IMG/VR virus record: IMGVR_UViG_3300025099_000012
Location: 18,300 to 82,299 of that record
Source of the DNA: a virus
Reading direction: 5' to 3' (one strand)
Length of the DNA stretch: 64,000 bases
Numbering within the stretch: position 1 is the stretch's first letter; each line of letters starts with the position of its first letter. Positions 1 through 64,000 of this stretch are shown here, in pieces. Below the pieces are notes generated by a model. The model was not told where the DNA came from. It searched no databases and saw only the letters and a list, made by a program, of their open reading frames with translations. The position numbers and the translations under genes were made by a program.

Positions 1-151
1 CGTACGACATACGACCTTCTGGAGTATCTGGATATCCAGCTTTTGTTGCCGCAGCAGTAAAAGTCCCTTTTGTTCCACCCTTTTTGCCGTGAGACATTTT
101 TTTAAATGCCGTGGCTAACCCTTTTGCTTGCTTGCGAGTTTCCTTTGACAT
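1..151 (-). CDS. Small lysine/glycine-rich protein, 3' end outside window
   Basis: This reading frame starts with ATG at 151 and runs off the left edge after 50 codons. It begins MSKETRKQAKGLATAFKKMS and continues with a Lys/Gly/Thr-rich stretch. Its start shares one base with the stop of the gene upstream, a TAATG overlap, which argues for translational coupling. It resembles the small basic proteins that follow it and belongs to the same minus-strand cluster. I know no function for it. Confidence 0.6.
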   Translation of the reverse strand, partial: MSKETRKQAKGLATAFKKMSHGKKGGTKGTFTAAATKAGYPDTPEGRMSY

Positions 152-405
152 TACGAGCGATGCTTTGCGGCTTCATCTGCAACATCCTTAGGCTGCTTGC
201 TGTACTGTTCTCCCTTTCGAATAGACGCACGTTTCTTAGCATTTGACCTAGCCTTTTGACTATTAGTTAATGCTTCTCTAGCTCCTTTAGGACGATAACG
301 TTCACCCGTTGCATCCTTTCCTTGAGTACTATTTTTACCTGAGTCTGTACCCCAATCTTCTTTAGTCCAACTATCTAGAGAATTTTGTGATTTTGCTTTA
401 GCCAT
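151..405 (-). CDS. Small basic protein, DUF5872-like
   Basis: The 84-residue product starts MAKAKSQNSLDSWTKEDWGT and carries the pattern SWTKEDW...RYRPKGAREALT...KARSNAKKR. From memory this resembles small phage and algal-virus proteins grouped as DUF5872; no function is known. I chose the ATG at 405, two bases after the upstream stop. The longer GTG-free form from 418-420 (MGIL) would overlap that gene by 13 bases. The strong positive charge would suit nucleic acid or virion-DNA association, but that is inference. Confidence 0.65.
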   Translation of the reverse strand: MAKAKSQNSLDSWTKEDWGTDSGKNSTQGKDATGERYRPKGAREALTNSQKARSNAKKRASIRKGEQYSKQPKDVADEAAKHRS

Positions 406-407
406 TG

Positions 408-785
408 TTAAAATGCCCATGGTGGTACACGCACATCACCAGACATTGTGGTTCCTTCTATGAATCCTTCGCGTAAACTTTTTCCTGTAGTTTCTTTAGC
501 GATTACATCGCCTAAACCTAACAAAGGATGAGCTGCTCTTATTGCTGTATCAACTCCAGATTCACCGGTAAATGGTTTCTTTTGTATGAGATGTTTTCTA
601 ATTAGATCAGCGGCACCTATAACTGCAGATCCTAATGGACTGCCAGAAATAATCTTTGGAATTTGTAAGGCTTGAGTAGCCATACGAATACCCGATCCTT
701 TAGCTTTGCCGAAAAGGATGTCAGCGTTTTCAGCTGCATTTTTAGCGTAGTTATACTTATACCCGGTCTTTGAGAAAGGAGTCAT
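408..785 (-). CDS. Hypothetical protein, possibly virion-associated
   Basis: The product is 125 residues. The middle part has small hydrophobic and glycine-containing helices (GSPLGSAVIGAADLIRKHLI), like the glycine-rich presumed internal virion proteins at 28-31 kb. Its start overlaps the stop of the upstream 60-residue gene by four bases (ATGA). I do not recognise the family. Position in the late minus-strand block suggests expression with the structural genes. Confidence 0.55.
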   Translation of the reverse strand: MTPFSKTGYKYNYAKNAAENADILFGKAKGSGIRMATQALQIPKIISGSPLGSAVIGAADLIRKHLIQKKPFTGESGVDTAIRAAHPLLGLGDVIAKETTGKSLREGFIEGTTMSGDVRVPPWAF

Positions 786-964
786 GACTTATACCCACCG
801 CCTTTAGCTTTATATTGTTTGGCTAACATCTGTGCTTTACGGGCAGACCACTGACCAGGCTTTCCGCCCTTACCGCTTGCTTTAATTTGAGCGAATAGTT
901 TCCTACGCATACCTGGCATTGTGTAATTGCCAGCCTCATTGACTTTAGATTTTTTTTCAGCCAT
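782..964 (-). CDS. Small basic protein with KPGQWSARKAQ motif
   Basis: This 60-residue protein ends GKPGQWSARKAQMLAKQYKA-KGGGY. I recognise this segment as a conserved C-terminal module of small basic proteins in phages and large algal viruses, often beside DUF5872-like modules such as the one at 151-405. It overlaps its downstream neighbour by four bases and its upstream neighbour by eight. Function unknown. Confidence 0.65.
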   Translation of the reverse strand: MAEKKSKVNEAGNYTMPGMRRKLFAQIKASGKGGKPGQWSARKAQMLAKQYKAKGGGYKS

Positions 965-1460
965 CAGTTTGATCTACCATGTATTCATCTGACCCTTCTT
1001 TATTATATTCTTTTTTAGGCATACATTCATCAGTAATCGGGCCTCCATGAACCCAAGCATCACAGGTACGATCCCCTGCACATTTAAATTTAAATAGCTG
1101 ACAATAACCAATGTTTGCTTTCACGATGACCTTACGTGGGTCTACATATGGCTCTTCATCTGTGCCAATACCTTTGCCAATACAGCACATGATTTTCCAT
1201 GTCTGATCAAATGCAGCGCAGTTGCCACAACGTGTGGACTTTGCTTCTTCTATAGATGTATGAAAGATGTCTGCTTTTTTCTCCCAGAACTCATCGTTAG
1301 GGAAATCAGGATTCATAGGACCATAACCGAAATTATCAATTGTCCAATCCCTATTCTTCGTATTTTCGTGAATATCTTGAGTTGCTTTTGGGCAGCAAGA
1401 TTGATGATATGTGACGTGTTTACCTAAGTTGGCTTGGGCCTTGCGTCCTTGATAATCCAT
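957..1460 (-). CDS. Cysteine-rich conserved phage protein
   Basis: About 167 residues with many cysteines arranged as pairs: CCPKA, CGNC, CC, YCQLFKFKC, CDAWVHGGP. The pattern suggests a metal-binding or disulphide-rich fold. Proteins with the phrase KCAGDRTCDAWV-GGP occur, as I recall, among small late proteins of marine phages; no function is established. I chose ATG at 1460 because it shares a base with the upstream stop (TAATG). In-frame starts at 1466 and 1484 are possible. Confidence 0.6.
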   Translation of the reverse strand: MDYQGRKAQANLGKHVTYHQSCCPKATQDIHENTKNRDWTIDNFGYGPMNPDFPNDEFWEKKADIFHTSIEEAKSTRCGNCAAFDQTWKIMCCIGKGIGTDEEPYVDPRKVIVKANIGYCQLFKFKCAGDRTCDAWVHGGPITDECMPKKEYNKEGSDEYMVDQTDG

Positions 1461-1768
1461 TACCATTTCACCTTGTGTGACCAATAACGTGCGCTAAAAA
1501 TATCTGGCTTACTATCTTGTGCATTATGCCTAGCGTAGTAAGACTTCTTACGAGCTTTATCTTTTGCAGACTTAGGATTTTTACCAGCACCGGTCACGCC
1601 TTGCTGACCAAAACGGATGATTTTCTCTTTACCTTCTTTACAGGCTTTTACAACGTGAGATTTTGTTGCGTGGCCTTTTGTACGCATTGGTTTATTGCAC
1701 TTAAGTTTATCTTTGTCTAAGTGAGACTTAGCTTTTGATTTAGCTTTAGCACGAGCAGATGTTGCCAT
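1460..1768 (-). CDS. Small basic protein, DUF6321-like
   Basis: This 102-residue lysine-rich protein contains CNKPMRTKGHATKSHVVKAC, then EKIIRFGQQGVTGAGK, and ends ARYWSHKVKW. I recognise this order as the DUF6321-type signature found in phage and large eukaryotic virus genomes. Role unknown; it is very basic and sits with other basic proteins. The start is the ATG at 1768, with an AT-rich box TAAAATAATAG upstream on the minus strand. Confidence 0.65.
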   Translation of the reverse strand: MATSARAKAKSKAKSHLDKDKLKCNKPMRTKGHATKSHVVKACKEGKEKIIRFGQQGVTGAGKNPKSAKDKARKKSYYARHNAQDSKPDIFSARYWSHKVKW

Positions 1769-1789
1769 GTTATCTACATTATCCCTCTA

Positions 1790-1927
1790 TTATTTTAACG
1801 GTTCTAAAGGATCTGATTTACCATCAACGATTGCACAAGCACGTTTATAAAAGAAATTATCTGTAGTACCTTTCTCTTCCATAGCTTCCTTAATTTTTAG
1901 CCAATTGGCTTTTTCTTCGTCACTCAT
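1790..1927 (-). CDS. Small hypothetical protein (45 aa)
   Basis: The frame from ATG at 1927 to TAA at 1790-1792 encodes MSDEEKANWLKIKEAMEEKG and 25 further residues. It is mostly one predicted charged helix followed by KRACAIVDGKSDPLE. Its start overlaps the stop of the upstream gene by four bases (ATGA), typical of real genes in this block, which is the main support. No family recognised. Confidence 0.5.
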   Translation of the reverse strand: MSDEEKANWLKIKEAMEEKGTTDNFFYKRACAIVDGKSDPLEPLK

Positions 1928-2196
1928 TGGTTAGCTGCAATGTGATCCATCTCTGCGTGCATCAGGTCACTAAGATTTGACACCTGTGCACAGCAGCTCA
2001 TAATTAATCCACGTTGATTAGGAGTGAGATTGTCTGCATCAATGGCATCTTCTGATAGCACTATTGCTACATCTCCTAATGCCATGATGATTGCAGGCAT
2101 TCCCCATTTTTCAACCAAACCAGACATAACAGATAAAAGAGGATTATCTCCACTTTCAACTGATTTCCAGAATTGTTTGCGTTCTTCCGCTGTCAT
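1924..2196 (-). CDS. Hypothetical late protein (90 aa)
   Basis: The product begins MTAEERKQFWKSVESGDNPL and has two helical stretches, the second ending CCAQVSNLSDLMHAEMDHI. It is the first gene of the leftmost minus-strand late unit. A candidate promoter box, minus-strand CTACAATAGT, lies 20 bases before the ATG. No family recognised. Confidence 0.5.
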   Translation of the reverse strand: MTAEERKQFWKSVESGDNPLLSVMSGLVEKWGMPAIIMALGDVAIVLSEDAIDADNLTPNQRGLIMSCCAQVSNLSDLMHAEMDHIAANQ

Positions 2197-2215
2197 AATT
2201 ATAGCCCTAAGTATT

Positions 2216-2225
2216 ACTATTGTAG
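2216..2225 (-). promoter_or_regulatory. Candidate late promoter box CTACAATAGT
   Basis: Reads CTACAATAGT on the minus strand, 20 bases before the ATG at 2196. Close matches precede many other late genes at similar distances. Resembles a -10 element; no clear -35 partner. Confidence 0.45.
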
Positions 2226-2255
2226 ATAGAATACCTGAAGAGACATGTAGACATT

Positions 2256-3005
2256 ATGGCACAGATATCCGTAGAAGGTTTCAAGAATTTTTTTAAATAT
2301 TACGTAGAGGAATCACATCAACAATTAGGTATTGAAAAGCTATATCAATTAATTCCATTGGATGCGCTTGATGATAACTCTGAGTGGATGCTTCAGTATC
2401 GTAATCAGTTGAAAGATCAAACAAACAAAATCACGCAACAACCAATTACCAAGGTCCAAATGGGACTCATCATGAATTGCAGTCCTGAAAGTCTGCCTGA
2501 CTCACTGATGGCCGACTTTGCACGATGCGTAGATCTATATCAAATGGATCGCATTAGCATTGCATATTTCCTAGGACAATGTGGACATGAATCAGCTGGA
2601 CTTAGGTATCCTGTCGAAATTGCCTCAGGAATAAATTACGAAAACAGGGGAGACTTAGGCAATATTTATCCTGGTGATGGTGTCAAATTCGCGGGTACTG
2701 GCTGGATCCAAGTGACTGGGCGCTATTGGCATCAGCAATACTCAGACTATCTTCAGAAGAATGGAACATTTGATGAGAAGATTATGGAGGTAGGAAAGAC
2801 ACATACAAGTGAAAAGTATCCGTGGTCAATAAGCGGATACTGGTGGTATGCAAATAATATGAATGATTTCTGCAAAATAAAACCACCCGTCGATCAAGTA
2901 GGTCAACGAGTGAATGGTAAGTATTTGCCTAATGGGTATGAAGACAGACGTCTGTATTCTAAAAAAGCTTTTGAAGTATTAGGTCTACCGTATCCTGGTA
3001 ATTAA
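2256..3005 (+). CDS. GH19-type endolysin (chitinase/lysozyme fold)
   Basis: This 249-residue protein probably cleaves the glycan of host peptidoglycan at lysis. The central region reads FLGQCGHESAGL (H111, E112), then GDGVKFAGTGWIQVTGR, then the tail region DRRLYSKKAFEVLG. This is the GH19 lysozyme-like pattern: a catalytic Glu in HES and the FxGRG/QxTGR-like block. Residues 1-85 are a non-catalytic extension. It is on the plus strand between two minus-strand units and overlaps the fibre-associated gene at 3002 by four bases tail to tail. No signal peptide or membrane segment is visible, so export would need a holin, which I do not see in the window. Confidence 0.8.
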   Translation: MAQISVEGFKNFFKYYVEESHQQLGIEKLYQLIPLDALDDNSEWMLQYRNQLKDQTNKITQQPITKVQMGLIMNCSPESLPDSLMADFARCVDLYQMDRISIAYFLGQCGHESAGLRYPVEIASGINYENRGDLGNIYPGDGVKFAGTGWIQVTGRYWHQQYSDYLQKNGTFDEKIMEVGKTHTSEKYPWSISGYWWYANNMNDFCKIKPPVDQVGQRVNGKYLPNGYEDRRLYSKKAFEVLGLPYPGN

Positions 3006-3511
3006 TCAAAGCTGATTAAACTATCAATGACACTATCTGATGTTACGCCTTCAGGTGTTGGCTCAGGTGTTGGCTCAGGTGTTGGTGCAGGTGGTTCCCA
3101 CTGAGAATAAGCAGCGGATGTAATATATGCAGCTAGCTCATCAGTCGTTGTTGTTGCACTGATGGCTTCACAGTAAGTACGAATCTCACCACGACGATCA
3201 AGCACATCTTGAGGAACTGCTACTTCAGTTTCTTGCTTACGAATAACATACCAATCACTAGGAGCAAGCAATGTATATGCTGTTTGATTGGTGTTATCAA
3301 TCCAAAGAGTAACTAGACCTTCGTGATCTTTTGGAAGATCTGGACCCCAGTAGAAACGTTGGTCGTACCAAGGTGCATCAGGAACTTCTGTAATTCCAAT
3401 TGCTGTTTTCTCTTCATATGAAGACAACCTCAGCCAATTGGCTGGATACTGAATACCTGCATGTGTGAATGCACGATCGTAAGATAGTGGGCGTCCGTCT
3501 AAGATAAGCAT
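3002..3511 (-). CDS. Tail fibre-associated conserved cyanophage protein
   Basis: The 169-residue product starts MLILDGRPLSYDRAFTHAGI and contains PANWLRLSSYEEKTAIGI and WYDQRFYWG. I recognise this arrangement from cyanophage proteins encoded just after tail fibres. The C-terminus has a tandem PTPEPTPEPTPE linker, written at DNA level as repeats of ggctcaggtgtt (3059-3085). A role in fibre assembly or as an adhesin part is inference from position. Candidate promoter box at 3530-3539. Confidence 0.6.
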   Translation of the reverse strand: MLILDGRPLSYDRAFTHAGIQYPANWLRLSSYEEKTAIGITEVPDAPWYDQRFYWGPDLPKDHEGLVTLWIDNTNQTAYTLLAPSDWYVIRKQETEVAVPQDVLDRRGEIRTYCEAISATTTTDELAAYITSAAYSQWEPPAPTPEPTPEPTPEGVTSDSVIDSLISFD

Positions 3512-3529
3512 GACAATTTCTCTGATGTT

Positions 3530-3539
3530 ACTATTTTAG
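3530..3539 (-). promoter_or_regulatory. Candidate late promoter box CTAAAATAGT
   Basis: Minus-strand CTAAAATAGT, 19 bases before the ATG at 3511. Same motif and spacing as other late genes. Confidence 0.45.
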
Positions 3540-3561
3540 CTTTTTAAAATTGATTAGTTAA

Positions 3562-5637
3562 TCAACGCCCACGTGCAGTTTTAAAGGGATGCTCAGCTAC
3601 GGCGTAATATACATAAGTGACACCAGATTGGTTAAACCTAGCATTAGTATTTCTCACCTTAAATCCATTTGAAAGAATGTCAGTATTGTATGCACTGTTA
3701 GTAAATTCTTCTTGGCTTGTATTAGCCTTGATAAGAAGGCTGCTTACATTAAAGGCTGCTCGTGCTGTGTCAAGGATGACCCAATCTTCACCAGAAATGC
3801 TAGATGCTTTTAATAAAATAAATGCGGGACGAAAATTTGTATTTACAAAAACGCCGTCGCTCGATCCATTGCCGATGTACGAACCCACTGCTGAATATGA
3901 ATTTACGGGGGCGATGCAGTAATTAATAAATGTCATACCATTGTCCATATAATGACCATGGTAAAGGCTAAAAGTAGTGCTATTTACCGAATAGTAATCA
4001 GTAGCAGATGCCCCAGTTACTGCAGCACTTGTATCATCTAAAACAAGTTTTATAATGGCACCTGTGGCATTAGTATGAGTCAACCAGCTGCCAGTGCCGT
4101 CTCTTCTTTTTGTAATCACTAATGAAGGTGTGGTGTTAAGTCCATGTCCAATACTTTGCATTCCATAAGAACCGCCAGCCGTAAATGAAACAATCGAGAA
4201 CCCAGCACTTGGGTTGGCTCTTACGCTTGAAGCAATGCTGCCGTCGTTGTTAGTTACCGTCGATGTTCCGGCGTCCCACGCCCAACCAACGTATGACTGC
4301 CCAGAAGCATTTGTCTGATTAGCTGACCCTGTTAACGTAAAACCATTAGAGTCAAAAGACCCAATTGCAGGATCATTGGTCTTTTCAGCACCAGTATTGC
4401 TTGATTCCAGTGCTTTTGTAACACCTCTTATTTCATCAAATAAAGCATGTGCATTGGCGTCATTACGTCGTTTCAACCATAAAAAATCTGGCGAGAATCC
4501 AAGCCCCGTTTGTGCATTAGTTCCACTATTGCCCGTATATAACTTCGTATCAAAATACTGACTGCCATCCGCAATCGTTGGGGTCGGTAAGTTTGCGGTG
4601 CATACGGCCTTGTGTCCAGTGTTTGGAGTGCCGCTGAATGGTCGCTGTCCAAAATTATATGAGCCTGCAGCACTTGTAAAATTCGCTGCTGTCCCATCCC
4701 AGTTATAACCAGTCGTACCAATTTCGTAATACCATTGGCCAGATCCTGGAATAATTGTTGGCAGATCACTGCTGCCACTCGCATCTAGATTCCCATTCGT
4801 CAACGTAGAATGACCAGCGTGCAATGGGTTTAACGTTGCAAAATTGTTAGTTGGGGTGTCAGTTAAGCTGTCGTTGCCTACACCTGCAGTAATACTAAGA
4901 TTGTTAGGAGTAAAATTGTTGCTATTTCCAGAAGTATCTTTTCCTAATGTTGTTGCAGTTGCAGCGCTGTTATCTGCAAACAAAAGTCTAAAACCATTTG
5001 TTCCGAACGTTAGGCTAGCAGTATCAATAGCTTGCCACACACCGTTATCGTCAGTCTCACCAAAATCTGTGGGTGCTAATGCTTGACCATCGATGAAGTG
5101 GGTATCAGCTAAGTAAAAACTACTGTAACTATATGCAGGACTATATGCAAATGTATGAGGGACCGTACTGTTGACTAAACTGTCAAGATTTTGACTTGGA
5201 TAGGTTGACGTACTAAAATTAGTATGTTGAACACCATTGACATAAATTTTAATTCGGTCTGCACTAGTAGATTGCGTCGAATCAAATGATACTAAAAAAT
5301 GATACCAAGCAGAAGGGTCTCTGAATAATGCTGTAGTTTTTACTCGCCATACCCAAGATCCTGTATATGATTGCACCCACAATTCACCATCATTAATTCT
5401 AATAGAAAAATCGTTTGATCCGCTTGTGCCTCCATTAAATATATTAGCTTCTGTATCATCTACGATTTTTACCCAACCACTCCATGTCCACGTCTTGCGA
5501 TTACCTGCAGAACTTGGGGTTCTATTTAAGTACGCAGAATCTCCTGAGTTAAACCTAAGACTACGTGCGATCTCGTAGACACCAGCGCCTCCTTGTCCAG
5601 AGGCACCAGCAAGTATATTACTTCCTACAAAACTCAT
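3562..5637 (-). CDS. Tail fibre / receptor-binding protein with LamG domain
   Basis: This 691-residue protein probably forms part of a host-recognition fibre. Residues about 25-220 have the LamG/concanavalin-like pattern: SLRFNSGDSAYLNRTPSS, TWTWSGWVK, WYHFLVSFDST, IKIYVNGVQ, FYLADTHFIDGQALAPTDFG. After a Ser/Asn-rich linker comes a second beta-rich region with repeats containing FSPDFLWLKRR-D and YVGWAWDAGTSTVTNNDGS, seen in many marine phage fibres. Its start overlaps the stop of the small fibre gene upstream by four bases. Specificity cannot be read from the sequence. Confidence 0.85.
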   Translation of the reverse strand: MSFVGSNILAGASGQGGAGVYEIARSLRFNSGDSAYLNRTPSSAGNRKTWTWSGWVKIVDDTEANIFNGGTSGSNDFSIRINDGELWVQSYTGSWVWRVKTTALFRDPSAWYHFLVSFDSTQSTSADRIKIYVNGVQHTNFSTSTYPSQNLDSLVNSTVPHTFAYSPAYSYSSFYLADTHFIDGQALAPTDFGETDDNGVWQAIDTASLTFGTNGFRLLFADNSAATATTLGKDTSGNSNNFTPNNLSITAGVGNDSLTDTPTNNFATLNPLHAGHSTLTNGNLDASGSSDLPTIIPGSGQWYYEIGTTGYNWDGTAANFTSAAGSYNFGQRPFSGTPNTGHKAVCTANLPTPTIADGSQYFDTKLYTGNSGTNAQTGLGFSPDFLWLKRRNDANAHALFDEIRGVTKALESSNTGAEKTNDPAIGSFDSNGFTLTGSANQTNASGQSYVGWAWDAGTSTVTNNDGSIASSVRANPSAGFSIVSFTAGGSYGMQSIGHGLNTTPSLVITKRRDGTGSWLTHTNATGAIIKLVLDDTSAAVTGASATDYYSVNSTTFSLYHGHYMDNGMTFINYCIAPVNSYSAVGSYIGNGSSDGVFVNTNFRPAFILLKASSISGEDWVILDTARAAFNVSSLLIKANTSQEEFTNSAYNTDILSNGFKVRNTNARFNQSGVTYVYYAVAEHPFKTARGR

Positions 5638-6074
5638 GAGTAATTAAGGGTAGCGACGGCTTGAATAGATGTAGAGCTACGAACGATGTAATCAATACGA
5701 TCTGTCTCATTAGCTCCAGTTGAAAGTGTGGGTGCGCTTCCGCCTATCCAATCCCAATAAGAACCCCACGCGGCTGTACGACTGCCTGTCCCATCCTGTG
5801 TAATAAAAATCGAACCTGATTGACCAGCAGTAATGTTTGTTGGATTTGCAATTGTACGATTGCCACCAAGAACTACGACGTAATTATTCGAGTCGTTTAA
5901 GTTGGGAGTAATTGTTGCTCCGTCCGTCAATGTTGTAATTTCTGCACGCTGTCCAGCTGTCCATGTGTTTGCAGTTGACAGTGACACACCTGAAATAGTA
6001 GAAACAGATAGCTCTACATCACTACCACTATTGTCATAAACTAAGGTATCAACTTTAATTTTCCCGTAAGCCAT
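5634..6074 (-). CDS. Tail fibre-type protein
   Basis: The 146-residue product (start MAYGKIKVDTLVYDNSGSDV) has beta-rich Ser/Thr/Gly sequence with TLTDGATITPNLNDSNNYVV, LGGNRTIANPTNITAGQSG and WDWIGGSAPTLSTGANETDR. This is a familiar C-terminal module of cyanophage fibres. Here it stands alone, coupled by a four-base overlap to the LamG fibre gene. A candidate late box CTACAATAGG lies 30 bases upstream at 6104-6113. Confidence 0.7.
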   Translation of the reverse strand: MAYGKIKVDTLVYDNSGSDVELSVSTISGVSLSTANTWTAGQRAEITTLTDGATITPNLNDSNNYVVVLGGNRTIANPTNITAGQSGSIFITQDGTGSRTAAWGSYWDWIGGSAPTLSTGANETDRIDYIVRSSTSIQAVATLNYS

Positions 6075-6103
6075 AATTAACCACTAGGCATCATATCTCT
6101 AAA

Positions 6104-6113
6104 CCTATTGTAG
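6104..6113 (-). promoter_or_regulatory. Candidate late promoter box CTACAATAGG
   Basis: Minus-strand CTACAATAGG, 30 bases before the ATG at 6074. Confidence 0.4.
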
Positions 6114-6145
6114 TAGATATAGTTTGCAATATAGTTTAGGTGAAA

Positions 6146-6415
6146 TTACAGAATACGGAAGGTCGAACTTGATGGAACTGTTACTACAACACCTGAATCA
6201 ATTGCGAGATCACCTACAGCGCCTGTGTTGGTATTAGCAGCGATGACCTTATTAATAGTAAGTACTGTTGGTGTCTCAAGGAATTGACCTTCAGTTCCTA
6301 CTGTTGATGTTCCAAGTGTTTTCCACTTTTCTCCATCATATGTATAGCGAATTCCGTTTCCAGCAACGAAAAGATCACCTGCACTTGGATTATTAGGAAA
6401 CTGAATGGCGGCCAT
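6146..6415 (-). CDS. Small tail fibre-type protein
   Basis: 89 residues: MAAIQFPNNPSAGDLFVAGN, then IRYTYDGEKWKTLG. This is the short collar-like module (FPxxPxxGDxFxxxGxxYxYDGxxW) common in phage fibres. Here it is a free-standing gene. It probably trimerises with or caps the neighbouring fibres, by inference. Confidence 0.65.
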   Translation of the reverse strand: MAAIQFPNNPSAGDLFVAGNGIRYTYDGEKWKTLGTSTVGTEGQFLETPTVLTINKVIAANTNTGAVGDLAIDSGVVVTVPSSSTFRIL

Positions 6416-6474
6416 TATTGCACTCCCTGCAGGTCGATGACTTCATCAATGTATCTTTAGTATATCGAAATTTC

Positions 6475-6672
6475 TTACTCCCCTATATCTTTCGAGTCAC
6501 TATCTTCTGTGATTTGAACGCTTGCCGAAACTTTATCATCCTCAAACTCAATAGTATCTAGCAAGCTTTGTACAAGATTGACACTGAAAGCTAGAAGGGT
6601 GTTGTCACCACTTGCTCTAGCGGCGCCGAATGAATTAATAGCAGATATTAAATCTGTTTTTTTGCAAGGCAT
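6475..6672 (-). CDS. Hypothetical protein (65 aa)
   Basis: An acidic 65-residue protein beginning MPCKKTDLISAINSFGAARA and ending QITEDSDSKDIGE. It lies between fibre genes and shares their strand. A candidate promoter box (minus-strand CACAATAGT, 6685-6693) lies 13 bases upstream. No family recognised. Confidence 0.5.
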   Translation of the reverse strand: MPCKKTDLISAINSFGAARASGDNTLLAFSVNLVQSLLDTIEFEDDKVSASVQITEDSDSKDIGE

Positions 6673-6684
6673 TTATATTATTCA

Positions 6685-6693
6685 ACTATTGTG
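6685..6693 (-). promoter_or_regulatory. Candidate late promoter box CACAATAGT
   Basis: Minus-strand CACAATAGT, 13 bases before the ATG at 6672; one base off the TAnAATAGT consensus. Confidence 0.35.
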
Positions 6694-6714
6694 ATTCTAC
6701 CCTATTTGCTTTGA

Positions 6715-9159
6715 TTAGACTGCAGCGACTGTCAGACTTCCTGCGTTACTAACAGTGATCCGATAGCGCGTACTATTTGGGGATCTGATAATAATTCCAG
6801 CACCATCCCCATGGATTTCCAGCTTGTCCCCTGGTGTGGTCGTACCAATACCAAGGTTGCCTGACGTATCCCAGTTCGGACCACCAGTACTTAAGTAGTC
6901 TGGCGTCACAGATCCAACAGGGATGCCACCATTCCAACTGGGATTCCCCTCTACCCATTGGCTTGAGTCTGTATCTACGTAATAGATGTACGTTCTTCCT
7001 TCATCTGAGTCATACCATTGATCGCCTTCATTCGCTGATGACGGTGCAGAGGTGCCTACAAATGTTTGGCGGCTACCAACTGTTATCCAACTTCCGTCAG
7101 CTCGTAAGAATTTCTGTGTTCCCCCACCGGACGAGGGTACTAGTCCTTTCTCGCTTGAGGTGAATGTAGGCAACGCAACGCCAGTACCTGTACTAGATGT
7201 AATCGTAGAAGTACTAGAGGTAAACCCTAGATTAGTTGCGGTTCCAGGTGGAGTGGCCCACGTGCCGTCTGCTCGTAGATAATTTGTAGTACCACCACCA
7301 GAAGCGCCAGTTAGTCCAGCAACGCTACTACTGAACAAAGGAAGTGTGGCATCTGTTCCAGTATCTGATTGAACCGTACGAGTAGAAGTGTTGTAAGAAA
7401 GGTTTGTTACTCCAGTAAAGGAAGCACTGGTATTAATAGTGATATCAGCTGAGCCGTCAAAACTTGCTGAACCTGTCAAGTCTCCTGTAAGTGATATCGT
7501 TCTTGCTGTTTCAAGTGTTGTTGCTGTTGACGCATTTCCAATTAATGCAGCAGTGATATTACGAGCTATAAAATCCCCCGACGCATCACGTGAAACAATT
7601 GCACTAGCAGAGTTTAAGTTCGTCGCTGTTGTTGCAGAGTTTGCAACCTTACCTGCTGTTGTAAGTGTTGCAAGATACGTATCTACAATCTGTGTTCCTT
7701 GCCAAACACCTGTACTAATTGTTCCTAGTCCAGTCAAGCTAGACCCAGTAACTCCACTTCCTAGAGACGAAGTGCTTAATACTTCTGTACCATTTATATA
7801 AAATGCTTTGCCAGATACCAAATTGAAGTGCTCACTCGATGTCCACGCATCTGTACTATCCACCCATAGCAAGGTTTTGTCCGTAGTACCTTTTAACGTA
7901 ATTCCACCATTATTTGCAGTTACATCCGTTGGTGAGCTGACCACACCTAATTGAATATTTCCGTCCTTGATGGTGACGATGTTTGCATCAAGCGATACTG
8001 TTGAACCTGTTACAGTCAAGTTACCTGCAACATTTACATTGGCATCAAATGTACTTATACCAGTGACATCTAAGGTTCCAGGTATATCTATATTTGATGA
8101 CCACTCGACACCAGTGCCTCCTGCATCTGTTTGCAGCAACTGATTTGAGCTTCCATCAGCTAGTTTACTAACAGCAATTTCAGCCGATCCACTAATATCT
8201 GCGTTGACAATACTACCATCAATAATATTGCTGGAGTTAACGGTGACATTACTTGGCAAGGCACCTGCAGCAATGTCAGTTGTGGCTACACCTCCCGCAA
8301 TTCCAGAGGAAGTAATTGTTATACCAGCAGGGAGTGCGCCAGTTCCAAGCTTGGTTAATGTTATAGCCGCTGTTGAACTTATGTCTGCATCGGCAATTGT
8401 CCCATCAACAATATTTGCACTAGCCACTGTAATTCCAGTAGGCAGAGCACCTGTGGCTAACTTTGATAAACCAATTGCAGCACTGCTATTAATATCTGAG
8501 TTTTGAATGGTGCCATCAGCGATCATCGCTCCTGTGATTGTTCCTGAATCACCAGTGCTCACCAAAGTACCAGTCGTATCAGGCAGTGACAGAACTCTAT
8601 CAGCTGTTGGTTCAATAACAGTTAAACGAATCTCATGTGCGTTTGCATTAGCACCTTCAAAAACAACCTTACCGTTATTCAAATAGATGTCGGATGCGTT
8701 TAGGTTTACACCTGCATTCAGGATAAGATTTCCTGTCATCGTGTCACCGTTTGAATTCACATAACGGTCATCTAATGTTCCACTTTGATGATTTAGGTTA
8801 GATGGATCAGGAATTAAACTTGTATCGAATTTTTCTGTACTTGCATCTACCCACTGTGTAGTACTGCCGTTGTTGTAGTAATAGTACAGACGGTTGTCGT
8901 CAGTATCAAAATATAGATTCCCTGCTACTAGTCCAGAGGGTGGTGTTGAGGCAGCTTGAATAGCCGCTTCATACCCAGTAAACGATAAGTTGGCTTTTCC
9001 TGCAATGCGTACAATATTTCCGGCACTATCTTTAATGAAAATTGCGGGGTCTGATGAATTGAAGTTTACAGCAATTTCACCGTCCAGCATATTGGCAGAT
9101 GTAGGCTGCTTAGCTGCACCACTGTCTAAAACATTAGAGTGCTTTAATTGAATTTTCAT
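6715..9159 (-). CDS. Long tail fibre protein
   Basis: This 814-residue protein starts MKIQLKHSNVLDSGAAKQPT, the conserved N-terminus of many cyanophage fibres, followed by GEIAVNFNSSDPAIFIKDSA and LYFDTDDNRLYYYYNNGSTT. The middle holds quasi-repeats of about 30 residues (ADGTIQNSDINSSAAIGLSK, VDGTIADADISSTAAITLTK, IDGSIVNADISGSAEIAVSK) that suggest a triple beta-helix shaft. The C-terminal part has further LRADGTWATPPG-type repeats. It most likely forms the main trimeric fibre. A candidate late box lies 34 bases upstream. Confidence 0.85.
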   Translation of the reverse strand: MKIQLKHSNVLDSGAAKQPTSANMLDGEIAVNFNSSDPAIFIKDSAGNIVRIAGKANLSFTGYEAAIQAASTPPSGLVAGNLYFDTDDNRLYYYYNNGSTTQWVDASTEKFDTSLIPDPSNLNHQSGTLDDRYVNSNGDTMTGNLILNAGVNLNASDIYLNNGKVVFEGANANAHEIRLTVIEPTADRVLSLPDTTGTLVSTGDSGTITGAMIADGTIQNSDINSSAAIGLSKLATGALPTGITVASANIVDGTIADADISSTAAITLTKLGTGALPAGITITSSGIAGGVATTDIAAGALPSNVTVNSSNIIDGSIVNADISGSAEIAVSKLADGSSNQLLQTDAGGTGVEWSSNIDIPGTLDVTGISTFDANVNVAGNLTVTGSTVSLDANIVTIKDGNIQLGVVSSPTDVTANNGGITLKGTTDKTLLWVDSTDAWTSSEHFNLVSGKAFYINGTEVLSTSSLGSGVTGSSLTGLGTISTGVWQGTQIVDTYLATLTTAGKVANSATTATNLNSASAIVSRDASGDFIARNITAALIGNASTATTLETARTISLTGDLTGSASFDGSADITINTSASFTGVTNLSYNTSTRTVQSDTGTDATLPLFSSSVAGLTGASGGGTTNYLRADGTWATPPGTATNLGFTSSTSTITSSTGTGVALPTFTSSEKGLVPSSGGGTQKFLRADGSWITVGSRQTFVGTSAPSSANEGDQWYDSDEGRTYIYYVDTDSSQWVEGNPSWNGGIPVGSVTPDYLSTGGPNWDTSGNLGIGTTTPGDKLEIHGDGAGIIIRSPNSTRYRITVSNAGSLTVAAV

Positions 9160-9192
9160 CGATAAACGCCCTAGACTATCTTCTTGATATAT

Positions 9193-9201
9193 CTATTTTA
9201 G
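9193..9201 (-). promoter_or_regulatory. Candidate late promoter box CTAAAATAG
   Basis: Minus-strand CTAAAATAG, 34 bases before the fibre gene ATG at 9159; it lies close to the end of the upstream 76-residue gene. Confidence 0.4.
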
Positions 9202-9428
9202 CTATTATCCCCTGTTGTTTCTTCTTTAATCATTTGACTTAAATTTGCATGGATCTGTTCTTTCAAAATAGTTCCTAGCAAATGTTGATATGTCATGAGT
9301 AATCGTGTTGTTTCCTTCAAGCTCGTTTGCAATGATTTCACATCACTGCATGAATCAATCTCATCAGTAATTACACGTAAACTTAGCACCTTCTCTAGTG
9401 GTAATGCATAGTCTTCCGGCTTGAACAT
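9198..9428 (-). CDS. Hypothetical protein (76 aa), helical
   Basis: The product starts MFKPEDYALPLEKVLSLRVI and is almost wholly predicted amphipathic helix (DSCSDVKSLQTSLKETTRLL). It precedes the long fibre gene and could be a chaperone or small structural part, but nothing in the sequence shows that. Confidence 0.5.
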   Translation of the reverse strand: MFKPEDYALPLEKVLSLRVITDEIDSCSDVKSLQTSLKETTRLLMTYQHLLGTILKEQIHANLSQMIKEETTGDNS

Positions 9429-9477
9429 AGACTATCCCTATTTATAATCTTCCTCTTTAGATTAGCGTACTATAAAA

Positions 9478-11364
9478 TTACTTGCTGTCAAACACCATAT
9501 ATGCGGTCTTCGTTGAATCTAGATTTAATCCCTTTGATAGTGAGAATACAATCTCTGATATTGATATTCCGGTTCTTGTATATGATTTATTAAAGTTTGC
9601 ATAGGAAGCGTCAATCTCCTTCTCTAGTTTCTCGTCAAACAATGCCCTGACTTCAGCAGTCGGATATTTATTAGGTTCTTTAACTCTGATGTCATCATTG
9701 AACATTGAAGCAACAGCGTGTTTGCATAGCTTGAAACTTAATCGATGTGATTCTGATTCCCAGCTGCTAACCTTACCTGCTGCCTGTGACTGACCTGATA
9801 TTCCATAATCATCTTGGCCTTGCGCTGTGGGTAGTGGATAGCGCAACTGTCTATTAGTTTTACGTTTACTTGGATCTTGATTTGACTGAGGCATCGACAA
9901 TAATGCCTGAGAATGATTAGGGCAACTGCAGGTATATGAGTTTGCTGGTGTTAACGCTGTACCTAAACCGAACACCTCATCCATCCATGGATCCACATCG
10001 GTATCAAGGTTTGTCCACTTAGTGTCTGTTGTAAATGTCTTTGCAAAACTATTGTCGGAGAATACCAATATTGATCCATCCAGCAGGTCAGGGTATAAGT
10101 TTATTTCTGCAGCATATGGGACTGCTTCATAGATCAAATTATTATTGACTATGTCAGCCTTACGAATTACAAAAGGAAGTATTGAATATGATATATTCTG
10201 CACTTTTGGGGCTATAAAATCTCCTGTAATATAGATGCCTGGAAAATACTTTTGATAATCCGACTTTCTAAATGCATACGATCCTTTTACGGTATATGTA
10301 GCATTAGAGGTTGTAAAAATAGTTGGAAGGGATGTAAGATCGAGCATTGCTGGGGGCAATTCGTTTACGCCTTGATCTAGTGCCACTAATGACTTAGCCG
10401 ATTCCTGCTCTTCTATTGTTAACTCAAAGAAGTAATCATCGTCCAGATACACTGCTGAATCTAGATTTGAAATAGCTTTTTCTATAAAGAAATTAGTTAT
10501 GTAAGTAATCTTGCCGTCTAGTAAGCTTGGGTTATTTAGTATGTCAAGTGTTTCTGCTTGTCTCGTTTGTGAGTTAATTCCTTGGTTAGGTACGAATGTT
10601 CCTGAGTTCTGAGTAACTGCTACATCACTTACAGGTATGCTCACTGATACTGTTGTGAGATTTCGAGTTAAATTGATCGCATTCGACAGTTCCCTTGTTA
10701 ATGTTTTTCCATTAAAAATACTTGGCAACCCGCTTGACGTTAGTACGTTTTTAAGTGTGGCTTCAGTTCTACCATTTTGTGTCAACGGTCCGTCAGAAAT
10801 TCGTTCCCCAATCAGCTGTGGTAAAAGAAATTTATTTGTTGCGTCAGGAGTGATGACTACGTGTATTTCTCTATTTGCTTTATTTACTGGATAAGCAACA
10901 ACATCATTCTGAACCGATGTTATGGATCCTAAGTTTTTATACTCCTGAATTTTCTTTATGACATAGTACGTGTTTGTGTCAGCGTTAGCCGTTGGGTATT
11001 CGTATCCTGTGTATGTATTGTCAATTTCATAGCTCTTACCTTTGAACAAGGTAGAAGTAATTACTGCCTTTTTAAATGGCTGATTCGTAGAGCTTTTAGG
11101 TAGACCGGGGTCATACGACGTATCTTTGACCTTAAGGTCGTTCCATCCAGCATTGCTATATATCTCAAACCCCTTACGCCACTTCACCCAGTCACTATCT
11201 AAGTTCCACTTCTCAATTACTGATCGTTGGACCACTGAGCCGAACTGGCGATCACCTGGATAATATCCAGCAGCACCTGTTCCCTTACCTTTATCCAGTC
11301 GTCCAAATCCTTTAAACGCAAATGACTCTGTCGTACCAAAGCCATTCTGCTTCCTAGGCATCAA
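9478..11364 (-). CDS. Large structural protein with SWIM-like Cys/His cluster
   Basis: This 628-residue protein (start MMPRKQNGFGTTESFAFKGF) is probably a virion component, judged by position and size. Residues 1-450 are beta-rich without a family I recognise. Near residues 470-555 it has CSCPNHS, about 55 residues later LCKHAVASM. A CxC...CxH pair is the layout of SWIM-type zinc fingers, here with an unusually wide spacing that contains a basic segment. The C-terminus is helical. It overlaps the gene upstream by four bases. Confidence 0.55.
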   Translation of the reverse strand: MMPRKQNGFGTTESFAFKGFGRLDKGKGTGAAGYYPGDRQFGSVVQRSVIEKWNLDSDWVKWRKGFEIYSNAGWNDLKVKDTSYDPGLPKSSTNQPFKKAVITSTLFKGKSYEIDNTYTGYEYPTANADTNTYYVIKKIQEYKNLGSITSVQNDVVAYPVNKANREIHVVITPDATNKFLLPQLIGERISDGPLTQNGRTEATLKNVLTSSGLPSIFNGKTLTRELSNAINLTRNLTTVSVSIPVSDVAVTQNSGTFVPNQGINSQTRQAETLDILNNPSLLDGKITYITNFFIEKAISNLDSAVYLDDDYFFELTIEEQESAKSLVALDQGVNELPPAMLDLTSLPTIFTTSNATYTVKGSYAFRKSDYQKYFPGIYITGDFIAPKVQNISYSILPFVIRKADIVNNNLIYEAVPYAAEINLYPDLLDGSILVFSDNSFAKTFTTDTKWTNLDTDVDPWMDEVFGLGTALTPANSYTCSCPNHSQALLSMPQSNQDPSKRKTNRQLRYPLPTAQGQDDYGISGQSQAAGKVSSWESESHRLSFKLCKHAVASMFNDDIRVKEPNKYPTAEVRALFDEKLEKEIDASYANFNKSYTRTGISISEIVFSLSKGLNLDSTKTAYMVFDSK

Positions 11365-11870
11365 TAGAATCCGCCGTGCACCCCAAGCAATGGTGCCGCT
11401 GTAGCTGTGTCATTAGCACTTTGCTTCTTGACTGCTGCCCACAGAGCCTTGCCCTTAGGAATGTATAAGGCTTGGAATTGAGTTCCAATTACAATACTTG
11501 AGTCTGTAGAACCAACCCCTGGTACTGGATTCAATACAAACGGCATTCCTCCATACACAGTTTTTGATCCTTCTGTAGTAGCTCCATTGAAGGTGCCCAG
11601 GAAGGCTGCTTGAGATGGAATCAAGATATCCCTAGCAGTAGATAAATACATGTTGACTGTATATGCAGTATTGGTCTGCCTTGCCAATGTATAGATCTCA
11701 CCAATGATGGCCCCGTCATTTGTAGTGCAGTCAACGATTAGCTTGGCTCCGTTCGAACCACCAATAGAGATAACAGATGTCTGCTCAACTGTTGCACCGG
11801 CAAGGTCAACAATATTATGCAGTACGTTATCAACTAGTAGCGGTTGCTTATTAGTAGATGTAGAAGCCAT
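11361..11870 (-). CDS. Virion structural protein (unknown)
   Basis: 169 residues, beta-rich: MASTSTNKQPLLVDNVLHNI, then SVISIGGSNGAKLIVDCTTN and QFQALYIPKGKALWAAVKKQ. The composition and place between structural genes suggest a minor capsid, head-completion or tail protein. It is linked by overlaps to both neighbours. No named family recognised. Confidence 0.5.
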   Translation of the reverse strand: MASTSTNKQPLLVDNVLHNIVDLAGATVEQTSVISIGGSNGAKLIVDCTTNDGAIIGEIYTLARQTNTAYTVNMYLSTARDILIPSQAAFLGTFNGATTEGSKTVYGGMPFVLNPVPGVGSTDSSIVIGTQFQALYIPKGKALWAAVKKQSANDTATAAPLLGVHGGFY

Positions 11871-12355
11871 TATGCATTACCTTTGTTTGATTTACCTTTC
11901 TTGGCAATTGTAGTTTTAGTGCTGCCAGGAACCATTGCCATTGGATCAGGCATCATTGCTGGTTGACCAGTTAGTCCCATAGCGCTCTGTGGTTTACCCG
12001 TCATCGCAGGATGTGAATTGATTCCCACTGTGGCCAAATAATCTTGTGGTGCAAACATTGTTTGGTTATTTTTCAATGGCTTCACTTCTGTGCGACTTAC
12101 CAATGTGGGGTCAATTGCATTTGCACCTAGTTGAGGTGCATTGACAAGACCCTTGTCTTGATACGTAAATTTATTGACAGTCATTGCATTTGGACCCTGA
12201 GGCATAGCACTAAACTGTGGTCCAAAGCTAACAACATTGTCTGGGTTGTTATTCTGTGTTGTTGGATCCCCAGGTGTCACTGACATGTTCATTGACAACA
12301 TTGCCCGTTTTGGGTCCAGGTTAATTGAGTTCTGTTGTGCTTTACTTAGAGCCAT
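11870..12355 (-). CDS. Hypothetical structural-region protein
   Basis: 161 residues, low in secondary structure, rich in Met, Pro, Gln and Asn, ending in a basic tail KTTIAKKGKSNKGNA. I chose the ATG at 12355, two bases after the upstream stop, with GAGG about 12 bases before it; an in-frame TTG lies at 12361. It may be a disordered virion or scaffold part. Unrecognised. Confidence 0.45.
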   Translation of the reverse strand: MALSKAQQNSINLDPKRAMLSMNMSVTPGDPTTQNNNPDNVVSFGPQFSAMPQGPNAMTVNKFTYQDKGLVNAPQLGANAIDPTLVSRTEVKPLKNNQTMFAPQDYLATVGINSHPAMTGKPQSAMGLTGQPAMMPDPMAMVPGSTKTTIAKKGKSNKGNA

Positions 12356-12357
12356 TA

Positions 12358-12663
12358 TCAAATCCTCGTTGTTTGTTGACGATCATTGTTGCCATCATCT
12401 GAATTACCAACAGCATTCCGATACATAGCAAGCTTCCTGTCTAGAGCATCTGAAGCCATATCATTTTGTTCCTGAGCTTCAGGTTGAGGTTTTTCAAACC
12501 TTGCGTCAGGCATGGGTTCTCCAGTGTTGATTTCTGGTTGTACTCCACCAACAAAGGGGTTACCATCTGCTTGCGCACGAGCTTGCTTAAGTCTCATCTG
12601 ATAGTCATCTTCCTGACTATTCATGGTAATTTTAGGAGCACCGTGTGTATTTACGGCATGCAT
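12358..12663 (-). CDS. Hypothetical protein (101 aa)
   Basis: A polar, mostly disordered 101-residue product: MHAVNTHGAPKITMNSQEDD, with GGVQPEINTGEPMPDARFEK in the middle. Candidate late box minus-strand TAGAATAGT at 12687-12695, 24 bases before the start. No family recognised. Confidence 0.45.
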   Translation of the reverse strand: MHAVNTHGAPKITMNSQEDDYQMRLKQARAQADGNPFVGGVQPEINTGEPMPDARFEKPQPEAQEQNDMASDALDRKLAMYRNAVGNSDDGNNDRQQTTRI

Positions 12664-12686
12664 AGTTTTATGGTTTAAATCCTAAG

Positions 12687-12695
12687 ACTATTCTA
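12687..12695 (-). promoter_or_regulatory. Candidate late promoter box TAGAATAGT
   Basis: Minus-strand TAGAATAGT, 24 bases before the ATG at 12663, directly after the stop of the upstream gene. Confidence 0.4.
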
Positions 12696-12698
12696 CAC

Positions 12699-13196
12699 TT
12701 AACACCAACTTGTGCTTAGCATCATTCGAGTTCCCACTGCTGTATCTGCTGGACCTGGAACTGCCAAGATAAACTCTGCACCAGCACGTTCAAATGCATA
12801 ACGACGTACTTCTGGTCTCCGGTAGTTTGGAACGTATAAACTCTCAGCTAATCGATCGATTTCTCGTAGATAGATTTCACGGAAATAATCGTCACCTTTT
12901 AAGGGATCTGATGTTTGAATTGTACGTTCAACATCACCTGAAATAATTTCTTGTCTTGACGGATTTAGCGTCCGGCTGCCGCCTGCATCGAAGTAGTCAT
13001 CTGGAATGGCTGCACTTGCACGCCACGCAATGTCACACCGTTTAATGTGATAGACAATTTGCTCATACCAGTAGTTGTCTGGAATAAGAGCCATGGCCTC
13101 TTCTAGGCGTGACCGATCTCCAGCAGGAATCTGTGCACCAGCATTGAACCCAAGATGAAATCTAGTTTTGGACTTTAGATAATCGTCTAGTTCCAT
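12699..13196 (-). CDS. Putative head completion / tail connector protein
   Basis: 165 residues (MELDDYLKSKTRFHLGFNAG) with SRLEEAMALIPDNYWYEQIV and YLREIDRLAESLYVPNYRRP. Helical proteins of this size next to capsid genes are often head-tail connectors, so I suggest that role at low confidence. It overlaps the upstream gene by one base. Confidence 0.45.
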   Translation of the reverse strand: MELDDYLKSKTRFHLGFNAGAQIPAGDRSRLEEAMALIPDNYWYEQIVYHIKRCDIAWRASAAIPDDYFDAGGSRTLNPSRQEIISGDVERTIQTSDPLKGDDYFREIYLREIDRLAESLYVPNYRRPEVRRYAFERAGAEFILAVPGPADTAVGTRMMLSTSWC

Positions 13197-13645
13197 TACG
13201 CAGCTCCAGTGATATTGCTGTAAGTGTCAGCTAACACTGATTGCAGTTGATATGTTTCTGAAGGGCTTAATGCTCCTTCAGTTTGTAGCTTTGCCAATAG
13301 TATGGCTGCTGGATTGTCTTGCATAGCTTCTTGCTGGATACCCGCACCTAAAGCTCCACCTAGAATTGCTCCTACTAAGCCTCCAGCAAAACGAGGCCCT
13401 GGTTTAACTGCGGCACGCACACCCTGCAATCCAGTTTTTGAAACTGGAGTTAATCCTTTCCCTGCCGCCAAACGATCTTTCAGATTGTTAATGAATAGTC
13501 CACCTTGATGTGGTAATTCACCTGCGACTGCACCAAGGAGAGCACCACCTCCACCTCCTAGTAGAGCAGCAGTGCCAGTACCCATTTGATTCTGTTGATC
13601 TTGCTGCGCTTTAGCTAGTAACGCTTCTTCAATACTAATTGCCAT
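13196..13645 (-). CDS. Glycine-rich protein with membrane-like segments
   Basis: 149 residues. After MAISIEEALLAKAQQDQQNQ come two Gly/Ala-rich hydrophobic stretches, LLGGGGGALLGAVAGEL and FAGGLVGAILGGALGAGIQQ. These are glycine-zipper-like segments, as in other presumed internal or membrane-active virion proteins of this phage (28-31 kb). It could help form a DNA channel in the host membrane; that is inference. Confidence 0.5.
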   Translation of the reverse strand: MAISIEEALLAKAQQDQQNQMGTGTAALLGGGGGALLGAVAGELPHQGGLFINNLKDRLAAGKGLTPVSKTGLQGVRAAVKPGPRFAGGLVGAILGGALGAGIQQEAMQDNPAAILLAKLQTEGALSPSETYQLQSVLADTYSNITGAA

Positions 13646-13674
13646 TACTATACTTTGACTTTAATATTACTAGT

Positions 13675-14109
13675 TTAACTAATAAAGATTAAGTCCTCTT
13701 CAATTAATTGATCCCAATTAACCCGTGGGATGTTCTCAAGCTGCTTGAGATTAGCAAACCTCTCACCACTCAGAGACATACGTAGTTCAACTATCTTTTT
13801 GGCTGTAGCAAAACCTACACCTGGTAACCGTTTTGCAATCTGTTCTGCTTGAGCTGCATTCAAATTCAATCGCATATCTTCAATAGGAACAATCGGATCA
13901 GGCAATGGCTCTTCAGGAAGCTCTTGCTCAAGCTGTGCAATCTTAACCATTCGACCTTTTTCACGGTCATACGGAACAAGTTGATCCAATGTCATGAATG
14001 TGACGTTACCTCCAGCATCTTTTACCATCGCAAATTCTTTATCGTGAGTACTGATAAACTCAACTAGTTTGCCAGTCTTACTATCTTGAAATAACTTTTG
14101 ATCGGACAT
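13675..14109 (-). CDS. Helix-hairpin-helix DNA-binding protein
   Basis: 144 residues from ATG at 14109 (MSDQKLFQDSKTGKLVEFIS). The C-terminal 60 residues read LNLNAAQAEQIAKRLPGVGF-ATAKKIVELR...FANLKQLENIPRV, a ComEA-type helix-hairpin-helix pair with the GVG hairpin. It should bind DNA without sequence specificity. The gene follows the capsid pair and a terminator, so it starts its own unit. An upstream in-frame ATG at 14133 is possible (AAGGAA lies between the two). Confidence 0.65.
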   Translation of the reverse strand: MSDQKLFQDSKTGKLVEFISTHDKEFAMVKDAGGNVTFMTLDQLVPYDREKGRMVKIAQLEQELPEEPLPDPIVPIEDMRLNLNAAQAEQIAKRLPGVGFATAKKIVELRMSLSGERFANLKQLENIPRVNWDQLIEEDLIFIS

Positions 14110-14142
14110 ATTTTTTGGGGTATTCCTTTTCATATTATAAGC

Positions 14143-14173
14143 ACAAAAAAAGCGCCTCATAAGAGACGCTTTG
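14143..14173 (-). terminator. Rho-independent terminator after capsid genes
   Basis: On the minus strand AAAGCGTCTC-TTAT-GAGGCGCTTTTTTT: a 7-8 bp stem with one G-T pair, tetraloop and seven T. It follows the stop at 14192, so it ends transcripts of the two capsid genes. Confidence 0.8.
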
Positions 14174-14191
14174 GTTATCTGATTGTTATTA

Positions 14192-14833
14192 TCAGGTGCC
14201 TTGACCAGCTTCAATTCCGTAAGGAATGTGAGCATCGCTAGCGTCAGGAGCCGGAGCAGGACGGTAGTAGCAGATCTCGACCAGAATGGCGGAGGGGCTC
14301 TTACGGTCTGCACCCACAGAAGGGTTCTGCTCAGCAGTGCAGTTTGCAGAAGTAATGACCTGAACGGTGGTATCAGCAGAAGTGCTAATAGCAGTTCCGT
14401 TGACAATGCCCAACATTGCGGAGGCAGCGCCATCAGCAGGGAAGAACTTGTCAGCAGCTGCAGTCAGTGTTACTTCACTGCCAGTGTCACCAGGAGCGTT
14501 ACCACCAAGAGCAACAATCTTGATGGTGTTACCAGATGCAGTAGCTTTAACGCCAGGTGCATTCAATGCGGTGCGATAAACAACGGAATTCTTAGGAATC
14601 ACGAATGCTTTATCGGTACGTGGCTTGTCATCCTGACGAAGATCAGGTGACAGAACCTTCAAGCTATAGGTGCCAGCAGACAGGACACCACCGGAAAGAG
14701 TTCCAGCGTTGTCAGGATCTAAAACGAGAGCACCGACGATACGGTAGAACTCAACACCTGGGAGAGCCTCAACACCCTGTTCGCGATATGCGTTCAGGTG
14801 GGCTACATAATTACCGGGAAAAATTACGGACAT
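14192..14833 (-). CDS. Probable capsid decoration or minor head protein
   Basis: 213 residues, beta-rich: MSVIFPGNYVAHLNAYREQG, FYRIVGALVLDPDNAGTLSG, RTDKAFVIPKNSVVYRTALN. It is transcribed directly after the major capsid gene (17-base gap) with a good Shine-Dalgarno TAGGAG before the ATG and a terminator after it. Tight pairing with the capsid gene and higher GC than neighbours suggest a very abundant product such as a decoration protein. Not recognised by family. Confidence 0.6.
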   Translation of the reverse strand: MSVIFPGNYVAHLNAYREQGVEALPGVEFYRIVGALVLDPDNAGTLSGGVLSAGTYSLKVLSPDLRQDDKPRTDKAFVIPKNSVVYRTALNAPGVKATASGNTIKIVALGGNAPGDTGSEVTLTAAADKFFPADGAASAMLGIVNGTAISTSADTTVQVITSANCTAEQNPSVGADRKSPSAILVEICYYRPAPAPDASDAHIPYGIEAGQGT

Positions 14834-14849
14834 AGTTAGTTAGCTCCTA

Positions 14850-15998
14850 TCAATAAACGAAAGAGTAACCAACCGTAATGAAATCGCGGTTAAGCGTTTC
14901 AAAACCGGCAAACAGCGACCAGATCATGATGATGAAACGGCTGAAGTCATCGTTGTTATTCAACAAAATCTGAGCGTTGTTACCACCAATACCCACGCCA
15001 ACAGCCTGAGGGCCGAAGAAGACAAGTTGAGATGCTGTGTAATCAGCAGCTCCTGCAGCTTCGTCAGCAACAATCAAGTTGTATGTGGTTTCGGGCAGGT
15101 TGGTGGACTCAAACCAACGGACACCCTCAAAGAGGAAGCCAGTAGGCATAACGGGTTGACCGGCAACAAAGCCAGCTTGGCCGTAAGCAGGTCCCATGCC
15201 TTGGTAGAAGTTGGCGTTGGGAGCCTCAGCAGGGTTCATAGGATTAACAATCCCTTGACCCGGATAACGAGCGATCTCGCGGAAGTCTGCGTTCTGACGC
15301 AGATGCATCATTGCGGTTGGATCGACGATGCAACGGTAGTAACCATCAGCGAAGGTAGGAACGTTGCGCTTACGCATGTCCTTAACCACTTCGAGGAGGT
15401 CAGTCTTTACATCAAATTTGGCGGACTCACCAGCGGCGTACGTCACACCCAAGGTTCCACCAGCACCGCCTTTAGGCTTGCCACCTGGCAGGTAGTAACC
15501 ACCTTGATCTTTGCTGGCTTGACCAGCAGCTTCTGCCTTCAGCAGTTCGTTTGCGAAGACACGATCACGCCAACGACGATAGTCATCCAGCAGGGTCAAA
15601 GAACCGATGCTTTGGTGGAAGACATTCAGGTTGCCAGTATCAAGTAGCAGACGCTGAGCAGTAATCAGGGTTTCACGAGCCACCTTAAAAGTAGAAGGCT
15701 GTGAAGCATCGCGGGAATCAGCGGGACCGGTGTACTCGCGGAGAGTAACCAGTACTTTGTCCTTGACGATGTTGCGTGCGGAGGCGGATCCAAGTGTTTG
15801 ATCGGCAGTCCGCTCACGGGACTCCTTAGTGCCAGGTTTGCCCCAGAAGCGATACCGGTCTAACTGAACAGTTTGACCAGGTTGCTTGGAGAAATCATGA
15901 ACGACCACAGGTTCAACGGCCATCTCAATGATGTATGCCGGATGCGGACGATATAGTTCAGCACCAAGAAGCTTCGGAAAATCATTATCAATCCACAT
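14850..15998 (-). CDS. Major capsid protein, HK97-like fold
   Basis: 382 residues. It starts MWIDNDFPKLLGAELYRPHP and ends RDFITVGYSFVY. The order N-arm with extended strands, helix-rich middle (RWRDRVFANELLKAEAAG, DVKTDLLEVVKDMRKRNVPT), Cys-containing P-domain strand (DGYYRCIVDPTAMMHLRQNA) and C-terminal GGNNAQILLNNNDDFSRFII fits phage capsid proteins of the N4-gp56-like group, from memory. Host-like, C-ending codon use and ACGGAG upstream of the ATG fit very high expression. It is first of a two-gene unit ending at the 14143-14173 terminator. Confidence 0.8.
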   Translation of the reverse strand: MWIDNDFPKLLGAELYRPHPAYIIEMAVEPVVVHDFSKQPGQTVQLDRYRFWGKPGTKESRERTADQTLGSASARNIVKDKVLVTLREYTGPADSRDASQPSTFKVARETLITAQRLLLDTGNLNVFHQSIGSLTLLDDYRRWRDRVFANELLKAEAAGQASKDQGGYYLPGGKPKGGAGGTLGVTYAAGESAKFDVKTDLLEVVKDMRKRNVPTFADGYYRCIVDPTAMMHLRQNADFREIARYPGQGIVNPMNPAEAPNANFYQGMGPAYGQAGFVAGQPVMPTGFLFEGVRWFESTNLPETTYNLIVADEAAGAADYTASQLVFFGPQAVGVGIGGNNAQILLNNNDDFSRFIIMIWSLFAGFETLNRDFITVGYSFVY

Positions 15999-16015
15999 AG
16001 GATCGTAACTCCGTA

Positions 16016-16070
16016 AGCTAAAAAGTTATAAGTGACTTCGACTTAGTCACATATAATGATAGTACTTGTT
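16016..16070. promoter_or_regulatory. Divergent promoter region before capsid and HNH genes
   Basis: The 107 bases between the capsid start and the HNH start hold an inverted repeat GTGACT-TCGACTT-AGTCAC (16032-16050) and a plus-strand ATATAATGAT next to it. On the minus strand ACTTATAACTTT lies about 30 bases before the capsid ATG. Promoters for both directions must lie here; the exact elements are uncertain. Confidence 0.4.
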
Positions 16071-16105
16071 ATTGCTATACTTTTAACTATATACCCCAAT
16101 ATTTT

Positions 16106-16489
16106 GTGGTTATGGAATTTATAGATGATAAAATTTGGACGCCTATTCATACCTTGCCTGGATATGAATGCTGCATCGAATACTACATAAACTCAATCGG
16201 TGATATCAAAAGTACTAAAGGTCGATCTGAAAAGCTTTTGAAGCAGCGTAAAAATAAAAATGGATATATGCAGGTCAACCTCACGCAACGCATTGGTAGA
16301 AAACGTACTGTTACCGTTACTGTTCATAAGCTTGTTGCACTTGCATTTCTAAAGCCTCCATTAACAATGCCCGGAAGGACTAAAGCTTGCAGCCGAGTAG
16401 CACATGTAGATGGTCATAAAAACAATAACTCTGCTTCAAATCTTAAATGGACTAAAATAGAAGAAAGTTGTAATAGCAAAAATGGCTGA
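16106..16489 (+). CDS. NUMOD4/HNH homing endonuclease
   Basis: 127 residues. Residues 9-75 have the NUMOD4-type pattern IWTPIHTLPGYE...YYINSIGDIKS...NGYMQVNL; then VHKLVALAFL and VAHVDGHKNNNSASNLKW, the HNH core (His-Val-Asp-Gly-His, N-N-x3-NL-W). Such genes are mobile, usually free-standing, and cut phage DNA near their own site. It lies against the major capsid gene in opposite orientation, on the plus strand inside the late block, which fits insertion. Its end overlaps the next gene by eight bases. Confidence 0.85.
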   Translation: MVMEFIDDKIWTPIHTLPGYECCIEYYINSIGDIKSTKGRSEKLLKQRKNKNGYMQVNLTQRIGRKRTVTVTVHKLVALAFLKPPLTMPGRTKACSRVAHVDGHKNNNSASNLKWTKIEESCNSKNG

Positions 16490-16970
16490 TAGTCTTATTC
16501 TTTCTGGTGTTAAAGGTGTATCTAAGCACACTGGTAAAGAACTGCTGCTGACTCGTCCAAAGCGTGGTGGCGATACACATAAACTTAAGGAATGGTGGCA
16601 CGGTACTAATGGTGCACAGTATGTAAATTGCACAATTTTTGATGTCACTGCTAATGGACAAACAGTTAAATTAGCTGTCGCAACAGGGGACTCTTCGTTC
16701 TTGCGTATTGATCATGATGGTAAATTGAATTTTGCTTTCTATGGTGCACGTGGCGTTACTCGTGCGGCACTCTTTAGCTCTGATCTAAAGCTTATTGAGC
16801 ACTATGTCTTGCCGAGTATTAGTAAAGGTAAAGTCATGACTGTCAAACCACATGGCTCTGAAGAGAAGCCCTCCTCTATAGTCAAGCCTGAGCCGAGACC
16901 TCTCGCACCTAAGCCTGCTAAGAAAGTAGCAAAGAAGACTATTAAAGCGTTAATTAAAGACGAAGACTAG
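16482..16970 (+). CDS. Hypothetical protein with basic Pro/Lys tail
   Basis: 162 residues (MADSLILSGVKGVSKHTGKE). The first 110 are mixed alpha/beta with KEWWHGTNGAQYVNCTIFDV; the tail is disordered and basic, PRPLAPKPAKKVAKKTIKAL. It follows the HNH gene with an eight-base overlap and converges on the minus-strand gene at 16967 with a four-base overlap. Unrecognised. Confidence 0.5.
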   Translation: MADSLILSGVKGVSKHTGKELLLTRPKRGGDTHKLKEWWHGTNGAQYVNCTIFDVTANGQTVKLAVATGDSSFLRIDHDGKLNFAFYGARGVTRAALFSSDLKLIEHYVLPSISKGKVMTVKPHGSEEKPSSIVKPEPRPLAPKPAKKVAKKTIKALIKDED

Positions 16971-17656
16971 AAGCTCGGACGGTCTGCAAGTCGCATGATG
17001 TAGCTTTTGTCTTCAATTGACTCAAGCGACTTGTATTCGTTGCCAACATCAATCTGAATTTTATAAGGAAGGCGTTTAGTGTTTCTAGCATGGATGCCTA
17101 CGTAGAAGAAGTCTCGTGGCTTGATATACATCTTGTCGTAGGGATGTTCTTCATTCTCACTTGTATATAGTCGAACATCAAGATAGCTGTTGTTATAGAT
17201 ATTTGATGCTTTAAGATTTTCAAGATCTACACTCAGGTATGAATCTGATCCAATTGCCGGAAGAGTAAGTGGAGGCGTAGCAGCTGACGAATAGCCTGGA
17301 TCTGATTCGGCACCCGCTTGATCGAGACTACTGGTTACATAACCTGTGTCGTCTTCTTCGCTGTAGAAATCAATATCTGCTTTGATATAACCAGGCTCCA
17401 GATATTCCTTAAGAACAATGTCGCCAATAATATTCAGCTTTACTTTGATGAAATGATTTTCTACACCAAATAAACCTACTGCATCTTCATACTGCAGTGA
17501 GAATGGTACAACATTGACCTCCGCTACTTCAGCTTTGGATATACTCGCACCAGTCGCATAGTTGAGAGATTTACTTGATGAATACCGATCTGGATTAGTG
17601 TTGTCACTAGCAGAATATGTATTGTTTTGCCTCAGTATTTCTGTAGTGACATTCAT
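16967..17656 (-). CDS. Hypothetical virion-type protein (229 aa)
   Basis: Beta-rich 229-residue protein: MNVTTEILRQNNTYSASDNT, then VVPFSLQYEDAVGLFGVENH and FYVGIHARNTKRLPYKIQID. Its composition is like that of structural proteins. Candidate late box CTACAATAGAG-like (minus-strand TACAATAGAG, 17676-17685) is 20 bases upstream. Family unknown. Confidence 0.5.
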   Translation of the reverse strand: MNVTTEILRQNNTYSASDNTNPDRYSSSKSLNYATGASISKAEVAEVNVVPFSLQYEDAVGLFGVENHFIKVKLNIIGDIVLKEYLEPGYIKADIDFYSEEDDTGYVTSSLDQAGAESDPGYSSAATPPLTLPAIGSDSYLSVDLENLKASNIYNNSYLDVRLYTSENEEHPYDKMYIKPRDFFYVGIHARNTKRLPYKIQIDVGNEYKSLESIEDKSYIMRLADRPSF

Positions 17657-17675
17657 GTCTGCATTTATTCAATAA

Positions 17676-17685
17676 CTCTATTGTA
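17676..17685 (-). promoter_or_regulatory. Candidate late promoter box TACAATAGAG
   Basis: Minus-strand TACAATAGAG between the sigma factor stop and the ATG at 17656, 20 bases from the latter. Confidence 0.4.
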
Positions 17686-18627
17686 TTAAAGATACTCGCT
17701 TACACTATTGGACTGTTCTCGTAGATTTTTAAGAGCTTTATTTTCTAGAGTTCTGACTCGATCACGGCTCATGTTCAACATTTGTCCAATTGCAGTCATG
17801 GACATTGGTTCTAGTATTTCTTCCCCAATCCCATATCGCATACTAATTACTGCAGCCTGCATTTCAGGTAGATCTTGAATGAGCTCACGAATGTCTTCCT
17901 TAATGAATTGTTGTTCTAGCAGCATCTCAGGTAATTGTGTTTTATCTTCTAGTAGATCTATTAGAGCGGTATCTCGGTTCTCTCCAATTTTTATTTCAAG
18001 TGATGTTGGTTGCCGAGCTTTACACATCAAATCTTTAATGTCATCAACAGACAGGTTGAGGTATTCAGACAACTCAAATACGTTTGGTAGTTGACCATTG
18101 ATTTGACTTAGTTCACGCTGGGCTTTCTTAAGTTTGTTGAGGTTCTCAGTAACATGGATCGGTAAACGAATCGCCCTCGATTTTTCAGCGATAGCGCGAG
18201 TGATCCCTTGACGGATCCACCAGTAGGCGTAAGTAGAAAACTTGTAACCACGACCAGGATCAAACTTCTCCACGCCACGGACCAAGCCAATGGTACCTTC
18301 CTGGATAATATCCAATAGGTCCATGTTGCGCTTAGTATATTTTTTGGCGACTGAAACAACAAGCCGGAGGTTTGCTGTAACCATTTTGTCTTTTGCCTTT
18401 TCACCATCTCTAATTTGCTTACGAAGTTCCTTGTAAGGAATGTCCATTACTTGAGAAAGATCTTTTGTATCGTCTAGTGCTAACTCTTCTTTGATCGCTT
18501 TAATTTCCATTAGACGTTGTACATTTCTACCTAGCAGGATTTCTTCGTCATGCTGAAGTAAGGGAATTCTTCCAATGTCACGAAGATATGCACGGACAGA
18601 ATCTCCAGTACTCTTTGTAGATGCCAT
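17686..18627 (-). CDS. RNA polymerase sigma factor, cyanobacterial primary-like
   Basis: 313 residues with all conserved sigma-70 regions. Region 1.2 is DSVRAYLRDIGRIPLLQHDE (about 8-27). Region 2 contains NLRLVVSVAKKY, DLLDIIQEGTIGLVRGVEKF, YKFSTYAYWWIRQGITRAIA and AIRLPIHVTENLNKL. Region 3 follows. Region 4.2 has the helix-turn-helix MSMTAIGQMLNMSRDRVRTL-ENKALKNLRE. The length and RPIHV-type sequence match group 1/2 cyanobacterial sigma factors, not short phage sigmas. It should bind host core RNA polymerase and direct it to phage, presumably late, promoters. Region 4.2 has diverged from the usual host sequence, so its -35 preference may differ. It stands within the late block next to head genes. 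Confidence 0.92.
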   Translation of the reverse strand: MASTKSTGDSVRAYLRDIGRIPLLQHDEEILLGRNVQRLMEIKAIKEELALDDTKDLSQVMDIPYKELRKQIRDGEKAKDKMVTANLRLVVSVAKKYTKRNMDLLDIIQEGTIGLVRGVEKFDPGRGYKFSTYAYWWIRQGITRAIAEKSRAIRLPIHVTENLNKLKKAQRELSQINGQLPNVFELSEYLNLSVDDIKDLMCKARQPTSLEIKIGENRDTALIDLLEDKTQLPEMLLEQQFIKEDIRELIQDLPEMQAAVISMRYGIGEEILEPMSMTAIGQMLNMSRDRVRTLENKALKNLREQSNSVSEYL

Positions 18628-18674
18628 ATTTCCTTTTTGCTTATATTTAATTCTATCAGCCTATTTGATATTTA

Positions 18675-18965
18675 TCAACCATATATTCGTGCAAATCTTG
18701 TATTTTCTCCTGGGTTTTCGCCAGACTCAAGTGACTCAACCGCCATTGCTTGGGCAGCATGCTCGTTAAACCCTTTCTCCTTATAATTGTTCAAGTTCCT
18801 TTCATACTGCTCTATTGAGCTTTCAAAGTCTTCGCCGTGGTGAATCATCTCAGCTGCCATTTGATTTGCAGCTTGATCCTCTACTCCATCTGATTTTAGA
18901 TGTTTCCATATTGCCTGAAAAATCTCAGGATCATTTGCATAATCACCCGCTTTTCTGTTATTCAC
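18675..18965 (-). CDS. Hypothetical helical protein (96 aa)
   Basis: Acidic, mostly helical product (MNNRKAGDYANDPEIFQAIW) with two similar segments: AANQMAAEMIHHGEDFESSI and HAAQAMAVESLESGENPGEN. These look like an internal duplication of a short helical motif. Upstream the minus strand reads TAGAATAAATAG, a weak late box. Function unknown. Confidence 0.45.
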   Translation of the reverse strand: MNNRKAGDYANDPEIFQAIWKHLKSDGVEDQAANQMAAEMIHHGEDFESSIEQYERNLNNYKEKGFNEHAAQAMAVESLESGENPGENTRFARIYG

Positions 18966-19006
18966 TTGGCAACACTTTGAATCTCTATTTATTCTATCAA
19001 TTACTA

Positions 19007-19330
19007 TTAAGCGAATCCTTTAAGGCGTTCCCGTAGTAAAGCTTGTTCGGGCACAGATGCCATTTTAAAAGCAGCATAGTTTGGGTCTGCCATTCTTGCC
19101 GTTTCACTGTCATTACCTTTAGCTGCCAAAATTGCCATTGCAACATGACCTGACTTCTGCTGGTTAGCTATTTGTGCGGCACTAAGACCAGCAACACGTT
19201 CCATGCCTTCCCTGGCTGCAAGTCCTTGAGTTTCATTAGTAATTGCCTGTTGTCCGGCATTACTGGCTAGTAGCTGACCTTGAATTTTTTGTTGGTATGA
19301 ATTTGCATCCATATCGTTGGAGTACATCAT
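19007..19330 (-). CDS. Hypothetical protein (107 aa)
   Basis: A Gln/Ala-rich helical protein (MMYSNDMDANSYQQKIQGQL) with GQQAITNETQGLAAREGMER and ANYAAFKMASVPEQALLRER. It lies among head-assembly genes; a small scaffold or head protein role is possible. Either of two adjacent ATGs (19330, 19327) may start it. Confidence 0.45.
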   Translation of the reverse strand: MMYSNDMDANSYQQKIQGQLLASNAGQQAITNETQGLAAREGMERVAGLSAAQIANQQKSGHVAMAILAAKGNDSETARMADPNYAAFKMASVPEQALLRERLKGFA

Positions 19331-19372
19331 TTCTACAATTAGCTTAATTCTGTTACTTATATTGTACGTAAA

Positions 19373-19747
19373 TTAAATACGTCCTTGTTCGGGACCATCT
19401 ACGTAATCAACTGCTGCTAATAGACCAGCTAGTCCACCAGCTCCGGCTAGCACTTCACCCGCCATTCGCTTTTTAATTTCTTGTTTGAGGGCGTGTTTGC
19501 CACCCTCTTTAAGTAATTCTCTTACAAGAGTGTCAAGGTTTTTGTTTTCAGGACGTGAGGCAATCTCAAGTGCTGCAGCTACATCCTCTGGCGTTGGATT
19601 ACGACCTAAGATCTTTTTGAGAGTTTCAGGTGTGAGATCCTTCTGATCGTGAAATACATATTCCAAGTCAGGATTAGAAGGCAACGACCCCGAAGAGCCG
19701 ATGCCTAGTTCTCTCGCTCGTCTGCCAGAGTTGTAGTAACTCATCAC
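19373..19747 (-). CDS. Hypothetical protein with C-terminal hydrophobic segment
   Basis: 124 residues (MMSYYNSGRRARELGIGSSG). The middle reads DLTPETLKKILGRNPTPEDV, and the C-terminal part has one hydrophobic Gly/Ala helix, GEVLAGAGGLAGLLAAVDYV. It overlaps the upstream scaffold-like gene by four bases, which places it in the portal-scaffold operon. Unrecognised. Confidence 0.5.
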   Translation of the reverse strand: MMSYYNSGRRARELGIGSSGSLPSNPDLEYVFHDQKDLTPETLKKILGRNPTPEDVAAALEIASRPENKNLDTLVRELLKEGGKHALKQEIKKRMAGEVLAGAGGLAGLLAAVDYVDGPEQGRI

Positions 19748-20733
19748 ATGTCTTGGATAAGAGCCTTAGCTTGCAGAGCACCTTGAGGAGCCTGTGAGAG
19801 ATAACGCCATGCGTTCTCAGGGGAGCTGTCCATCATTTCGCTGAAGGAGCCCCAGAAATCATTTGCCTGGTTGACCTGACGGCCGGGAGTAGGCATATCC
19901 ATTTGAGGACGCTGGAAGTTCTGTGGAACTTGTCCTTGCTCTTGAGCTTGGATCTCAGCTTCGAACTGAGCACGAGCTTCTTGTTGCTGACGTACTTGTG
20001 TTTCGTCAGGGGTCTCAGTGGGATAAGGACCTTGAGGACCGAAGAACTCATTGACGTAATCAGCCAACACATCAGGGTTGGTGAGCATCAGGTTCATTGC
20101 ACCGTTCTCCTCGTTGGAAGCTTCGAATGCACTGAGGACATTGTTGCCACGCTGAACCTGCTCGATCAGTGCATCTTCAACTGCACATGCGTAGGTGTTT
20201 AGGAGAGCAGGAGCTTCAGCACCAAAGTGCTCAAGAACCTCAAGACTTTCTCCGCTGATTCCGCTTAGGTACTGATCCTGAGCCTGACTTGCTCCGTGCT
20301 GCACCGCTTGCTGCACCAGGCTGCTGACGTCGGATTCCGTATAGCTCTGGGTTGAAGCTTGGGGCTGCGAAATCTGCTGAACCTGTGGGGCCATTGAAGC
20401 CCAACTGGGCTGAGTAGTTGCCTGAGGCGTCGGTGTTGTCTGGTATGCCGAGGGTGAAACCTGGGCCGGGGAGGGGCTGGACGTATTCAGGCTTGCGCTG
20501 AGCGCCTGGAACGCCTGCTGCCATGGATTGCCCTGAGTTGCTGCCGAACCCTGCGGGGCCTGGGCCGATGCCTGGTAAACCGGTGCCTGCGGTGCCACTG
20601 GTTGTCCCATTGATGCCGGGGAGGTTGGGGACTGGCTCGTCGCGTACTGGCTCGCCGCGCTGGGCACGTAGTTGGTCGGCGTTGCTGAGCTCGTCGGGGA
20701 TACTTGTTGCGCTGGCTGGCTTGTAACTTCCAC
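19744..20733 (-). CDS. Putative scaffold / head assembly protein, starts inside portal gene
   Basis: 329 residues. Residues 1-145 are low complexity (Gln, Ala, Pro, Ser, Thr); the rest is helical and acidic with Q-rich stretches and ends in ENAWRYLSQAPQGALQAKAL. Placement after the portal gene and helical, Gln-rich make-up fit a scaffolding protein, by inference. The start is a GTG at 20731-20733, with a strong minus-strand TAAGGAG ending 10 bases upstream. It lies in a different frame inside the portal gene, so the first 165 codons or so are shared DNA with the portal C-terminus (see the overlap finding). Confidence 0.65.
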   Translation of the reverse strand: MEVTSQPAQQVSPTSSATPTNYVPSAASQYATSQSPTSPASMGQPVAPQAPVYQASAQAPQGSAATQGNPWQQAFQALSASLNTSSPSPAQVSPSAYQTTPTPQATTQPSWASMAPQVQQISQPQASTQSYTESDVSSLVQQAVQHGASQAQDQYLSGISGESLEVLEHFGAEAPALLNTYACAVEDALIEQVQRGNNVLSAFEASNEENGAMNLMLTNPDVLADYVNEFFGPQGPYPTETPDETQVRQQQEARAQFEAEIQAQEQGQVPQNFQRPQMDMPTPGRQVNQANDFWGSFSEMMDSSPENAWRYLSQAPQGALQAKALIQDM

Positions 20734-22501
20734 TGTAACTTAACTCCTTACGTAAGAATTCTAAAGATCGATATAGGAACCCTGTCATGTCAAGGTTCGG
20801 GTCAGAAGCCAAAGGCATGTCTGGCATCTGTGGATGAGGCAATTGATAGAACTGCCCAAGTAAACTAATAAAACTGTTAATACTACTTTGTGTTTGCTGG
20901 ACCATTCTGAAGGGGAATCCGCTTAACATTGCAGCCCGTTCTTCATCAGTTTTACCAGGGAATAGATATTTGAGAGCTTCAATAGAATCAACTCCCAATT
21001 CTTGAAGGTTGCGAACGACGATGCTGTTGTTGAGCAGATCTTCAGTGCTTTCTTCAAAAACTTCTCCCATCCAACGCCAACTGACTTTTAATGCCCCATC
21101 AGGGACAAGACCAGTTACACCAGGGGGTATTTCACCTGCGTCTAGTTTAGCACGCATCTCTTTATTACGTTTTTCAAGGAACTTTTGGTATTCCTTTTCA
21201 TACTTATTAAATGCCCTTTCATATTCTTTCTCATCTTGAAAATCTTCGGGTAACGGCAAATCAGGTTCCGTTAAATTGATTGCTTGGCTAAACGAATCAT
21301 TGAAATTACGCTCTTCTGCATAAATCATCATTGAGAACAACGAGCACAGCCCATAAGTAAATAGAGCTCTTGCTTTTTTCTCTGCTGTTGCGGCTACACG
21401 TCCATATAGTGTTTTAATTTCATATGCTGTGGCAGCCGTTCTGATTTCAATGTCATCAACGCCTCCAAGTGCAAGCCGGATTTCTGAACGATACTGTTTT
21501 ACGTATAAGTTCTGATCTCCTGAAACACTATCCGGTGTCATATATCCAACACGATCAGTTGGTTCTAGGTTTGCAATTACTCGTGGAACTTTGATCTGAC
21601 CATCCAAAGTACCAGCACCGAATGGTTGGCTAACACGAGTACTTGCTCTACCTGAACCACCAATTGGAGCAAACCCCGCCTGAGAGCTGATAGTAGGGCG
21701 GAAACTATTGTCATCACCACTATCAAGAATGTCATGACGTGGACGACTTGATATAAGTGTGGGGTTTCCAAAGAACTTCATGTTCTTTCGGATATTTCTT
21801 ACAAGTTCATCGTGATAGAGGATCTGATTAGCTAACCAATCGAATTCTCCGTTACCTGTTGCTTCACCTGTACAGTCCATGTGATTAAACACTTCGACTG
21901 CAGGAATGAACCCAAGGCTATTAGTCAGTACCTCTGTTTGACCGGGCATCTTGAAGGGCATTGCACCCATTTGGTTTGAAAACTCAATTTTCTCGTCTGA
22001 AATCGTTTGCTCAATGCGATCTTTGTAGACTTTTAATTGAATCCATTTCTTTTTTCCATTTGACCCATTAGCTCCTGGCAAATTGTCTGCTAAGCCAATT
22101 GTCTGCTGGACATTAAATGAATAGACAAGGACTAATGACTCAAGATCACCAGCTTGGTCCCTATATGCTCGATAACTATCCTTTGGGAAGTAAAGAACTT
22201 GATAACTTTCACCAGCAGGGCGGAAATAAAATAGACCTTGACCGTCACAAAGGAAATAATCAACAATACTTTCGAATTTCATCTCCAGCATGTTCTCTTC
22301 GCAGATCTTGGCTAGGAACTCACGTCGTTTACCAAAAGAATCCTGCTCTGCATAAAATTCAATTCCTCTCCGAAGCATAAACGTACGCATTTGGGCGAGA
22401 TGTGAAGACACAATCATTGTGTCTACAGATAAATCACCTCGTCGCTCTTTAGCTGCTAGTAGTATTTGCTGAAATTCACTATTGATTGAATTCATTGCCA
22501 T
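20240..22501 (-). CDS. Portal protein with long low-complexity C-terminal tail
   Basis: 753 residues. The first 590 have portal-type features: DYFLCDGQGLFYFRPAGES, WLANQILYHDELVRNIRKNM, GGVDDIEIRTAATAYEIKTL (adhesin-like clip/stem), then a charged coiled coil EKEYERAFNKYEKEYQKFLE and MRAKLDAGEIPPGVTGLVPD. Twelve copies normally form the DNA channel of the head and bind terminase. Residues from about 590 to 753 are Gly/Pro/Ser/Gln-rich and probably disordered, ending SGSGSVPKRNQRRKS. That tail lies in DNA also read in another frame by the next gene. The tail makes the protein longer than typical portals. Confidence 0.85.
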   Translation of the reverse strand: MAMNSINSEFQQILLAAKERRGDLSVDTMIVSSHLAQMRTFMLRRGIEFYAEQDSFGKRREFLAKICEENMLEMKFESIVDYFLCDGQGLFYFRPAGESYQVLYFPKDSYRAYRDQAGDLESLVLVYSFNVQQTIGLADNLPGANGSNGKKKWIQLKVYKDRIEQTISDEKIEFSNQMGAMPFKMPGQTEVLTNSLGFIPAVEVFNHMDCTGEATGNGEFDWLANQILYHDELVRNIRKNMKFFGNPTLISSRPRHDILDSGDDNSFRPTISSQAGFAPIGGSGRASTRVSQPFGAGTLDGQIKVPRVIANLEPTDRVGYMTPDSVSGDQNLYVKQYRSEIRLALGGVDDIEIRTAATAYEIKTLYGRVAATAEKKARALFTYGLCSLFSMMIYAEERNFNDSFSQAINLTEPDLPLPEDFQDEKEYERAFNKYEKEYQKFLEKRNKEMRAKLDAGEIPPGVTGLVPDGALKVSWRWMGEVFEESTEDLLNNSIVVRNLQELGVDSIEALKYLFPGKTDEERAAMLSGFPFRMVQQTQSSINSFISLLGQFYQLPHPQMPDMPLASDPNLDMTGFLYRSLEFLRKELSYSGSYKPASATSIPDELSNADQLRAQRGEPVRDEPVPNLPGINGTTSGTAGTGLPGIGPGPAGFGSNSGQSMAAGVPGAQRKPEYVQPLPGPGFTLGIPDNTDASGNYSAQLGFNGPTGSADFAAPSFNPELYGIRRQQPGAASGAARSKSGSGSVPKRNQRRKS

Positions 22502-22526
22502 ATTTATCTCTTTTTATAGTTCAATA

Positions 22527-23462
22527 CTAATCCATTTCCTCTCGGGCTTCCCTATAAATCTCTTCTGCATTTGAAGTAATTTCCTCAGGAGGTTCAGGAG
22601 GTGTATATTCAAAGTTAAAAGCACCACTATCACCGTACATATTCCTTCTCAGAGTATTAGAACGATTACGGGAGCGTTGGATCCCTTCTTCTAATTCATT
22701 ATTTAGTCCTCTGATTCGTGATGGATTAGTCGGACTATTGTCTGTAGTTCTGTTTCGCTCAAACTGACGGCGTAGGTCTCGTTGACCTCTTATAGCTGAG
22801 TCAGTGTACATACTCATAAACCTATTAGCAGCAGCAGGGCTGTCATCTGTGTCGTAGTACCCACCCATTGTGGCTCTAGAAGTAGGTGAATCATAAAGAC
22901 TACTTTCACCACGACCGCCGTTGTAATTAAAGGTACGGCTACTACCACCATAGGAACGTCGTGAGTAGTCCCTATTGTCTCGGCTATTATCAACCCTGTT
23001 ATCTACTGTTTGTCTAATTGAATTATCTTGATTAACTCGGTTATTATTACCATCAATGCCTATACGATTGCGTTGCGAAATTGGCGATGAGATTGAATTA
23101 TCTCCAGCTTCCGAACCACCTGATCGTGAATTACGATCATCCGTATTTGGATTAGGAGAAGGATTCGGCTCAGGATTAGGATTAGGATCTGGCTCATCGG
23201 CAAAACCCTGGAGTGTATCTAGAGCTCTCCGTGTAGAACTCCCATGTTTAGTAGTATCTTTGATTCGATCAAAATAATCTAATACTGCTCGCGCACCGTC
23301 CCGCCGAGAAACACCCTCACCACGATTCTGGAAAACATGGTTAACGTCTAATCCACTAAACCTGGAAGTACCTCTATCAGACCCAGCACCTCTTGCAGTT
23401 AAGTCATAATCTGCAAGATAGTCATTAAAGCTTCTTAGAGCTTCTCCTGCCATTCGAGCCAT
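22527..23462 (-). CDS. Low-complexity virion-type protein with GDN motif
   Basis: 311 residues between terminase and portal. N-terminal part MARMAGEALRSFNDYLADYD includes a small charged domain (VSRRDGARAVLDYFDRI). Then a PNPNPEPNPSPNPN linker, then GDNSISSPISQRNRIGIDG and NNNRVNQDNSIRQTVDN, and an Arg/Asn/Ser-rich region with SSRTFNYNGG. The GDN...Q-N...NS-RQ segment recurs in the plus-strand gene at 45755-46378. The Q-x-N spacing suggests a short beta-solenoid. Function unknown; position suggests a head protein. Confidence 0.55.
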   Translation of the reverse strand: MARMAGEALRSFNDYLADYDLTARGAGSDRGTSRFSGLDVNHVFQNRGEGVSRRDGARAVLDYFDRIKDTTKHGSSTRRALDTLQGFADEPDPNPNPEPNPSPNPNTDDRNSRSGGSEAGDNSISSPISQRNRIGIDGNNNRVNQDNSIRQTVDNRVDNSRDNRDYSRRSYGGSSRTFNYNGGRGESSLYDSPTSRATMGGYYDTDDSPAAANRFMSMYTDSAIRGQRDLRRQFERNRTTDNSPTNPSRIRGLNNELEEGIQRSRNRSNTLRRNMYGDSGAFNFEYTPPEPPEEITSNAEEIYREAREEMD

Positions 23463-23470
23463 CTTATTAT

Positions 23471-25009
23471 TTATAAATTAAAGCTGTCACTATTGTAGTC
23501 CATCTGTAAACTACCTCTTCTAAGTAGTCCACCCATAGTTAATACCATTGAGTCCACAGCGTCATCATGTGGTGAATGTCCAAAGTTCAGTAGTTCTTCT
23601 TCAAGTACATCCCACTTACGCCATTTATTCCAGACAACTTTTTTATGTTCATATAAACCAAGCACGCCTCTTAGTCTTGCAAGCTTATCTCCTTTGAAAC
23701 CTTTTACTGGAGAAACTGAAAGATTATAAAGTGCACGTTGCTCTAGGATTATTCTTTTGAAATCTCCTTCAAAAGAGTTTTGATAAGCAACCGCTTCAGG
23801 CCATATGATGCATGGGGACATTGTTGGAAAGAAGTCACCCTCGTCATTTTCAAGAACAATATTCCAATCAGCAAGCATTTGACAGAGTAAATCCATCTTG
23901 TCGAGATTTCCCATTGTCCGGGCACGACGTTGATCAATCATGAATAGCTTGCCATCTTTAATCCCACCTAGGGTCATGACTGTCCAGTCATTCTTTTCCT
24001 TTAGTCCAGCACTTAAGTCAATACCCACACCAAGGCAGTCGTAATCCTCTGGCACTTCACCTTTAATGATTAATTCCGGTGATATCCCAACATCCGTTGA
24101 CTTAACAGCTGTATTTAAATACTGATATGCAAATGCAACTCTATCTTCTGTCTTTCGTTCATTCAGATATTTCATTGACCAGAACTCTGGCCAGTATGAA
24201 CGTTGTTTACCATCTTGGTCAGTTATGACTGCTCGCTGAACAATCTGTTTCCATTTGTTCTTTGGAACGAATAACGTGGCGTGAATGTCGTCATAGTGGA
24301 AGCGGGTTCCCAAACAAATAGCCCGTGCACCTTGAAACATCGTTGGTGCGATAACGTTAGACCACGTCTGCTCCATCTCACGGCGAATGTCTGGGTTGTT
24401 GATTGAAATGGCAGATTTGATAGGGTCATCAATAAGCACCAACTGCGATCGTTTAGAGGTGATTGCACCTTTGAGACCACCACACGCAATTGTGAAAGCT
24501 TCTTCACCCGCTGTGTCAATTCCTGCAAACTCATAATCAATAGACCAGTATTCATCTGAACGTTTTATTTTTGAGAGCCTTACCATTGGGAAGATCTCTC
24601 TGTATTTATTACTTGTAAGTATCCCTTTGATTGTTGCCGATTTCGCTCGGCTTATGTCTACCATGTAGGCGATGTACAGAATACGTAGCATCTTCTTGGC
24701 AGCTGCATGTCGTCCAATCATCCAGGCTGCAAACAAACCAAGGACAGTACTTTTTGCAGAACCACGTGGTGCGAGGATCGATGTATTTGGACCTGCGATT
24801 CCAATCAGGCATTCACTATCTTCTCCAGTACATAACTCTGTATGCCACTCCAGCATATGTTTTGCAGGAGCTTTTCCCATGAACTTACAAAAGTCTTGGA
24901 AGCTGTCTCTTGCTTTTAGAACATCTTCACTTGGTGGTTTGACAGTTACCTTTGTAGCTGTCATCAGTGCTATTCGTCTGTACGCTAATGATGCGCTAGG
25001 TATTGCCAT
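23471..25009 (-). CDS. terL: Terminase large subunit (DNA-packaging ATPase/nuclease)
   Basis: 512 residues. The ATPase half has a Walker A-type APRGSAKST (about residues 80-88), QLVLIDDPI as Walker B, and CLGTRFHYDD as the coupling region. The nuclease half has GVGIDLSAGL, a central WPEAVAYQNSFEGDF and HSPHDDAVDSM with the acidic residues of the RNase H-like fold. It powers DNA translocation through the portal and cuts concatemers. Start at 25009 (MAIPSAS); an in-frame ATG at about 24964 (MTATKV) is possible. It comes after small genes at 25047-25867, one of which may be the small subunit. Confidence 0.93.
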   Translation of the reverse strand: MAIPSASLAYRRIALMTATKVTVKPPSEDVLKARDSFQDFCKFMGKAPAKHMLEWHTELCTGEDSECLIGIAGPNTSILAPRGSAKSTVLGLFAAWMIGRHAAAKKMLRILYIAYMVDISRAKSATIKGILTSNKYREIFPMVRLSKIKRSDEYWSIDYEFAGIDTAGEEAFTIACGGLKGAITSKRSQLVLIDDPIKSAISINNPDIRREMEQTWSNVIAPTMFQGARAICLGTRFHYDDIHATLFVPKNKWKQIVQRAVITDQDGKQRSYWPEFWSMKYLNERKTEDRVAFAYQYLNTAVKSTDVGISPELIIKGEVPEDYDCLGVGIDLSAGLKEKNDWTVMTLGGIKDGKLFMIDQRRARTMGNLDKMDLLCQMLADWNIVLENDEGDFFPTMSPCIIWPEAVAYQNSFEGDFKRIILEQRALYNLSVSPVKGFKGDKLARLRGVLGLYEHKKVVWNKWRKWDVLEEELLNFGHSPHDDAVDSMVLTMGGLLRRGSLQMDYNSDSFNL

Positions 25010-25046
25010 AAGTTAGCCTTTCCTAAAGTCTAACTAATAATTAGTT

Positions 25047-25328
25047 TCATGCTAGGCCAAAAGCTTTGGCTTGTTTATCAGCAGCTCTGCCTTTCATACG
25101 ACTAATAGCTCTACTTCTTGCTTCCCTTAGTTTACTTTCTCTGAATGATATTCCCATATCTCGTAGAAAGATAGCGGCTTCTTCTGCACGCCCCTTTGAA
25201 CCAGAACTACCATCTGGCATTTTTGGTAAAGCCTTTGGCAGAGTTCCTTGCAGCCGTAATCCAGAAGACTTTGCATCCTCAATTGCTGGAAGTTCAGGAA
25301 GTTCAGGAACAGGGGGTAGATAGCTCAT
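25047..25328 (-). CDS. Hypothetical protein (93 aa)
   Basis: Starts MSYLPPVPELPELPAIEDAK with a proline-rich N-terminus; the C-terminal half is basic helix (ESKLREARSRAISRMKGRAA). It shares one base with the stop of the upstream gene and precedes terL. It may be a packaging accessory. Not recognised. Confidence 0.5.
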   Translation of the reverse strand: MSYLPPVPELPELPAIEDAKSSGLRLQGTLPKALPKMPDGSSGSKGRAEEAAIFLRDMGISFRESKLREARSRAISRMKGRAADKQAKAFGLA

Positions 25329-25867
25329 TAACTTAGTTCACTATAAATCTTTGCAAATACTGCATTGATAGCATTATCAATTGGCTCAGCAAGATGTGGA
25401 TCATCTTTGAAGATAGAGGTCATCTCACGCATTACACGATCTGCACCAGCAAGGATCAAACCTCTTTTGTCTGTTGTACGGTTCATCCGATCAGACGTCT
25501 CAATGTGCGAACGTAACTCCTTTTCAAGCGAAGCAAGACGTGCCGCACCATCCGAACCTTTGATCTCTCCCGAGGTAATGGCCATTCGTAGGTCCTGTAT
25601 ATCGGAGTGGAGAGCAGCAATTTCGCTATTGAGTATTTCACGGCGATTAAGCTTTTTATATTTCATTTTGACCCAACGGGCCATATCATTGAATGTACCT
25701 GGATATTTTAAAATTCCTGCATATACCCAAATTTCAATGATTGATGGAGTGACTTCAGCAAATTCTTTGAACTCTTCTGACTCAGATGCTGGTAAAGTAT
25801 CTAACCACTGATCAACATAGGTAACATAAACTTTACCGGTCTGAGTATTTTTTGTACCGACAGTCAT
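25328..25867 (-). CDS. Possible terminase small subunit
   Basis: 179 residues. The first 75 (YVTYVDQWLDTLPASE, IIEIWVYAGILKYPGTFNDM) are helical; then a long charged coiled coil, EILNSEIAALHSDIQDLRMA...AARLASLEKELRSHIE; then a helical tail. A helix-turn-helix-like N-terminus, coiled-coil oligomerisation and a place two genes before terL suit a small terminase. I see no decisive motif. Confidence 0.5.
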   Translation of the reverse strand: MTVGTKNTQTGKVYVTYVDQWLDTLPASESEEFKEFAEVTPSIIEIWVYAGILKYPGTFNDMARWVKMKYKKLNRREILNSEIAALHSDIQDLRMAITSGEIKGSDGAARLASLEKELRSHIETSDRMNRTTDKRGLILAGADRVMREMTSIFKDDPHLAEPIDNAINAVFAKIYSELS

Positions 25868-26547
25868 CAGAAGCTTCTCGATAGTTGATTAGCCCGACGA
25901 CGATTACGTTCTTCCCCACGAGCTGTAAGCATGTCGCTATGTTCGTTAGTCTTACGTGTCTGATCACCTGTGGCTGCTGTTCCTAATCGATCCTGTTCAC
26001 CTTCAGTAATTGTTTGAAGACGATTCTCTACACCTTGTGCTCTATAGTTTCGTCTAGTCTGATCATTTGTTGCTTGTATATCTGTTATTCTCCTTCCTAA
26101 CTGACGGTTTTGATATTCATCCTGTAGTTCAAACTGCCTGTCTAGATTACGCATTCCATATCCAAATTCATCAGCGCGGTTCTCCATATTATTACGGAGT
26201 TCTAAATTTGCAGCAAAACGTGCATTTCCTCTAAACAACCCGGACTGTTCCTGAGCTTGTTGACTTGAACGTTGAGCATCCATGCTCTTATCTATTTGAC
26301 TTGCCATGATGCTGTCCTGTAAACCAGAACGCCTAGTTTCTTCTCTACTTGCAGGACTAAAAAAGCTGCTAAGGTTATTTCTAAAATTAGTCATACCTTG
26401 TAGAATTCGCTGAGTATCATTATTACTATTACTGCTATCACGTCGCCTACGATCACGTTGGTTACTATTTCGATTATTCCTGCCGTCTTGATCTTGCTGA
26501 CTGTCATCAATACCGTCTCTATTTGTATCACGAAATGAACTTGGCAT
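25867..26547 (-). CDS. Arg/Asn/Gln-rich helical protein
   Basis: 226 residues from ATG at 26547 (MPSSFRDTNRDGIDDSQQDQ); a GTG at 26562 is in frame. An N-terminal Asn/Arg/Asp low-complexity stretch is followed by long polar helices with NMENRADEFGYGMRNLDRQF and RGEERNRRRANQLSRSF at the end. It overlaps its downstream neighbour by one base. It may be an internal virion or packaging protein. No family recognised. Confidence 0.5.
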   Translation of the reverse strand: MPSSFRDTNRDGIDDSQQDQDGRNNRNSNQRDRRRRDSSNSNNDTQRILQGMTNFRNNLSSFFSPASREETRRSGLQDSIMASQIDKSMDAQRSSQQAQEQSGLFRGNARFAANLELRNNMENRADEFGYGMRNLDRQFELQDEYQNRQLGRRITDIQATNDQTRRNYRAQGVENRLQTITEGEQDRLGTAATGDQTRKTNEHSDMLTARGEERNRRRANQLSRSF

Positions 26548-26583
26548 TACTTTTCTGATCACTAATATAAATATTGTATCTAA

Positions 26584-26592
26584 CTAGAATAG
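26584..26592 (+). promoter_or_regulatory. Candidate late promoter box CTAGAATAG on plus strand
   Basis: Plus-strand CTAGAATAG, 26 bases before the ATG of the lytic transglycosylase gene. It matches the minus-strand late box even though this gene is reversed, which supports the motif being functional. Confidence 0.45.
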
Positions 26593-26617
26593 ATGTATAT
26601 AGGAAAGTAAACGTGCC

Positions 26618-27550
26618 ATGGCATTAACATCTAGTAATTCTAGTAACTACTTAGCAGGTGCTGCTGAAGTAAATAATATCTCCAGTAATCTCTACAATGT
26701 TGCCAGACAGACCGGTGTCAATACTAACCAATTAGTTGAGGCTGAGATTAAAACAAGGGCAAATCGATTCAAGGCTAAAACTGATGCTGAAGAAAAAGTT
26801 GGTAAGCAAGATCTGAAGATCAACTCTATTCTTAAGTCAAATGAAATTGATGCTAAAGCTAAAAAAGACGTAGAGAAGATCATGAAGCCAGCCCAAATGG
26901 CAGGAGCTTTAGCCCAAACTGTCGACTTAGGCAATATGGGATTGATAATGCATCAAGATAAGAAGCGCCTTGATATGGAAAATGCTGAAACTAAACGTAT
27001 TCAAGCTGAAGAAGATTTAAAACAAGAAGAGCGTGATAGAAAAACAGCAGAGTTGTATAGGAAAATTAACGAATCACTGACTTCTGGTGATAAACCTACT
27101 TCTAGTACAGGAGGTACTCCAGAAAAGACCGAGGGTACATCTTCTACTACGTCCACTAATACGACTTCAACAACCTTGAAGCCTTTGGCTGGTTCTACTA
27201 AATTACCTAAAAGTTCTATTCGTCAATTAGCCATTGACCAAGGATTTACTCCTGAAGATGCCGGGATTGTTGTTGGCATAGCTGGTGGCGAGAGTGGGTA
27301 TGATCCAACTAATAGTACTATTCGCTCTGGCCTTTATAAAAGGGAAGGTGAAGATAGTGTTGGCTTAATGCAAATTAATTGGGGATTTCACAAAGATAGT
27401 GGTTGGTTACAAAGTTTAGGTATTAACAAGCGAGAAGACTTATTTGATCCAGTCAAAAATATGAAGGCAGCAAAATATCTACATTCGGGAAGTGGTGGTT
27501 TCAGTGATTGGACTGTTTATGATAAGGGAATTTATAAGGATTACATGTAA
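26618..27550 (+). CDS. Virion-associated lytic transglycosylase (SLT-like)
   Basis: 310 residues. Residues 1-150 are charged helix with long Lys/Glu runs; 155-190 a Thr/Ser-rich linker; the C-terminal 110 a lysozyme-like SLT domain. That domain has AIDQGFTPEDAGIVVGIAGG-ESGYDP (catalytic Glu in the ESG motif), DSVGLMQINW and DPVKNMKAAKYLH. These are the signature blocks of goose-type/SLT transglycosylases. Such proteins are usually carried in the virion and open the cell wall during DNA entry. It is on the plus strand between minus-strand virion genes and has its own late-type box. Confidence 0.8.
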   Translation: MALTSSNSSNYLAGAAEVNNISSNLYNVARQTGVNTNQLVEAEIKTRANRFKAKTDAEEKVGKQDLKINSILKSNEIDAKAKKDVEKIMKPAQMAGALAQTVDLGNMGLIMHQDKKRLDMENAETKRIQAEEDLKQEERDRKTAELYRKINESLTSGDKPTSSTGGTPEKTEGTSSTTSTNTTSTTLKPLAGSTKLPKSSIRQLAIDQGFTPEDAGIVVGIAGGESGYDPTNSTIRSGLYKREGEDSVGLMQINWGFHKDSGWLQSLGINKREDLFDPVKNMKAAKYLHSGSGGFSDWTVYDKGIYKDYM

Positions 27551-27571
27551 TCTTATTCGTGGCTGCTACTC

Positions 27572-28276
27572 TTAAAATCCTTGACCAATATTCTGTAATC
27601 CTCCCATAATCATCATTAGCATTTCACGTTGAGCTTTACGTGCATCTCTAGCTTCTTGAAGATCTAACCTACGATTATCCATACGTCTCTGTGAGGCACG
27701 TTCAGCTGCTGCATTTTCAAATTGCAGCATTTGTAGATTATTTTGATTCGCTAGAAGGGTTTGTGCATCTGTCCTTGCTTGGTCGGCTTGTGCACGATTG
27801 TGTCTTAAAACTTCGATTCTTCCACCGAATTCTTTTTCCTTTGTAGTACGTTTATCATTTTTGTAATCATTAAAATTTTTCAATTTTTGTTGATAGGTGG
27901 AAGCTGGATCAGGAATAAAGCCCTCTTTCGCCATATCCAAATTAAGGCTTTGATTTATCTTTAAATCCTGTGCGTGTTCTTCAATTAACTTGTCTAAGTC
28001 AATTCTGCTTTTGTCTTTTGTAAGTTCTGCTTCCTCGTCGCTTATTAGATTATACTTTCTTAGTTCTTTGAGTCTGTTTCCATACTTATCTTTCAGATCT
28101 TGTACGTATGCACTTTCTGTTGCTTTGTCAAGAGTTTCACCTTGCCATGTAAATAGATCTCCTACATGATCTCCAATTTCTTTCTGCCTACCACCTAATC
28201 GGGGATCATACGTCTTCATTTCACGTTGTGCGTGTTGAGCCGTTGAACCACCAAAAAGAACATCTGTAAACGACAT
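27572..28276 (-). CDS. Helical virion-type protein (234 aa)
   Basis: MSFTDVLFGGSTAQHAQREM at the start, then long charged helices (LIEEHAQDLKINQSLNLDM, AAAERASQRRMDNRRLDLQE) and a Met-rich end MLMMIMGGLQNIGQGF. The helical build and neighbours suggest an internal core or ejected protein. The start shares a base with the stop of the 21-residue mini-gene upstream (TAATG). Confidence 0.55.
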   Translation of the reverse strand: MSFTDVLFGGSTAQHAQREMKTYDPRLGGRQKEIGDHVGDLFTWQGETLDKATESAYVQDLKDKYGNRLKELRKYNLISDEEAELTKDKSRIDLDKLIEEHAQDLKINQSLNLDMAKEGFIPDPASTYQQKLKNFNDYKNDKRTTKEKEFGGRIEVLRHNRAQADQARTDAQTLLANQNNLQMLQFENAAAERASQRRMDNRRLDLQEARDARKAQREMLMMIMGGLQNIGQGF

Positions 28277-28341
28277 TAAACTAACCCTCGCTGTTGTAGT
28301 AACTTAAGCGCTTCTTCTATATTACTAGTTTCAAACATCAT
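28276..28341 (-). CDS. Mini-gene encoding a 21-residue peptide
   Basis: From ATG at 28341 or 28338 the minus strand encodes MMFETSNIEEALKLLQQRGL and V, then TAA. It overlaps the stop of the gene before it (GATGATG) and shares a base with the start of the gene after it. Its EEALKLLQQ core is identical to a segment of the preceding protein (EEALKLLQQQQRF), and the DNA is nearly identical over 30 bases (28291-28320 and 28419-28448). It is either a real coupled peptide gene or a remnant of a small duplication. Confidence 0.4.
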   Translation of the reverse strand: MMFETSNIEEALKLLQQRGLV

Positions 28342-28946
28342 CCCATTCCACCTAGTATTGCACCAGGCAATCCACCAACTGATCCTGCTAATGCTCCACC
28401 AACATTAAACCGTTGTTGCTGTTGTAGTAACTTAAGTGCTTCTTCTAGCTTACGCTCTTCTGCAGACTTTCCTCCGCCAAATAAGAACTGAAGTCCATCA
28501 CTAGCAGCCTTGCCTACAGAGGCACCACCTGCAATCATTAGTGGATTGCCCATTCCAAGCACTCCACCAATCGTTCCACCAATACCCATACCTGCTGTGT
28601 CCATTACTTTATTGCCAAGACTGTCGTCACCCGTAAGAATATCTCCAACATCTCCTACAGCTTGGACTGCACCAAGCACAGGTAGAGCTCTTCCTGCAAA
28701 ACGCATAGGAGCGGATCTAACAATACCCATTGCTCCTTGACGAAGACCTTTAGGTAAAGCTTTTACTCCAGCTGCTACTAGCTTATCTCCTTCCATAATT
28801 CTGTTGGCATCATCAGCCATATTGCCAATGCCACTTAAGGTTTGTCCACCTAAGTTCCTTAGTAACTTGCCTTGTACAGCACCCCTCATGAACTCTGGAT
28901 TGTTTTGAATGGCTTTTAGAAGTAGATCTCTTTCTAGTGGAGTCAT
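28338..28946 (-). CDS. Glycine-zipper internal virion protein (202 aa)
   Basis: MTPLERDLLLKAIQNNPEFM, then amphipathic helices, then Gly-rich membrane-like stretches GMGIGGTIGGVLGMGNPLMI and FNVGGALAGSVGGLPGAILG. The helical EERKLEEALKLLQQQQ lies between. Such glycine-zipper segments are typical of phage proteins that insert into host membrane or act as internal core. Inference from composition and context only. Confidence 0.55.
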   Translation of the reverse strand: MTPLERDLLLKAIQNNPEFMRGAVQGKLLRNLGGQTLSGIGNMADDANRIMEGDKLVAAGVKALPKGLRQGAMGIVRSAPMRFAGRALPVLGAVQAVGDVGDILTGDDSLGNKVMDTAGMGIGGTIGGVLGMGNPLMIAGGASVGKAASDGLQFLFGGGKSAEERKLEEALKLLQQQQRFNVGGALAGSVGGLPGAILGGMG

Positions 28947-28968
28947 GACATTGTATTTAATAGTTTAA

Positions 28969-29403
28969 TTAACCGATTGCACTACCAAGTGCTTTGCCAC
29001 CTTGTGCAGCAGCCAGCCCCACTATTGGTCCACCAAGAATTGTTCCGCCGATACCTGCGACAGCACCAAGTGCAGAACCCATGATGCCCTTACGAGCTTG
29101 TTTTTTGGCAGCTTTTTTTATAGCTTTAGCTTTTTTCTCTGCTTGATTGACCATTCCAATAGCACCTAAGCTTGAAGCATATGCATTGGCATCAGCCTGG
29201 TAGGCTGCGCTTTGCTTATATGCTTCACTCGCTAGATCAGTGGCTGTAAAAGATGCTGGATCAAATGCTCCAGTTCTATTGTTTGACCAAATCTTACTAA
29301 GGTCTACAGCATTACCATACGCAGCCGCATTAGAAGTTCCACCAGAAAATGATGGTTCTGTAAAAACTAATCCAGATGGAGATGATTTAAAACTAGTAGC
29401 CAT
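28969..29403 (-). CDS. Glycine-zipper virion-type protein (144 aa)
   Basis: From ATG at 29403 (MATSFKSSPSGLVFTEPSFS). A helical middle, AYKQSAAYQADANAYASSLG, is followed by a Lys-rich patch KKAKAIKKAAKKQARK and a Gly/Ala hydrophobic tail GSALGAVAGIGGTILGGPIV. The layout (basic patch then glycine zipper) recurs in neighbours. Function unknown; possibly ejected with DNA. A TTG nine bases earlier is in frame. Confidence 0.55.
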   Translation of the reverse strand: MATSFKSSPSGLVFTEPSFSGGTSNAAAYGNAVDLSKIWSNNRTGAFDPASFTATDLASEAYKQSAAYQADANAYASSLGAIGMVNQAEKKAKAIKKAAKKQARKGIMGSALGAVAGIGGTILGGPIVGLAAAQGGKALGSAIG

Positions 29404-29445
29404 ATTTTTCAATTAGCCTTTATTAAGTGTATCAATATTAAAGTA

Positions 29446-29868
29446 TTAATTTTGAGGAATTCCATAATTTGGGCCTAATGTTCCTACAGTTTCTTTTCCA
29501 AAAAGTCCAAACTTTGGCAATGTGCCTCCTCCAGCACCAATTGGAGTACTTCCAAAAATATTATTCATAAAAGTTTTGCTGGGATCAAAGCCTCCCGCAG
29601 CACCAAATGATCCTATGCTTCCAGCAAGGCTGATTGCTCCCCCAATTGCGGATGCAGTATTCATTGTTGATTGTGCTGATTTTTGAGCAGAATTTAATAT
29701 GTTTCCCGCTTTATCTTGAGCGAATGTTCCCAATGCTTGTCCTCCTAGATTTGAATCACTTAAAAATGCTTGACCGCGTAATTTAGCCTGTTCTCTATTG
29801 TCAGCCCCTGAGACTGCCCCTACATTCAGAGGATCATTAAAATTACTTGGACCAAAACTCATTGCCAT
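29446..29868 (-). CDS. Glycine-rich virion-type protein (140 aa)
   Basis: MAMSFGPSNFNDPLNVGAVS, with AIGGAISLAGSIGSFGAAGG as its hydrophobic Gly-rich segment and a C-terminus rich in Gly, Pro and Phe. Same style as the two previous genes, five bases downstream of the 411-residue gene. No named family. Confidence 0.5.
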   Translation of the reverse strand: MAMSFGPSNFNDPLNVGAVSGADNREQAKLRGQAFLSDSNLGGQALGTFAQDKAGNILNSAQKSAQSTMNTASAIGGAISLAGSIGSFGAAGGFDPSKTFMNNIFGSTPIGAGGGTLPKFGLFGKETVGTLGPNYGIPQN

Positions 29869-29873
29869 TTTAA

Positions 29874-31109
29874 TTACCCTAAATATTGTTCAGCGCTACC
29901 GCCTTGCATTTGATTCTCCAGAGAATTTCTGCGACGACGCTCATCTTCAATTATATTACCTCCAACTTGACCTGCGGCTAATCCAGCCATCCCGCCAATT
30001 AGTCCACTAATTGCAGCACGTTTGTCCCTTACTCCATACTTTGCTCCAGCCAATCCACCAGCTAATGCCGTTGCAAAAGGAATAACTCCTGTTGTAACTG
30101 GCAGACCTCTTCCCAAAAACTGAACCTCAGGTCCGTGAATACCTTCATCTGTAAACTTAAGTGCACCTGCTCCAATAGTCACATCGCCATCTAGTGGGTT
30201 GTAGTCTTCGCGCTTGTCATACTTAAATGCTTGGTAGCGGTTGTAATCCTCACGACTTACATCTGGTCTTACTTTCTTAAACTCTTCATAAGGAAGTAAT
30301 TGACCGGTCCTACCCATTAAATACTTAAGACCAATTTCACCAATAATGTTTGCGCTTTTTGTTGGATCCTCTTCTGAAGGAATTGCCGCTTTATATCCCT
30401 CAGCACCTCCAAATGGGCTCATAAGCCCTAGTCCGGTATTAATTGCAATGCCAGTAGGTATTGCTAATGCTTGGACCATCCCAGGGCTGTAATTACGCTT
30501 TTGTAAATCACCTGAATCATCAAAGCTGTATCCACGAGCTGCTGTTAATTTGTCATCTATATACTTTGCTTTTTTACTATCCACCATTTCTTTGATGGAG
30601 TCCTTATCTTGTATATTCAAATATCTTGGAACATTGCCCTCTGGTGTAGACCTGAATGGAATCTCAGAGCTTTGTACACGAGACTTTTTATAAAGCTCTG
30701 GGACAACACGAGACAATGCTTGCTCATTAATTACTTCACCTGTTGCCTGTAGTGCGTTGAGTAGCCAGTACACACTACGGGTGGTGTCCTGAGTCAAGTC
30801 ATTAGCAACACTTCCCATTATTTGTCCAGACTTTCGAGCATTACTGCCTTTCAGCTGCATGTCTAGCTCTTCAAGCGCTTGACGTTTTTCAGGCCTCAGG
30901 TTTCCTGTAAGTTCTTGTATTCGAAATGCGGCAGGGTGGGTTCCCATAAGAGAATCCCATTTAGTTGATTCTTCAGTTTGACCGCTTAGCTTCCGATCTC
31001 GAAGCATTGCATTTCTACGATCCTCACGTCCTAGCGAATAGTCATCTTTAAAGCCTTCACCAAAGTCGCTGAGGATATTCCGAATCATCTGCATCCGATC
31101 TTTTGCCAT
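29874..31109 (-). CDS. Virion-type protein with C-terminal membrane-like segment (411 aa)
   Basis: MAKDRMQMIRNILSDFGEGF at the start; a mostly helical body; then TTGVIPFATALAGGLAGAKYG and AISGLIGGMAGLAAGQVGGN, two glycine-zipper helices, and a charged tail. It overlaps the next upstream gene by one base. I infer an internal or ejected protein. Confidence 0.5.
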   Translation of the reverse strand: MAKDRMQMIRNILSDFGEGFKDDYSLGREDRRNAMLRDRKLSGQTEESTKWDSLMGTHPAAFRIQELTGNLRPEKRQALEELDMQLKGSNARKSGQIMGSVANDLTQDTTRSVYWLLNALQATGEVINEQALSRVVPELYKKSRVQSSEIPFRSTPEGNVPRYLNIQDKDSIKEMVDSKKAKYIDDKLTAARGYSFDDSGDLQKRNYSPGMVQALAIPTGIAINTGLGLMSPFGGAEGYKAAIPSEEDPTKSANIIGEIGLKYLMGRTGQLLPYEEFKKVRPDVSREDYNRYQAFKYDKREDYNPLDGDVTIGAGALKFTDEGIHGPEVQFLGRGLPVTTGVIPFATALAGGLAGAKYGVRDKRAAISGLIGGMAGLAAGQVGGNIIEDERRRRNSLENQMQGGSAEQYLG

Positions 31110-31615
31110 TAACCAATACCTTGGTTGTCGTATAGATAGCTTTGTGTAGATCCTGGTAGCAGTCCTAATTCAGCTAACAGCTTTCCTGTTTGATCCTGTC
31201 GGATCATGTTCTCTAGTGCTTCACGATCCTGTGCACTTAGCTTTTCATAAGGTGTCTGACCTTTTCCACCCATAGCAAGATCTTTACCTTGTTGTAGTTT
31301 TTCAGCAACTACTCGGCCACCCATATCTCCACCAATCGAACCTGCCATATCTAGCATCCTTGCTAGGTTTACATTTGTTCCACCAAGTCTTCCTAAAGCT
31401 AATCCACCTAAACCACCACCTACTACTGTTGAACCACCAGCAATTAATTTATCTCCAATATCTCCAGGTGTCAGTGCCATTTCTATGCCACCATAAAACA
31501 CTTCTGGAAGAAGACGTTCTCCAAGCGCCATGTTACCCATATATTTTTTTGTAGCAGGATCCCTGAATAAACCTTTGACAGCACTACCTGCAAATCTTCC
31601 TACTTTACCAATCAT
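31109..31615 (-). CDS. Virion-type protein with Gly-rich helix (168 aa)
   Basis: MIGKVGRFAGSAVKGLFRDP, then LIAGGSTVVGGGLGGLALGR (glycine zipper) and ARMLDMAGSIGGDMGGRVVA, ending with a charged helical region. Part of the same run of internal-protein-like genes. Unrecognised. Confidence 0.5.
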   Translation of the reverse strand: MIGKVGRFAGSAVKGLFRDPATKKYMGNMALGERLLPEVFYGGIEMALTPGDIGDKLIAGGSTVVGGGLGGLALGRLGGTNVNLARMLDMAGSIGGDMGGRVVAEKLQQGKDLAMGGKGQTPYEKLSAQDREALENMIRQDQTGKLLAELGLLPGSTQSYLYDNQGIG

Positions 31616-31655
31616 TATTCCTTACGCAGATTAATAGTTATCAATATTATATCTT

Positions 31656-31943
31656 TTAGGTAACCTCTTGACCAAATTGTGGATTGTTGAAGTTATCCAT
31701 CCAGTTATCTGTTATTTTTGCGTTCTTTGGATCTTCCATATACTGCTGAACTCTGAATCTTGCTTCTGTTCTAGTATTTTCTGGACGACTAAAGTTTTCT
31801 GGATGTTTTACATCTGGCACCCCTGCACTGTATCCAATGATGCTTGGTGCAAACATTTTATCTTCTTGTGTCCTTTTCCCCTGTGCAATTTCATTACGGT
31901 TTTGCAGATCTACACGGGCTAAATTTCTCTTGTTAAAACTCAT
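31656..31943 (-). CDS. Hypothetical protein (95 aa)
   Basis: MSFNKRNLARVDLQNRNEIA, polar and Asn/Arg-rich, with FSRPENTRTEARFRVQQYME in the middle. It lies two bases after the large gene at 31946. Probably a small virion component. Unrecognised. Confidence 0.45.
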   Translation of the reverse strand: MSFNKRNLARVDLQNRNEIAQGKRTQEDKMFAPSIIGYSAGVPDVKHPENFSRPENTRTEARFRVQQYMEDPKNAKITDNWMDNFNNPQFGQEVT

Positions 31944-31945
31944 GA

Positions 31946-34087
31946 TCAGGCTCGGGGGAAACGTGAACGACGGCCTACTGGAGGCAGTTGGGAAATAATT
32001 GAACTCATTGCATCTGCACGACGAGTGAGGTCCTCATCTGCTCTGCGTTGTACAGCTTGTGCACCAATGATGTTGGATTTATTGCGCTTACGGCGAATAG
32101 CCGCATCTGCTCTGGATTCAGGTCTCTTTTTCTTTTCTGCAGCTGCTTGGGCACGACCCTCACTCAGCTGTTTAAGATTTGATCGAATCGCGGCAGGGTC
32201 TGATTCACCAGTGTTGTTATAGACCAGTTGCTGACCAAACGTAGACAGTGGGTTGGTTGAGCGCTGCGCGGGCATCCCAATATATGGCTTTTGCGCTCCT
32301 GATGTTTCTAGCTTGCCGAACCGCTTTTTAATGTCTTCTTCTGCACCTCTTCCTGAACCTAATTCACCGCGAGTACCAATTGGTGCTCTAGTGCCTCCTT
32401 TCTGTTGAGCAATTTGAATGCTTCCAAATCCTTCTGAGGGTGAATCAAATACAACACCGCCACGCTTACGGCGTTCATTCTCTACTAGTGCTTGAGCGGT
32501 ACCACCACTGACACCTTTATAGCTTTCAGGTGATAAGGAGATTTGAGGTTGTTCAATGGGAGTGTTTGTTCTCCCCAAGTAAGTGCCTGTTGGGTTTTGA
32601 TTAACTGATGAACGACGGGCAGCGTCTAGTTGGAACAATGAGTTAGCCAATCGCTGTTCATCTCCACTTCCCAGGTCCAATTTGTTCATTAATCCGCTAA
32701 CAACCTGTGTTCCAGCTGGAATATTATTTTCAAATTGATCTTTAATATACAGTGTGTTTCCTTTACGCTTCAGCTCTTGATTTACAAACGTTGCAGCTTT
32801 CTCAAGCTCATCAATTGACCGGATATTTCCTGATATCTGCTGTAGAGCGGGATTTTTCATACGAACACCCAGTGCACGCAGTTTATTTGCGAAATTTGAT
32901 GTCTCTTTAGAGATATTTGCCTGTGGGTAACGGGGAGGAGTGCTTCCTGTGTCCTGAACCATGGCAGGGAGGTTGCTTGCAACCCACTCACGCGCAGTTT
33001 GTGGATTCTGTGGAGCATTCATCATCTGAGCAGTGTCAGGTGTGTTAGCTCCTTGGGTTGAAAGGCTGATACCTAAAGCAGGGTCCAAAGCAATAGGAGC
33101 CTTGGTCACTGGATCTGCATATCCCACAATCCGTCCAGTGTTATCAACGATCTCTTCTGCATTAGGGAAGGTTCCCTGTGGACCTTGGCGAATGACCTGT
33201 GTTTGTTCCATACCTCCAAGGGAGCCTGCGGCTCCGAGGCGGCGAATTTCACCAATACGGCCAATAGCTTCATCAGCCATGGCACCTGGTCCGTTAACTG
33301 TGTAACCCAACCGTGCATAAGTATCCGCTAGATGACCCACAGCTTCATCATTCTCTGCTCTCATCTGTGGGCTAAAGCGAGCACTGTCACCTCGTACTGT
33401 TGCTCGTCCAACTCGTGCATCAGCTACCCTTTCATTCCCTAAATAGACGTTGAGAGCGTCCATTGCTGTCTTTGTTTCGCTATCAACCCCAGATCCACCG
33501 AATACACGGGCAATAGATCCACCAATTCCACTCTGTTGCCGTTCAGCAGAACGTTGTAGATCACTCAAAGCATCACTAAGCACCGATTTAGGAGCATTGG
33601 CACCTATATATCCCAGTGGTTCTATAAATGTTTGCTTTCCTACAAAGGCTTTGCCATCTTTTTTGCGCTTTCTACGGCGTAATCCTTCGAATTCGCCATA
33701 TTCAAGAGGCTTTTGCTCTTCTAAAGTCTCTCTACGAACTAATCCAGTCTCTTCATCCTCCGTAAAACCTCGATCATACGCTCTATATGTCTGCTCATCG
33801 TCCTGCATTTGGCCAAAAGCAGCAATTAATTCATCATCATCAAGATATTTAAGATCATCTAACTCTTGACGACCTACTTCAGCCCTAGTTGTCTTCTCTG
33901 ACTGTGCAATCTCACGTAGATATTGTTCTGGATCAAACTGTTGGTCAGCCCTAGCCTGTCGACGTCGCTTACGAGACACAGCTTCAAGCATCTGTTCTTG
34001 CGTCAACCCAAGGGTTTGACGTGCGGCCTGAAATTGTGCACTCTCTATTAATGCATTGTTTAGGGCTTGTTTAGCTTCTAGTGACAC
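31946..34087 (-). CDS. Large internal virion-type protein (713 aa)
   Basis: 713 residues, highly charged and helical: MSLEAKQALNNALIESAQFQ at the start, KRRRQARADQQFDPEQYLRE, acidic YLDDDELIAAFGQMQDDEQ, and a basic C-terminus. Gln/Arg-rich disordered parts dominate the second half. Size and place in the cluster fit an internal core or ejection protein, but no domain is recognisable. A candidate late box (minus-strand CTACAATAGT, 34111-34120) is 24 bases upstream. Confidence 0.55.
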   Translation of the reverse strand: MSLEAKQALNNALIESAQFQAARQTLGLTQEQMLEAVSRKRRRQARADQQFDPEQYLREIAQSEKTTRAEVGRQELDDLKYLDDDELIAAFGQMQDDEQTYRAYDRGFTEDEETGLVRRETLEEQKPLEYGEFEGLRRRKRKKDGKAFVGKQTFIEPLGYIGANAPKSVLSDALSDLQRSAERQQSGIGGSIARVFGGSGVDSETKTAMDALNVYLGNERVADARVGRATVRGDSARFSPQMRAENDEAVGHLADTYARLGYTVNGPGAMADEAIGRIGEIRRLGAAGSLGGMEQTQVIRQGPQGTFPNAEEIVDNTGRIVGYADPVTKAPIALDPALGISLSTQGANTPDTAQMMNAPQNPQTAREWVASNLPAMVQDTGSTPPRYPQANISKETSNFANKLRALGVRMKNPALQQISGNIRSIDELEKAATFVNQELKRKGNTLYIKDQFENNIPAGTQVVSGLMNKLDLGSGDEQRLANSLFQLDAARRSSVNQNPTGTYLGRTNTPIEQPQISLSPESYKGVSGGTAQALVENERRKRGGVVFDSPSEGFGSIQIAQQKGGTRAPIGTRGELGSGRGAEEDIKKRFGKLETSGAQKPYIGMPAQRSTNPLSTFGQQLVYNNTGESDPAAIRSNLKQLSEGRAQAAAEKKKRPESRADAAIRRKRNKSNIIGAQAVQRRADEDLTRRADAMSSIISQLPPVGRRSRFPRA

Positions 34088-34110
34088 TATTTCTACTGCG
34101 TAAACCTACA

Positions 34111-34120
34111 ACTATTGTAG
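34111..34120 (-). promoter_or_regulatory. Candidate late promoter box CTACAATAGT
   Basis: Identical to the box at 2216-2225; 24 bases before the ATG at 34087. Confidence 0.5.
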
Positions 34121-34136
34121 ATAATTTAAATATCTT

Positions 34137-35180
34137 TTATATTCCCAATAACCGTGTAAAGTAATTGCTGTTTATATCACTCTTGATAGGTACTCCCGTT
34201 ATGTTTTCTGCTAGCTGTTGCATTGCACTATTATTCATTAAAGCTTTGTAGTCAATAGGATCGGACTGATTAAATGCATCTGCATAGTTTGTTGTAGACG
34301 GAGCAGGCATATCTTTGATTATTGGTTTTATGTTGGGATTTTTGTAAGAATTGATTACTGCGTTTGTTGCTTCATCTTTAAATTCCTGTGCTTGTGGAAT
34401 GATACGCACATCTGGTTCGCCTGATCCATCTACATCTACTTCTACACTTCCACCTTTGTTCCCATGAATTGCATCAAACTTTGCTGGATTGAAATCCTCA
34501 CCCTTGCTAACATCTTGATTCATTACTCTGTAGTCGCTCATTAGGTCCCTTCGATCTTGAGCTTTTTCTTTTGCAACACCTTTTGTATATTCTTTGTATG
34601 CCAAAGCAGGGTTTTGTTGTGCCCATATTGCTAGATTCTCTCCATTCTTTTGACCTTTGAAATAGTCTTGCATTGCATCTTTGTTTGCTTCACCCGCTTT
34701 AAAGTTAGATGCATATTGCTCAGTAGCGTTTGGGTCTAACCGAGGACCTTTCGATAGAGGAGGTGCATCATTTAGATCTGGATCTGGATCTGGATCTGGA
34801 TCTGGATCTGGTGTGTCAACCGTTGTTTTAAAACTCTTCATCAGTGGAGTTATTGTCTTTGGCGTGAACACTGCATTGTTCCCTTGCTCTAACCCATACC
34901 ACGTGGTACCGCCTAATTGAATGGTGTTAGGTACATAGCCTTCTTTTTCCAAAAAATAATTGTCAGCATCTTGGAATTTTACATCTTTAACTAAAACTGC
35001 TGGCTTATTGTTCAAAACTGTTGAGGTTCCATCAAACCTGCCTCCAGTTTGCCCCTGCAATCCCGTAAATTTTGATCCAGGTGTCATTAATTTAGCAGTA
35101 ACCGCTTTTTGTAAAGCAACCTGTGCTTTTTTCCGAGCACTATTTGCACTTGTTGTTCTTCTTCTATTACTTGCGGGCAT
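34137..35180 (-). CDS. Hypothetical virion-type protein (347 aa)
   Basis: MPASNRRRTTSANSARKKAQ, a basic start, then a globular part with TVLNNKPAVLVKDVKFQDAD and YVPNTIQLGGTTWYGLEQGN. A (DP)n linker, PDPDPDPDPDPD, written in DNA as seven repeats of gatctg (34773-34809), joins it to a helical C-terminal half. It is the first minus-strand gene left of the divergent control region. Function unknown. Confidence 0.5.
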   Translation of the reverse strand: MPASNRRRTTSANSARKKAQVALQKAVTAKLMTPGSKFTGLQGQTGGRFDGTSTVLNNKPAVLVKDVKFQDADNYFLEKEGYVPNTIQLGGTTWYGLEQGNNAVFTPKTITPLMKSFKTTVDTPDPDPDPDPDPDLNDAPPLSKGPRLDPNATEQYASNFKAGEANKDAMQDYFKGQKNGENLAIWAQQNPALAYKEYTKGVAKEKAQDRRDLMSDYRVMNQDVSKGEDFNPAKFDAIHGNKGGSVEVDVDGSGEPDVRIIPQAQEFKDEATNAVINSYKNPNIKPIIKDMPAPSTTNYADAFNQSDPIDYKALMNNSAMQQLAENITGVPIKSDINSNYFTRLLGI

Positions 35181-35199
35181 ATCTAATTTGCAAATATCT

Positions 35200-35842
35200 T
35201 TAATTTTACCTAATTCAAAAACTACTCTTGCTACGCTATTTCCCTATATTGTTTATTTGAAAATGATAGGAGGAGGAGAGTAGCTAGGAATTAACAAGGG
35301 ATATATACAAAACAAGCGTATTTTGCGTAGTTCGTAGTTTCGATTCAAACAAAGCAGCGCTGCATCGTGATATCAGTAATTGTCAACGTCCGCTAACACA
35401 GCCATATTTAGTTTGTACCCGAAAATAAAGACCATATACCCAAATATTCTTGGGTCAGAGTCAGCTAAATTGACATATGGCACAAAAAGATCCCCTATAG
35501 GACCCTAAATTAGTTAGAAAATTTTCGACACGTCTAATCCCTTCTGTACCCCGGTAACCGGTGGAACAAAAAAAATAGTCACAAGTTTTACATGTGATTT
35601 TTCTTTTGATTTAACTTCTGTTAAACAGAAGGATTCAACTCAAGTTAACAACAGTTAATTTTACACAAGATGTTTCACATTTGTTTAACTTATGTTGTAA
35701 CAGTTGAGTTCTTACACATGTAACGTTCACTTAACAGAAGTATAACTTTCGTTTATACATCTGTCGTTGACGTATGTGTATTCATTGATGACTCATGTCT
35801 CACCTCGTAGAGATGTCATCATTCCCCCTCAATTCAATTACC
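35200..35842. promoter_or_regulatory. Divergent control region with multiple dyads
   Basis: About 640 bases with no convincing gene separate the minus-strand late block from the plus-strand array. Perfect inverted repeats include CTTCTGT-TAA-ACAGAAG (35615-35631), TTACATGTG/CACATGTAA (35588-35596 and 35715-35723), AACTCAA/TTGAGTT (35637-35643 and 35704-35710), CCGGT-A-ACCGG near 35555, and CCCAA/TTGGG near 35440-35455. Variants of TTAACTTCTGTT recur four times between 35610 and 35750. It is the natural place for outward promoters, operators or an origin; none is proved. Confidence 0.5.
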
Positions 35843-35888
35843 GAACACACTCACTCACGCCTATCGGCGTGTCTATTAGTTAGTGTTC
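35843..35888 (+). repeat. Hairpin cassette element 1 (outer GAACAC/GTGTTC)
   Basis: Inner hairpin CACGCC-TATC-GGCGTG (35856-35871), then TCTATTAG; outer arms GAACAC (35843-35848) and GTGTTC (35883-35888). First of the array. Confidence 0.7.
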
Positions 35889-36116
35889 TTTGCTCGTTCT
35901 GTCGTGCTCGCTGTTTTCTCCGCCTCGTTCCTCGTTGGCTTTGGCTTGGCTTTCGCTCCTCGTCGCTCCGTCTTCTGTGAGGCTCCCTCTGGTACCCCTG
36001 GCGTCTGCGCTTCTCGCGTGGCTTTGCCTCTGCTTCCGTTCGTCTTCGCCTTTTGGTGGCTGCGTCTTGCTCCTCGCGGTTGCTCGGTGTTCGTTCTTTG
36101 AGGGCTTTGCCCTCTG
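35889..36116 (+). ncRNA. A-depleted tract, candidate non-coding RNA
   Basis: 228 bases lie between hairpin elements 1 and 2, where other array slots hold a small gene. Only three are A on the plus strand (35980, 35994, 36101). There is no ATG on the plus strand. All frames of both strands are nearly stop-free simply because stops need A (or T on the other strand), so the open frames are not evidence of coding. The 3' end has GAGGGC-TTT-GCCCTC (36100-36114). Candidate structural or regulatory RNA, or a compositionally selected spacer; no family recognised. Confidence 0.4.
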
Positions 36117-36160
36117 AACACATTTAACTCGCTGACTCGCGAGTCTATTCATTAGTGTTC
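36116..36160 (+). repeat. Hairpin cassette element 2
   Basis: Outer GAACAC (36116-36121) and GTGTTC (36155-36160); inner ACTCGC-TGACTC-GCGAGT (36127-36144) followed by CTATTCATTA. Confidence 0.7.
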
Positions 36161-36176
36161 TTTTTATATAACAGCC

Positions 36177-36320
36177 ATGTTCACGATCGTTGATCTTCTC
36201 ACAATGAAGGAACTTGCTACCTTCTCCTGTCACTACAAAGCTTCCTGTCGTGTAGCAGAGATGGAAGAAGAGTTAGATGCCAAAGGAATCAAACATGAGT
36301 TCCTGATTTGGCCTGAGTAA
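36177..36320 (+). CDS. Small array protein (47 aa)
   Basis: MFTIVDLLTMKELATFSCHY, then a helical acidic part EMEEELDAKGIKHEFLIWP. ATG is 16 bases after hairpin element 2 and TAA is three bases before element 3. The exact fit between elements and good codon use support a real gene. The helix-strand pattern suggests a tiny folded protein. Unknown function. Confidence 0.6.
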   Translation: MFTIVDLLTMKELATFSCHYKASCRVAEMEEELDAKGIKHEFLIWPE

Positions 36321-36323
36321 GGC

Positions 36324-36365
36324 AACACATGAGCCCGTCTATCGACGGGTCTATTTCACTGTGTT
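36324..36365 (+). repeat. Hairpin cassette element 3
   Basis: Outer AACACA (36324-36329) / TGTGTT (36360-36365); inner CCCGTC-TATC-GACGGG (36334-36349); tail TCTATTTCAC. Confidence 0.75.
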
Positions 36366-36383
36366 CTTTATGAGTATGCACTC

Positions 36384-36545
36384 ATGTCCATTCGTAATTG
36401 GGAAGCCCACCTTGAAATCCAAGGGTGCCATATCGCATCCTTCAAGTTGTCTAACCCAAACGAACTTGCGGACAAGGTGACACTGGATGACCTCCAGTTC
36501 TGCGACAAGATCACACTTGTCCCTGTCCGCTTGCCTCGTGACTGA
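36384..36545 (+). CDS. Small array protein (53 aa)
   Basis: MSIRNWEAHLEIQGCHIASF followed by KLSNPNELADKVTLDDLQFC, with alternating beta/alpha pattern. Starts 18 bases after element 3; its TGA overlaps the GAACAC arm of element 4. Unknown function. The upstream ATG at 36370 is in another frame and gives a less plausible protein. Confidence 0.55.
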   Translation: MSIRNWEAHLEIQGCHIASFKLSNPNELADKVTLDDLQFCDKITLVPVRLPRD

Positions 36546-36589
36546 ACACAAGTGCAGGCGTCTATCGACGTCTGTATTTTTTCGTGTTC
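36544..36589 (+). repeat. Hairpin cassette element 4
   Basis: Outer GAACAC (36544-36549) / GTGTTC (36584-36589); inner CAGGCGTC-TATC-GACGTCTG (36555-36574), eight pairs with one G-T that stays paired only in RNA. Confidence 0.75.
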
Positions 36590-36603
36590 TTTACATCAAA
36601 CAG

Positions 36604-36774
36604 ATGTACACAGTTTCCTACTTCGAAGTTCACTGTGATGACGGTATCCCTGAAGCTACTCGCCAGTACTTCAATACCTACCACGAAGCACAGGCTTACG
36701 CTAAGTCCTTCGATGACTGGGACGACGTTCGCGTTGATTACCTCCAGGTAAACACAGAACCTCTCCCCTTCTGA
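36604..36774 (+). CDS. Small array protein (56 aa)
   Basis: MYTVSYFEVHCDDGIPEATR, then YFNTYHEAQAYAKSFDDWDD and a final strand VRVDYLQVNTE. A beta-alpha-beta micro-domain. Start is 14 bases after element 4, stop overlaps the GAACAC of element 5. A similar Phe/Tyr-strand then EA(x)SxxDF helix occurs in the next protein, so the two may be distant relatives. Confidence 0.6.
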   Translation: MYTVSYFEVHCDDGIPEATRQYFNTYHEAQAYAKSFDDWDDVRVDYLQVNTEPLPF

Positions 36775-36817
36775 ACACACATGGCCCGTCAATTGACGGG
36801 TCTATTTCACTGTGTTC
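36773..36817 (+). repeat. Hairpin cassette element 5
   Basis: Outer GAACACA (36773-36779) / TGTGTTC (36811-36817), seven pairs; inner CCCGTC-AATT-GACGGG (36785-36800); tail TCTATTTCAC as in element 3. Confidence 0.75.
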
Positions 36818-36831
36818 TTTTAATCAATCTC

Positions 36832-36960
36832 ATGATTACTATCAAATTCAACGCTCCTTACACTGGTGCACTCCGCACTCAGTCGTTCTCATCACTTGCA
36901 GAAGCTCAATCAATGATTGACTTCTATGCATCATGTGGAACTAGAGCTTGGTTTGCATAA
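36832..36960 (+). CDS. Small array protein (42 aa)
   Basis: MITIKFNAPYTGALRTQSFS, then SLAEAQSMIDFYASCGTRAW. A strand-strand-helix-strand pattern. Fits between elements 5 and 6. Unrecognised. Confidence 0.5.
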   Translation: MITIKFNAPYTGALRTQSFSSLAEAQSMIDFYASCGTRAWFA

Positions 36961-36969
36961 CCATTGAAG

Positions 36970-37002
36970 GCAGTCTATCGACTGCTTTCTTTCACTGTGT
37001 TC
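36970..37002 (+). repeat. Hairpin cassette element 6 (left outer arm lost)
   Basis: Inner GCAGTC-TATC-GACTGC (36970-36985), tail TTTCTTTCAC, then TGTGTTC (36996-37002). The left AACACA arm is missing. Confidence 0.65.
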
Positions 37003-37021
37003 TTTATATCTAATTCACACT

Positions 37022-37201
37022 ATGAGTAATCCTTACATCACGCAAATCTGTCAACAGACTGGCGCTACTGAGCGCGAAGTCGTCCGTGACATGATGCCTA
37101 CATTTCGTCCTATGACTTTCCCTTGTGAAATCCATGGACGTCATTTCGAGTCACACGATGACTACATGAATGAGTTACACGAGTTCATAGCTGGTATGTA
37201 A
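37022..37201 (+). CDS. Small array protein (59 aa)
   Basis: MSNPYITQICQQTGATEREV, then VRDMMPTFRPMTFPCEIHGR and HFESHDDYMNELHEFIAGM. Helical N-terminus, CEIHGRH loop that could hold a metal, helical C-terminus. Its TAA overlaps the AACACAAT arm of element 7. Confidence 0.55.
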   Translation: MSNPYITQICQQTGATEREVVRDMMPTFRPMTFPCEIHGRHFESHDDYMNELHEFIAGM

Positions 37202-37239
37202 CACAATGGCGTCAATTGACGCCTCTATTTCATTGTGTT
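37200..37239 (+). repeat. Hairpin cassette element 7 (eight-pair outer stem)
   Basis: Outer AACACAAT (37200-37207) / ATTGTGTT (37232-37239); inner GGCGTC-AATT-GACGCC (37208-37223). Both arms changed together relative to elements 3 and 5. Confidence 0.75.
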
Positions 37240-37259
37240 CTTTCGATACTAAGTATCTC

Positions 37260-37580
37260 ATGCGTAAACTCGCAACCCTTACCAAGATGACTGCTAAAGG
37301 CTTGTCAACTTGGACATTCGCTCAATGTGACAGTGTCTACGTTGCATTCGGTGGTACTACTAACCGATGCATCGTTCTACAGACTAAACGTCACTTAGAG
37401 GACCTTATGTCTCAATTTGTGTCCTCTTATGGTTACGAGAGACCACGTCCTAAAGCAATTAGCTTGGACGGTGTAAATCTCAAACCTATTAAGCGTGTAC
37501 CCCCTTCTATGCAGAAGGAGCTTGCTCTATTAGCAGCAACTCCCTCCCCTGCAGAAGAAGAGTTGGTACCACTCTTTTGA
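37260..37580 (+). CDS. Array protein (106 aa)
   Basis: ATG at 37260 gives MRKLATLTKMTAKGLSTWTF, then AQCDSVYVAFGGTTNRCIVL, a C-terminal SMQKELALLAATPSPAEEEL. Basic N-terminal half, acidic disordered end. An in-frame ATG at 37206 lies inside hairpin element 7 and is unlikely. Unknown function. Confidence 0.6.
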   Translation: MRKLATLTKMTAKGLSTWTFAQCDSVYVAFGGTTNRCIVLQTKRHLEDLMSQFVSSYGYERPRPKAISLDGVNLKPIKRVPPSMQKELALLAATPSPAEEELVPLF

Positions 37581-37582
37581 GC

Positions 37583-37640
37583 AATAAGAGTCTTGGCGTC
37601 TATCGACGCCTTTCTCCTTCTATGCCCTATTGGGCTTATT
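37583..37640 (+). repeat. Hairpin cassette element 8 (double hairpin, variant outer arms)
   Basis: Inner GGCGTC-TATC-GACGCC (37595-37610), second hairpin GCCC-TATT-GGGC (37624-37635), outer arms AATAAG (37583-37588) / CTTATT (37635-37640). The outer sequence differs from GAACAC but still pairs. Confidence 0.65.
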
Positions 37641-37658
37641 CACTTATCCGTTACACGT

Positions 37659-37907
37659 ATGCTCATCAAAGTTCCTGGTCAAGATCTCAATCTTCGTTTC
37701 TTCGAAAAAGTTGAGACTGTTGACGACCAGTACAACATCTACGACATTGGCGTAGAGCAGCCTGGAGAAGATGGCAAGACCATCATCGACAGCATCTGTG
37801 TCGGTGGATCTTTCTCCTATGCCAAGTCATTGGTGAAATCCATTGATGACAAAGCTGCGGCTAAGAAAGCTGATGCTTCTGACGCGTCCTCCGCCGCTGC
37901 GGCTTAG
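37659..37907 (+). CDS. Array protein (82 aa) with Ala/Lys tail
   Basis: MLIKVPGQDLNLRFFEKVET, VDDQYNIYDIGVEQPGEDGK, then ALVKSIDDKAAAKKADASDA-type tail rich in Ala, Ser, Lys. The first 60 residues look like a small beta domain. Starts 24 bases after the second hairpin of element 8. Unknown. Confidence 0.55.
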   Translation: MLIKVPGQDLNLRFFEKVETVDDQYNIYDIGVEQPGEDGKTIIDSICVGGSFSYAKSLVKSIDDKAAAKKADASDASSAAAA

Positions 37908-37919
37908 CTTGACGCCTGT

Positions 37920-37935
37920 CCCCGCTACTGCGGGG
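37920..37935 (+). terminator. Hairpin element 9
   Basis: CCCCGC-TACT-GCGGGG (37920-37935), then GCTTATTTTACTG. No matching outer arms. Terminator-like. Confidence 0.6.
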
Positions 37936-37967
37936 GCTTATTTTACTGTTATCCGCTAATCTGACTT

Positions 37968-38174
37968 ATGCGTATTGAAGCTCCTTTCGATCTCCCTGTA
38001 GAAGCTCTCATCGGAGCAGTCATTACAAGTGACGATGGCGCTGAACTAGGAGTTATAGCCGACGTCAGAGTGGACATTACTAATCACGAGTTTATTCTCA
38101 CTCTTGATGATGGCATTGGTCTACTCTGGAGTAATTTGAAAGACTATTCAATCAAATTCCAAGGCTCTATCTAA
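37968..38174 (+). CDS. Array protein (68 aa)
   Basis: MRIEAPFDLPVEALIGAVIT, SDDGAELGVIADVRVDITNH, EFILTLDDGIGLLWSNLKDY. All-beta acidic micro-protein with a PRC-barrel-like rhythm (GAVItsddGaelGvIaDV), a weak resemblance only. Its end overlaps by eight bases the converging gene at 38167. Confidence 0.55.
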   Translation: MRIEAPFDLPVEALIGAVITSDDGAELGVIADVRVDITNHEFILTLDDGIGLLWSNLKDYSIKFQGSI

Positions 38175-38721
38175 ACCCTCTAGTACTTACTTCCGTAATT
38201 TTATTTACTGGAATATTTGCCACGTCCATCCTTCTCTTTACCGAAGGTATGGCAAACGCTGCTCCTGTTAAAGCTGCTATACCTATTGAACTAGGTGTTA
38301 TGGACAACTGTCCAGGCTCCTGTTCATCTGCGGGTCCTCCGAATCCAGCAGCGATATCCATAACTCCACGACCTGCTAAGGCTACGCCTGCGGCCGGAAT
38401 TACGTATTTGGGCACTGCATTTACTACTGGCAAACCATACTCAACAACCTGACGTTGTTTCTGTCCCATATACGTTTCAGGACCATATCTACCAATTGGT
38501 CTACCCATTTTATCCCTAACTATAGGGTTATCTGTAAATGGTGAAAGCGTTGCTTTACGTAAGCTTGGGAGTCCACCTCCTATGCCTGTGCCAAGAGTAC
38601 GTACAACTGGATTAGCATCCTTGTACATATCTCTGATACGTAGACTGTATCTATCATCAACGTCTTGAAGACTCTCAATGATTTGCCTAAGCATATCTCC
38701 AGCCTTACGTCTTACTTCCAT
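38167..38721 (-). CDS. Virion-type protein on the opposite strand (184 aa)
   Basis: MEVRRKAGDMLRQIIESLQD, then KYVIPAAGVALAGRGVMDIA and SIGIAALTGAAFAIPSVKRR, two Ala/Gly hydrophobic helices like the internal virion proteins of the left block. It interrupts the plus-strand array. Upstream minus-strand TACAATAAGG and TTCAATAGTAGG resemble the late box. It looks like a late gene placed among early genes. Confidence 0.5.
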   Translation of the reverse strand: MEVRRKAGDMLRQIIESLQDVDDRYSLRIRDMYKDANPVVRTLGTGIGGGLPSLRKATLSPFTDNPIVRDKMGRPIGRYGPETYMGQKQRQVVEYGLPVVNAVPKYVIPAAGVALAGRGVMDIAAGFGGPADEQEPGQLSITPSSIGIAALTGAAFAIPSVKRRMDVANIPVNKITEVSTRGFR

Positions 38722-38781
38722 AACACTATCTTTATTTATACCTTATTGTACCTACTATTGAATTGAGACTTATATCTACCG

Positions 38782-38859
38782 ATGGCTATTACCTACGTCA
38801 TAATCTTAGGTACCTGGGGCATAGCCTCAATCGCACTTCTACTACTTAAACTTCTATAG
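38782..38859 (+). CDS. Single-membrane-helix micropeptide (25 aa)
   Basis: MAITYVIILGTWGIASIALL plus LLKLL. Nearly the whole peptide is one transmembrane helix with a Trp near its centre. Size resembles the tiny subunits of photosynthetic complexes, but I cannot match it to one. Support is the open frame from ATG, membrane-like composition and position; no strong ribosome site is seen. Confidence 0.4.
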   Translation: MAITYVIILGTWGIASIALLLLKLL

Positions 38860-38987
38860 TTTATTGAGAACAATTATCAACTATATAGATATAGAGCGGG
38901 TATTTACTACACCCATTACCGTATATACCGTGACCTGTCCTATGAATTACGTAGGTAAATTAGGGGAGCGGTATATATAAATAAGCA

Positions 38988-39227
38988 ATGTCCGTATTTG
39001 ACCTTATGAGCCCATTCGAACCATGGCTGACTTCACGAAGTCCGTCCGTTTATGTTATATCTGATTCAGAAATGAAGGCATATAAACAGAAACAGGCAGT
39101 CGCGGAGATCGCGGAACTGCAACGGCTAGTCGATAGTCACAAGAGTTCTATTGAACGCCTTGAGGCTCACATCAGCCAACTCGAAACAGAGCTTCCAAAG
39201 CTCACCGAAACATCTAATGCCGCATAA
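38988..39227 (+). CDS. Coiled-coil array protein (79 aa)
   Basis: MSVFDLMSPFEPWLTSRSPS, then an alpha-helical coiled coil from residue 28 (AVAEIAELQRLVDSHKSSIE, RLEAHISQLETELPKL). The N-terminus MSVFDLMSPFEPW is hydrophobic and exposed. The bases around the start (AAGCAATG-TCCGTATTTGA) recur at the next gene. Its TAA lies in the loop of hairpin 39219-39234. Confidence 0.55.
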   Translation: MSVFDLMSPFEPWLTSRSPSVYVISDSEMKAYKQKQAVAEIAELQRLVDSHKSSIERLEAHISQLETELPKLTETSNAA

Positions 39228-39234
39228 CTGCGGC
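39219..39234 (+). repeat. Hairpin element 10
   Basis: GCCGCA-TAAC-TGCGGC; the TAA stop of the upstream gene forms the loop. Confidence 0.55.
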
Positions 39235-39269
39235 TGTAGATATAAATGCTCCATATATAGAAACAAGCA

Positions 39270-39380
39270 ATGATCGTATTTGATCAAACTACCATCATCC
39301 TCGCAATCATTGGCATGATTGGGCTCCTCTCCACAGGAGTTGTCCTTACAACTGCCTTCAAGCGTAGACCTTTGAGTTAG
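39270..39380 (+). CDS. Single-membrane-helix micropeptide (36 aa)
   Basis: MIVFDQTTIILAIIGMIGLL followed by STGVVLTTAFKRRPLS. One transmembrane helix (about 8-28) and a positive C-terminal end, so C-terminus probably cytoplasmic. Start context repeats that of the gene at 38988 (AAGCAATGatCGTATTTGA), pointing to a short duplication around the start. Function unknown. Confidence 0.5.
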   Translation: MIVFDQTTIILAIIGMIGLLSTGVVLTTAFKRRPLS

Positions 39381-39387
39381 CAACACT

Positions 39388-39403
39388 GGCGCTTATCAGC
39401 GCC
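39388..39403 (+). repeat. Hairpin element 11
   Basis: GGCGCT-TATC-AGCGCC, then TGTATTTATTTATGTCCTTT. AACAC precedes it but no GTGTT follows. Confidence 0.6.
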
Positions 39404-39434
39404 TGTATTTATTTATGTCCTTTGGATATTTTCC

Positions 39435-39668
39435 ATGACTATGCAACCAGTAACTCTTAACAATGCACTCGATATTGCTGAAGAGCGTGCTTATGCACAA
39501 TCTCGTCCGAGCTTTCCCCCTGTAACAGACACAATTGTCTGGATCAAGCAGGTGGATTGGGCGGACGTACGCAACCGATGCCGTGGTGGAGTTCACAACG
39601 TAGGGCTTGTCCTTGCTGTGACTGGTGAAAAGATCCATGACCTTGGCGCTTGGTTAGCTGAGGTCTGA
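39435..39668 (+). CDS. Array protein (77 aa)
   Basis: MTMQPVTLNNALDIAEERAY, then DTIVWIKQVDWADVRNRCRG and VGLVLAVTGEKIHDLGAWLA. Mixed alpha/beta. Starts 31 bases after hairpin 11. Unrecognised. Confidence 0.55.
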   Translation: MTMQPVTLNNALDIAEERAYAQSRPSFPPVTDTIVWIKQVDWADVRNRCRGGVHNVGLVLAVTGEKIHDLGAWLAEV

Positions 39669-39672
39669 TCTA

Positions 39673-39730
39673 TCTGGGGATAACAGTGTGGGAGCTCTGC
39701 ATTTCGCAGACGAGGCATGACAACCCCAGA
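39673..39730 (+). ncRNA. Closed structured RNA element of 58 bases
   Basis: TCTGGGG (39673-39679) pairs perfectly with CCCCAGA (39724-39730), enclosing TCTGC-ATTTC-GCAGA. A terminator-like hairpin follows at once. It lacks the conserved bases of a tRNA T-arm. Layout (compact domain, then terminator, then gene at 39790) is that of a regulatory leader, but may simply be a 3' structure of the gene before it. Confidence 0.35.
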
Positions 39731-39731
39731 G

Positions 39732-39776
39732 TGAACAAGATTGCCGCTTAATCGCGGCTTTCTTTTTACATGTTCA
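39732..39776 (+). repeat. Hairpin cassette element 12
   Basis: Outer TGAACA (39732-39737) / TGTTCA (39771-39776); inner GCCGC-TTAATC-GCGGC (39743-39758); tail TTTCTTTTT. A shifted version of the GAACAC outer pair. Confidence 0.7.
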
Positions 39777-39789
39777 TCACCATATAAAC

Positions 39790-39978
39790 ATGGCACCTTT
39801 TAACAACGCTGTGTACCTTCAAAATGGTTTTTACAACCGTGAAGAGTACCTTGCATCATTGAAAGAAGAGTATGGAGCGGAGATTGTAGAAGCACTGACT
39901 TCTATTCTTCCAGCGTCTGAAGACTTCGATGGCTTAGTCACCGAACTTGAAGACTACGAGTCCACCACACTGATGTAA
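39790..39978 (+). CDS. Acidic array protein (62 aa)
   Basis: MAPFNNAVYLQNGFYNREEY, then LASLKEEYGAEIVEALTSIL and ASEDFDGLVTELEDYESTT. Helical and strongly acidic. Starts 14 bases after element 12. Unknown. Confidence 0.55.
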   Translation: MAPFNNAVYLQNGFYNREEYLASLKEEYGAEIVEALTSILPASEDFDGLVTELEDYESTTLM

Positions 39979-39986
39979 ACAAGATT

Positions 39987-40002
39987 GGCGCTTAACTGCG
40001 CC
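39987..40002 (+). repeat. Hairpin element 13
   Basis: GGCGC-TTAACT-GCGCC followed by TTTCTTTTTATGTACTCTTT, a drifted copy of the usual TGTTCTTT tail. Terminator-like. Confidence 0.6.
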
Positions 40003-40032
40003 TTTCTTTTTATGTACTCTTTGCAAGATTAC

Positions 40033-40551
40033 ATGAACGCTATTGCATCAACTCACTACGTAGGAATACACCGTACGTCCCCATCTAAACAACGCATCGT
40101 ACATGCGTTTGACTTGGACGACACTATTACGATCAAACCGGATCACTTCAACAACTTAGGGCTTACCAAAGACGAGTTCTTTGATGCCTCCAGGTCATTC
40201 GAACCAGATGACCGTGTTGTTGATTTACTACGGATGATGTATCAGTGGGGCGATTCAATCGCTATATGCACTGCCCGTCCATCGGACAGGCTCACTGAAT
40301 CCTATAACTGGCTTCGCAAGTGGTCTATTCCATTCGATTGCATACTTGTGTCCACTGGTGTGGACAACAGCGGTAATACGAAGCAGCACATGCTTCAGTA
40401 TTTACGCAAGCAATATCGAATGGTTGGCACACTTATCGATGACAGCCCTTACAACATTGAAGGTGCACGCCTTCAGAGGATCAAGCGTATCCATGTCCTC
40501 AAAAATTGTGAGTACTGGGACTCTCATCCCGAAGTTGTAACCAAGATCTAA
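40033..40551 (+). CDS. HAD-superfamily phosphatase / nucleotidase-like protein
   Basis: 172 residues from ATG at 40033 (MNAIASTHYVGIHRTSPSKQ). HAD motif I is AFDLDDTI, motif II is IAICTARPSD (Thr), motif IV is GTLIDDSPYNIEGA. This matches small phage HAD proteins related to 5'-deoxynucleotidases or polynucleotide kinase phosphatase domains. Likely acts on nucleotides or a nucleic acid 3' phosphate; substrate not readable. The ATG at 40012 is within the conserved tail of hairpin 13, so I prefer the later start. Confidence 0.7.
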   Translation: MNAIASTHYVGIHRTSPSKQRIVHAFDLDDTITIKPDHFNNLGLTKDEFFDASRSFEPDDRVVDLLRMMYQWGDSIAICTARPSDRLTESYNWLRKWSIPFDCILVSTGVDNSGNTKQHMLQYLRKQYRMVGTLIDDSPYNIEGARLQRIKRIHVLKNCEYWDSHPEVVTKI

Positions 40552-40559
40552 TCTTTATC

Positions 40560-40685
40560 ATGCTTAAACTACTTATTCAACAGCATTCTGCTCCACGAAC
40601 CCGTTTCACTGTCAAGTTTAACGGTAAGCATCTTGCTTTCAATACCTTTACTGAAGTTAAAACCTTCATTCTCAACAACCAATAG
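40560..40685 (+). CDS. Small basic array protein (41 aa)
   Basis: MLKLLIQQHSAPRTRFTVKF followed by NGKHLAFNTFTEVKTFILNN. Beta-strand pairs and a helix, resembling the 42-residue protein at 36832 (xIKFNxPY...SF.S..EA...I). Eight bases after the HAD gene with no hairpin between, so probably co-transcribed. Confidence 0.5.
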   Translation: MLKLLIQQHSAPRTRFTVKFNGKHLAFNTFTEVKTFILNNQ

Positions 40686-40700
40686 CCGCTGACTCGCGGC
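40685..40700 (+). repeat. Hairpin element 14
   Basis: GCCGC-TGACTC-GCGGC then TTTCTTTTCTCGTGTCC. Loop TGACTC as in elements 2, 15 and 19. Confidence 0.65.
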
Positions 40701-40731
40701 TTTCTTTTCTCGTGTCCAATGAATTGTCACT

Positions 40732-40854
40732 ATGACTGATGTACAACTTCGTGCTGCTGCTCGACTTAAGGCTGAACTCCTACGTCAGACCAAAGAGCGA
40801 GTACGTGACGCCTATTACCTGCGTAAAGCAGGGGTCATGACAGCCATCGTGTGA
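40732..40854 (+). CDS. Small basic helical array protein (40 aa)
   Basis: MTDVQLRAAARLKAELLRQT followed by KERVRDAYYLRKAGVMTAIV. Almost one long amphipathic helix, net positive. Its TGA overlaps the GAACACT arm of element 15. Unrecognised. Confidence 0.55.
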   Translation: MTDVQLRAAARLKAELLRQTKERVRDAYYLRKAGVMTAIV

Positions 40855-40897
40855 ACACTTGAGGGTCGCTGACTCGCGACTCTCTTTTTTAGTGTTC
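40853..40897 (+). repeat. Hairpin cassette element 15
   Basis: Outer GAACACT (40853-40859) / AGTGTTC (40891-40897), seven pairs with both seventh bases changed from element 5; inner GAGGGTCGC-TGACTC-GCGACTCTC (40861-40884), nine pairs with one G-T; T run follows. Confidence 0.75.
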
Positions 40898-40914
40898 TTC
40901 AAATCGAATGCTTA

Positions 40915-41124
40915 ATGGCAATCACCTACGACTTCACCATTGTTGATACCAACATCACTGGTTTGTCTAAGGTGGTTCCTCAGAACGAAGCTGCGTTCTG
41001 CTATCTCGTAGATGAGACCGATTACACCGTTTTTGCTGACGGTTCCACTGCTCTATTCGAAGAGCGTGTCGGTGACTTCATCTCCGATGCAGGCCACGCA
41101 CACATGTGCTGCGATATCGCTTGA
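40915..41124 (+). CDS. Array protein (69 aa)
   Basis: MAITYDFTIVDTNITGLSKV, then VPQNEAAFCYLVDETDYTVF and RVGDFISDAGHAHMCCDIA. Acidic, beta-rich, with a C-terminal HAHMCC that could bind a metal. Unknown. Confidence 0.55.
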   Translation: MAITYDFTIVDTNITGLSKVVPQNEAAFCYLVDETDYTVFADGSTALFEERVGDFISDAGHAHMCCDIA

Positions 41125-41137
41125 GTTAACCACCATT

Positions 41138-41153
41138 GGCGCAAATTTGCGCC
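41138..41153 (+). repeat. Hairpin element 16
   Basis: GGCGCAAATTTGCGCC, a perfect 16-base palindrome, then TTTCTCATTTTTT. Terminator-like. Confidence 0.65.
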
Positions 41154-41184
41154 TTTCTCATTTTTTGTAATTTATGAGGTCTAT

Positions 41185-41577
41185 TTGACACAATCGTTTA
41201 ACGTTCCAGATGGCATCTCTATGGATGAGCTTAAATCTCATCTAAATGATGCGAGAAATGAATCAGATATTCACGAAGATTGCACCTGTGAACGTGCAGA
41301 TGCGACAGAAGATTTAATGGAGCTTGCTTCAGAGCAAATCGCATTAACTGGACGTATGACAGACGATCCTGTTGCATTTCACAAAATCATGATGGTCATG
41401 ATTGTATCCAATATGATCGACTTTCACATGAATGTTGCAACTAAAGCAGGTGGAATGGACGATGGTACGTCTCATGCATGGATTCGTGATGCTGGCAAAT
41501 TACAAGCAGTCATGAACATTCTTACGTCTATTTCATGTGGTCCTGATGACCCATATGTAACAGTATCGGGCAACTGA
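41185..41577 (+). CDS. Hypothetical protein (130 aa), TTG start
   Basis: The frame opens with TTG at 41185, preceded by GAGG five bases upstream, and reads MTQSFNVPDGISMDELKSHL. It continues with an acidic Cys/Asp region HEDCTCERADATEDLMELAS and helices HKIMMVMIVSNMIDFHMNV. Helical soluble protein; may be a cyanophage conserved hypothetical. Unknown function. Confidence 0.55.
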   Translation: MTQSFNVPDGISMDELKSHLNDARNESDIHEDCTCERADATEDLMELASEQIALTGRMTDDPVAFHKIMMVMIVSNMIDFHMNVATKAGGMDDGTSHAWIRDAGKLQAVMNILTSISCGPDDPYVTVSGN

Positions 41578-41587
41578 TTGCCTCAAT

Positions 41588-41605
41588 AGCCGCTTATCAG
41601 CGGCT
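41588..41605 (+). repeat. Hairpin element 17
   Basis: AGCCGCT-TATC-AGCGGCT, seven pairs, then TTCTTTTTACATGTTCTTT. Confidence 0.65.
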
Positions 41606-41638
41606 TTCTTTTTACATGTTCTTTATCAAAGTTTTCCT

Positions 41639-42124
41639 TTGAACAACACTTCAAAACGCTACGCTCAGTTCAACGCTCTTACCGTCACCGGTCGCATCTT
41701 CAATGCTGAGATCGTAGACAACAAAGGCAACAAGTTCTTGAGTGTATCCGTAATCAGCACTGCCTCCAAGGATGGCGCTGACTTGGTCTACACCTTCAAC
41801 AACTCCAATGGCTTGATGAGCCTCTTTGAGAAGGGTTTCTTCTGCAGAGGACGTCAAGTGACTATCACTGGACACATTCACAACGTTTCTGAGGTTTACA
41901 CCACACGAACAGGTGAAGTCACTCTGCGTAAGCGCCCTGAGATCCATCTCACAGGCGTAAACGTACTTGATGGTGGCCTTGGTCCTATGCCTGCCGCAGA
42001 AGGACAAGCACAGCGCTCCTCAATAGGCTCTGTCATCACTCAAGTAGGAACACCTGAGGTGGATGAAACTCCATCTATGGAGCCTGTTGAAGAAGCAGAA
42101 GAAAAGGTTGAAGCTCTTTTTTGA
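41639..42124 (+). CDS. OB-fold single-stranded DNA-binding-like protein
   Basis: 161 residues, with TTG at 41639 as the only plausible start. FNALTVTGRIFNAEIVDNKG, FLSVSVIS, and CRGRQVTITGHIHNVSEVYT give the five-strand OB rhythm of SSB-like proteins (xxxG-x-I...G..V.ITG.I). The C-terminus is acidic, EPVEEAEEKVEALF, ending in Phe like the protein-interaction tail of SSB. It would coat phage single-stranded DNA during replication. A second OB-fold protein is at 62858. Confidence 0.65.
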   Translation: MNNTSKRYAQFNALTVTGRIFNAEIVDNKGNKFLSVSVISTASKDGADLVYTFNNSNGLMSLFEKGFFCRGRQVTITGHIHNVSEVYTTRTGEVTLRKRPEIHLTGVNVLDGGLGPMPAAEGQAQRSSIGSVITQVGTPEVDETPSMEPVEEAEEKVEALF

Positions 42125-42132
42125 TAACAACT

Positions 42133-42163
42133 CCCGGCCGTGTATCCCACGGCTGGGTTTTTT
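42133..42163 (+). terminator. Strong Rho-independent terminator (element 18)
   Basis: CCCGGCCGTG-TATCC-CACGGCTGGG (one G-T) followed by six T and ATTTTTT. Confidence 0.85.
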
Positions 42164-42176
42164 CATTTTTTAAACT

Positions 42177-42257
42177 ATGGACATCGCAATCTATCTAACT
42201 ATCTATGCCACGTTCGCAATCTACTGCTACGTCCTCACGAAAGTCCAAGAGAACTGA
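42177..42257 (+). CDS. Possible single-helix micropeptide (26 aa)
   Basis: MDIAIYLTIYATFAIYCYVL followed by TKVQEN: one membrane helix rich in Tyr and a charged C-terminus. It overlaps the next gene out of frame by 53 bases. It starts right after the terminator, which would place it first in the new transcript. The overlap makes the call uncertain. Confidence 0.35.
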   Translation: MDIAIYLTIYATFAIYCYVLTKVQEN

Positions 42258-42453
42258 TTGGACATACACTTTAACCAAAAGCAGGTATGGGTTATACACA
42301 TCTATTCTTACTGATGGAACTCGAATGGTTACTGGAATGACAGAGGAAGGTGTTCGTGAAGTCACGGACACTATTCACATCCCTGTCATGAAAGGTGAGT
42401 TCGATGGATACACATCAATACCACGTAAGGGTGTAGTGGATGGGAAGCTTTAG
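42205..42453 (+). CDS. Basic hypothetical protein (82 aa)
   Basis: MPRSQSTATSSRKSKRTDWT, then RYGLYTSILTDGTRMVTGMT and EGVREVTDTIHIPVMKGEFD. Basic disordered start and a small beta domain. Ends overlapping by four bases the converging gene at 42450. Unknown. Confidence 0.5.
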   Translation: MPRSQSTATSSRKSKRTDWTYTLTKSRYGLYTSILTDGTRMVTGMTEEGVREVTDTIHIPVMKGEFDGYTSIPRKGVVDGKL

Positions 42454-43463
42454 TGCTTGCCGTTCTTACCGTTACCGTTGATCGCCTTATTCATATAGAC
42501 CTTGTCTGCAATGACAGTGACTGCCTTACCTTGGTCAGATGTATTGATATCACCGTCAAGTGCTTGACGATAAGCACTTAAAACTGAATCATCTGCAAAT
42601 CTTTTGCCTAGCATGTTATTTACTTTAGAATTTAATTCCATTTTAAGTTCTTTATTCTTTTGACGAGTTTCTTTTTGTTTCTGTAATTTACGTAAATACT
42701 GTATTTCTTTAATTTCAGCAAGGTTTTGTGTTAAATCATCTGCATTAGTAACGTAACGTCTACCTTGCAATTGATCTAAAACCGCCAAAGCCATTTCTGA
42801 ACCTTCAGCATTTTGTAAAATTTGATTTAAATGACCTCCTTGTAGTCTTAAATCTTCTTTTAAGTGGGTTAAAACATCACTTTCAGAGTTAGGAACAATA
42901 TGACCTTGATTTGGTTTTTGATGCGTTATTAAATCTTTATATACACGATCATATCCCAAACCTAAATCATAAGCATATTGTGCCATTACTCCTGGTTGTT
43001 CGGCAACATTACGAGCTCCTTCATGCATTCCATGCCTACCACCAAACTTTGCTAACGTTTTTGCTGACATCAATGCTTTTACTGCTTGTTCAAGTTCAGC
43101 AATTAATTTTGGATTAGTATCCATAGGCAGTGAAGGCATATCACCTCCTGATAGTTCACTTACTAAATATCGCTGAAGTGAGTCATTTTGTTGATTGTGA
43201 GTTAATACTGGATCGCTTTCCTTGTATTTAGACAACGTCCATTTATCTGGTCTTTCTGGATCAGGAATAATATCGTGATAATCTCCTATTTCAGCTCTTA
43301 AAACTTCCCTTTGGGATAACTCTTTAAGAAGCTTATATATCTCTGGGTCATCTTTAAGATTGAATCCATCTGCAATTTCATCAAAGTCTAAATCTCTAGT
43401 ATCCGTATTTAAACGTGATACATCTTGCCTAATTTTTGCTTTACGTAAATTTTCAGATAGCAC
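42450..43463 (-). CDS. Virion-type helical protein on the opposite strand (337 aa)
   Basis: MLSENLRKAKIRQDVSRLNT, then a helical body with PKLIAELEQAVKALMSAKTL and a coiled coil YLRKLQKQKETRQKNKELKM, ending in NGNGKNGKH. Charged and helical like the left-block virion proteins. It lies reversed within the plus-strand array, like the genes at 38167 and 44912. Function unknown. Confidence 0.5.
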   Translation of the reverse strand: MLSENLRKAKIRQDVSRLNTDTRDLDFDEIADGFNLKDDPEIYKLLKELSQREVLRAEIGDYHDIIPDPERPDKWTLSKYKESDPVLTHNQQNDSLQRYLVSELSGGDMPSLPMDTNPKLIAELEQAVKALMSAKTLAKFGGRHGMHEGARNVAEQPGVMAQYAYDLGLGYDRVYKDLITHQKPNQGHIVPNSESDVLTHLKEDLRLQGGHLNQILQNAEGSEMALAVLDQLQGRRYVTNADDLTQNLAEIKEIQYLRKLQKQKETRQKNKELKMELNSKVNNMLGKRFADDSVLSAYRQALDGDINTSDQGKAVTVIADKVYMNKAINGNGKNGKH

Positions 43464-43548
43464 CCATATCTATATACCTATGTGTTGTTTATTGATTACA
43501 TAAGTAACATCTCCTTTAAATATTGTATTTAATTTCTATATCTAACTT

Positions 43549-43564
43549 GCCGCTGACTCGCGGC
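43549..43564 (+). repeat. Hairpin element 19 with second hairpin
   Basis: GCCGC-TGACTC-GCGGC (43549-43564); then TCTATGTTTT and AGTGTC-CTTT-GACACT, a second six-pair hairpin that carries the usual GTGTCCTTT tail. Confidence 0.65.
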
Positions 43565-43597
43565 TCTATGTTTTAGTGTCCTTTGACACTTAGATCT

Positions 43598-43819
43598 ATG
43601 GAACAACAAATGATCCTGATTTCTAAACCAGAAGTTGAAAGACTTTTATGCAAACTTCAGCGTGCAGAGGGTTATTGCCGTAATGCACGTTCGCCTATTC
43701 CTTTCAACCCTGAAACGGACATCCATGCAGAACCGTGGGAGTTCTTTGTCGGATCCTCTGGATTCGCAGGAATGACTATGCGTGATGTAATCCAATCACT
43801 CGAATCACATCTGAACTAA
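43598..43819 (+). CDS. Array protein (73 aa)
   Basis: MEQQMILISKPEVERLLCKL, then QRAEGYCRNARSPIPFNPET and GFAGMTMRDVIQSLESHLN. Helical. Shares a base with the start of the next gene (TAATG). An in-frame TTG at 43583 lies inside a hairpin. Unrecognised. Confidence 0.55.
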   Translation: MEQQMILISKPEVERLLCKLQRAEGYCRNARSPIPFNPETDIHAEPWEFFVGSSGFAGMTMRDVIQSLESHLN

Positions 43820-44250
43820 TGGGAACTCGATCTGCTATCGGCTATCTACAACCGTCCGGTCGCGTCCGTGCGGTTTATTGCCATTGGGATGGCTACCCAG
43901 AAAATCAACTCCCGATACTGAAGTCGAAGTACAACACTCTCGCCAAAGTAAGAGCTCTGATTAAACCTGGGTTTATGTCATGCCTGGAAACTACCCACAC
44001 CTGGGAATCTGAATACCAGCGCGATGACAATGGTAAAGCGTTATTCGATTTACCTCGGACAAATCTTCGTGACCCGCAGCCTCTTTATCACGCAGAGCGT
44101 GGGCACGGTGAAAAACCCAAAACCAGTAGCAAACCATATGACTACTGGCGCGATATGGATTGTGAATACTTGTATGTGTTCAATGGTACTTGGTGGATTA
44201 CATATTCACTAACTGATAACCCACATACACGTATGCATATCCATGATTAA
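43819..44250 (+). CDS. Conserved cyanophage hypothetical protein (143 aa)
   Basis: MGTRSAIGYLQPSGRVRAVY followed by CHWDGYPENQ. The phrase TRSxIGxxxxxGxVRAVYCHWDGYP is one I recognise from a small conserved protein family of phages and some bacteria; function unknown. The C-terminal half, CEYLYVFNGTWWITYSL, also fits that family. Coupled to the preceding gene. Confidence 0.65.
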   Translation: MGTRSAIGYLQPSGRVRAVYCHWDGYPENQLPILKSKYNTLAKVRALIKPGFMSCLETTHTWESEYQRDDNGKALFDLPRTNLRDPQPLYHAERGHGEKPKTSSKPYDYWRDMDCEYLYVFNGTWWITYSLTDNPHTRMHIHD

Positions 44251-44399
44251 ACCTAACCCATCTAAGTACATTTTTACTTAGTATGGACCTGTACTCCCGC
44301 AGAAGAACAGCGTCAGGGAGGCCAATTAGGTTGTAGACATTTTTGCTGTTTCTGTCTACTTAATTAATCGGATCGCCATTTAACCGGTGGTCCGATCCC
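44250..44399 (+). ncRNA. Structured leader before ferredoxin gene
   Basis: AACCTAA (44250-44256) pairs with TTAGGTT (44326-44332), closing a junction with TAAGTA/TACTTA (44263-44280) and CTCCC/GGGAG (44294-44320). Next come GTAGACA/TGTCTAC (44333-44359) and GGATCGCCA/TGG-CGATCC (44370-44398). Five helices in 150 bases directly upstream of a metabolic gene suggest a regulatory leader. I cannot match it to a known riboswitch and it is not a tRNA. Confidence 0.4.
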
Positions 44400-44437
44400 T
44401 CACTTGTTGACTTATATACTTTCTAACTTCATTCACC

Positions 44438-44731
44438 ATGGCTAATTACACAATCGAAGTCACTACTGAAGATGGTGGCAACTTTACTTTTCCTTGTGAT
44501 AGTGAACAGTACATCATTGAAGCAGCTGAAGAAGCAGGCGTTGAACTTAACTATTCATGCCGTGCTGGTGCATGCTCAACCTGTGTAAGCAAGCTTGTGT
44601 CTGGCACTGTTGATCAATCAGATCAAAGCTATTTGGACGATGACCAACAAGCAGAAGGTTTTTTTATGTCCTGTGTTGCTTATCCAACCTCAAACGTAAA
44701 AATGATCTCTGATGTTGAAGACCAACTGTAA
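44438..44731 (+). CDS. petF: [2Fe-2S] plant-type ferredoxin
   Basis: 97 residues, full length. The cluster ligands are C41, C46, C49 and C79 in SCRAGACSTC and SCVAY. SYLDDDQQAEGFFMSC and the acidic surface match photosynthetic ferredoxins. It would take electrons from photosystem I and could supply phage or host reductases, for example ribonucleotide reductase through ferredoxin-thioredoxin reductase. Cyanophages are known to carry petF. Preceded by a structured leader. Confidence 0.95.
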   Translation: MANYTIEVTTEDGGNFTFPCDSEQYIIEAAEEAGVELNYSCRAGACSTCVSKLVSGTVDQSDQSYLDDDQQAEGFFMSCVAYPTSNVKMISDVEDQL

Positions 44732-44745
44732 ATCATTTAATTTCC

Positions 44746-44919
44746 ATGTTTACTACTTCTTGCGTCACATTAATCTGTCTATCATCCTTTTTCAATTCAC
44801 CTACTACATTCAAAAGGATTGATAACAAGATATACGAAGTTAGAACTATGGGTGCTATTTATCGATGTGCAAAAAATCAACAAGATGCCTTTGTCTGCAT
44901 CTCATTAAATTCTAATTAA
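44746..44919 (+). CDS. Small hypothetical protein (57 aa)
   Basis: MFTTSCVTLICLSSFFNSPT, then TFKRIDNKIYEVRTMGAIYR and CAKNQQDAFVCISLNSN. Ser/Thr/Cys-rich hydrophobic start, then a small beta domain with three cysteines. Overlaps the end of the minus-strand gene by eight bases. Moderate support only. Confidence 0.4.
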   Translation: MFTTSCVTLICLSSFFNSPTTFKRIDNKIYEVRTMGAIYRCAKNQQDAFVCISLNSN

Positions 44920-45532
44920 TGGATGGTTTTTTGTACCAATTGGGATTAGCCTTCACACGCCTCTCATGAATTTGATCTAATTGATTTTTCAAAAATACTT
45001 GAGCAGCAGTCTCTTGAGGACTCTCTGCTTGAGATTTTGGTTTATCTAATCCATCGATATAGATTTCATTAGGCACTGGTGTATTACCAACGCCTCCATG
45101 TCTAAATCCAACTTGAGCTCCAAAGTTTCCTTTTTGATATGGATTTACTGTCATATTTACTGATGTTTTACGATCATCAGTTGTATAACTTCCACCAATT
45201 CCACCTTGATTTAAATTAAAGCCGATATTCGGACCCTGAATACTAAGCCCTGAACCTACAGTAACGCTACCGCCTTCACCATCAAATGTAATTGGTGCAC
45301 CTGTCACGGCATTGATTAATGGATTTATAGCTGAATGATGCCCCTGGCCACTATTAGCACTTTCCTTAAACCCAGCGTCAATCAGCTGTTGAGGGCTATA
45401 TCGCATCGGTTGAGGACTATTTCGAACCTTAGGTCCATTCCCCTTAAATATTTCAGAAGATACTTCTGATGGAGATGGATCGTAATAAGGGTCTAAATAG
45501 TTCTCTGATGGAGTTTGACCTAAATAGCTCAT
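44912..45532 (-). CDS. Virion-type protein on the opposite strand (206 aa)
   Basis: MSYLGQTPSENYLDPYYDPS at the start, a Gly/Ser beta-rich middle GEGGSVTVGSGLSIQGPNIG and a charged helical end. Its beta-rich, polar character fits a structural protein; reversed like 38167 and 42450. Unrecognised. Confidence 0.5.
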   Translation of the reverse strand: MSYLGQTPSENYLDPYYDPSPSEVSSEIFKGNGPKVRNSPQPMRYSPQQLIDAGFKESANSGQGHHSAINPLINAVTGAPITFDGEGGSVTVGSGLSIQGPNIGFNLNQGGIGGSYTTDDRKTSVNMTVNPYQKGNFGAQVGFRHGGVGNTPVPNEIYIDGLDKPKSQAESPQETAAQVFLKNQLDQIHERRVKANPNWYKKPSIN

Positions 45533-45598
45533 TTTAATATATATTCGTTTATATTTAGTATAAACAACGTAATTGTACTCACCTAATCTACCTATTCA

Positions 45599-45721
45599 AT
45601 GGATGAACACATTGGCTTCTTCCCCTTCGACGACATCGAAGAACTGGAACGTGAAGAAGATGAATTGCCTGCCATTCCTGAATGGCCTTCTATCTTCGAA
45701 TCAAGCCCTACTAATAATTAA
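45599..45721 (+). CDS. Very acidic small protein (40 aa)
   Basis: MDEHIGFFPFDDIEELEREE followed by DELPAIPEWPSIFESSPTNN. Thirteen of 40 residues are Asp or Glu and only one is Arg. Such peptides can mimic nucleic acid or bind basic host proteins; that is speculation. Start is ATG at 45599; no strong ribosome site. Confidence 0.45.
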   Translation: MDEHIGFFPFDDIEELEREEDELPAIPEWPSIFESSPTNN

Positions 45722-45754
45722 GTAAAATATCCATAGCATATAAATTAATTAGCT

Positions 45755-46378
45755 ATGGGCAAAAAGAAATCTGGACTATATTTACCTGACAATGGCCGGA
45801 GACCTACTTCCGGTCGTAGAAGTACTAATGAAGTAAGTTTTGACGGTAAGTCCTTTCATTACCGTGACCCATACAACGAAGAGCACAATAATGCTGTTAT
45901 TGCTGCACGCGGTGGTGACAGTGGTAGTGCTGAAGATAATAAGAATCAGTTTGCCCGTGAGTACATGAACCCCCTTTACGACTATTCGTATGGACAAGTT
46001 CGTGATGCTGCTAAAGATCTCAATATTCGCAATGTAAATAGCCAAGGCGAAGTCGATGATCTATTAGAGCGTTTACGTGAAAGAAATACCCGTAGTGAAA
46101 GAAGTGAATCTGCTGATACACCTACCCGAGAAACTTTCACTAGGGACAACATAAATGAGCAGACCCGTGATAACACTAATACGGAGTTAGAGATCCCCTC
46201 ATCTGTTGCTGGTGATAATAGTATTAGTTCTACAAGTAACCAGGAAAATCGCCTCAGAGTAAATGGTGACTACAACCGCGCAAGTCAAGGAAATAGTACA
46301 CGCCAAGATGTCGCAAACAACTTTTTAGACCAATACCGACTGAATCTAGGCAGGCGTACTGGACTTGACCTCAATTAA
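45755..46378 (+). CDS. Low-complexity protein sharing the GDN motif
   Basis: 207 residues (MGKKKSGLYLPDNGRRPTSG). The middle has AKDLNIRNVNSQGEVDDLLE-RLRERN, resembling a SAP-like helix pair. The C-terminal part has VAGDNSISSTSNQENRLRVN-GDYNRASQGNSTRQD, matching the motif in the head-region protein at 22527. Otherwise Arg/Asn/Thr-rich and disordered. Probably a virion component encoded outside the main virion block. Confidence 0.5.
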   Translation: MGKKKSGLYLPDNGRRPTSGRRSTNEVSFDGKSFHYRDPYNEEHNNAVIAARGGDSGSAEDNKNQFAREYMNPLYDYSYGQVRDAAKDLNIRNVNSQGEVDDLLERLRERNTRSERSESADTPTRETFTRDNINEQTRDNTNTELEIPSSVAGDNSISSTSNQENRLRVNGDYNRASQGNSTRQDVANNFLDQYRLNLGRRTGLDLN

Positions 46379-46680
46379 AAATACAGAAAATACACTAACT
46401 ACGCTACTTCTCTATATGTGCATTTTTAAAAAGATATAGATATAGAGAGTACGTAATAAAAAAAGCATATATAGAGGACTTGTGTAGTTTGTGCAGTTTT
46501 GTAGTTTATCTCTGTACCCCAATAAATGCATCTTCCCCTCTCCTGCAACGAATCTCGAGCAAAAAAACACTTTTTAAAATTGACCGCATAAGTACAAATT
46601 ACACATGTTCAAGTAATCCATACAATTCGTAACCGAGCCTAAATTAAAGTATTTGTGCTTGATTTGGGCCATAACCCTGT
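46379..46680. other. AT-rich intergenic region
   Basis: 302 bases with no gene I can support. It has TATAGATATAGAG near 46432 (also at 38884), poly-A/T runs, and leads into the tandem RHH genes, so it probably holds their promoter. No clear consensus is visible. Confidence 0.3.
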
Positions 46681-46710
46681 ATGTTTTATGAGATTTCCAT
46701 ATTCGCATTT

Positions 46711-47058
46711 ATGCAGCGGATCGACGTCAAGGTTGACGAACAATTTGCTGCTGTCCTCAAGGAGTACTGCGCCTATTGGGGTATGACCATGGGAGAGCTC
46801 ATGTATGAGGCTGCAAAACAGCACATCCATGCATCAGCAGAAATTTGCAAGTTTGCAGACTGCGTGCTGGAAAAATACGGCATGGCTCCTGATAAACGTT
46901 CTGCCAAGCAATGTTACGGCTATCTTTGCCGGTGCTGCAAGCATGAGCTTACGTGCAGAACTGGTTTGTACAAAAACGAATGGGAAATAGCTGACGAATA
47001 CAAACACTTGCTCAAAGAACAAGAAAGTGAATGCTCCTGTGGTAACTGCCAGGCATGA
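46711..47058 (+). CDS. RHH-like regulator with Cys cluster, copy 1 (115 aa)
   Basis: ATG at 46711 gives MQRIDVKVDEQFAAVLKEYC, then AYWGMTMGELMYEAAKQHIH: a strand followed by two helices with the G-MTMGEL turn, like ribbon-helix-helix proteins. The second half has CYGYLCRCCKHELTCRTGLY (Cys spacing 5-2-1-6), probably zinc-binding, and a CSCGNC end. Likely a DNA-binding regulator. Overlaps copy 2 by four bases. An upstream in-frame ATG at 46681 adds ten hydrophobic residues. Confidence 0.6.
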   Translation: MQRIDVKVDEQFAAVLKEYCAYWGMTMGELMYEAAKQHIHASAEICKFADCVLEKYGMAPDKRSAKQCYGYLCRCCKHELTCRTGLYKNEWEIADEYKHLLKEQESECSCGNCQA

Positions 47059-47372
47059 AGAAAGTCCAAGTTCAAATGTCCGATAAGTGTCATGCGGTTC
47101 TAAAAGATTTTGCAAACGCTTGGGACATGACTATGTCTGAAGTGTTGTACGAATGTGCCCGAGCGAACATCCATAAGATGTCTAAAGATTGTCCATATGT
47201 CGCTCATATATTTAAATACAAGCAAATTACACCAGACAAACGACTAGATAAATCCTGCTATGGACAGGATTGTTTTGCCTGCGAACACCTCACTTCCTGC
47301 CGTACCGGACTTTATGAAGGCGAATTCAAGCTATCTAAAAAAGCAAATGTATTGTTCGATACATTTCAATAA
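47055..47372 (+). CDS. RHH-like regulator with Cys cluster, copy 2 (105 aa)
   Basis: MKKVQVQMSDKCHAVLKDFA, then NAWDMTMSEVLYECARANIH and CYGQDCFACEHLTSCRTGLY. It aligns with copy 1 along its whole length (strand, MTMxExxYE helix, PDKR-xxKxCYG, CRTGLY). About a third of residues appear identical, so an old tandem duplication. Lacks the CSCGNC end of copy 1. Probably forms a regulator pair. Confidence 0.6.
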   Translation: MKKVQVQMSDKCHAVLKDFANAWDMTMSEVLYECARANIHKMSKDCPYVAHIFKYKQITPDKRLDKSCYGQDCFACEHLTSCRTGLYEGEFKLSKKANVLFDTFQ

Positions 47373-47464
47373 TGCATCCGTTTACACACTTAATAACACT
47401 TAATTGTTTTCCCTAGTCATTTATTTAACGTTGTTTTCTTGTACTTACTAGACATACTTTAGGT

Positions 47465-47480
47465 GTCGCTTACCAGCGAC
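47465..47480 (+). repeat. Hairpin element 20
   Basis: GTCGCT-TACC-AGCGAC then TTTCACAACTGGTGTCC; a member of the array family 3.9 kb beyond its main part. Confidence 0.6.
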
Positions 47481-47516
47481 TTTCACAACTGGTGTCCAAT
47501 ACATGGCTACAACCAA

Positions 47517-48467
47517 ATGCCCTCAAATTTCACATCTGGCTGGCTCGGCAATGGAGAACGTGCATGGCACGGGCAAGGGGTTGTCACCCCTGGCACTCTC
47601 CCAGCGCGAGAAGCGTTTGAAACAGCAGACGCACTATTTTCTGTCGAGAAACGCGAGCTCTTCTACCTCACTGATCCAGTCCCACCATGCACTTCTGGAG
47701 CACGCAACAGTGATGCCTTCGGAGTTATCCGAACTGACACCCAAGCCTTGCTCGGAGTTGTCACCAAGCAGTATGAAATCGTTCAAAACGAATCGCTCCT
47801 ACGCATGGCGGAGTTCATCCGCGACGAAGCAGACATGGACTGCGTCATCGTTCTATCAGACGGAGCCAAAGTCTGCTTTACCGCCACACTCCGTGGTGCG
47901 GAGACGGACATCGTCCCTGGAGACACAGTCAAACGACGAATTGTTGGTTACTTGGGCCACGACGGTAAAACCGGCTGTGGAGCAAAATTCACAAACATCC
48001 GTGTGGTTTGCCAAAACACTTTGACTGCAGCTATGTCTGGCACTGGTGCTTCTTCAAGCATCACGCACAAAGGCACTGCTAACGCTAACTTCGATGCTCT
48101 TATCAACAGCATTGACGTATCACGTCAGGACTTTATTACTGAGTGCGAGCTAATGCGTGAGTTCTCACGTACTGCTATGAGCATGAGTGCCTTCAACGAC
48201 TATGTCGATCAAGTGTATGACGTAAAAGAAGGTGACATCCTTCGTAAGCGTCAAAAGCTAGAGCAAGCATTCCGTGTTGGATACGGTGCTGAGTATGCTT
48301 CTTTCAGCCTATGGAATGGCTTTAATGCCATTACGCAGCTAGAAACAAGCACTCGTAACCAAACTGCTGCTAAGTCTCGTGCACAGTTTGCACGCGGTAC
48401 TTTCGGTCTCGGTGCACAGATTAGTAAGCGTGCATTTGCTATTGCAACTGAATTAGTCACTGCTTAA
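47517..48467 (+). CDS. DUF932 phage/plasmid-like protein
   Basis: 316 residues from ATG at 47517: MPSNFTSGWLGNGERAWHGQ, the typical start of DUF932 (WxGxxxxAWHGxG). Further blocks: VVTKQYEIVQNESLLRMAEF, FTNIRVVCQNTLTAAM and KGTANANFDALINSI. The family is widespread on phages and plasmids; its role is not settled, possibly DNA-related. The GTG at 47463 lies inside hairpin element 20 and is unlikely. The first half uses higher-GC, C-ending codons. Confidence 0.8.
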   Translation: MPSNFTSGWLGNGERAWHGQGVVTPGTLPAREAFETADALFSVEKRELFYLTDPVPPCTSGARNSDAFGVIRTDTQALLGVVTKQYEIVQNESLLRMAEFIRDEADMDCVIVLSDGAKVCFTATLRGAETDIVPGDTVKRRIVGYLGHDGKTGCGAKFTNIRVVCQNTLTAAMSGTGASSSITHKGTANANFDALINSIDVSRQDFITECELMREFSRTAMSMSAFNDYVDQVYDVKEGDILRKRQKLEQAFRVGYGAEYASFSLWNGFNAITQLETSTRNQTAAKSRAQFARGTFGLGAQISKRAFAIATELVTA

Positions 48468-48533
48468 TTATCAGGCATCTTAACAAGTGTAAGTCCTTAT
48501 TTATAATTAAATATAAGTAATTAATTATTGATA

Positions 48534-49259
48534 ATGTTTTCAAATAAACTTAGAGACCGTTTAGATGGTTATATTGTTAGGCACGATGGCCGTATCAATA
48601 AAGCTTTAGGCGGTTCTCCCTTTGAAGACGCTGACCCCTCCTCCGATATTTATAAAAGAGTTTTACCTAGCCTTCAGCCATACATTGAATTTAGTGACAA
48701 TGAAAAAGCCGCATTAGGAATGTATGGTGAAAACGTACATCAATATTACAAACAACTAAATAATCAACTACGCACTCCTAATGCTTCACCTTTAGATCCT
48801 GAATCAGCAGAAATTGTGGAGTTCATGCAATCTAATCTTGCAAGTGCTCTTCAAAAACTAAAAGCTGTTCAACCGAGAGGTCATACTAGATTCACTAATG
48901 GCCAAGAAACACAAGTTCCTGGTCAATTCAATCGTGCTGTAACAGGCGATTTTGTTGAACAACTATCACGTTTAAAGCCAGGAGACGAAATTTCTGATGC
49001 TGGATTTGCTTCTTATACAGATAGAGGTGGTCCTACATTAGAAATGTTTTTATCTAATAACAAAGATGTTCCTAATGCTGTTATTCAATTAGCTGAAGGC
49101 TCATCTTTAAGGAACATTTCTCCAGTCACTGAATACCATGAAGGCGAGCACTTAGCTATGCCTAATACAAGGTATAAACTTCAAAGTGCTAACCCTGCTG
49201 GTCATTACAGTAGAAAAGCTGGTGATTTGCCTTTATATATTCTTGAAATTCTTGAATAG
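48534..49259 (+). CDS. Candidate ADP-ribosyltransferase (R-S-ExE class)
   Basis: 241 residues from ATG at 48534. The C-terminal half matches the toxin-type ADP-ribosyltransferase layout: HTRFTNG with Arg119, then KPGDEISDAGFASYTD with Ser160 (like D-x-G-F-x-S-T-S), then EYHEGEHLAMPNTRYKL with E203-G-E205 (like ExExLxPxxxxxxI). The N-terminal half holds helix ALGMYGENVHQYYKQLNNQL-R, as in the arm helix of that family. It would transfer ADP-ribose from NAD+ to a host protein, as T4 Alt/ModA do. Divergence is high; an inactive relative or structural protein is possible. Confidence 0.55.
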   Translation: MFSNKLRDRLDGYIVRHDGRINKALGGSPFEDADPSSDIYKRVLPSLQPYIEFSDNEKAALGMYGENVHQYYKQLNNQLRTPNASPLDPESAEIVEFMQSNLASALQKLKAVQPRGHTRFTNGQETQVPGQFNRAVTGDFVEQLSRLKPGDEISDAGFASYTDRGGPTLEMFLSNNKDVPNAVIQLAEGSSLRNISPVTEYHEGEHLAMPNTRYKLQSANPAGHYSRKAGDLPLYILEILE

Positions 49260-49267
49260 TCACACTA

Positions 49268-49504
49268 ATGAAACTCTACATTGAATATGAAGTTACTACT
49301 TCATTCCGAATCACGGTTGAACGTGATCAACTACCAGAAGACCACGACGCATTACTTGAGTCTGTCACTCGTGATGAACTCATAAATGCTCCCTGCGATG
49401 TCTATCCAATGGAATGGGATCACATGAAAGAGGCGTGGCGAGGGTCGTCCCCAGAGAATACTTATGTATTCAACGAAAATAACGATCAATTATATTTAGG
49501 CTGA
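49268..49504 (+). CDS. Hypothetical acidic protein (78 aa)
   Basis: MKLYIEYEVTTSFRITVERD, then QLPEDHDALLESVTRDELIN and EWDHMKEAWRGSSPENTYVF. Beta strand, two helices, strand. Eight bases after the previous gene. Unrecognised. Confidence 0.55.
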   Translation: MKLYIEYEVTTSFRITVERDQLPEDHDALLESVTRDELINAPCDVYPMEWDHMKEAWRGSSPENTYVFNENNDQLYLG

Positions 49505-49699
49505 GTGACTTGCAAAGAAGCGTTAATTTCCTACTATAAAGTAGTTGGCAGACATCCCTGCGGTTTTAGCTCATACGCTCCTAGGCTGAGTTACCATGAG
49601 GCTCAACTTCATTACAATACCCTTCTTCGCAAAGGATATAAAGTAAAAGTTAGCCCTCTACTTGAGCATGTAAAAAATAATCAACGACAATTTTTATAA
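49505..49699 (+). CDS. Hypothetical protein (64 aa), GTG start
   Basis: Starts with GTG directly after the previous TGA: MTCKEALISYYKVVGRHPCG, then FSSYAPRLSYHEAQLHYNTL. Basic, helical. GAGTG overlap of stop and start suggests coupling. Unrecognised. Confidence 0.5.
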   Translation: MTCKEALISYYKVVGRHPCGFSSYAPRLSYHEAQLHYNTLLRKGYKVKVSPLLEHVKNNQRQFL

Positions 49700-49782
49700 G
49701 ACTGATTGTTAACATTGAGGGTACGCATTAGTGCCCTCTACTTGTTAATTTATAACTTCATCCAAACTAAAAATAATCTTAT

Positions 49783-50127
49783 ATGTTTATTAAATCAATT
49801 AGCACTATTGCTGCTGCTGTCCTCCTCAGTGTCAGCACATCCGTCCAGGCAGGAGGCTCAATGCTTTCTTCCTGGTACGGTGGTTATTTCCACGGTAGGA
49901 CTACAGCAAACGGTGAAACTTACGACATGTACGGACTTACCGCCGCACATAAAACGCTACCTTTCGGCACAAAATTACGTGTCTGCTATGAAGGATGCGT
50001 GGATGTACGTATTAACGATCGTGGTCCTTACATTGGGGCTCGTCAGCTTGATCTATCTTATGGGGCGGCAAATGCCATCGGATTGATTCAACCAGGTGTA
50101 GATTATGTAAGCGTTACGTATATCTAA
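49783..50127 (+). CDS. Secreted RlpA-like double-psi beta-barrel protein
   Basis: 114 residues with a signal peptide (MFIKSISTIAAAVLLSVSTS-VQA, cleavage about residue 23). The mature part is a full RlpA-type barrel: SSWYGGYFHGRTTANGETYD, TAAHKTLPFGTKLRV, VRINDRGPY and RQLDLSYGAANAIG. The acid in RINDRGP is conserved. RlpA proteins act on peptidoglycan in septa of Gram-negative bacteria. A phage-encoded exported copy may loosen host wall at lysis. No other gene nearby is lysis-related. Confidence 0.85.
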   Translation: MFIKSISTIAAAVLLSVSTSVQAGGSMLSSWYGGYFHGRTTANGETYDMYGLTAAHKTLPFGTKLRVCYEGCVDVRINDRGPYIGARQLDLSYGAANAIGLIQPGVDYVSVTYI

Positions 50128-50207
50128 CCCATAGCCATAAAATACCTTATATATTAAATTCAAGACAAAGCTGCTTTAACTTTGCCTGCTAATCAATAGG
50201 AGAAATT

Positions 50208-50366
50208 ATGTCTAGATCAATTAAGCAAGAGAAAACGCATGGGTTCCTTGACAACATCAGCAAACTTAGAAAGTTGCGCAAGGAAGTACGTGCGAATAAA
50301 GCACAAATGCTAACCGACATTGAAACTCTTACTGGAAAAGCATTCATTCCAGCTCAAGAATATTAA
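50208..50366 (+). CDS. Small basic protein (52 aa)
   Basis: MSRSIKQEKTHGFLDNISKL, then RKLRKEVRANKAQMLTDIET and LTGKAFIPAQEY. Strong ribosome site TAGGAG eight bases before the ATG. Helical and basic. It is the gene just upstream of the psbA terminator. Unrecognised. Confidence 0.65.
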   Translation: MSRSIKQEKTHGFLDNISKLRKLRKEVRANKAQMLTDIETLTGKAFIPAQEY

Positions 50367-50374
50367 GTATCATT

Positions 50375-50424
50375 GCCTACTCGTATGTTGATTTCATAAC
50401 TTAACATATAACAGTAGGCTTTTT
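50375..50424 (+). terminator. Terminator upstream of psbA
   Basis: GCCTACT (50375-50381) pairs with AGTAGGC (50413-50419); inside, TATGTT pairs with AACATA; five T follow. It separates psbA from the gene before it and may also act as a 5' control element. Confidence 0.65.
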
Positions 50425-50466
50425 AAAGCTGAGTAATACCCACAAATACACCGCACTATTAATCAA

Positions 50467-51549
50467 ATGGCTTCAACTGTTATGCAGCGCTCCGGCGCTA
50501 AGAGTAACTGGGAAGAGTTTTGTCAGTGGGTTACGAGCACCAACAACCGTCTTTATGTCGGTTGGTTTGGAATTCTCATGATCCCTACGCTCCTCGCAGC
50601 GACTATTTGTTTCATTATCGCCTTCGTTGGCGCACCCCCTGTAGATATTGATGGCATACGTGAACCTGTTGCTGGATCGCTCCTATACGGAAATAACATT
50701 GTATCGGGAGCAGTTGTCCCGTCTAGCAATGCAATCGGACTCCACTTCTATCCCATCTGGGAAGCAGCTTCACTCGACGAGTGGCTCTACAACGGAGGAC
50801 CATTTCAACTCGTTGTCTTCCACTTCCTCATCGGTATCTACTCTTACATGGGACGAGAATGGGAACTTAGCTACCGGTTAGGTATGCGCCCATGGATCTT
50901 CGTTGCTTACTCTGCACCAGTTGCAGCAGCAAGTGCCGTCTTTCTTGTTTATCCCTTCGGTCAGGGTTCCTTCTCTGACGCAATGCCTTTAGGTATCTCT
51001 GGAACCTTCAACTACATGTTGGTGTTCCAAGCTGAGCACAACATCCTGATGCACCCCTTCCACATGCTGGGTGTTGCAGGAGTCTTTGGTGGAAGTTTAT
51101 TTTCTGCTATGCATGGTTCTCTTGTTACATCATCTCTCGTTCGTGAAACTACTGAAAATGTTTCTCAAAACTATGGCTATAAATTTGGACAGGAAGAAGA
51201 GACGTACAACATCGTTGCAGCGCACGGCTATTTTGGTAGGCTTATTTTTCAGTATGCTTCTTTTAACAACAGTCGTAGTCTCCACTTTTTCCTTGCCGCT
51301 TGGCCTGTTGTTGGCATTTGGTTTACCGCTCTTGGTGTCTCTACAATGGCGTTCAACCTAAATGGTTTTAACTTCAATCAATCTATACTTGATAGCAACA
51401 AACGTGTTGTTAATACTTGGGGAGATATCCTCAATCGCGCTGGACTTGGTTTAGAAGTTATTCATGAAAGAAATGCACATAATTTCCCATTGGATCTTGC
51501 ATCAGCTACCACTACTCCAGTGGCCTTGACTGCGCCAAGTATTGGCTAA
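50467..51549 (+). CDS. psbA: Photosystem II D1 protein
   Basis: 360 residues, full length. All five membrane helices and the usual landmarks are present: [58 protein letters not shown] and [15 protein letters not shown]. The C-terminal tail after HNFPLDLA is processed in hosts. E131 here equals position 130, the glutamate of high-light D1 forms. It replaces damaged host D1 so that photosynthesis continues during infection. Codon use changes from host-like to T-ending at about 51080, suggesting a recombinant gene. Confidence 0.98.
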
Positions 51550-51892
51550 GTTTCAAGATTCTTTGAATATTGTCGTCTAATAAACCTAGGGCAGTGTTGC
51601 ATTTGTGGCACAGTAAGCCCCTAGGTTTTTCAGTGCAATGACAATGATCAATACACAATCGTTTGTTACTACCACAAACAGCACATACTCCAGGTGCCAA
51701 GAGATGATCAAGTTCTGCTTGAGTTAAATTCAACTGTAGTCTTATAGCTGTATGCGGTCGATAGTTTTTTCTACGAGTAACTCTCGAACATGCTTTACAC
51801 ATTGATTGCAAGCCAATCTTACCGCTTTTATAAGTTCTTTTATGAAAATGATCTTTAGGTAATGATTGCCTGCACTTATTGCAGGTCTTCAC
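51512..51892 (-). CDS. Endonuclease VII-type HNH nuclease
   Basis: 126 residues: [20 protein letters not shown], then [15 protein letters not shown], then [20 protein letters not shown] and [18 protein letters not shown]. This is the Endonuclease_VII pattern: two zinc Cys pairs around DHCHxTxxxRGLLCxxCNxxLG. Related genes act as free-standing homing endonucleases or as resolvases. Its stop lies 38 bases inside the 3' end of psbA on the other strand. That arrangement fits a mobile nuclease next to psbA, as with F-CphI in cyanophage S-PM2. Confidence 0.85.
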
Positions 51893-51939
51893 GACAAATA
51901 TAGATATTCAACAAATCAATAGTAAATGTTTTTAATTAA

Positions 51940-52113
51940 ATGAGTGGAAAATATTGTCTTTCAATTTCACTTGGTATGTGGAGAAAACGTCTATTGAAAA
52001 TGAGGATTCACCAATTTAAATCTCATCCATCTGTTGTGACTTACAAGCCTTTGCTACAGTTGCAACAGAAAAATATGCATCAAATGGATCGTCTCAATGA
52101 AACTGACCGTTGA
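51940..52113 (+). CDS. Small basic protein (57 aa)
   Basis: MSGKYCLSISLGMWRKRLLK, then MRIHQFKSHPSVVTYKPLLQ and LQQKNMHQMDRLNETDR. Basic. Overlaps the next gene by 17 bases in another frame. Moderate support from position between genes of one operon. Confidence 0.4.
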   Translation: MSGKYCLSISLGMWRKRLLKMRIHQFKSHPSVVTYKPLLQLQQKNMHQMDRLNETDR

Positions 52114-52249
52114 ACAACTTAAGGATGTAATGCATGCAATGAGGTATTACCAGTATCATCACATCAGCATCAAAAGTCCTCGATATGAGGAGTTTTCAAA
52201 TATATTAAATACATTGTCAGAAGAAATAAAAAATGCGAATCTTTCTTGA
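52097..52249 (+). CDS. Small hypothetical protein (50 aa)
   Basis: MKLTVEQLKDVMHAMRYYQY, then HHISIKSPRYEEFSNILNTL and SEEIKNANLS. Helical. Overlaps talC by 17 bases. Small proteins of this type (helix, H-H, PRYEEF) occur before talC or hli in cyanophages, as I recall. Function unknown. Confidence 0.5.
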   Translation: MKLTVEQLKDVMHAMRYYQYHHISIKSPRYEEFSNILNTLSEEIKNANLS

Positions 52250-52901
52250 TACAGCAAACGTTGAAGATGTTGCAAAGCATTTTCTTACTGGACTTATTGA
52301 TGGAGTAACCACTAACCCAACGCTAATTCGTCAATCTGGAAAAGATCCACTTAATGTTTATCAAGAGCTATCACAAATTGGTGTTCGTGACATCAGTATG
52401 GAAGTGTATGGATCTGCCCAAAATATGTTTGAAGAAGGATTGAAACTGGCTAACTCTTTTAGTGGAGTTGCAACTATCAAACTGCCAATGACAAGATGTG
52501 GTCTATTAGCTTGCAAAGAGCTTTCTCGAAAGCATATTAGAACTAATGTCACTCTTATTTTTACTATCCCTCAAGCCATCCTTGCAGCAAAAGCAGGGGC
52601 TACATATGTCTCTCCATTTGTGGGACGACTAGATGATCAACAAGTATCAGGCTTAGAAGTTGTACGTGGAATCAAAGGTTTATATGCAGCAAAAGGTGTA
52701 GATACACAAGTACTTGCGGCTTCTATTAGAAGTGTGCATCGAGCAGTACGTTCATTTTACAATGGCGCCGATATTGTGACTATGCCACCATCAGTTTTCG
52801 AAGGAATGTATAACCACATTCTTACTGATGCTGGATTAGAAATCTTTGAAAAAGACATCGCACAAATTGAATGTAAAGAGCTAAACTTTAACAAGAATTA
52901 A
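52233..52901 (+). CDS. talC: Transaldolase, TalC/FSA type
   Basis: 222 residues. MRIFLDTANVEDVAKHFLTG, DGVTTNPTLIRQSGKD, VATIKLPMTRCGLLACKEL with the Schiff-base lysine in IKLP, and GATYVSPFVGRLDD. These are the TalC family blocks. It moves three-carbon units in the pentose phosphate pathway; in cyanophages this is thought to raise NADPH and ribose for dNTP synthesis. It lies between psbA and hli. Confidence 0.95.
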   Translation: MRIFLDTANVEDVAKHFLTGLIDGVTTNPTLIRQSGKDPLNVYQELSQIGVRDISMEVYGSAQNMFEEGLKLANSFSGVATIKLPMTRCGLLACKELSRKHIRTNVTLIFTIPQAILAAKAGATYVSPFVGRLDDQQVSGLEVVRGIKGLYAAKGVDTQVLAASIRSVHRAVRSFYNGADIVTMPPSVFEGMYNHILTDAGLEIFEKDIAQIECKELNFNKN

Positions 52902-52909
52902 TATTTAAT

Positions 52910-53101
52910 ATGACTGTAACTACGGAAGACCGAGGACAACAAAATGTTTGGGCCAAGGAACCACAAATTAATGTAATGGAGGTCAGCGTGACACACAACG
53001 AAAAAGCTGAAATGTTAAATGGACGTGTAGCAATGCTTGGAGTAATTGCTGCTCTTGGGGCATATGCACTTACTGGGCAAATTATTCCTGGGATTTGGTG
53101 A
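52910..53101 (+). CDS. hli: High-light-inducible protein
   Basis: 63 residues. One membrane helix with the chlorophyll-binding motif NEKAEMLNGRVAMLGVIAAL, then GAYALTGQIIPGIW. It would protect photosystem II from light damage with the phage D1. Eight bases after talC, so one transcript. Confidence 0.95.
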   Translation: MTVTTEDRGQQNVWAKEPQINVMEVSVTHNEKAEMLNGRVAMLGVIAALGAYALTGQIIPGIW

Positions 53102-53138
53102 AGACTAGCTATCATAAATATATATTGAGGAATACAAA

Positions 53139-53273
53139 ATGACTTTAGGTGACGAAGCTGCTGCACAAAATACACGCAACCCTGTTCGTTCTACGGTGAT
53201 TGGTGCACAACAAGCAGAGCAAGCAAAAGAAACTAAGCAAACAACTAGTGAAGAGCCAAAAGCCGCTGAATAA
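53139..53273 (+). CDS. Small disordered protein (44 aa)
   Basis: MTLGDEAAAQNTRNPVRSTV, then IGAQQAEQAKETKQTTSEEP. Probably disordered and Ala/Gln/Glu-rich. TGAGG lies 13 bases before the ATG. Followed by a terminator. Similar short genes sit after hli in cyanophages. Unknown function. Confidence 0.5.
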   Translation: MTLGDEAAAQNTRNPVRSTVIGAQQAEQAKETKQTTSEEPKAAE

Positions 53274-53280
53274 TATTTAG

Positions 53281-53314
53281 CACTACATTTGATTGTTAAA
53301 CTAAATGTAGTATT
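53281..53314 (+). terminator. Terminator after the psbA-talC-hli unit
   Basis: ACTACATTT (53282-53290) pairs with AAATGTAGT (53303-53311), 12-base loop, then ATTTTG. Confidence 0.6.
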
Positions 53315-53326
53315 TTGTTCGAAATT

Positions 53327-54004
53327 ATGTCAGCTGCTGAAGAGAATACTCGTATGATGCGCATGGCCGCACCTACGGGTACTCGAAATTCAATTACTAT
53401 TAGTAATGTAGGTAACGCTCGTTCATCATCAAACAGTGCCTCCTCTGTCAGTGGAAACGCTACCGCTGGTGGAATGGCTGTTCCGATGATGATGATGTCC
53501 ACCCCAACCCCAACTCCACCTCCAATGATGGATGGAATGGGTGCTGCTATCAGAGCAGAACGTGAACGCGCCCGGAACATGGCTCTCTCAGTAAGAGCTA
53601 GGCGTCAGCGTCAAAGAGACATGGATCGTGCAACAAGAGCTGATCGACAACGTGCTCGTGACATGGCACGTGCAACAAGAGCTGAACGCAGACGAGCTCG
53701 TCAAATGTCAGGCAGCGGAATGAGCATGGCTCCTGACGGAATGAGCATGGCTATGAGCATGACAGCAGAAGAACAACGACAGGCAAGACGTCGCTCAAGC
53801 CGTCAAATGATGATGGCGATGATGGCTCGACCAATGCTTCTAGGTGAAGCTAATCAACGTCGCATGCGTAGGGATGCTGCAATACGTCGCATGAGGCAAG
53901 CACAACGTCGTAGAGATGCTGAGACACGGCGTCAACGGCAAGCACGTCGTCGTAGAGACCGCGCAATTCGTGCAAGAAGGATGAATATGCGGGGGCGACG
54001 TTAA
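53327..54004 (+). CDS. Arginine-rich 14-residue repeat protein, copy 1
   Basis: 225 residues from ATG at 53327 (MSAAEENTRMMRMAAPTGTR). After a Met/Pro/Thr region come 14-residue repeats: RAERERARNMALSV, RARRQRQRDMDRAT, RADRQRARDMARAT, RAERRRARQM. A second Arg-rich block ends RRRRDRAIRARRMNMRGRR. Each repeat is two heptads, so a long basic helix. The charge suits binding DNA or RNA, as protamine-like condensation. A second gene of this kind follows directly. Confidence 0.6.
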   Translation: MSAAEENTRMMRMAAPTGTRNSITISNVGNARSSSNSASSVSGNATAGGMAVPMMMMSTPTPTPPPMMDGMGAAIRAERERARNMALSVRARRQRQRDMDRATRADRQRARDMARATRAERRRARQMSGSGMSMAPDGMSMAMSMTAEEQRQARRRSSRQMMMAMMARPMLLGEANQRRMRRDAAIRRMRQAQRRRDAETRRQRQARRRRDRAIRARRMNMRGRR

Positions 54005-54011
54005 CCCGGGA

Positions 54012-54467
54012 ATGAACAGCATGTCGCGTGAACCTGCGCGGCAAATGAATTCTCGGGTGAATCAAATGATGGATGCGGAAACTCGTGCTAGTCGCGAGCG
54101 TGCTCGCCGTATGGCGGCCGCTGAACGAGCTAGCCGTGAACGCGCTCGTCGGATGGCTCAAGCAGAGCGGGATAGACGTGAGCGTGCTCGCCGTATGGCA
54201 GCTGCAGAGCGAGCTAGACGTGAACGCGCTCGTCGGATGAGTAGGCCAATGCGCTCACAACCGATGAGACAACCAGCTCCAATGAGACGACCTCCTCCAA
54301 TGAGATCTCGTCCAATGAATAACGATGCTGCAATAAGAGCTAGCCGTGAACGAGCCCGTCGAATGGCAGCTGCAGAACGAGCTAGACGTGAGCGTGCTAG
54401 ACGCATGGCTGCAGCAACAAGAGCTAGACGAGAACGAGCCCGTCGAATGGCACGTCGGAAGCGTTAA
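54012..54467 (+). CDS. Arginine-rich 14-residue repeat protein, copy 2
   Basis: 151 residues (MNSMSREPARQMNSRVNQMM). Four repeats RASRERARRMAAAE, RASRERARRMAQAE, RDRRERARRMAAAE and RARRERARRMSRPM, a Met/Pro/Arg spacer, then three more. About 40% Arg. Repeats are more regular than in copy 1, and the DNA repeats with a 42-base period, so recent internal expansion is likely. ATG is eight bases after copy 1. Confidence 0.6.
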   Translation: MNSMSREPARQMNSRVNQMMDAETRASRERARRMAAAERASRERARRMAQAERDRRERARRMAAAERARRERARRMSRPMRSQPMRQPAPMRRPPPMRSRPMNNDAAIRASRERARRMAAAERARRERARRMAAATRARRERARRMARRKR

Positions 54468-54505
54468 TTATCTCTTATTAGTTAAACAAATCTAATAAAG
54501 CAACC

Positions 54506-54527
54506 ATAGCCGCCGATTGGCGGCTAT
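54506..54527 (+). terminator. Terminator (element 21)
   Basis: ATAGCCGCC-GATT-GGCGGCTAT, nine perfect pairs, then ATTTATGG; after the Arg-rich genes. Confidence 0.75.
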
Positions 54528-54570
54528 ATTTATGGAATGGAGCAGAGCTCCGTAGTTTATATATCTATCA

Positions 54571-54738
54571 ATGGAAATATCCAAAGAACTAAGCAAAGAG
54601 ATTCAAGAAATTATAGAAGATACTGTTCAGTACTTCTGTGATCAACATGTCGTATCTGGTGAACTCGCCTGGATTCTTGTTGAGTGTCAAGCTGCAGCAA
54701 AAATTGCTGAACTAAAAGGAGAACTAGCTCCTGTTTGA
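54571..54738 (+). CDS. Small helical protein (55 aa)
   Basis: MEISKELSKEIQEIIEDTVQ, then YFCDQHVVSGELAWILVECQ and AAAKIAELKGELAPV. Helical. Its last base is the first base of the next ATG. Unrecognised. Confidence 0.5.
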   Translation: MEISKELSKEIQEIIEDTVQYFCDQHVVSGELAWILVECQAAAKIAELKGELAPV

Positions 54739-54902
54739 TGCTTGATACAGAAAAACTATCCAGGTTGTTTCTTCATTTCGTGGAACAACTAATAATTCAG
54801 CATGAAGCTGATGACCCACAGTCTGTATATCAACGATGCTCTGAATTATGTCAAAGCGAAGCTAATCGATTAGCAGGACTGGACCCTGCGCGAAACAAAT
54901 AA
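54738..54902 (+). CDS. Small helical protein (54 aa)
   Basis: MLDTEKLSRLFLHFVEQLII, then QHEADDPQSVYQRCSELCQS and EANRLAGLDPARNK. Helical, two Cys. Similar in size and pattern to the 55-residue neighbour and coupled to it (ATG shares a base with TGA). Unrecognised. Confidence 0.5.
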   Translation: MLDTEKLSRLFLHFVEQLIIQHEADDPQSVYQRCSELCQSEANRLAGLDPARNK

Positions 54903-54909
54903 CAATACT

Positions 54910-54950
54910 GCCGCTTATCAGCGGCTGTATCTCTCTATGCCCTTTTGGGC
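54910..54950 (+). repeat. Hairpin element 22 (double hairpin)
   Basis: GCCGCT-TATC-AGCGGC (54910-54925), then TGTATCTCTCTAT and GCCC-TTTT-GGGC (54939-54950), the same two-hairpin layout as element 8. (ACTT)4 follows before the next start. Confidence 0.65.
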
Positions 54951-54980
54951 GTTCACTTACTTACTTACTTACAAATTCAC

Positions 54981-55622
54981 ATGACCATGCTCGTAGATAG
55001 TTCTGCAATTGTTGCTGACCTCGTATCAGGTGGAGAAGCACCTGAAATTAATATGATGATCGGCATCGGTGTAGTCAAAGAAAGCGAAGCTGTACTGTTT
55101 CACTACATTGGCAATGATGAAAAGCCTGCAGCCTTGATGACAAAGGCTGGAAAGCCAATGACTCGTCTTGGGAATGTCAAGCTTGTCGATATTGCCATTG
55201 TTACTGGTATTGGCACAGAAAATGCCACCAAACTCAATGTGATTCTTGAATCAAATCATGGCAACAGAATCTTAGTCACTTCAGGTATTCAAACCTGGTG
55301 GACTACGTGCGTCATTGCAGGTCTTTTTGGACTACTTCAAAACGGTTTGATTGATACACCATTCAACCTTGACTCATATCGTGGCAATATTGGTCGTAAG
55401 CCTATCTTTGCATCGATTCGTTCAGGTCAGGTCTACTCTGATCAAGATCTTTATGCGATTCTCAAGTCTGATCGCAAAGACAAAGCCTGGGATTCATATG
55501 AATCAAATGTGTCTTCTGTTGTTGAAACACTGAAGAAAGCATTGAACACAACGCTTGATTCTGACACTTCTGTTGAAGCAGTTGAAGTCCAGGTCGAAGA
55601 GACTGTTGGAGGTGACTTCTAA
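54981..55622 (+). CDS. Conserved cyanophage hypothetical protein (213 aa)
   Basis: MTMLVDSSAIVADLVSGGEA from ATG at 54981. Mixed alpha/beta, with VTSGIQTWWTTCVIAGLFGL and SIRSGQVYSDQDLYAI; acidic C-terminus VEVQVEETVGGDF. The ending in Phe after acidic residues is like that of proteins binding SSB-type partners or of SSBs themselves. It follows the (ACTT)n leader. No confident function. Confidence 0.6.
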   Translation: MTMLVDSSAIVADLVSGGEAPEINMMIGIGVVKESEAVLFHYIGNDEKPAALMTKAGKPMTRLGNVKLVDIAIVTGIGTENATKLNVILESNHGNRILVTSGIQTWWTTCVIAGLFGLLQNGLIDTPFNLDSYRGNIGRKPIFASIRSGQVYSDQDLYAILKSDRKDKAWDSYESNVSSVVETLKKALNTTLDSDTSVEAVEVQVEETVGGDF

Positions 55623-56119
55623 TGGGAGCTGCATCTGAACGCCGAGCACTGCTCAATGAATCAAATGATGATTATGATCCTTGTTTATTCGTTGATATCA
55701 ATGAATACTTGATTGAGGAGTGGGAAACTCTTACTTACAAGCAGAGGCAATCTGTTTGGCATCTTTGTCAGAATGACGAAGATTTTGATTATTCATCTAT
55801 TCATGATCAAATTGACGCCAAAGTTTATGAGTTTTCTGAAACCAATCCCGAAGTTGACCTCGGAAATACTAAGGATCCTGTTGAAGTTGATGAATCTGAT
55901 GAAGAAGTAGATGATTTAATCTATGACATGATGTGTAATTACTTAGCAGTTTATTGGCCTGCTTTAACAGGTGAACAGTTGGATTCTATAAGTAATTCTC
56001 TTGTAGTGAAACAAGCACTTCTGTTTGATTTCTTGGATCTATTTCTTATAGAATACGCCAATGAGAGTGATTCAAGTATCGATTTATCCGAATTGGAGAC
56101 TCAAGAAGAAACAGCATGA
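55622..56119 (+). CDS. Acidic hypothetical protein (165 aa)
   Basis: MGAASERRALLNESNDDYDP, then LIEEWETLTYKQRQSVWHLC and the acidic centre VEVDESDEEVDDLIYDMMCN. Helical and very acidic. Shares one base with the end of the preceding gene. Two halves (LTYKQRQSVWH and LTGEQLDSISNS) look like repeats of a helical unit. Unknown. Confidence 0.55.
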   Translation: MGAASERRALLNESNDDYDPCLFVDINEYLIEEWETLTYKQRQSVWHLCQNDEDFDYSSIHDQIDAKVYEFSETNPEVDLGNTKDPVEVDESDEEVDDLIYDMMCNYLAVYWPALTGEQLDSISNSLVVKQALLFDFLDLFLIEYANESDSSIDLSELETQEETA

Positions 56120-56310
56120 CAATGGATTCAATTGCTCACTTAAGAGCAACTCGAAGGTATGTAACTTCAATTTTGCTAAACCTTCCAATCCAGCCAAATG
56201 AAACAAGCGTTTCAACTTTACTTGTAATGCTTGACCATTTTTCTGCCTATCCCGATGAATACTTAGACCTTCTCAATGACAACCAATTCTCAACTAGAAA
56301 AAGTTCCTGA
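56116..56310 (+). CDS. Small hypothetical protein (64 aa)
   Basis: MTMDSIAHLRATRRYVTSIL, then LNLPIQPNETSVSTLLVMLD. Helical. Starts with ATGA overlap; its end overlaps the next gene by 35 bases in another frame. Unrecognised. Confidence 0.5.
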   Translation: MTMDSIAHLRATRRYVTSILLNLPIQPNETSVSTLLVMLDHFSAYPDEYLDLLNDNQFSTRKSS

Positions 56311-56509
56311 TTATGACGTCCTCGATGTCGTATTGCTGTGTCACGCAGCATTGGCCCAAGACTCACCAGAGTTTCCTACGGTCTATCTCAACCAGATACT
56401 CAACATCATGTTTGGTTATCTCACTAGCGATCAGCGCAAAGAAGTCGAAGTGTACCTTGCTGAAAAAAAGTATCTGCCACCTTTGAAATTACACCTGCCA
56501 AACACATGA
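56276..56509 (+). CDS. Small hypothetical protein (77 aa)
   Basis: MTTNSQLEKVPDYDVLDVVL, then YLTSDQRKEVEVYLAEKKYL. Helical repeat pattern like the proteins before it (LTxxQRxxVxxYL). Ends with ATGA into the next gene. Unknown. Confidence 0.5.
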   Translation: MTTNSQLEKVPDYDVLDVVLLCHAALAQDSPEFPTVYLNQILNIMFGYLTSDQRKEVEVYLAEKKYLPPLKLHLPNT

Positions 56510-56664
56510 TGTATCTTCTGCAGCAACAGGCTTACAACAATTCCTGGGTAACTAGAGAATTGTTTGAAGATAAAGAACTAGCTGAACAAGAATTAGCATT
56601 ACTCAATAATCTTTTGATTAATGGCAAGACACTTTCAACCTATCGCGTTATCTCTAAAACATGA
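56506..56664 (+). CDS. Small hypothetical protein (52 aa)
   Basis: MMYLLQQQAYNNSWVTRELF, then EDKELAEQELALLNNLLING and KTLSTYRVISKT. Strand-helix-strand. Four-base ATGA overlaps at both ends strongly support it as a gene. Unrecognised. Confidence 0.55.
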   Translation: MMYLLQQQAYNNSWVTRELFEDKELAEQELALLNNLLINGKTLSTYRVISKT

Positions 56665-56924
56665 CAGCAACACACTATCGCGAACCTCTTCTTGACCCTG
56701 ATACCAAAGAGTTATCCAATGATCACTACAGTCTTATGACAACCGCACAATGGTGGAAAATTGCTATGTGGTCATTAGAAACTGGCAAAGATGTCAAGAC
56801 ATTGCTTCTAGAATTTAACCCTATAGCTGAAGAAGAAACAGCTACAACTATTCGATTAGTAGGTGTTCTTCCTAACAGCGGATTAACTGGATGCCTTGAT
56901 TCTGATGGCTCTACTCACACTTAA
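56661..56924 (+). CDS. Small hypothetical protein (87 aa)
   Basis: MTATHYREPLLDPDTKELSN, then WWKIAMWSLETGKDVKTLLL and ATTIRLVGVLPNSGLTGCLD. ATGA overlap with the previous gene. Unrecognised. Confidence 0.5.
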   Translation: MTATHYREPLLDPDTKELSNDHYSLMTTAQWWKIAMWSLETGKDVKTLLLEFNPIAEEETATTIRLVGVLPNSGLTGCLDSDGSTHT

Positions 56925-56934
56925 TTAACTCCTG

Positions 56935-57117
56935 ATGAAAGACTACGACGTAGTTTATATCGATAAAAATGGCAGCAAACAACAGTTTGTTGTTACAGCC
57001 ATAGATACCAATACAGCTATTGCAAACACATTAGAACTGCGTTCTGATTGTCGTCGTGTAATTCGCTGTAAGCCAACCACTTATAAAGATAATGAAGCTA
57101 ACAAAACAGAATCTTGA
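56935..57117 (+). CDS. Small hypothetical protein (60 aa)
   Basis: MKDYDVVYIDKNGSKQQFVV, then TAIDTNTAIANTLELRSDCR and RVIRCKPTTYKD. A beta-beta-alpha-beta micro-domain; this fold is common to many tiny cyanophage proteins. Overlaps the next gene by 26 bases. Confidence 0.55.
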   Translation: MKDYDVVYIDKNGSKQQFVVTAIDTNTAIANTLELRSDCRRVIRCKPTTYKDNEANKTES

Positions 57118-57259
57118 TTTCCTTGATGACTTGTTTGACAAGTTACTCAAGAATACTGATAAAGAGATGATTGATCTACATGAGGATGATACTTGTGTAG
57201 ATCACATCCAATTTGAAAAACTCACTAACAACGATTCTACTAATGAGACTTCAGACTGA
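57092..57259 (+). CDS. Small acidic protein (55 aa)
   Basis: MKLTKQNLDFLDDLFDKLLK, then NTDKEMIDLHEDDTCVDHIQ. Acidic, helical. Start overlaps the previous gene out of frame. Moderate support from operon packing. Confidence 0.45.
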   Translation: MKLTKQNLDFLDDLFDKLLKNTDKEMIDLHEDDTCVDHIQFEKLTNNDSTNETSD

Positions 57260-57260
57260 A

Positions 57261-57548
57261 ATGGAAGCAGTGCCTGTGACTCAACCTGAGTTACGCACTG
57301 TCTTTGATCCGGCAACATCCACTCCCGTTGATCACCTTGCTTATGACGCTGAGATTCAGTACAAACGCAAGCCACCTGCTGTGCGGATGATTATGTGCAG
57401 TCGGCTCGACAGAGTGAATGTTGGTGAGCCTGTGATGATTTCCTATCACATGGGCATGCGTTGCTATCAGCACTCTCGGCATTTAGTAATATCAAATAAT
57501 GACAACTGTATCGGTGGTTTTTATTATACCGATGGTACAGAAGCATGA
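57261..57548 (+). CDS. Hypothetical protein (95 aa)
   Basis: MEAVPVTQPELRTVFDPATS, then YKRKPPAVRMIMCSRLDRVN and YQHSRHLVISNNDNCIGG. Beta-rich. I chose the ATG one base after the previous stop; an in-frame ATG at 57243 would overlap by 17 bases. Unrecognised. Confidence 0.5.
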   Translation: MEAVPVTQPELRTVFDPATSTPVDHLAYDAEIQYKRKPPAVRMIMCSRLDRVNVGEPVMISYHMGMRCYQHSRHLVISNNDNCIGGFYYTDGTEA

Positions 57549-57718
57549 AAACATTCATAGAAAGTTTCTTACTTGACTACATAGCAGACAATCCAGACAT
57601 CCCAATATCTACTGACGACATACCTGTTGTCACTGAATACATGTGGATGAACTTTGATTGTTCTGATATGTACTATCAGTTTGAACGATTACTTTCTGCT
57701 TACATTGCTAAAAAATGA
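57545..57718 (+). CDS. Small acidic protein (57 aa)
   Basis: MKTFIESFLLDYIADNPDIP, then VVTEYMWMNFDCSDMYYQFE. ATGA overlaps both neighbours. Helical, aromatic, acidic. Unrecognised. Confidence 0.5.
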   Translation: MKTFIESFLLDYIADNPDIPISTDDIPVVTEYMWMNFDCSDMYYQFERLLSAYIAKK

Positions 57719-58062
57719 TGAAAAATTACAAGCTCTATGTATTTACCCAGGACGGGTGTGCTCCTTGCGATCGGCTCAAGGATCACGTCAAAACTCTCAC
57801 GGAAGACGAAGCAGCTGAACTCGACTTTGTCCCTCTTAAGGCGCCCTCGGGCAGCCGTACGGCGCTTGCGGAGGAGCTATCGGTGGAGTTGTCACCAACA
57901 CTCGTCGTTGTTCATGAAGAAGTCTCCTGTCAATTAGATGATGACGGTGATGAAGATTGTGATTATGTTGAACAATCAGTAGAAAGGTTTGTAGGTGCTA
58001 ATAATATAATTGAACATCTGCATGCCACATTAGATGCATATACTTACGCCCATCCCGAATGA
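57715..58062 (+). CDS. Thioredoxin/glutaredoxin-like protein
   Basis: 115 residues. MMKNYKLYVFTQDGCAPCDR has the redox CAPC after strand beta-1, and ELSPTLVVV the cis-proline strand. An acidic insertion QLDDDGDEDCDYV follows. It probably reduces the phage ribonucleotide reductase encoded just downstream. A stretch around 57840-57900 is GC-rich compared with the flanks, suggesting recent exchange. Unlike host thioredoxins it lacks the WCGPC form. Confidence 0.75.
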   Translation: MMKNYKLYVFTQDGCAPCDRLKDHVKTLTEDEAAELDFVPLKAPSGSRTALAEELSVELSPTLVVVHEEVSCQLDDDGDEDCDYVEQSVERFVGANNIIEHLHATLDAYTYAHPE

Positions 58063-58238
58063 ATCCTGAGTACTATTTATTATTGATTGGTGAGCTTAAT
58101 GGCTGCTATCAATACTTGAAAGTTTTAGGGCAACAACGTGACCTAGAAATCATTGAAGAAATGATTATCAAGTACAACAAATTATATTTCAAGACTAAAA
58201 AAGCATATGAGCAAGAAAGCAAATGTCATCGAGACTAA
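58059..58238 (+). CDS. Small hypothetical protein (59 aa)
   Basis: MNPEYYLLLIGELNGCYQYL, then KVLGQQRDLEIIEEMIIKYN. Helical. ATGA overlap with the gene before; 32-base out-of-frame overlap with the IF-1 gene. Unrecognised. Confidence 0.5.
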   Translation: MNPEYYLLLIGELNGCYQYLKVLGQQRDLEIIEEMIIKYNKLYFKTKKAYEQESKCHRD

Positions 58239-58434
58239 AGGCACAATTTTCAAAGAAAGTGGTAACGGTTATTTCAATGTTGAATTAGATGAGCCTCCAG
58301 AGCATAAATGTCTTTGTAGAGCATCTGGTCGATTGATTACTAGAAAAATCCAACTATTAGTTGGTGACCGAGTTACCGTAGAACTTAGCCCATATGACTT
58401 GGGACGAGGACGTATTACATTGCGAGAAAAATAA
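58207..58434 (+). CDS. infA: Translation initiation factor IF-1
   Basis: 75 residues, the usual IF-1 length. VIETKGTIFKESGNGYFNVE, LCRASGRLITRKIQLLVGD and RVTVELSPYDLGRGRITLRE match the S1/OB fold of bacterial IF-1, including the near-invariant DRVTVELSPYDL-RGRI. IF-1 binds the 30S A site and helps start translation. The gene lies between the thioredoxin-like gene and mazG in a tight operon. It may favour phage messages. Divergent central strand (PEHKCLCRAS) suggests long residence in phage. Confidence 0.9.
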   Translation: MSKKANVIETKGTIFKESGNGYFNVELDEPPEHKCLCRASGRLITRKIQLLVGDRVTVELSPYDLGRGRITLREK

Positions 58435-58868
58435 TGAGTTTAATGAATCAAGCCCGTAAATTTCGGGAAGTTTTCAGTCAAGAATCACTTGATAATATTT
58501 CTCGATACGGTTTTATTAAAAAGAAACTGTGGGATATGCAAGTCTCTCTTGTTGAGGAAGAAGCTGTAGAGTTTCTACAAGCCTCACGAGAGTGCTTCGC
58601 AAATCCAGTAGATCAAGAACTACGCGAAAATCTAGTCAAAGAATTATCAGATCTTGTCTTTGTTTGCTACCAGTTTGCTGCTACTTATAACATCGAATTA
58701 GACGTAGCAATGCAACGCGTATTTGAATCTAATCTCAGTAAACTAGATGAACAAGGGAAGCCCATCTACAGAGAAGATGGCAAAGTTCTAAAAGGACCTA
58801 ATTATAAACAAGCAGATTTATCTGGTTGTGTGCCCGAAGCTCAATCCTATTGCAAACGAGACAAATGA
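58434..58868 (+). CDS. mazG: MazG-like nucleotide pyrophosphohydrolase
   Basis: 144 residues. Metal-binding motif EEEAVEFLQASRE and the second half ENLVKELSDLVFVCYQFAAT give the ExxE...ExxD of the all-alpha NTP pyrophosphatase superfamily. DVAMQRVFESNLSKLDEQGK and a PIYREDGKVLKGPNYK tail match cyanophage MazG-like proteins. Proposed roles are cleaning dNTP pools or lowering (p)ppGpp. The start shares a base with the IF-1 stop, and the stop overlaps nrdA (ATGA). Confidence 0.85.
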   Translation: MSLMNQARKFREVFSQESLDNISRYGFIKKKLWDMQVSLVEEEAVEFLQASRECFANPVDQELRENLVKELSDLVFVCYQFAATYNIELDVAMQRVFESNLSKLDEQGKPIYREDGKVLKGPNYKQADLSGCVPEAQSYCKRDK

Positions 58869-60292
58869 AAACTAATAACGTAATTGCACGAACTGGTCGT
58901 GTTCAGAACTGGATGGATGACCCCACATCACGACTGCCTGTCAGCTGCACAGTTTTTGTGTGTGAAGACAGCATGACCGGTGAAAACGGAATTGAAGCTA
59001 GCTGGCGTTACGTAAGTCACGGCCTTCGCTTCGGTGCAGGAGTTGCAGTTCATTTGACAAACCTACGTCCAGCAGGTCATGACAATGGCAAAGGACTTGT
59101 AAGTTCAGGTCCATGCTCTTTTGGAAAAATTTACTCCTGTCTTAATGAGCAGCTACGTAGGGGCGGTGTCTATAAAAATGGTGCTGTCGTTCTTCATTTA
59201 GATCTAAACCACGCTGATATTCTTGAATTTGTCCAAATGCCTAGACAAGAAATACCTTGGGCTAAGCGCTGCGTTAACCTTTCTCCAGTTATGTGGGACA
59301 TGGCTACTCCACAAGTCAAGCAAGAAATACTCAAAGGCATTGCACGTGGAGATATATGGCTTGCAAAAATCAGACATGATCAACATGGTGAAAGAATTTT
59401 CGCGAATGTCTGTTTGGAAGTTTTTATAAAATCAAGAGGCACTTGTTTGTTAGAACACATTTCCTTAGGTGGCTGCACTCTTGAAGAGCTTCCTGGAGCC
59501 TTTGTCGCTGGTATGGCAGAACTATGTTCGTTACATCCCAATACTGGTGTTGAGAAAACTAGCGAGTATCTTTCTCAAGATGAAGATCGTCAAGTTGGAC
59601 TAGGGATGCTGGGTCTAGCCAACCTCCTTGCACTGGAAGGTGTCACATATGCCGAGTTTGGTGAAGCATTGACCGCTCATAACTATCCTGAAGGTCAATA
59701 CAACGTGACTCCTGCTGCACGTAAGATAGTTAAAGCACTTCAAGCAGGTATCGACGGAGCAACTGAAGTAGCACGAAACGCCAACATGGATCGTGCTTTT
59801 GCGATTGCACCTACTGCCTCTTGTAGTTATCGTTATAAAGATCGAGCAGGCTATACCACCACCCCCGAAATTGCACCGCCAATCGGGCGTACCGTGGATA
59901 GGGACAGCTCTACATTCGGGGTCGAATCCTTCGATTACGGTGATGTAGAAACAGCTGAATCAGTAGGCTGGGAAAACTATAAACGCGTAGTTGATGGAAT
60001 CATGGAGATGCTTAATCGCACCGGCCTAGCCCATGGCTATAGTTTCAATTCATGGAGTGACGTAGTTACTTACGACAACGACTTCATTGAAAGCTGGCTT
60101 GATTCTCCGCAAACTTCGCTGTACTACAGTTTGCAAGTTATGCAGAACACGCAAGCCAAAGATGATGCTTTAGCTGCCTTAGATGGTAACTTTGGTGCAA
60201 TGTTCGGCTTTGATGATTCAGAAGATTTAGTCAGCGATCCCGTGCTCGATATCTTTAATGATCCCGCTTCATGCGTGGGTTGTGCAGAGTAA
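58865..60292 (+). CDS. nrdA: Ribonucleotide reductase alpha subunit, short cyanophage class I
   Basis: 475 residues, much shorter than standard NrdA (about 700). GPCSFGKIYSCLNEQLRRGG, the catalytic loop FANVCLEVF (N-x-C-x-E radical site), SLGGCTLEELPGAFVAGMAE and APTASCSYRYKDRAG. The end is DPASCVGCAE, the redox cysteine tail. This is the Synechococcus/Prochlorococcus phage type once called class II; an nrdB follows, so class I. It makes dNDPs from NDPs for phage DNA. I use the ATG at 58865; an earlier in-frame ATG at 58826 is inside mazG. Confidence 0.9.
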   Translation: MKTNNVIARTGRVQNWMDDPTSRLPVSCTVFVCEDSMTGENGIEASWRYVSHGLRFGAGVAVHLTNLRPAGHDNGKGLVSSGPCSFGKIYSCLNEQLRRGGVYKNGAVVLHLDLNHADILEFVQMPRQEIPWAKRCVNLSPVMWDMATPQVKQEILKGIARGDIWLAKIRHDQHGERIFANVCLEVFIKSRGTCLLEHISLGGCTLEELPGAFVAGMAELCSLHPNTGVEKTSEYLSQDEDRQVGLGMLGLANLLALEGVTYAEFGEALTAHNYPEGQYNVTPAARKIVKALQAGIDGATEVARNANMDRAFAIAPTASCSYRYKDRAGYTTTPEIAPPIGRTVDRDSSTFGVESFDYGDVETAESVGWENYKRVVDGIMEMLNRTGLAHGYSFNSWSDVVTYDNDFIESWLDSPQTSLYYSLQVMQNTQAKDDALAALDGNFGAMFGFDDSEDLVSDPVLDIFNDPASCVGCAE

Positions 60293-60309
60293 ACCTATTA
60301 ACTATAAAA

Positions 60310-61041
60310 ATGAAAGCAGAAACTCCTTACATTCATCTTCATCAGCGCAAACGCACTTGGACTCCAGTCGAAATATCTGCTGGTCAATTGCTTACAGGCG
60401 GTGAAGAAGTCATTCAACGTGCATTAGCACTTCGTTGTCTTGAAATACCTGTAGGTAATTTCATTAGTGATGCTATGAAAGGCGATCTTCCTGACGTCAA
60501 AGGCTGTAAAGAGCTTCTAGCTTCAAACGTTATTGATGAAGAAAATCATGATATTGCCCTCAATTTCGCAGCTAAAGCGCATGAGGTTTCCCCTAAATTT
60601 GAAAAAGAAGCTGCTCACATCTGTAAGACGTGGTTGGAACTTGATAGGCACCCTGTTCTCAAAGCTGTGGTCCTTGAAAGATCCGTGTTCTTCGTCCTCC
60701 TACCGATATTCCGATTCCTGGGAGATACAGGATTGCGCACGACAAGTGCCGATATCAGCCGAGACGAACAGACCCACGTCGCCGCTAACACGCTTGTCTG
60801 TGAAGCGCTTGGACTTAAGTCAGACAAGACGCTCAATAACTTGAGGAGAGCTACGGTTGCTTGGTGCCTTCAATCACTCAAAGGAGAAGCTGAACATAGA
60901 CACTTATCCAGCAACTTCTGGCTTAAAAGTTCAGATTCTCTGTACACTAGAGGTAAAGCTGAAGGGTTAGCCGAGACGCGTGCTAGCAGAATGCCAGCTT
61001 TTTTTGAGACTGCCAATCAGAATCTACCGCAGTATGCATAA
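60310..61041 (+). CDS. nrdB: Ribonucleotide reductase beta subunit without radical tyrosine
   Basis: 243 residues. Metal ligands can be placed at E45, E77 and H80 (EENH), E123, E153 and H156 (DEQTH). The position four after H80, where class Ia keeps the radical Tyr, is L84. So the radical or cofactor must differ, as reported for this cyanophage lineage. ATG at 60310; the end overlaps the next start by one base. The stretch 60660-60840 is GC-richer than the rest. Confidence 0.88.
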   Translation: MKAETPYIHLHQRKRTWTPVEISAGQLLTGGEEVIQRALALRCLEIPVGNFISDAMKGDLPDVKGCKELLASNVIDEENHDIALNFAAKAHEVSPKFEKEAAHICKTWLELDRHPVLKAVVLERSVFFVLLPIFRFLGDTGLRTTSADISRDEQTHVAANTLVCEALGLKSDKTLNNLRRATVAWCLQSLKGEAEHRHLSSNFWLKSSDSLYTRGKAEGLAETRASRMPAFFETANQNLPQYA

Positions 61042-61766
61042 TGTCTACACCTAATTCTCAACAATTTAGAGATCAATTTCTTATCAGCTTATTTTTAAAC
61101 TCTGACGATAATCCTGATCCTTTTAAAAAGTATCTTTTGCAGTCTGTTTTAAAAGACTATCAACAAAATAATATTAATACATCTATTGACAATGACACAT
61201 TATCTATTCCCTCTATCTTTAATCCTGACAACAACAGTAATGCTGGAGGTTCAGAGCCTAAAAAAGTAAGCACGCCTTCTCCAGTTGTACCTGTTGAATC
61301 TAAGGCACCACAACCTACTACTCCTAAAACTAGTAAATCTAACTCTTCTAATACTCTGTATTACGGAGACAGCATTGCTACCGGATTAGGCCATGGTGGT
61401 GCACGTGGAAATAATAATAGTGATGCAATGTGGGGCAGAGGAGCTGCTGACACACTTGCAATATTGAACAATCGTCCTGAAGGAACATTCAAAGGGAAAG
61501 ACGTTGTCTTGTCTTCTGGAGTTCTGAATAGTGGTGCTGATTGGGATACTGTTAGATCTCAAGTTCGTCTTCTTAAAAATAAAGGGGCAAATTCTATCAG
61601 TCTTGTAGGGGCTCCATCTAATAATGAGCGCTTTAAGGGATATAACAGCAATCTCTCACGTATTTCTAAAGAAGAAGGCATTAACTTCCTTAACGGTTAC
61701 AAGGCTGGAGATGATGGTGTTCATTTTGACTATTCTAGTTCACCCGTGTATCGACCACTTAACTAA
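61041..61766 (+). CDS. SGNH-type hydrolase with disordered N-terminus
   Basis: 241 residues. Residues 1-110 are Asn/Ser/Pro/Thr-rich. From about 112: YYGDSIATGLGHGG (GDS nucleophile block), VVLSSGVLNSGADW (block with Gly and Asn) and DGVHFDYSS (D-x-x-H catalytic pair). These are the SGNH hydrolase motifs in order. Typical activity is removal of acetyl or acyl groups from sugars, often on phage tails. Placed between nrdB and thyX, which is odd for a virion enzyme. Confidence 0.7.
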   Translation: MSTPNSQQFRDQFLISLFLNSDDNPDPFKKYLLQSVLKDYQQNNINTSIDNDTLSIPSIFNPDNNSNAGGSEPKKVSTPSPVVPVESKAPQPTTPKTSKSNSSNTLYYGDSIATGLGHGGARGNNNSDAMWGRGAADTLAILNNRPEGTFKGKDVVLSSGVLNSGADWDTVRSQVRLLKNKGANSISLVGAPSNNERFKGYNSNLSRISKEEGINFLNGYKAGDDGVHFDYSSSPVYRPLN

Positions 61767-61792
61767 TTTTTATGCACTATTAAATTAAAGAT

Positions 61793-62077
61793 ATGGATAC
61801 ACTATTAACATTTCTACCTGCAGATAAACTTAAAGTTCAAATACTTGAACAAGAGATTTGTCCGGCTACATTTAATGACAATGAACTGCCAACCGATGTT
61901 CATATTGTTACCTATACTGTAGCTGGAGATACATATTACGATGCTGTACGTGCTTATACTAAAGTCGATATATTTGACGCTTATTACGATAAACTGAAGA
62001 GTATTGGAACGATAAAAGACATTAAGTCTGGACTTGGTAAAATTAGACCTAACTTATATGGCAAAATCAAAAGCTAA
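61793..62077 (+). CDS. Hypothetical protein (94 aa)
   Basis: MDTLLTFLPADKLKVQILEQ, then DVHIVTYTVAGDTYYDAVRA and IFDAYYDKLKSIGTIKDIKS. Pattern TxxDxYYDAVRAYTKVDIFDAYYDKLK is one I recognise from small cyanophage proteins of unknown function. Overlaps the next gene by 20 bases. Confidence 0.55.
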   Translation: MDTLLTFLPADKLKVQILEQEICPATFNDNELPTDVHIVTYTVAGDTYYDAVRAYTKVDIFDAYYDKLKSIGTIKDIKSGLGKIRPNLYGKIKS

Positions 62078-62189
62078 AACTAAAAGTGAACATGTAGAAG
62101 AGCTTTTAGCTAGGATTGAAGACAAAGTGAATAAACTTACAATTAAACAATTAAAACTATTACACGCTAAACACTTTTCAAATTCATAA
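62058..62189 (+). CDS. Small basic protein (43 aa)
   Basis: MAKSKAKTKSEHVEELLARI, then EDKVNKLTIKQLKLLHAKHF. Lys-rich helix. Its TAA shares a base with the thyX ATG, which supports it. Unrecognised. Confidence 0.5.
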   Translation: MAKSKAKTKSEHVEELLARIEDKVNKLTIKQLKLLHAKHFSNS

Positions 62190-62821
62190 TGCATTCAGCA
62201 AAACTTATATGGATTACGCCTAATGCGGAATCTTTGGTTGGCAAAATTGCTCGTGTATCTAACCCTAGCAACGAAGATAATCCCGATGTAGATAAGCTCA
62301 TTAAGTACTTAATCAGCCACAAGCATTGGAGTCCATTTGAAATGGCATCTATGTGTGTACAGATTGATACTACACGGGCAATCTCACCTCAAATTCTTCG
62401 TCATCGCTCATTTACATTTCAGGAATTCAGTCAGAGATACGCAATTCCTACCGATACTTTTGCGACTGTACTCCCTGAACTTAGACGACAAGATCATAAC
62501 AATAGACAGAACTCTATTGATGACCTTGAAACTGAAACACAACAATATTACGAGCAACGCATTGACGATCATTTCCGAGAATCAGTAAGACTATACGAAT
62601 CTTTGCTTCACTCAGGTGTGGCAAAAGAATGTGCTCGTGCAGTATTGCCAATTAACACTGTTACCCGGTTATACATGTCCGGTACTATTCGTAGCTGGCT
62701 CCACTATGTTGATTTACGTGGCGACAATGGAACCCAAGCAGAGCATATGTCAATTGCAAAATCAGTCGGTGAAATTCTTAAAGATGAAGTTCCTACAATT
62801 GCTCGCGCTATGTGGGGATGA
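62189..62821 (+). CDS. thyX: FAD-dependent thymidylate synthase
   Basis: 210 residues. ThyX motif in QILRHRSFTFQEFSQRYAIP (RHR, then S-x-R), HWSPFEMASMCVQIDTTRAI and ARAVLPINTVTRLYMSGTIR. It makes dTMP from dUMP with methylene-THF and NADPH through FAD. Common in cyanophages. Operon with RNR and MazG forms a dNTP supply module. Confidence 0.97.
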   Translation: MHSAKLIWITPNAESLVGKIARVSNPSNEDNPDVDKLIKYLISHKHWSPFEMASMCVQIDTTRAISPQILRHRSFTFQEFSQRYAIPTDTFATVLPELRRQDHNNRQNSIDDLETETQQYYEQRIDDHFRESVRLYESLLHSGVAKECARAVLPINTVTRLYMSGTIRSWLHYVDLRGDNGTQAEHMSIAKSVGEILKDEVPTIARAMWG

Positions 62822-62857
62822 GTTCTAAGATAAAGACTGGAAAAACAAACAGTCATA

Positions 62858-63517
62858 ATGAATTTTATTGCAGCTACTATTGAACTACGATCCTTCATTG
62901 CAGATCCGATCAATGCTTACGGGCTTGACTATTGTGGTGCTAATGCTGTCGTGCCCGCTGGCAGTGGTGCTTCAGAGGTCCAGCTTCGTATTCTCTGCTA
63001 CAACCGAGAAGGAGCAAAGCTTTCTCTTTATAAAGATTGGAAAGAAGGGACCCGTGCACTAATTACTGGCAACCTTGTTTTTTCTGATGATGTAAGCAAG
63101 CCTCTTGATCTTATTGTCACAACAATTGAACCCTCAATTCCTGACAATGTGTATTGCAATCAAGTTGTATTAGGCAATGCATTCTTTGGATCTAATGAAA
63201 TCAAAGAGCGAAAGAACAATCAAGTTGCAGTAAAGATTGGAACAACACTAGATAATTCAGACATTGTTACATGGCTATTTCTTGAGACACATGAATCACG
63301 CAAGAAAAAACTTACAGATCGAATCCGTAGCGGACGCCCTATCTGCGTTCAAGGCTATCTCCGCGAATATCGCAAAGACGGGAGTGACAGTCCTTATCGA
63401 GCTATCGTCGCTTCTGACTTCACTACTCGTAAGGATAAGGAGCGAACTCAACGGAATCCACAAACGAACGGTTCAGCGGCGGGTTACTCAGAGGTGGATC
63501 CGACGCCGGACTATTGA
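62858..63517 (+). CDS. OB-fold SSB-like protein (219 aa)
   Basis: 219 residues with two beta segments: EVQLRILCYNREGAKLSLYK...TRALITGNLVFSDDV and VVLGNAFFGSNEIKERKNNQ...GRPICVQGYLREYRKDG. Each ends in the G-x-L strand of an OB fold. The tail is polar (KDKERTQRNPQTNGSAAGYS). It may bind single-stranded DNA, alongside the protein at 41639. Assignment is tentative. Confidence 0.55.
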   Translation: MNFIAATIELRSFIADPINAYGLDYCGANAVVPAGSGASEVQLRILCYNREGAKLSLYKDWKEGTRALITGNLVFSDDVSKPLDLIVTTIEPSIPDNVYCNQVVLGNAFFGSNEIKERKNNQVAVKIGTTLDNSDIVTWLFLETHESRKKKLTDRIRSGRPICVQGYLREYRKDGSDSPYRAIVASDFTTRKDKERTQRNPQTNGSAAGYSEVDPTPDY

Positions 63518-63575
63518 TCGAAGCAAGCATCTCAAGTCAGGAAAACTTGGCTGGGATGCTCCTGTTTATAAATAA

Positions 63576-63866
63576 TTAATCAAATGGAGTAGGTCCACCC
63601 AGCATGCCAGTTTGCATGAAAGTTTTTTGTTTTTTAAAAAACTTTTCTAAGTCAGGTGATATACCTAAAGGAGCTGTACCTATTTCTTGAATTTTGGCAA
63701 TCCCGCCTGTCATATCTTTGCCTATCAAGCCAGGGATAACTCCTTGCGACATGTCTTTGCCAGTAACTGCACCAACTAAACCACCTTGATTTACTAAATC
63801 AGTGAGGTCAATTCCAGTTATTGCTCCAGCTAAACCTTTCCCAAAAATGTCTGCAAATTGCATCAT
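63576..63866 (-). CDS. Glycine-rich virion-type protein on the opposite strand
   Basis: 96 residues from ATG at 63866 (MMQFADIFGKGLAGAITGID). Repeats LTDLVNQGGLVGAVTGKDMS and VIPGLIGKDMTGGIAKIQEI have a G-x-I-T/GKDM rhythm. Similar in style to the late proteins of the left block. Candidate late box minus-strand TACAATAGT at 63884-63892. Confidence 0.5.
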   Translation of the reverse strand: MMQFADIFGKGLAGAITGIDLTDLVNQGGLVGAVTGKDMSQGVIPGLIGKDMTGGIAKIQEIGTAPLGISPDLEKFFKKQKTFMQTGMLGGPTPFD

Positions 63867-63883
63867 CAACTATCTCACATTTA

Positions 63884-63893
63884 ACTATTGTAC
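63884..63893 (-). promoter_or_regulatory. Candidate late promoter box GTACAATAGT
   Basis: Minus-strand GTACAATAGT, 18 bases before the ATG at 63866; same motif as in the left block, here next to an isolated reversed gene. Confidence 0.45.
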
Positions 63894-63926
63894 TAACTAT
63901 ATTTGAAAGGTCGATATTAACTACAT

Positions 63927-64000
63927 ATGACCCTACAAGTACTGCCTCCTGAACTTCTTGAGGCACCAAAAGAAAGAATTGAAACTAAAGAACCTCAACC
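63927..64000 (+). CDS. Partial gene at right edge
   Basis: ATG at 63927 opens a frame MTLQVLPPELLEAPKERIET that continues past the window. Only 24 codons are seen. No identity can be given. Confidence 0.4.
   Translation, partial: MTLQVLPPELLEAPKERIETKEPQ

Follow-up and report, generated by a model that had tools for sequence, protein, structure and literature searches.

A picocyanobacterial-type translation initiation factor IF-1 encoded by marine S-EIV1-like cyanophages

The window analysed here, a stretch of 64,000 nucleotides comprising bases 18300-82299 of an 82,299-base IMG/VR virus record (IMGVR_UViG_3300025099_000012), carries a gene for a genuine phage-encoded translation initiation factor IF-1, the only PF01176 match in the record. 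The protein appears to share its ancestry with the divergent IF-1 of picocyanobacteria, and its most economical reading, which we consider probable though by no means assured, is that it supplements or displaces the host IF-1 at the A site of the 30S subunit. Initiation factors are seldom encoded by phages, and the literature examples that we found come from huge phages (PMC7162821), whereas here a widespread lineage of mid-sized marine cyanophages retains the gene under strong selection. Our literature search on phage and cyanophage IF-1 returned nothing specific besides that paper. As far as searched, the lineage-wide presence of IF-1 in mid-sized cyanophages, the ancestry shared with a host replacement IF-1 and the fixed loss of both Arg41 and Arg46 contacts have not been described.

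58207..58434, + strand: picocyanobacterial-type IF-1, 75 aa, ATG start (from family matches, host-type alignment, tree and fold)

The initial annotation had claimed a 75-residue IF-1 at this position, and the coordinates of the open reading frame proved exact. The protein reached 54.6 bits against Pfam eIF-1a (PF01176; 8.4e-15, cut-off 30.2) and 65.7 bits against NCBIfam TIGR00008 infA (2.7e-18), where the curated equivalog cut-off is 61.15. In full agreement with these scores, all twelve of the twelve solved-structure sequences matched at E ≤0.001 were IF-1. An AlphaFold2 model computed with related rows as input consists of a single small OB barrel (pLDDT 85) that lies within 0.8 Å of 30S-bound IF-1 9fco_I and 1.3 Å of 1hr0_W, and the 11 top Foldseek matches of this model were all IF-1 rather than unrelated OB proteins. 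An OB domain unrelated to IF-1, e.g., one from the ribosome-assembly GTPase RsgA, was weighed as well, because RsgA_N also exceeds its Pfam cut-off in the window protein (31.0 vs 27) and RsgA structures occur lower down in the Foldseek list. However, both IF-1 models outscore RsgA_N by far, RsgA is absent from the 11 best structural matches, and the 75-residue protein stops after the OB fold and lacks the circularly permuted GTPase domain. Scores and protein length in effect refute such an origin, to which we assign a negligible probability.

Two genes of the window identify the type of virus.

23471..25009, - strand: large subunit of the terminase, marking the lineage (54.6% identity with that of S-EIV1)
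50467..51549, + strand: psbA (photosystem II D1), cyanophage marker, from gene content

Together with talC and ThyX, which are also present in the window, the closely related terminase and the cyanophage gene content point to a marine S-EIV1-like cyanophage, uncultured and known here from sequence. psbA and talC speak for a cyanobacterium as the presumptive host of this uncultured phage. S-EIV1 itself was assigned in a 2017 survey to a genus-level group contributing about 3% of marine cyanophage reads (PMC5332604); no IF-1 was found in its annotation or when its six translated frames were searched with a profile. Elsewhere in the window, two neighbouring reading frames (53315-54467, + strand) are rich in arginine and methionine with repeats of the RERARRM type, the first being matched in one related locus only, and the region 48528-49259 (+ strand) gave a weak ADP-ribosyltransferase domain match below the Pfam cut-off and may encode a phage ADP-ribosyltransferase.

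Two scans of IMG/VR recovered 61 further contigs (L002-L054, L300-L307) encoding IF-1 at 69-93% identity. The terminase type of the window is present in 14 of 25 tested IF-1 contigs, these being 14 of the 15 of at least 65 kb; two of these long contigs have a terminase frame interrupted by numerous stops, probably through assembly errors. Such frames with many in-frame stops were seen in G341 and G351 (the contigs of L007 and L040) of the IMGVR 3300050343 set, probably reflecting error-rich assembly. Conversely, 30 contigs picked by their terminase contained IF-1 in only three cases, including both contigs longer than 60 kb, the remainder being fragments of up to 57 kb. Contigs of about 67-106 kb indicate mid-sized genomes, and IF-1 is near-universal in the marine S-EIV1-like cyanophages of the window's group. 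The gene is under strong purifying selection: pairwise dN/dS had a median of 0.09 and a maximum of 0.18 for the 235 of 1,326 pairs that were computable without saturation. This selection and the 61 related contigs rule out a chance reading frame. The earlier statement that IF-1 is rarely found in phages holds for what has been deposited, where 36 out of 50,697 annotated phage entries have a match, and fails within the lineage of the window. No named cyanophage among these 50,697 records had an IF-1 match, though about 500 cyanophage records there have psbA. In the same context, IF-1 homologues labelled as hypothetical lie near the record start in the Bacteroides phages DAC16, DAC23, SJC03 and their kin (37-38% identical; MT074137, MT074142, MT074139-41, MT074146). 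Unannotated OR84xxxx records of Listeria, Staphylococcus and Enterococcus 'phage', some of only 1.5 kb, contain IF-1 at 49-51% identity, in one case 75% over a short stretch, and are probably bacterial contamination.

The phage gene is embedded in the following set of genes:

57715..58062, + strand: thioredoxin-like protein (matches below the Pfam cut-off), upstream of IF-1 in the same operon
58059..58238, + strand: DUF7212 small protein, overlapping the IF-1 start by 32 nt
58434..58868, + strand: MazG-like nucleotide pyrophosphohydrolase, its start overlapping the IF-1 stop by 1 nt (TAATG)
58865..60292, + strand: NrdA-like short ribonucleotide reductase large subunit (PF02867, partial), ATGA junction with mazG
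60271..61041, + strand: putative ribonucleotide reductase small subunit (NrdB), without Pfam match, labelled from position and by the earlier reader

The coupled operon with a thioredoxin-like gene, mazG and nrdAB described in the initial annotation was recovered. The genes from the thioredoxin-like gene through DUF7212, IF-1, mazG and nrdA to nrdB are tightly coupled, and among the 61 related loci mazG lies near IF-1 in 59, nrdA and nrdB in 60 each and the thioredoxin-like gene in 55. DUF7212 is not a fixed partner of IF-1, since only 10 of the 61 loci have it. The label nrdB is the weakest in the operon, because the Pfam match of the unusually short NrdA covers just a portion of the barrel domain, and the presumed NrdB has no Pfam match at all.

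To place the phage protein, the IF-1 of its presumptive hosts has to be considered. A sequence of the divergent picocyanobacterial IF-1 served as query and gave matches of 97-99% in Prochlorococcus and Synechococcus. In the family of G003, a Prochlorococcus, 120 of 121 genomes contain a single PF01176 match, which scores about 60 bits, while scores in the rest of the cyanobacterial phylum are mostly 94-103 bits. A published table likewise gives one infA each for Synechococcus WH8102 and Prochlorococcus MED4 (PMC6337551). In picocyanobacterial genomes (L311-L317), the rpsM region reads adk-rpmJ-rpsM and infA is missing, whereas infA precedes rpmJ in two canonical cyanobacteria (L309, L310). In a third canonical genome (L308) infA also lies outside the rpsM region, and relocation by itself is therefore not unique to picocyanobacteria. 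In most picocyanobacterial loci the IF-1 gene is flanked by an NmrA-like gene and a small reading frame on one side and by a thioredoxin reductase gene on the other, and phage and host neighbourhoods have no gene in common except IF-1. Taken together, canonical infA is gone from the ribosomal operon of the Prochlorococcus family, which keeps one divergent, relocated IF-1; our literature search found no paper on such a replacement in marine picocyanobacteria. The initial proposal that the phage might compensate for loss of host IF-1 is not supported, as the presumptive hosts possess, in 120 of 121 genomes, their own divergent IF-1 of the same type as that of the phage.

The kinship of the two proteins is evident from an alignment of 58 phage, 44 host and 102 other rows (71 bacterial and 31 other cyanobacterial). 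The loop between strands 2 and 3 comprises five residues in phage and host rows and three in 100 of the 102 others, and G18-N19-G20, P29, R35, L40, L47 and the motif CLCRA are common to phage and host type. In trees, both groups form one clade with support of 100/100 on a very long stem, which together with the loop insertion and CLCRA marks the phage protein as picocyanobacterial-type. Host copies are monophyletic (99/86, and 98/100 after addition of the more divergent host-type copy G043), while phage monophyly received 75/79 in one tree and was absent from a second, with a non-rejecting AU test (p-AU 0.58). Recent capture from a living group of Prochlorococcus or Synechococcus is unlikely because the host copies make up a clade of their own apart from the phage copies. 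The gene may have been captured by phages from a picocyanobacterium on the stem, or it may have passed in the opposite direction, the trees with their about 74 columns and long outgroup branch offering too little to choose between the two. A bolder version, which we judge improbable, holds that the sole IF-1 of Prochlorococcus and marine Synechococcus is of phage origin: a fast-evolving viral IF-1 would have entered the ancestor of the family and settled beside the thioredoxin reductase gene, allowing canonical infA to be lost. If true, an essential host translation factor would be derived from a virus.

The alignment also bears on ribosome binding. In Clostridioides difficile IF-1, R41 and R46 touch A1492/A1493 and K39 the 530 loop, whereas the side towards S12 is formed by H35, Y60, R64 and R66 (PMC10913371). 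Arg41 is present in all 102 other rows, replaced by Thr in hosts and by Ile or Val in phages; position 46, usually Arg or Lys, is Lys in hosts and Gln or His in 58/58 phage rows. The S1/OB pattern reported at the outset is intact in its '-RGRI' half, while Arg41 and Arg46, normally found in the loop that follows strand 3, are missing. These two arginines are customary in IF-1 but do not strictly define it, given that the sole picocyanobacterial IF-1 has T41/K46. K/R39, Y/F60, R/K64, R66 and R70 are kept in 58/58 phage rows, and H30 in all phage copies. Given I/V41 and Q/H46 in every phage copy, the 30S subunit may be bound less tightly or in another way.

Since the host's only IF-1 is of this type, the phage protein would most likely occupy the same position on the same ribosomes. 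We propose that it would be made together with the nucleotide-metabolism operon, bind at the A site of the host's 30S subunit (h44, 530 loop, S12) alongside host IF2 and IF3, and add to or oust host IF-1 at a time when the cell is swamped with phage mRNA. The rate of initiation would thereby be kept up and initiation possibly tilted towards phage messages. A Shine-Dalgarno signal of four or more nucleotides precedes 12 of 60 phage genes with mechanically chosen starts, compared with about eight expected from shuffling; this marginal signal neither supports nor refutes mRNA selectivity. That the phage may adjust host initiation, as first suggested, is a reasonable inference, in contrast to the version invoking a lost host factor.

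The main rival, which we regard as rather unlikely, is a shut-off or re-tuning factor that occupies the IF-1 site without organising A1492/A1493 in the normal manner, such that host initiation is slowed or re-tuned. It draws on the substitutions at positions 41 and 46, a fixed phage-specific change beyond the T41/K46 of the host; R41 is invariant in 71/71 bacterial and 31/31 other cyanobacterial rows. However, the single IF-1 of the host, presumably functional, is likewise without R41, basic residues of the loop are kept at shifted positions (T-R-K-I-Q in phage, K-F-R-I-K in host), and the gene resides in a replication-supporting operon, not among obvious takeover genes. E. coli IF-1 has been suggested to act as an RNA chaperone or transcription antiterminator. 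Altered decoding-centre contacts on an OB fold would also suit a moonlighting protein serving mainly in this capacity on phage transcripts, off the ribosome, but the retained S12-side residues Y/F60, R/K64 and R66 along with R70 are not obviously needed by a free RNA chaperone, and we hold this alternative to be distinctly improbable. Under the preferred reading, i.e., supplementation or displacement of host IF-1, the virus probably acts directly on the host's start of protein synthesis. Among the genomes searched, this IF-1 type is confined to picocyanobacteria that replaced canonical infA; it links uncultured phages with their hosts and provides a clean test of viral IF-1 use and of the drift of IF-1 from the Arg41/Arg46 contacts.

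The closest known system is the divergent IF-1 of Prochlorococcus and marine Synechococcus, which is 59% identical to the phage protein and shares the five-residue loop, CLCRA and the lack of Arg41. The phage protein differs by an additional N-terminal MSKKAN, by TRKIQ for host KFRIK, by Q/H46 for K46 and by the absence of the basic C-terminal tail, which is also absent in the divergent host-type copy G043. With canonical bacterial IF-1 (TIGR00008; 4ql5, 1hr0) it has fold, length, the GD-V-E-SP[YF]DL-RGRI core, R66 and R70 in common, while Arg41 and Arg/Lys46 are replaced, two residues are inserted and H35 is changed to R. The window virus resembles huge phages with phage-encoded IF1 (PMC7162821) and Lak, Bacteroides DAC and Sinorhizobium Phosso phages in encoding IF-1. 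Their proteins are 36-40% identical to that of the window, and other viral-contig IF-1s on the tree (L055-L067) form branches separate from its lineage. Unlike the huge phages, this lineage has mid-sized genomes, nearly all of which carry IF-1.
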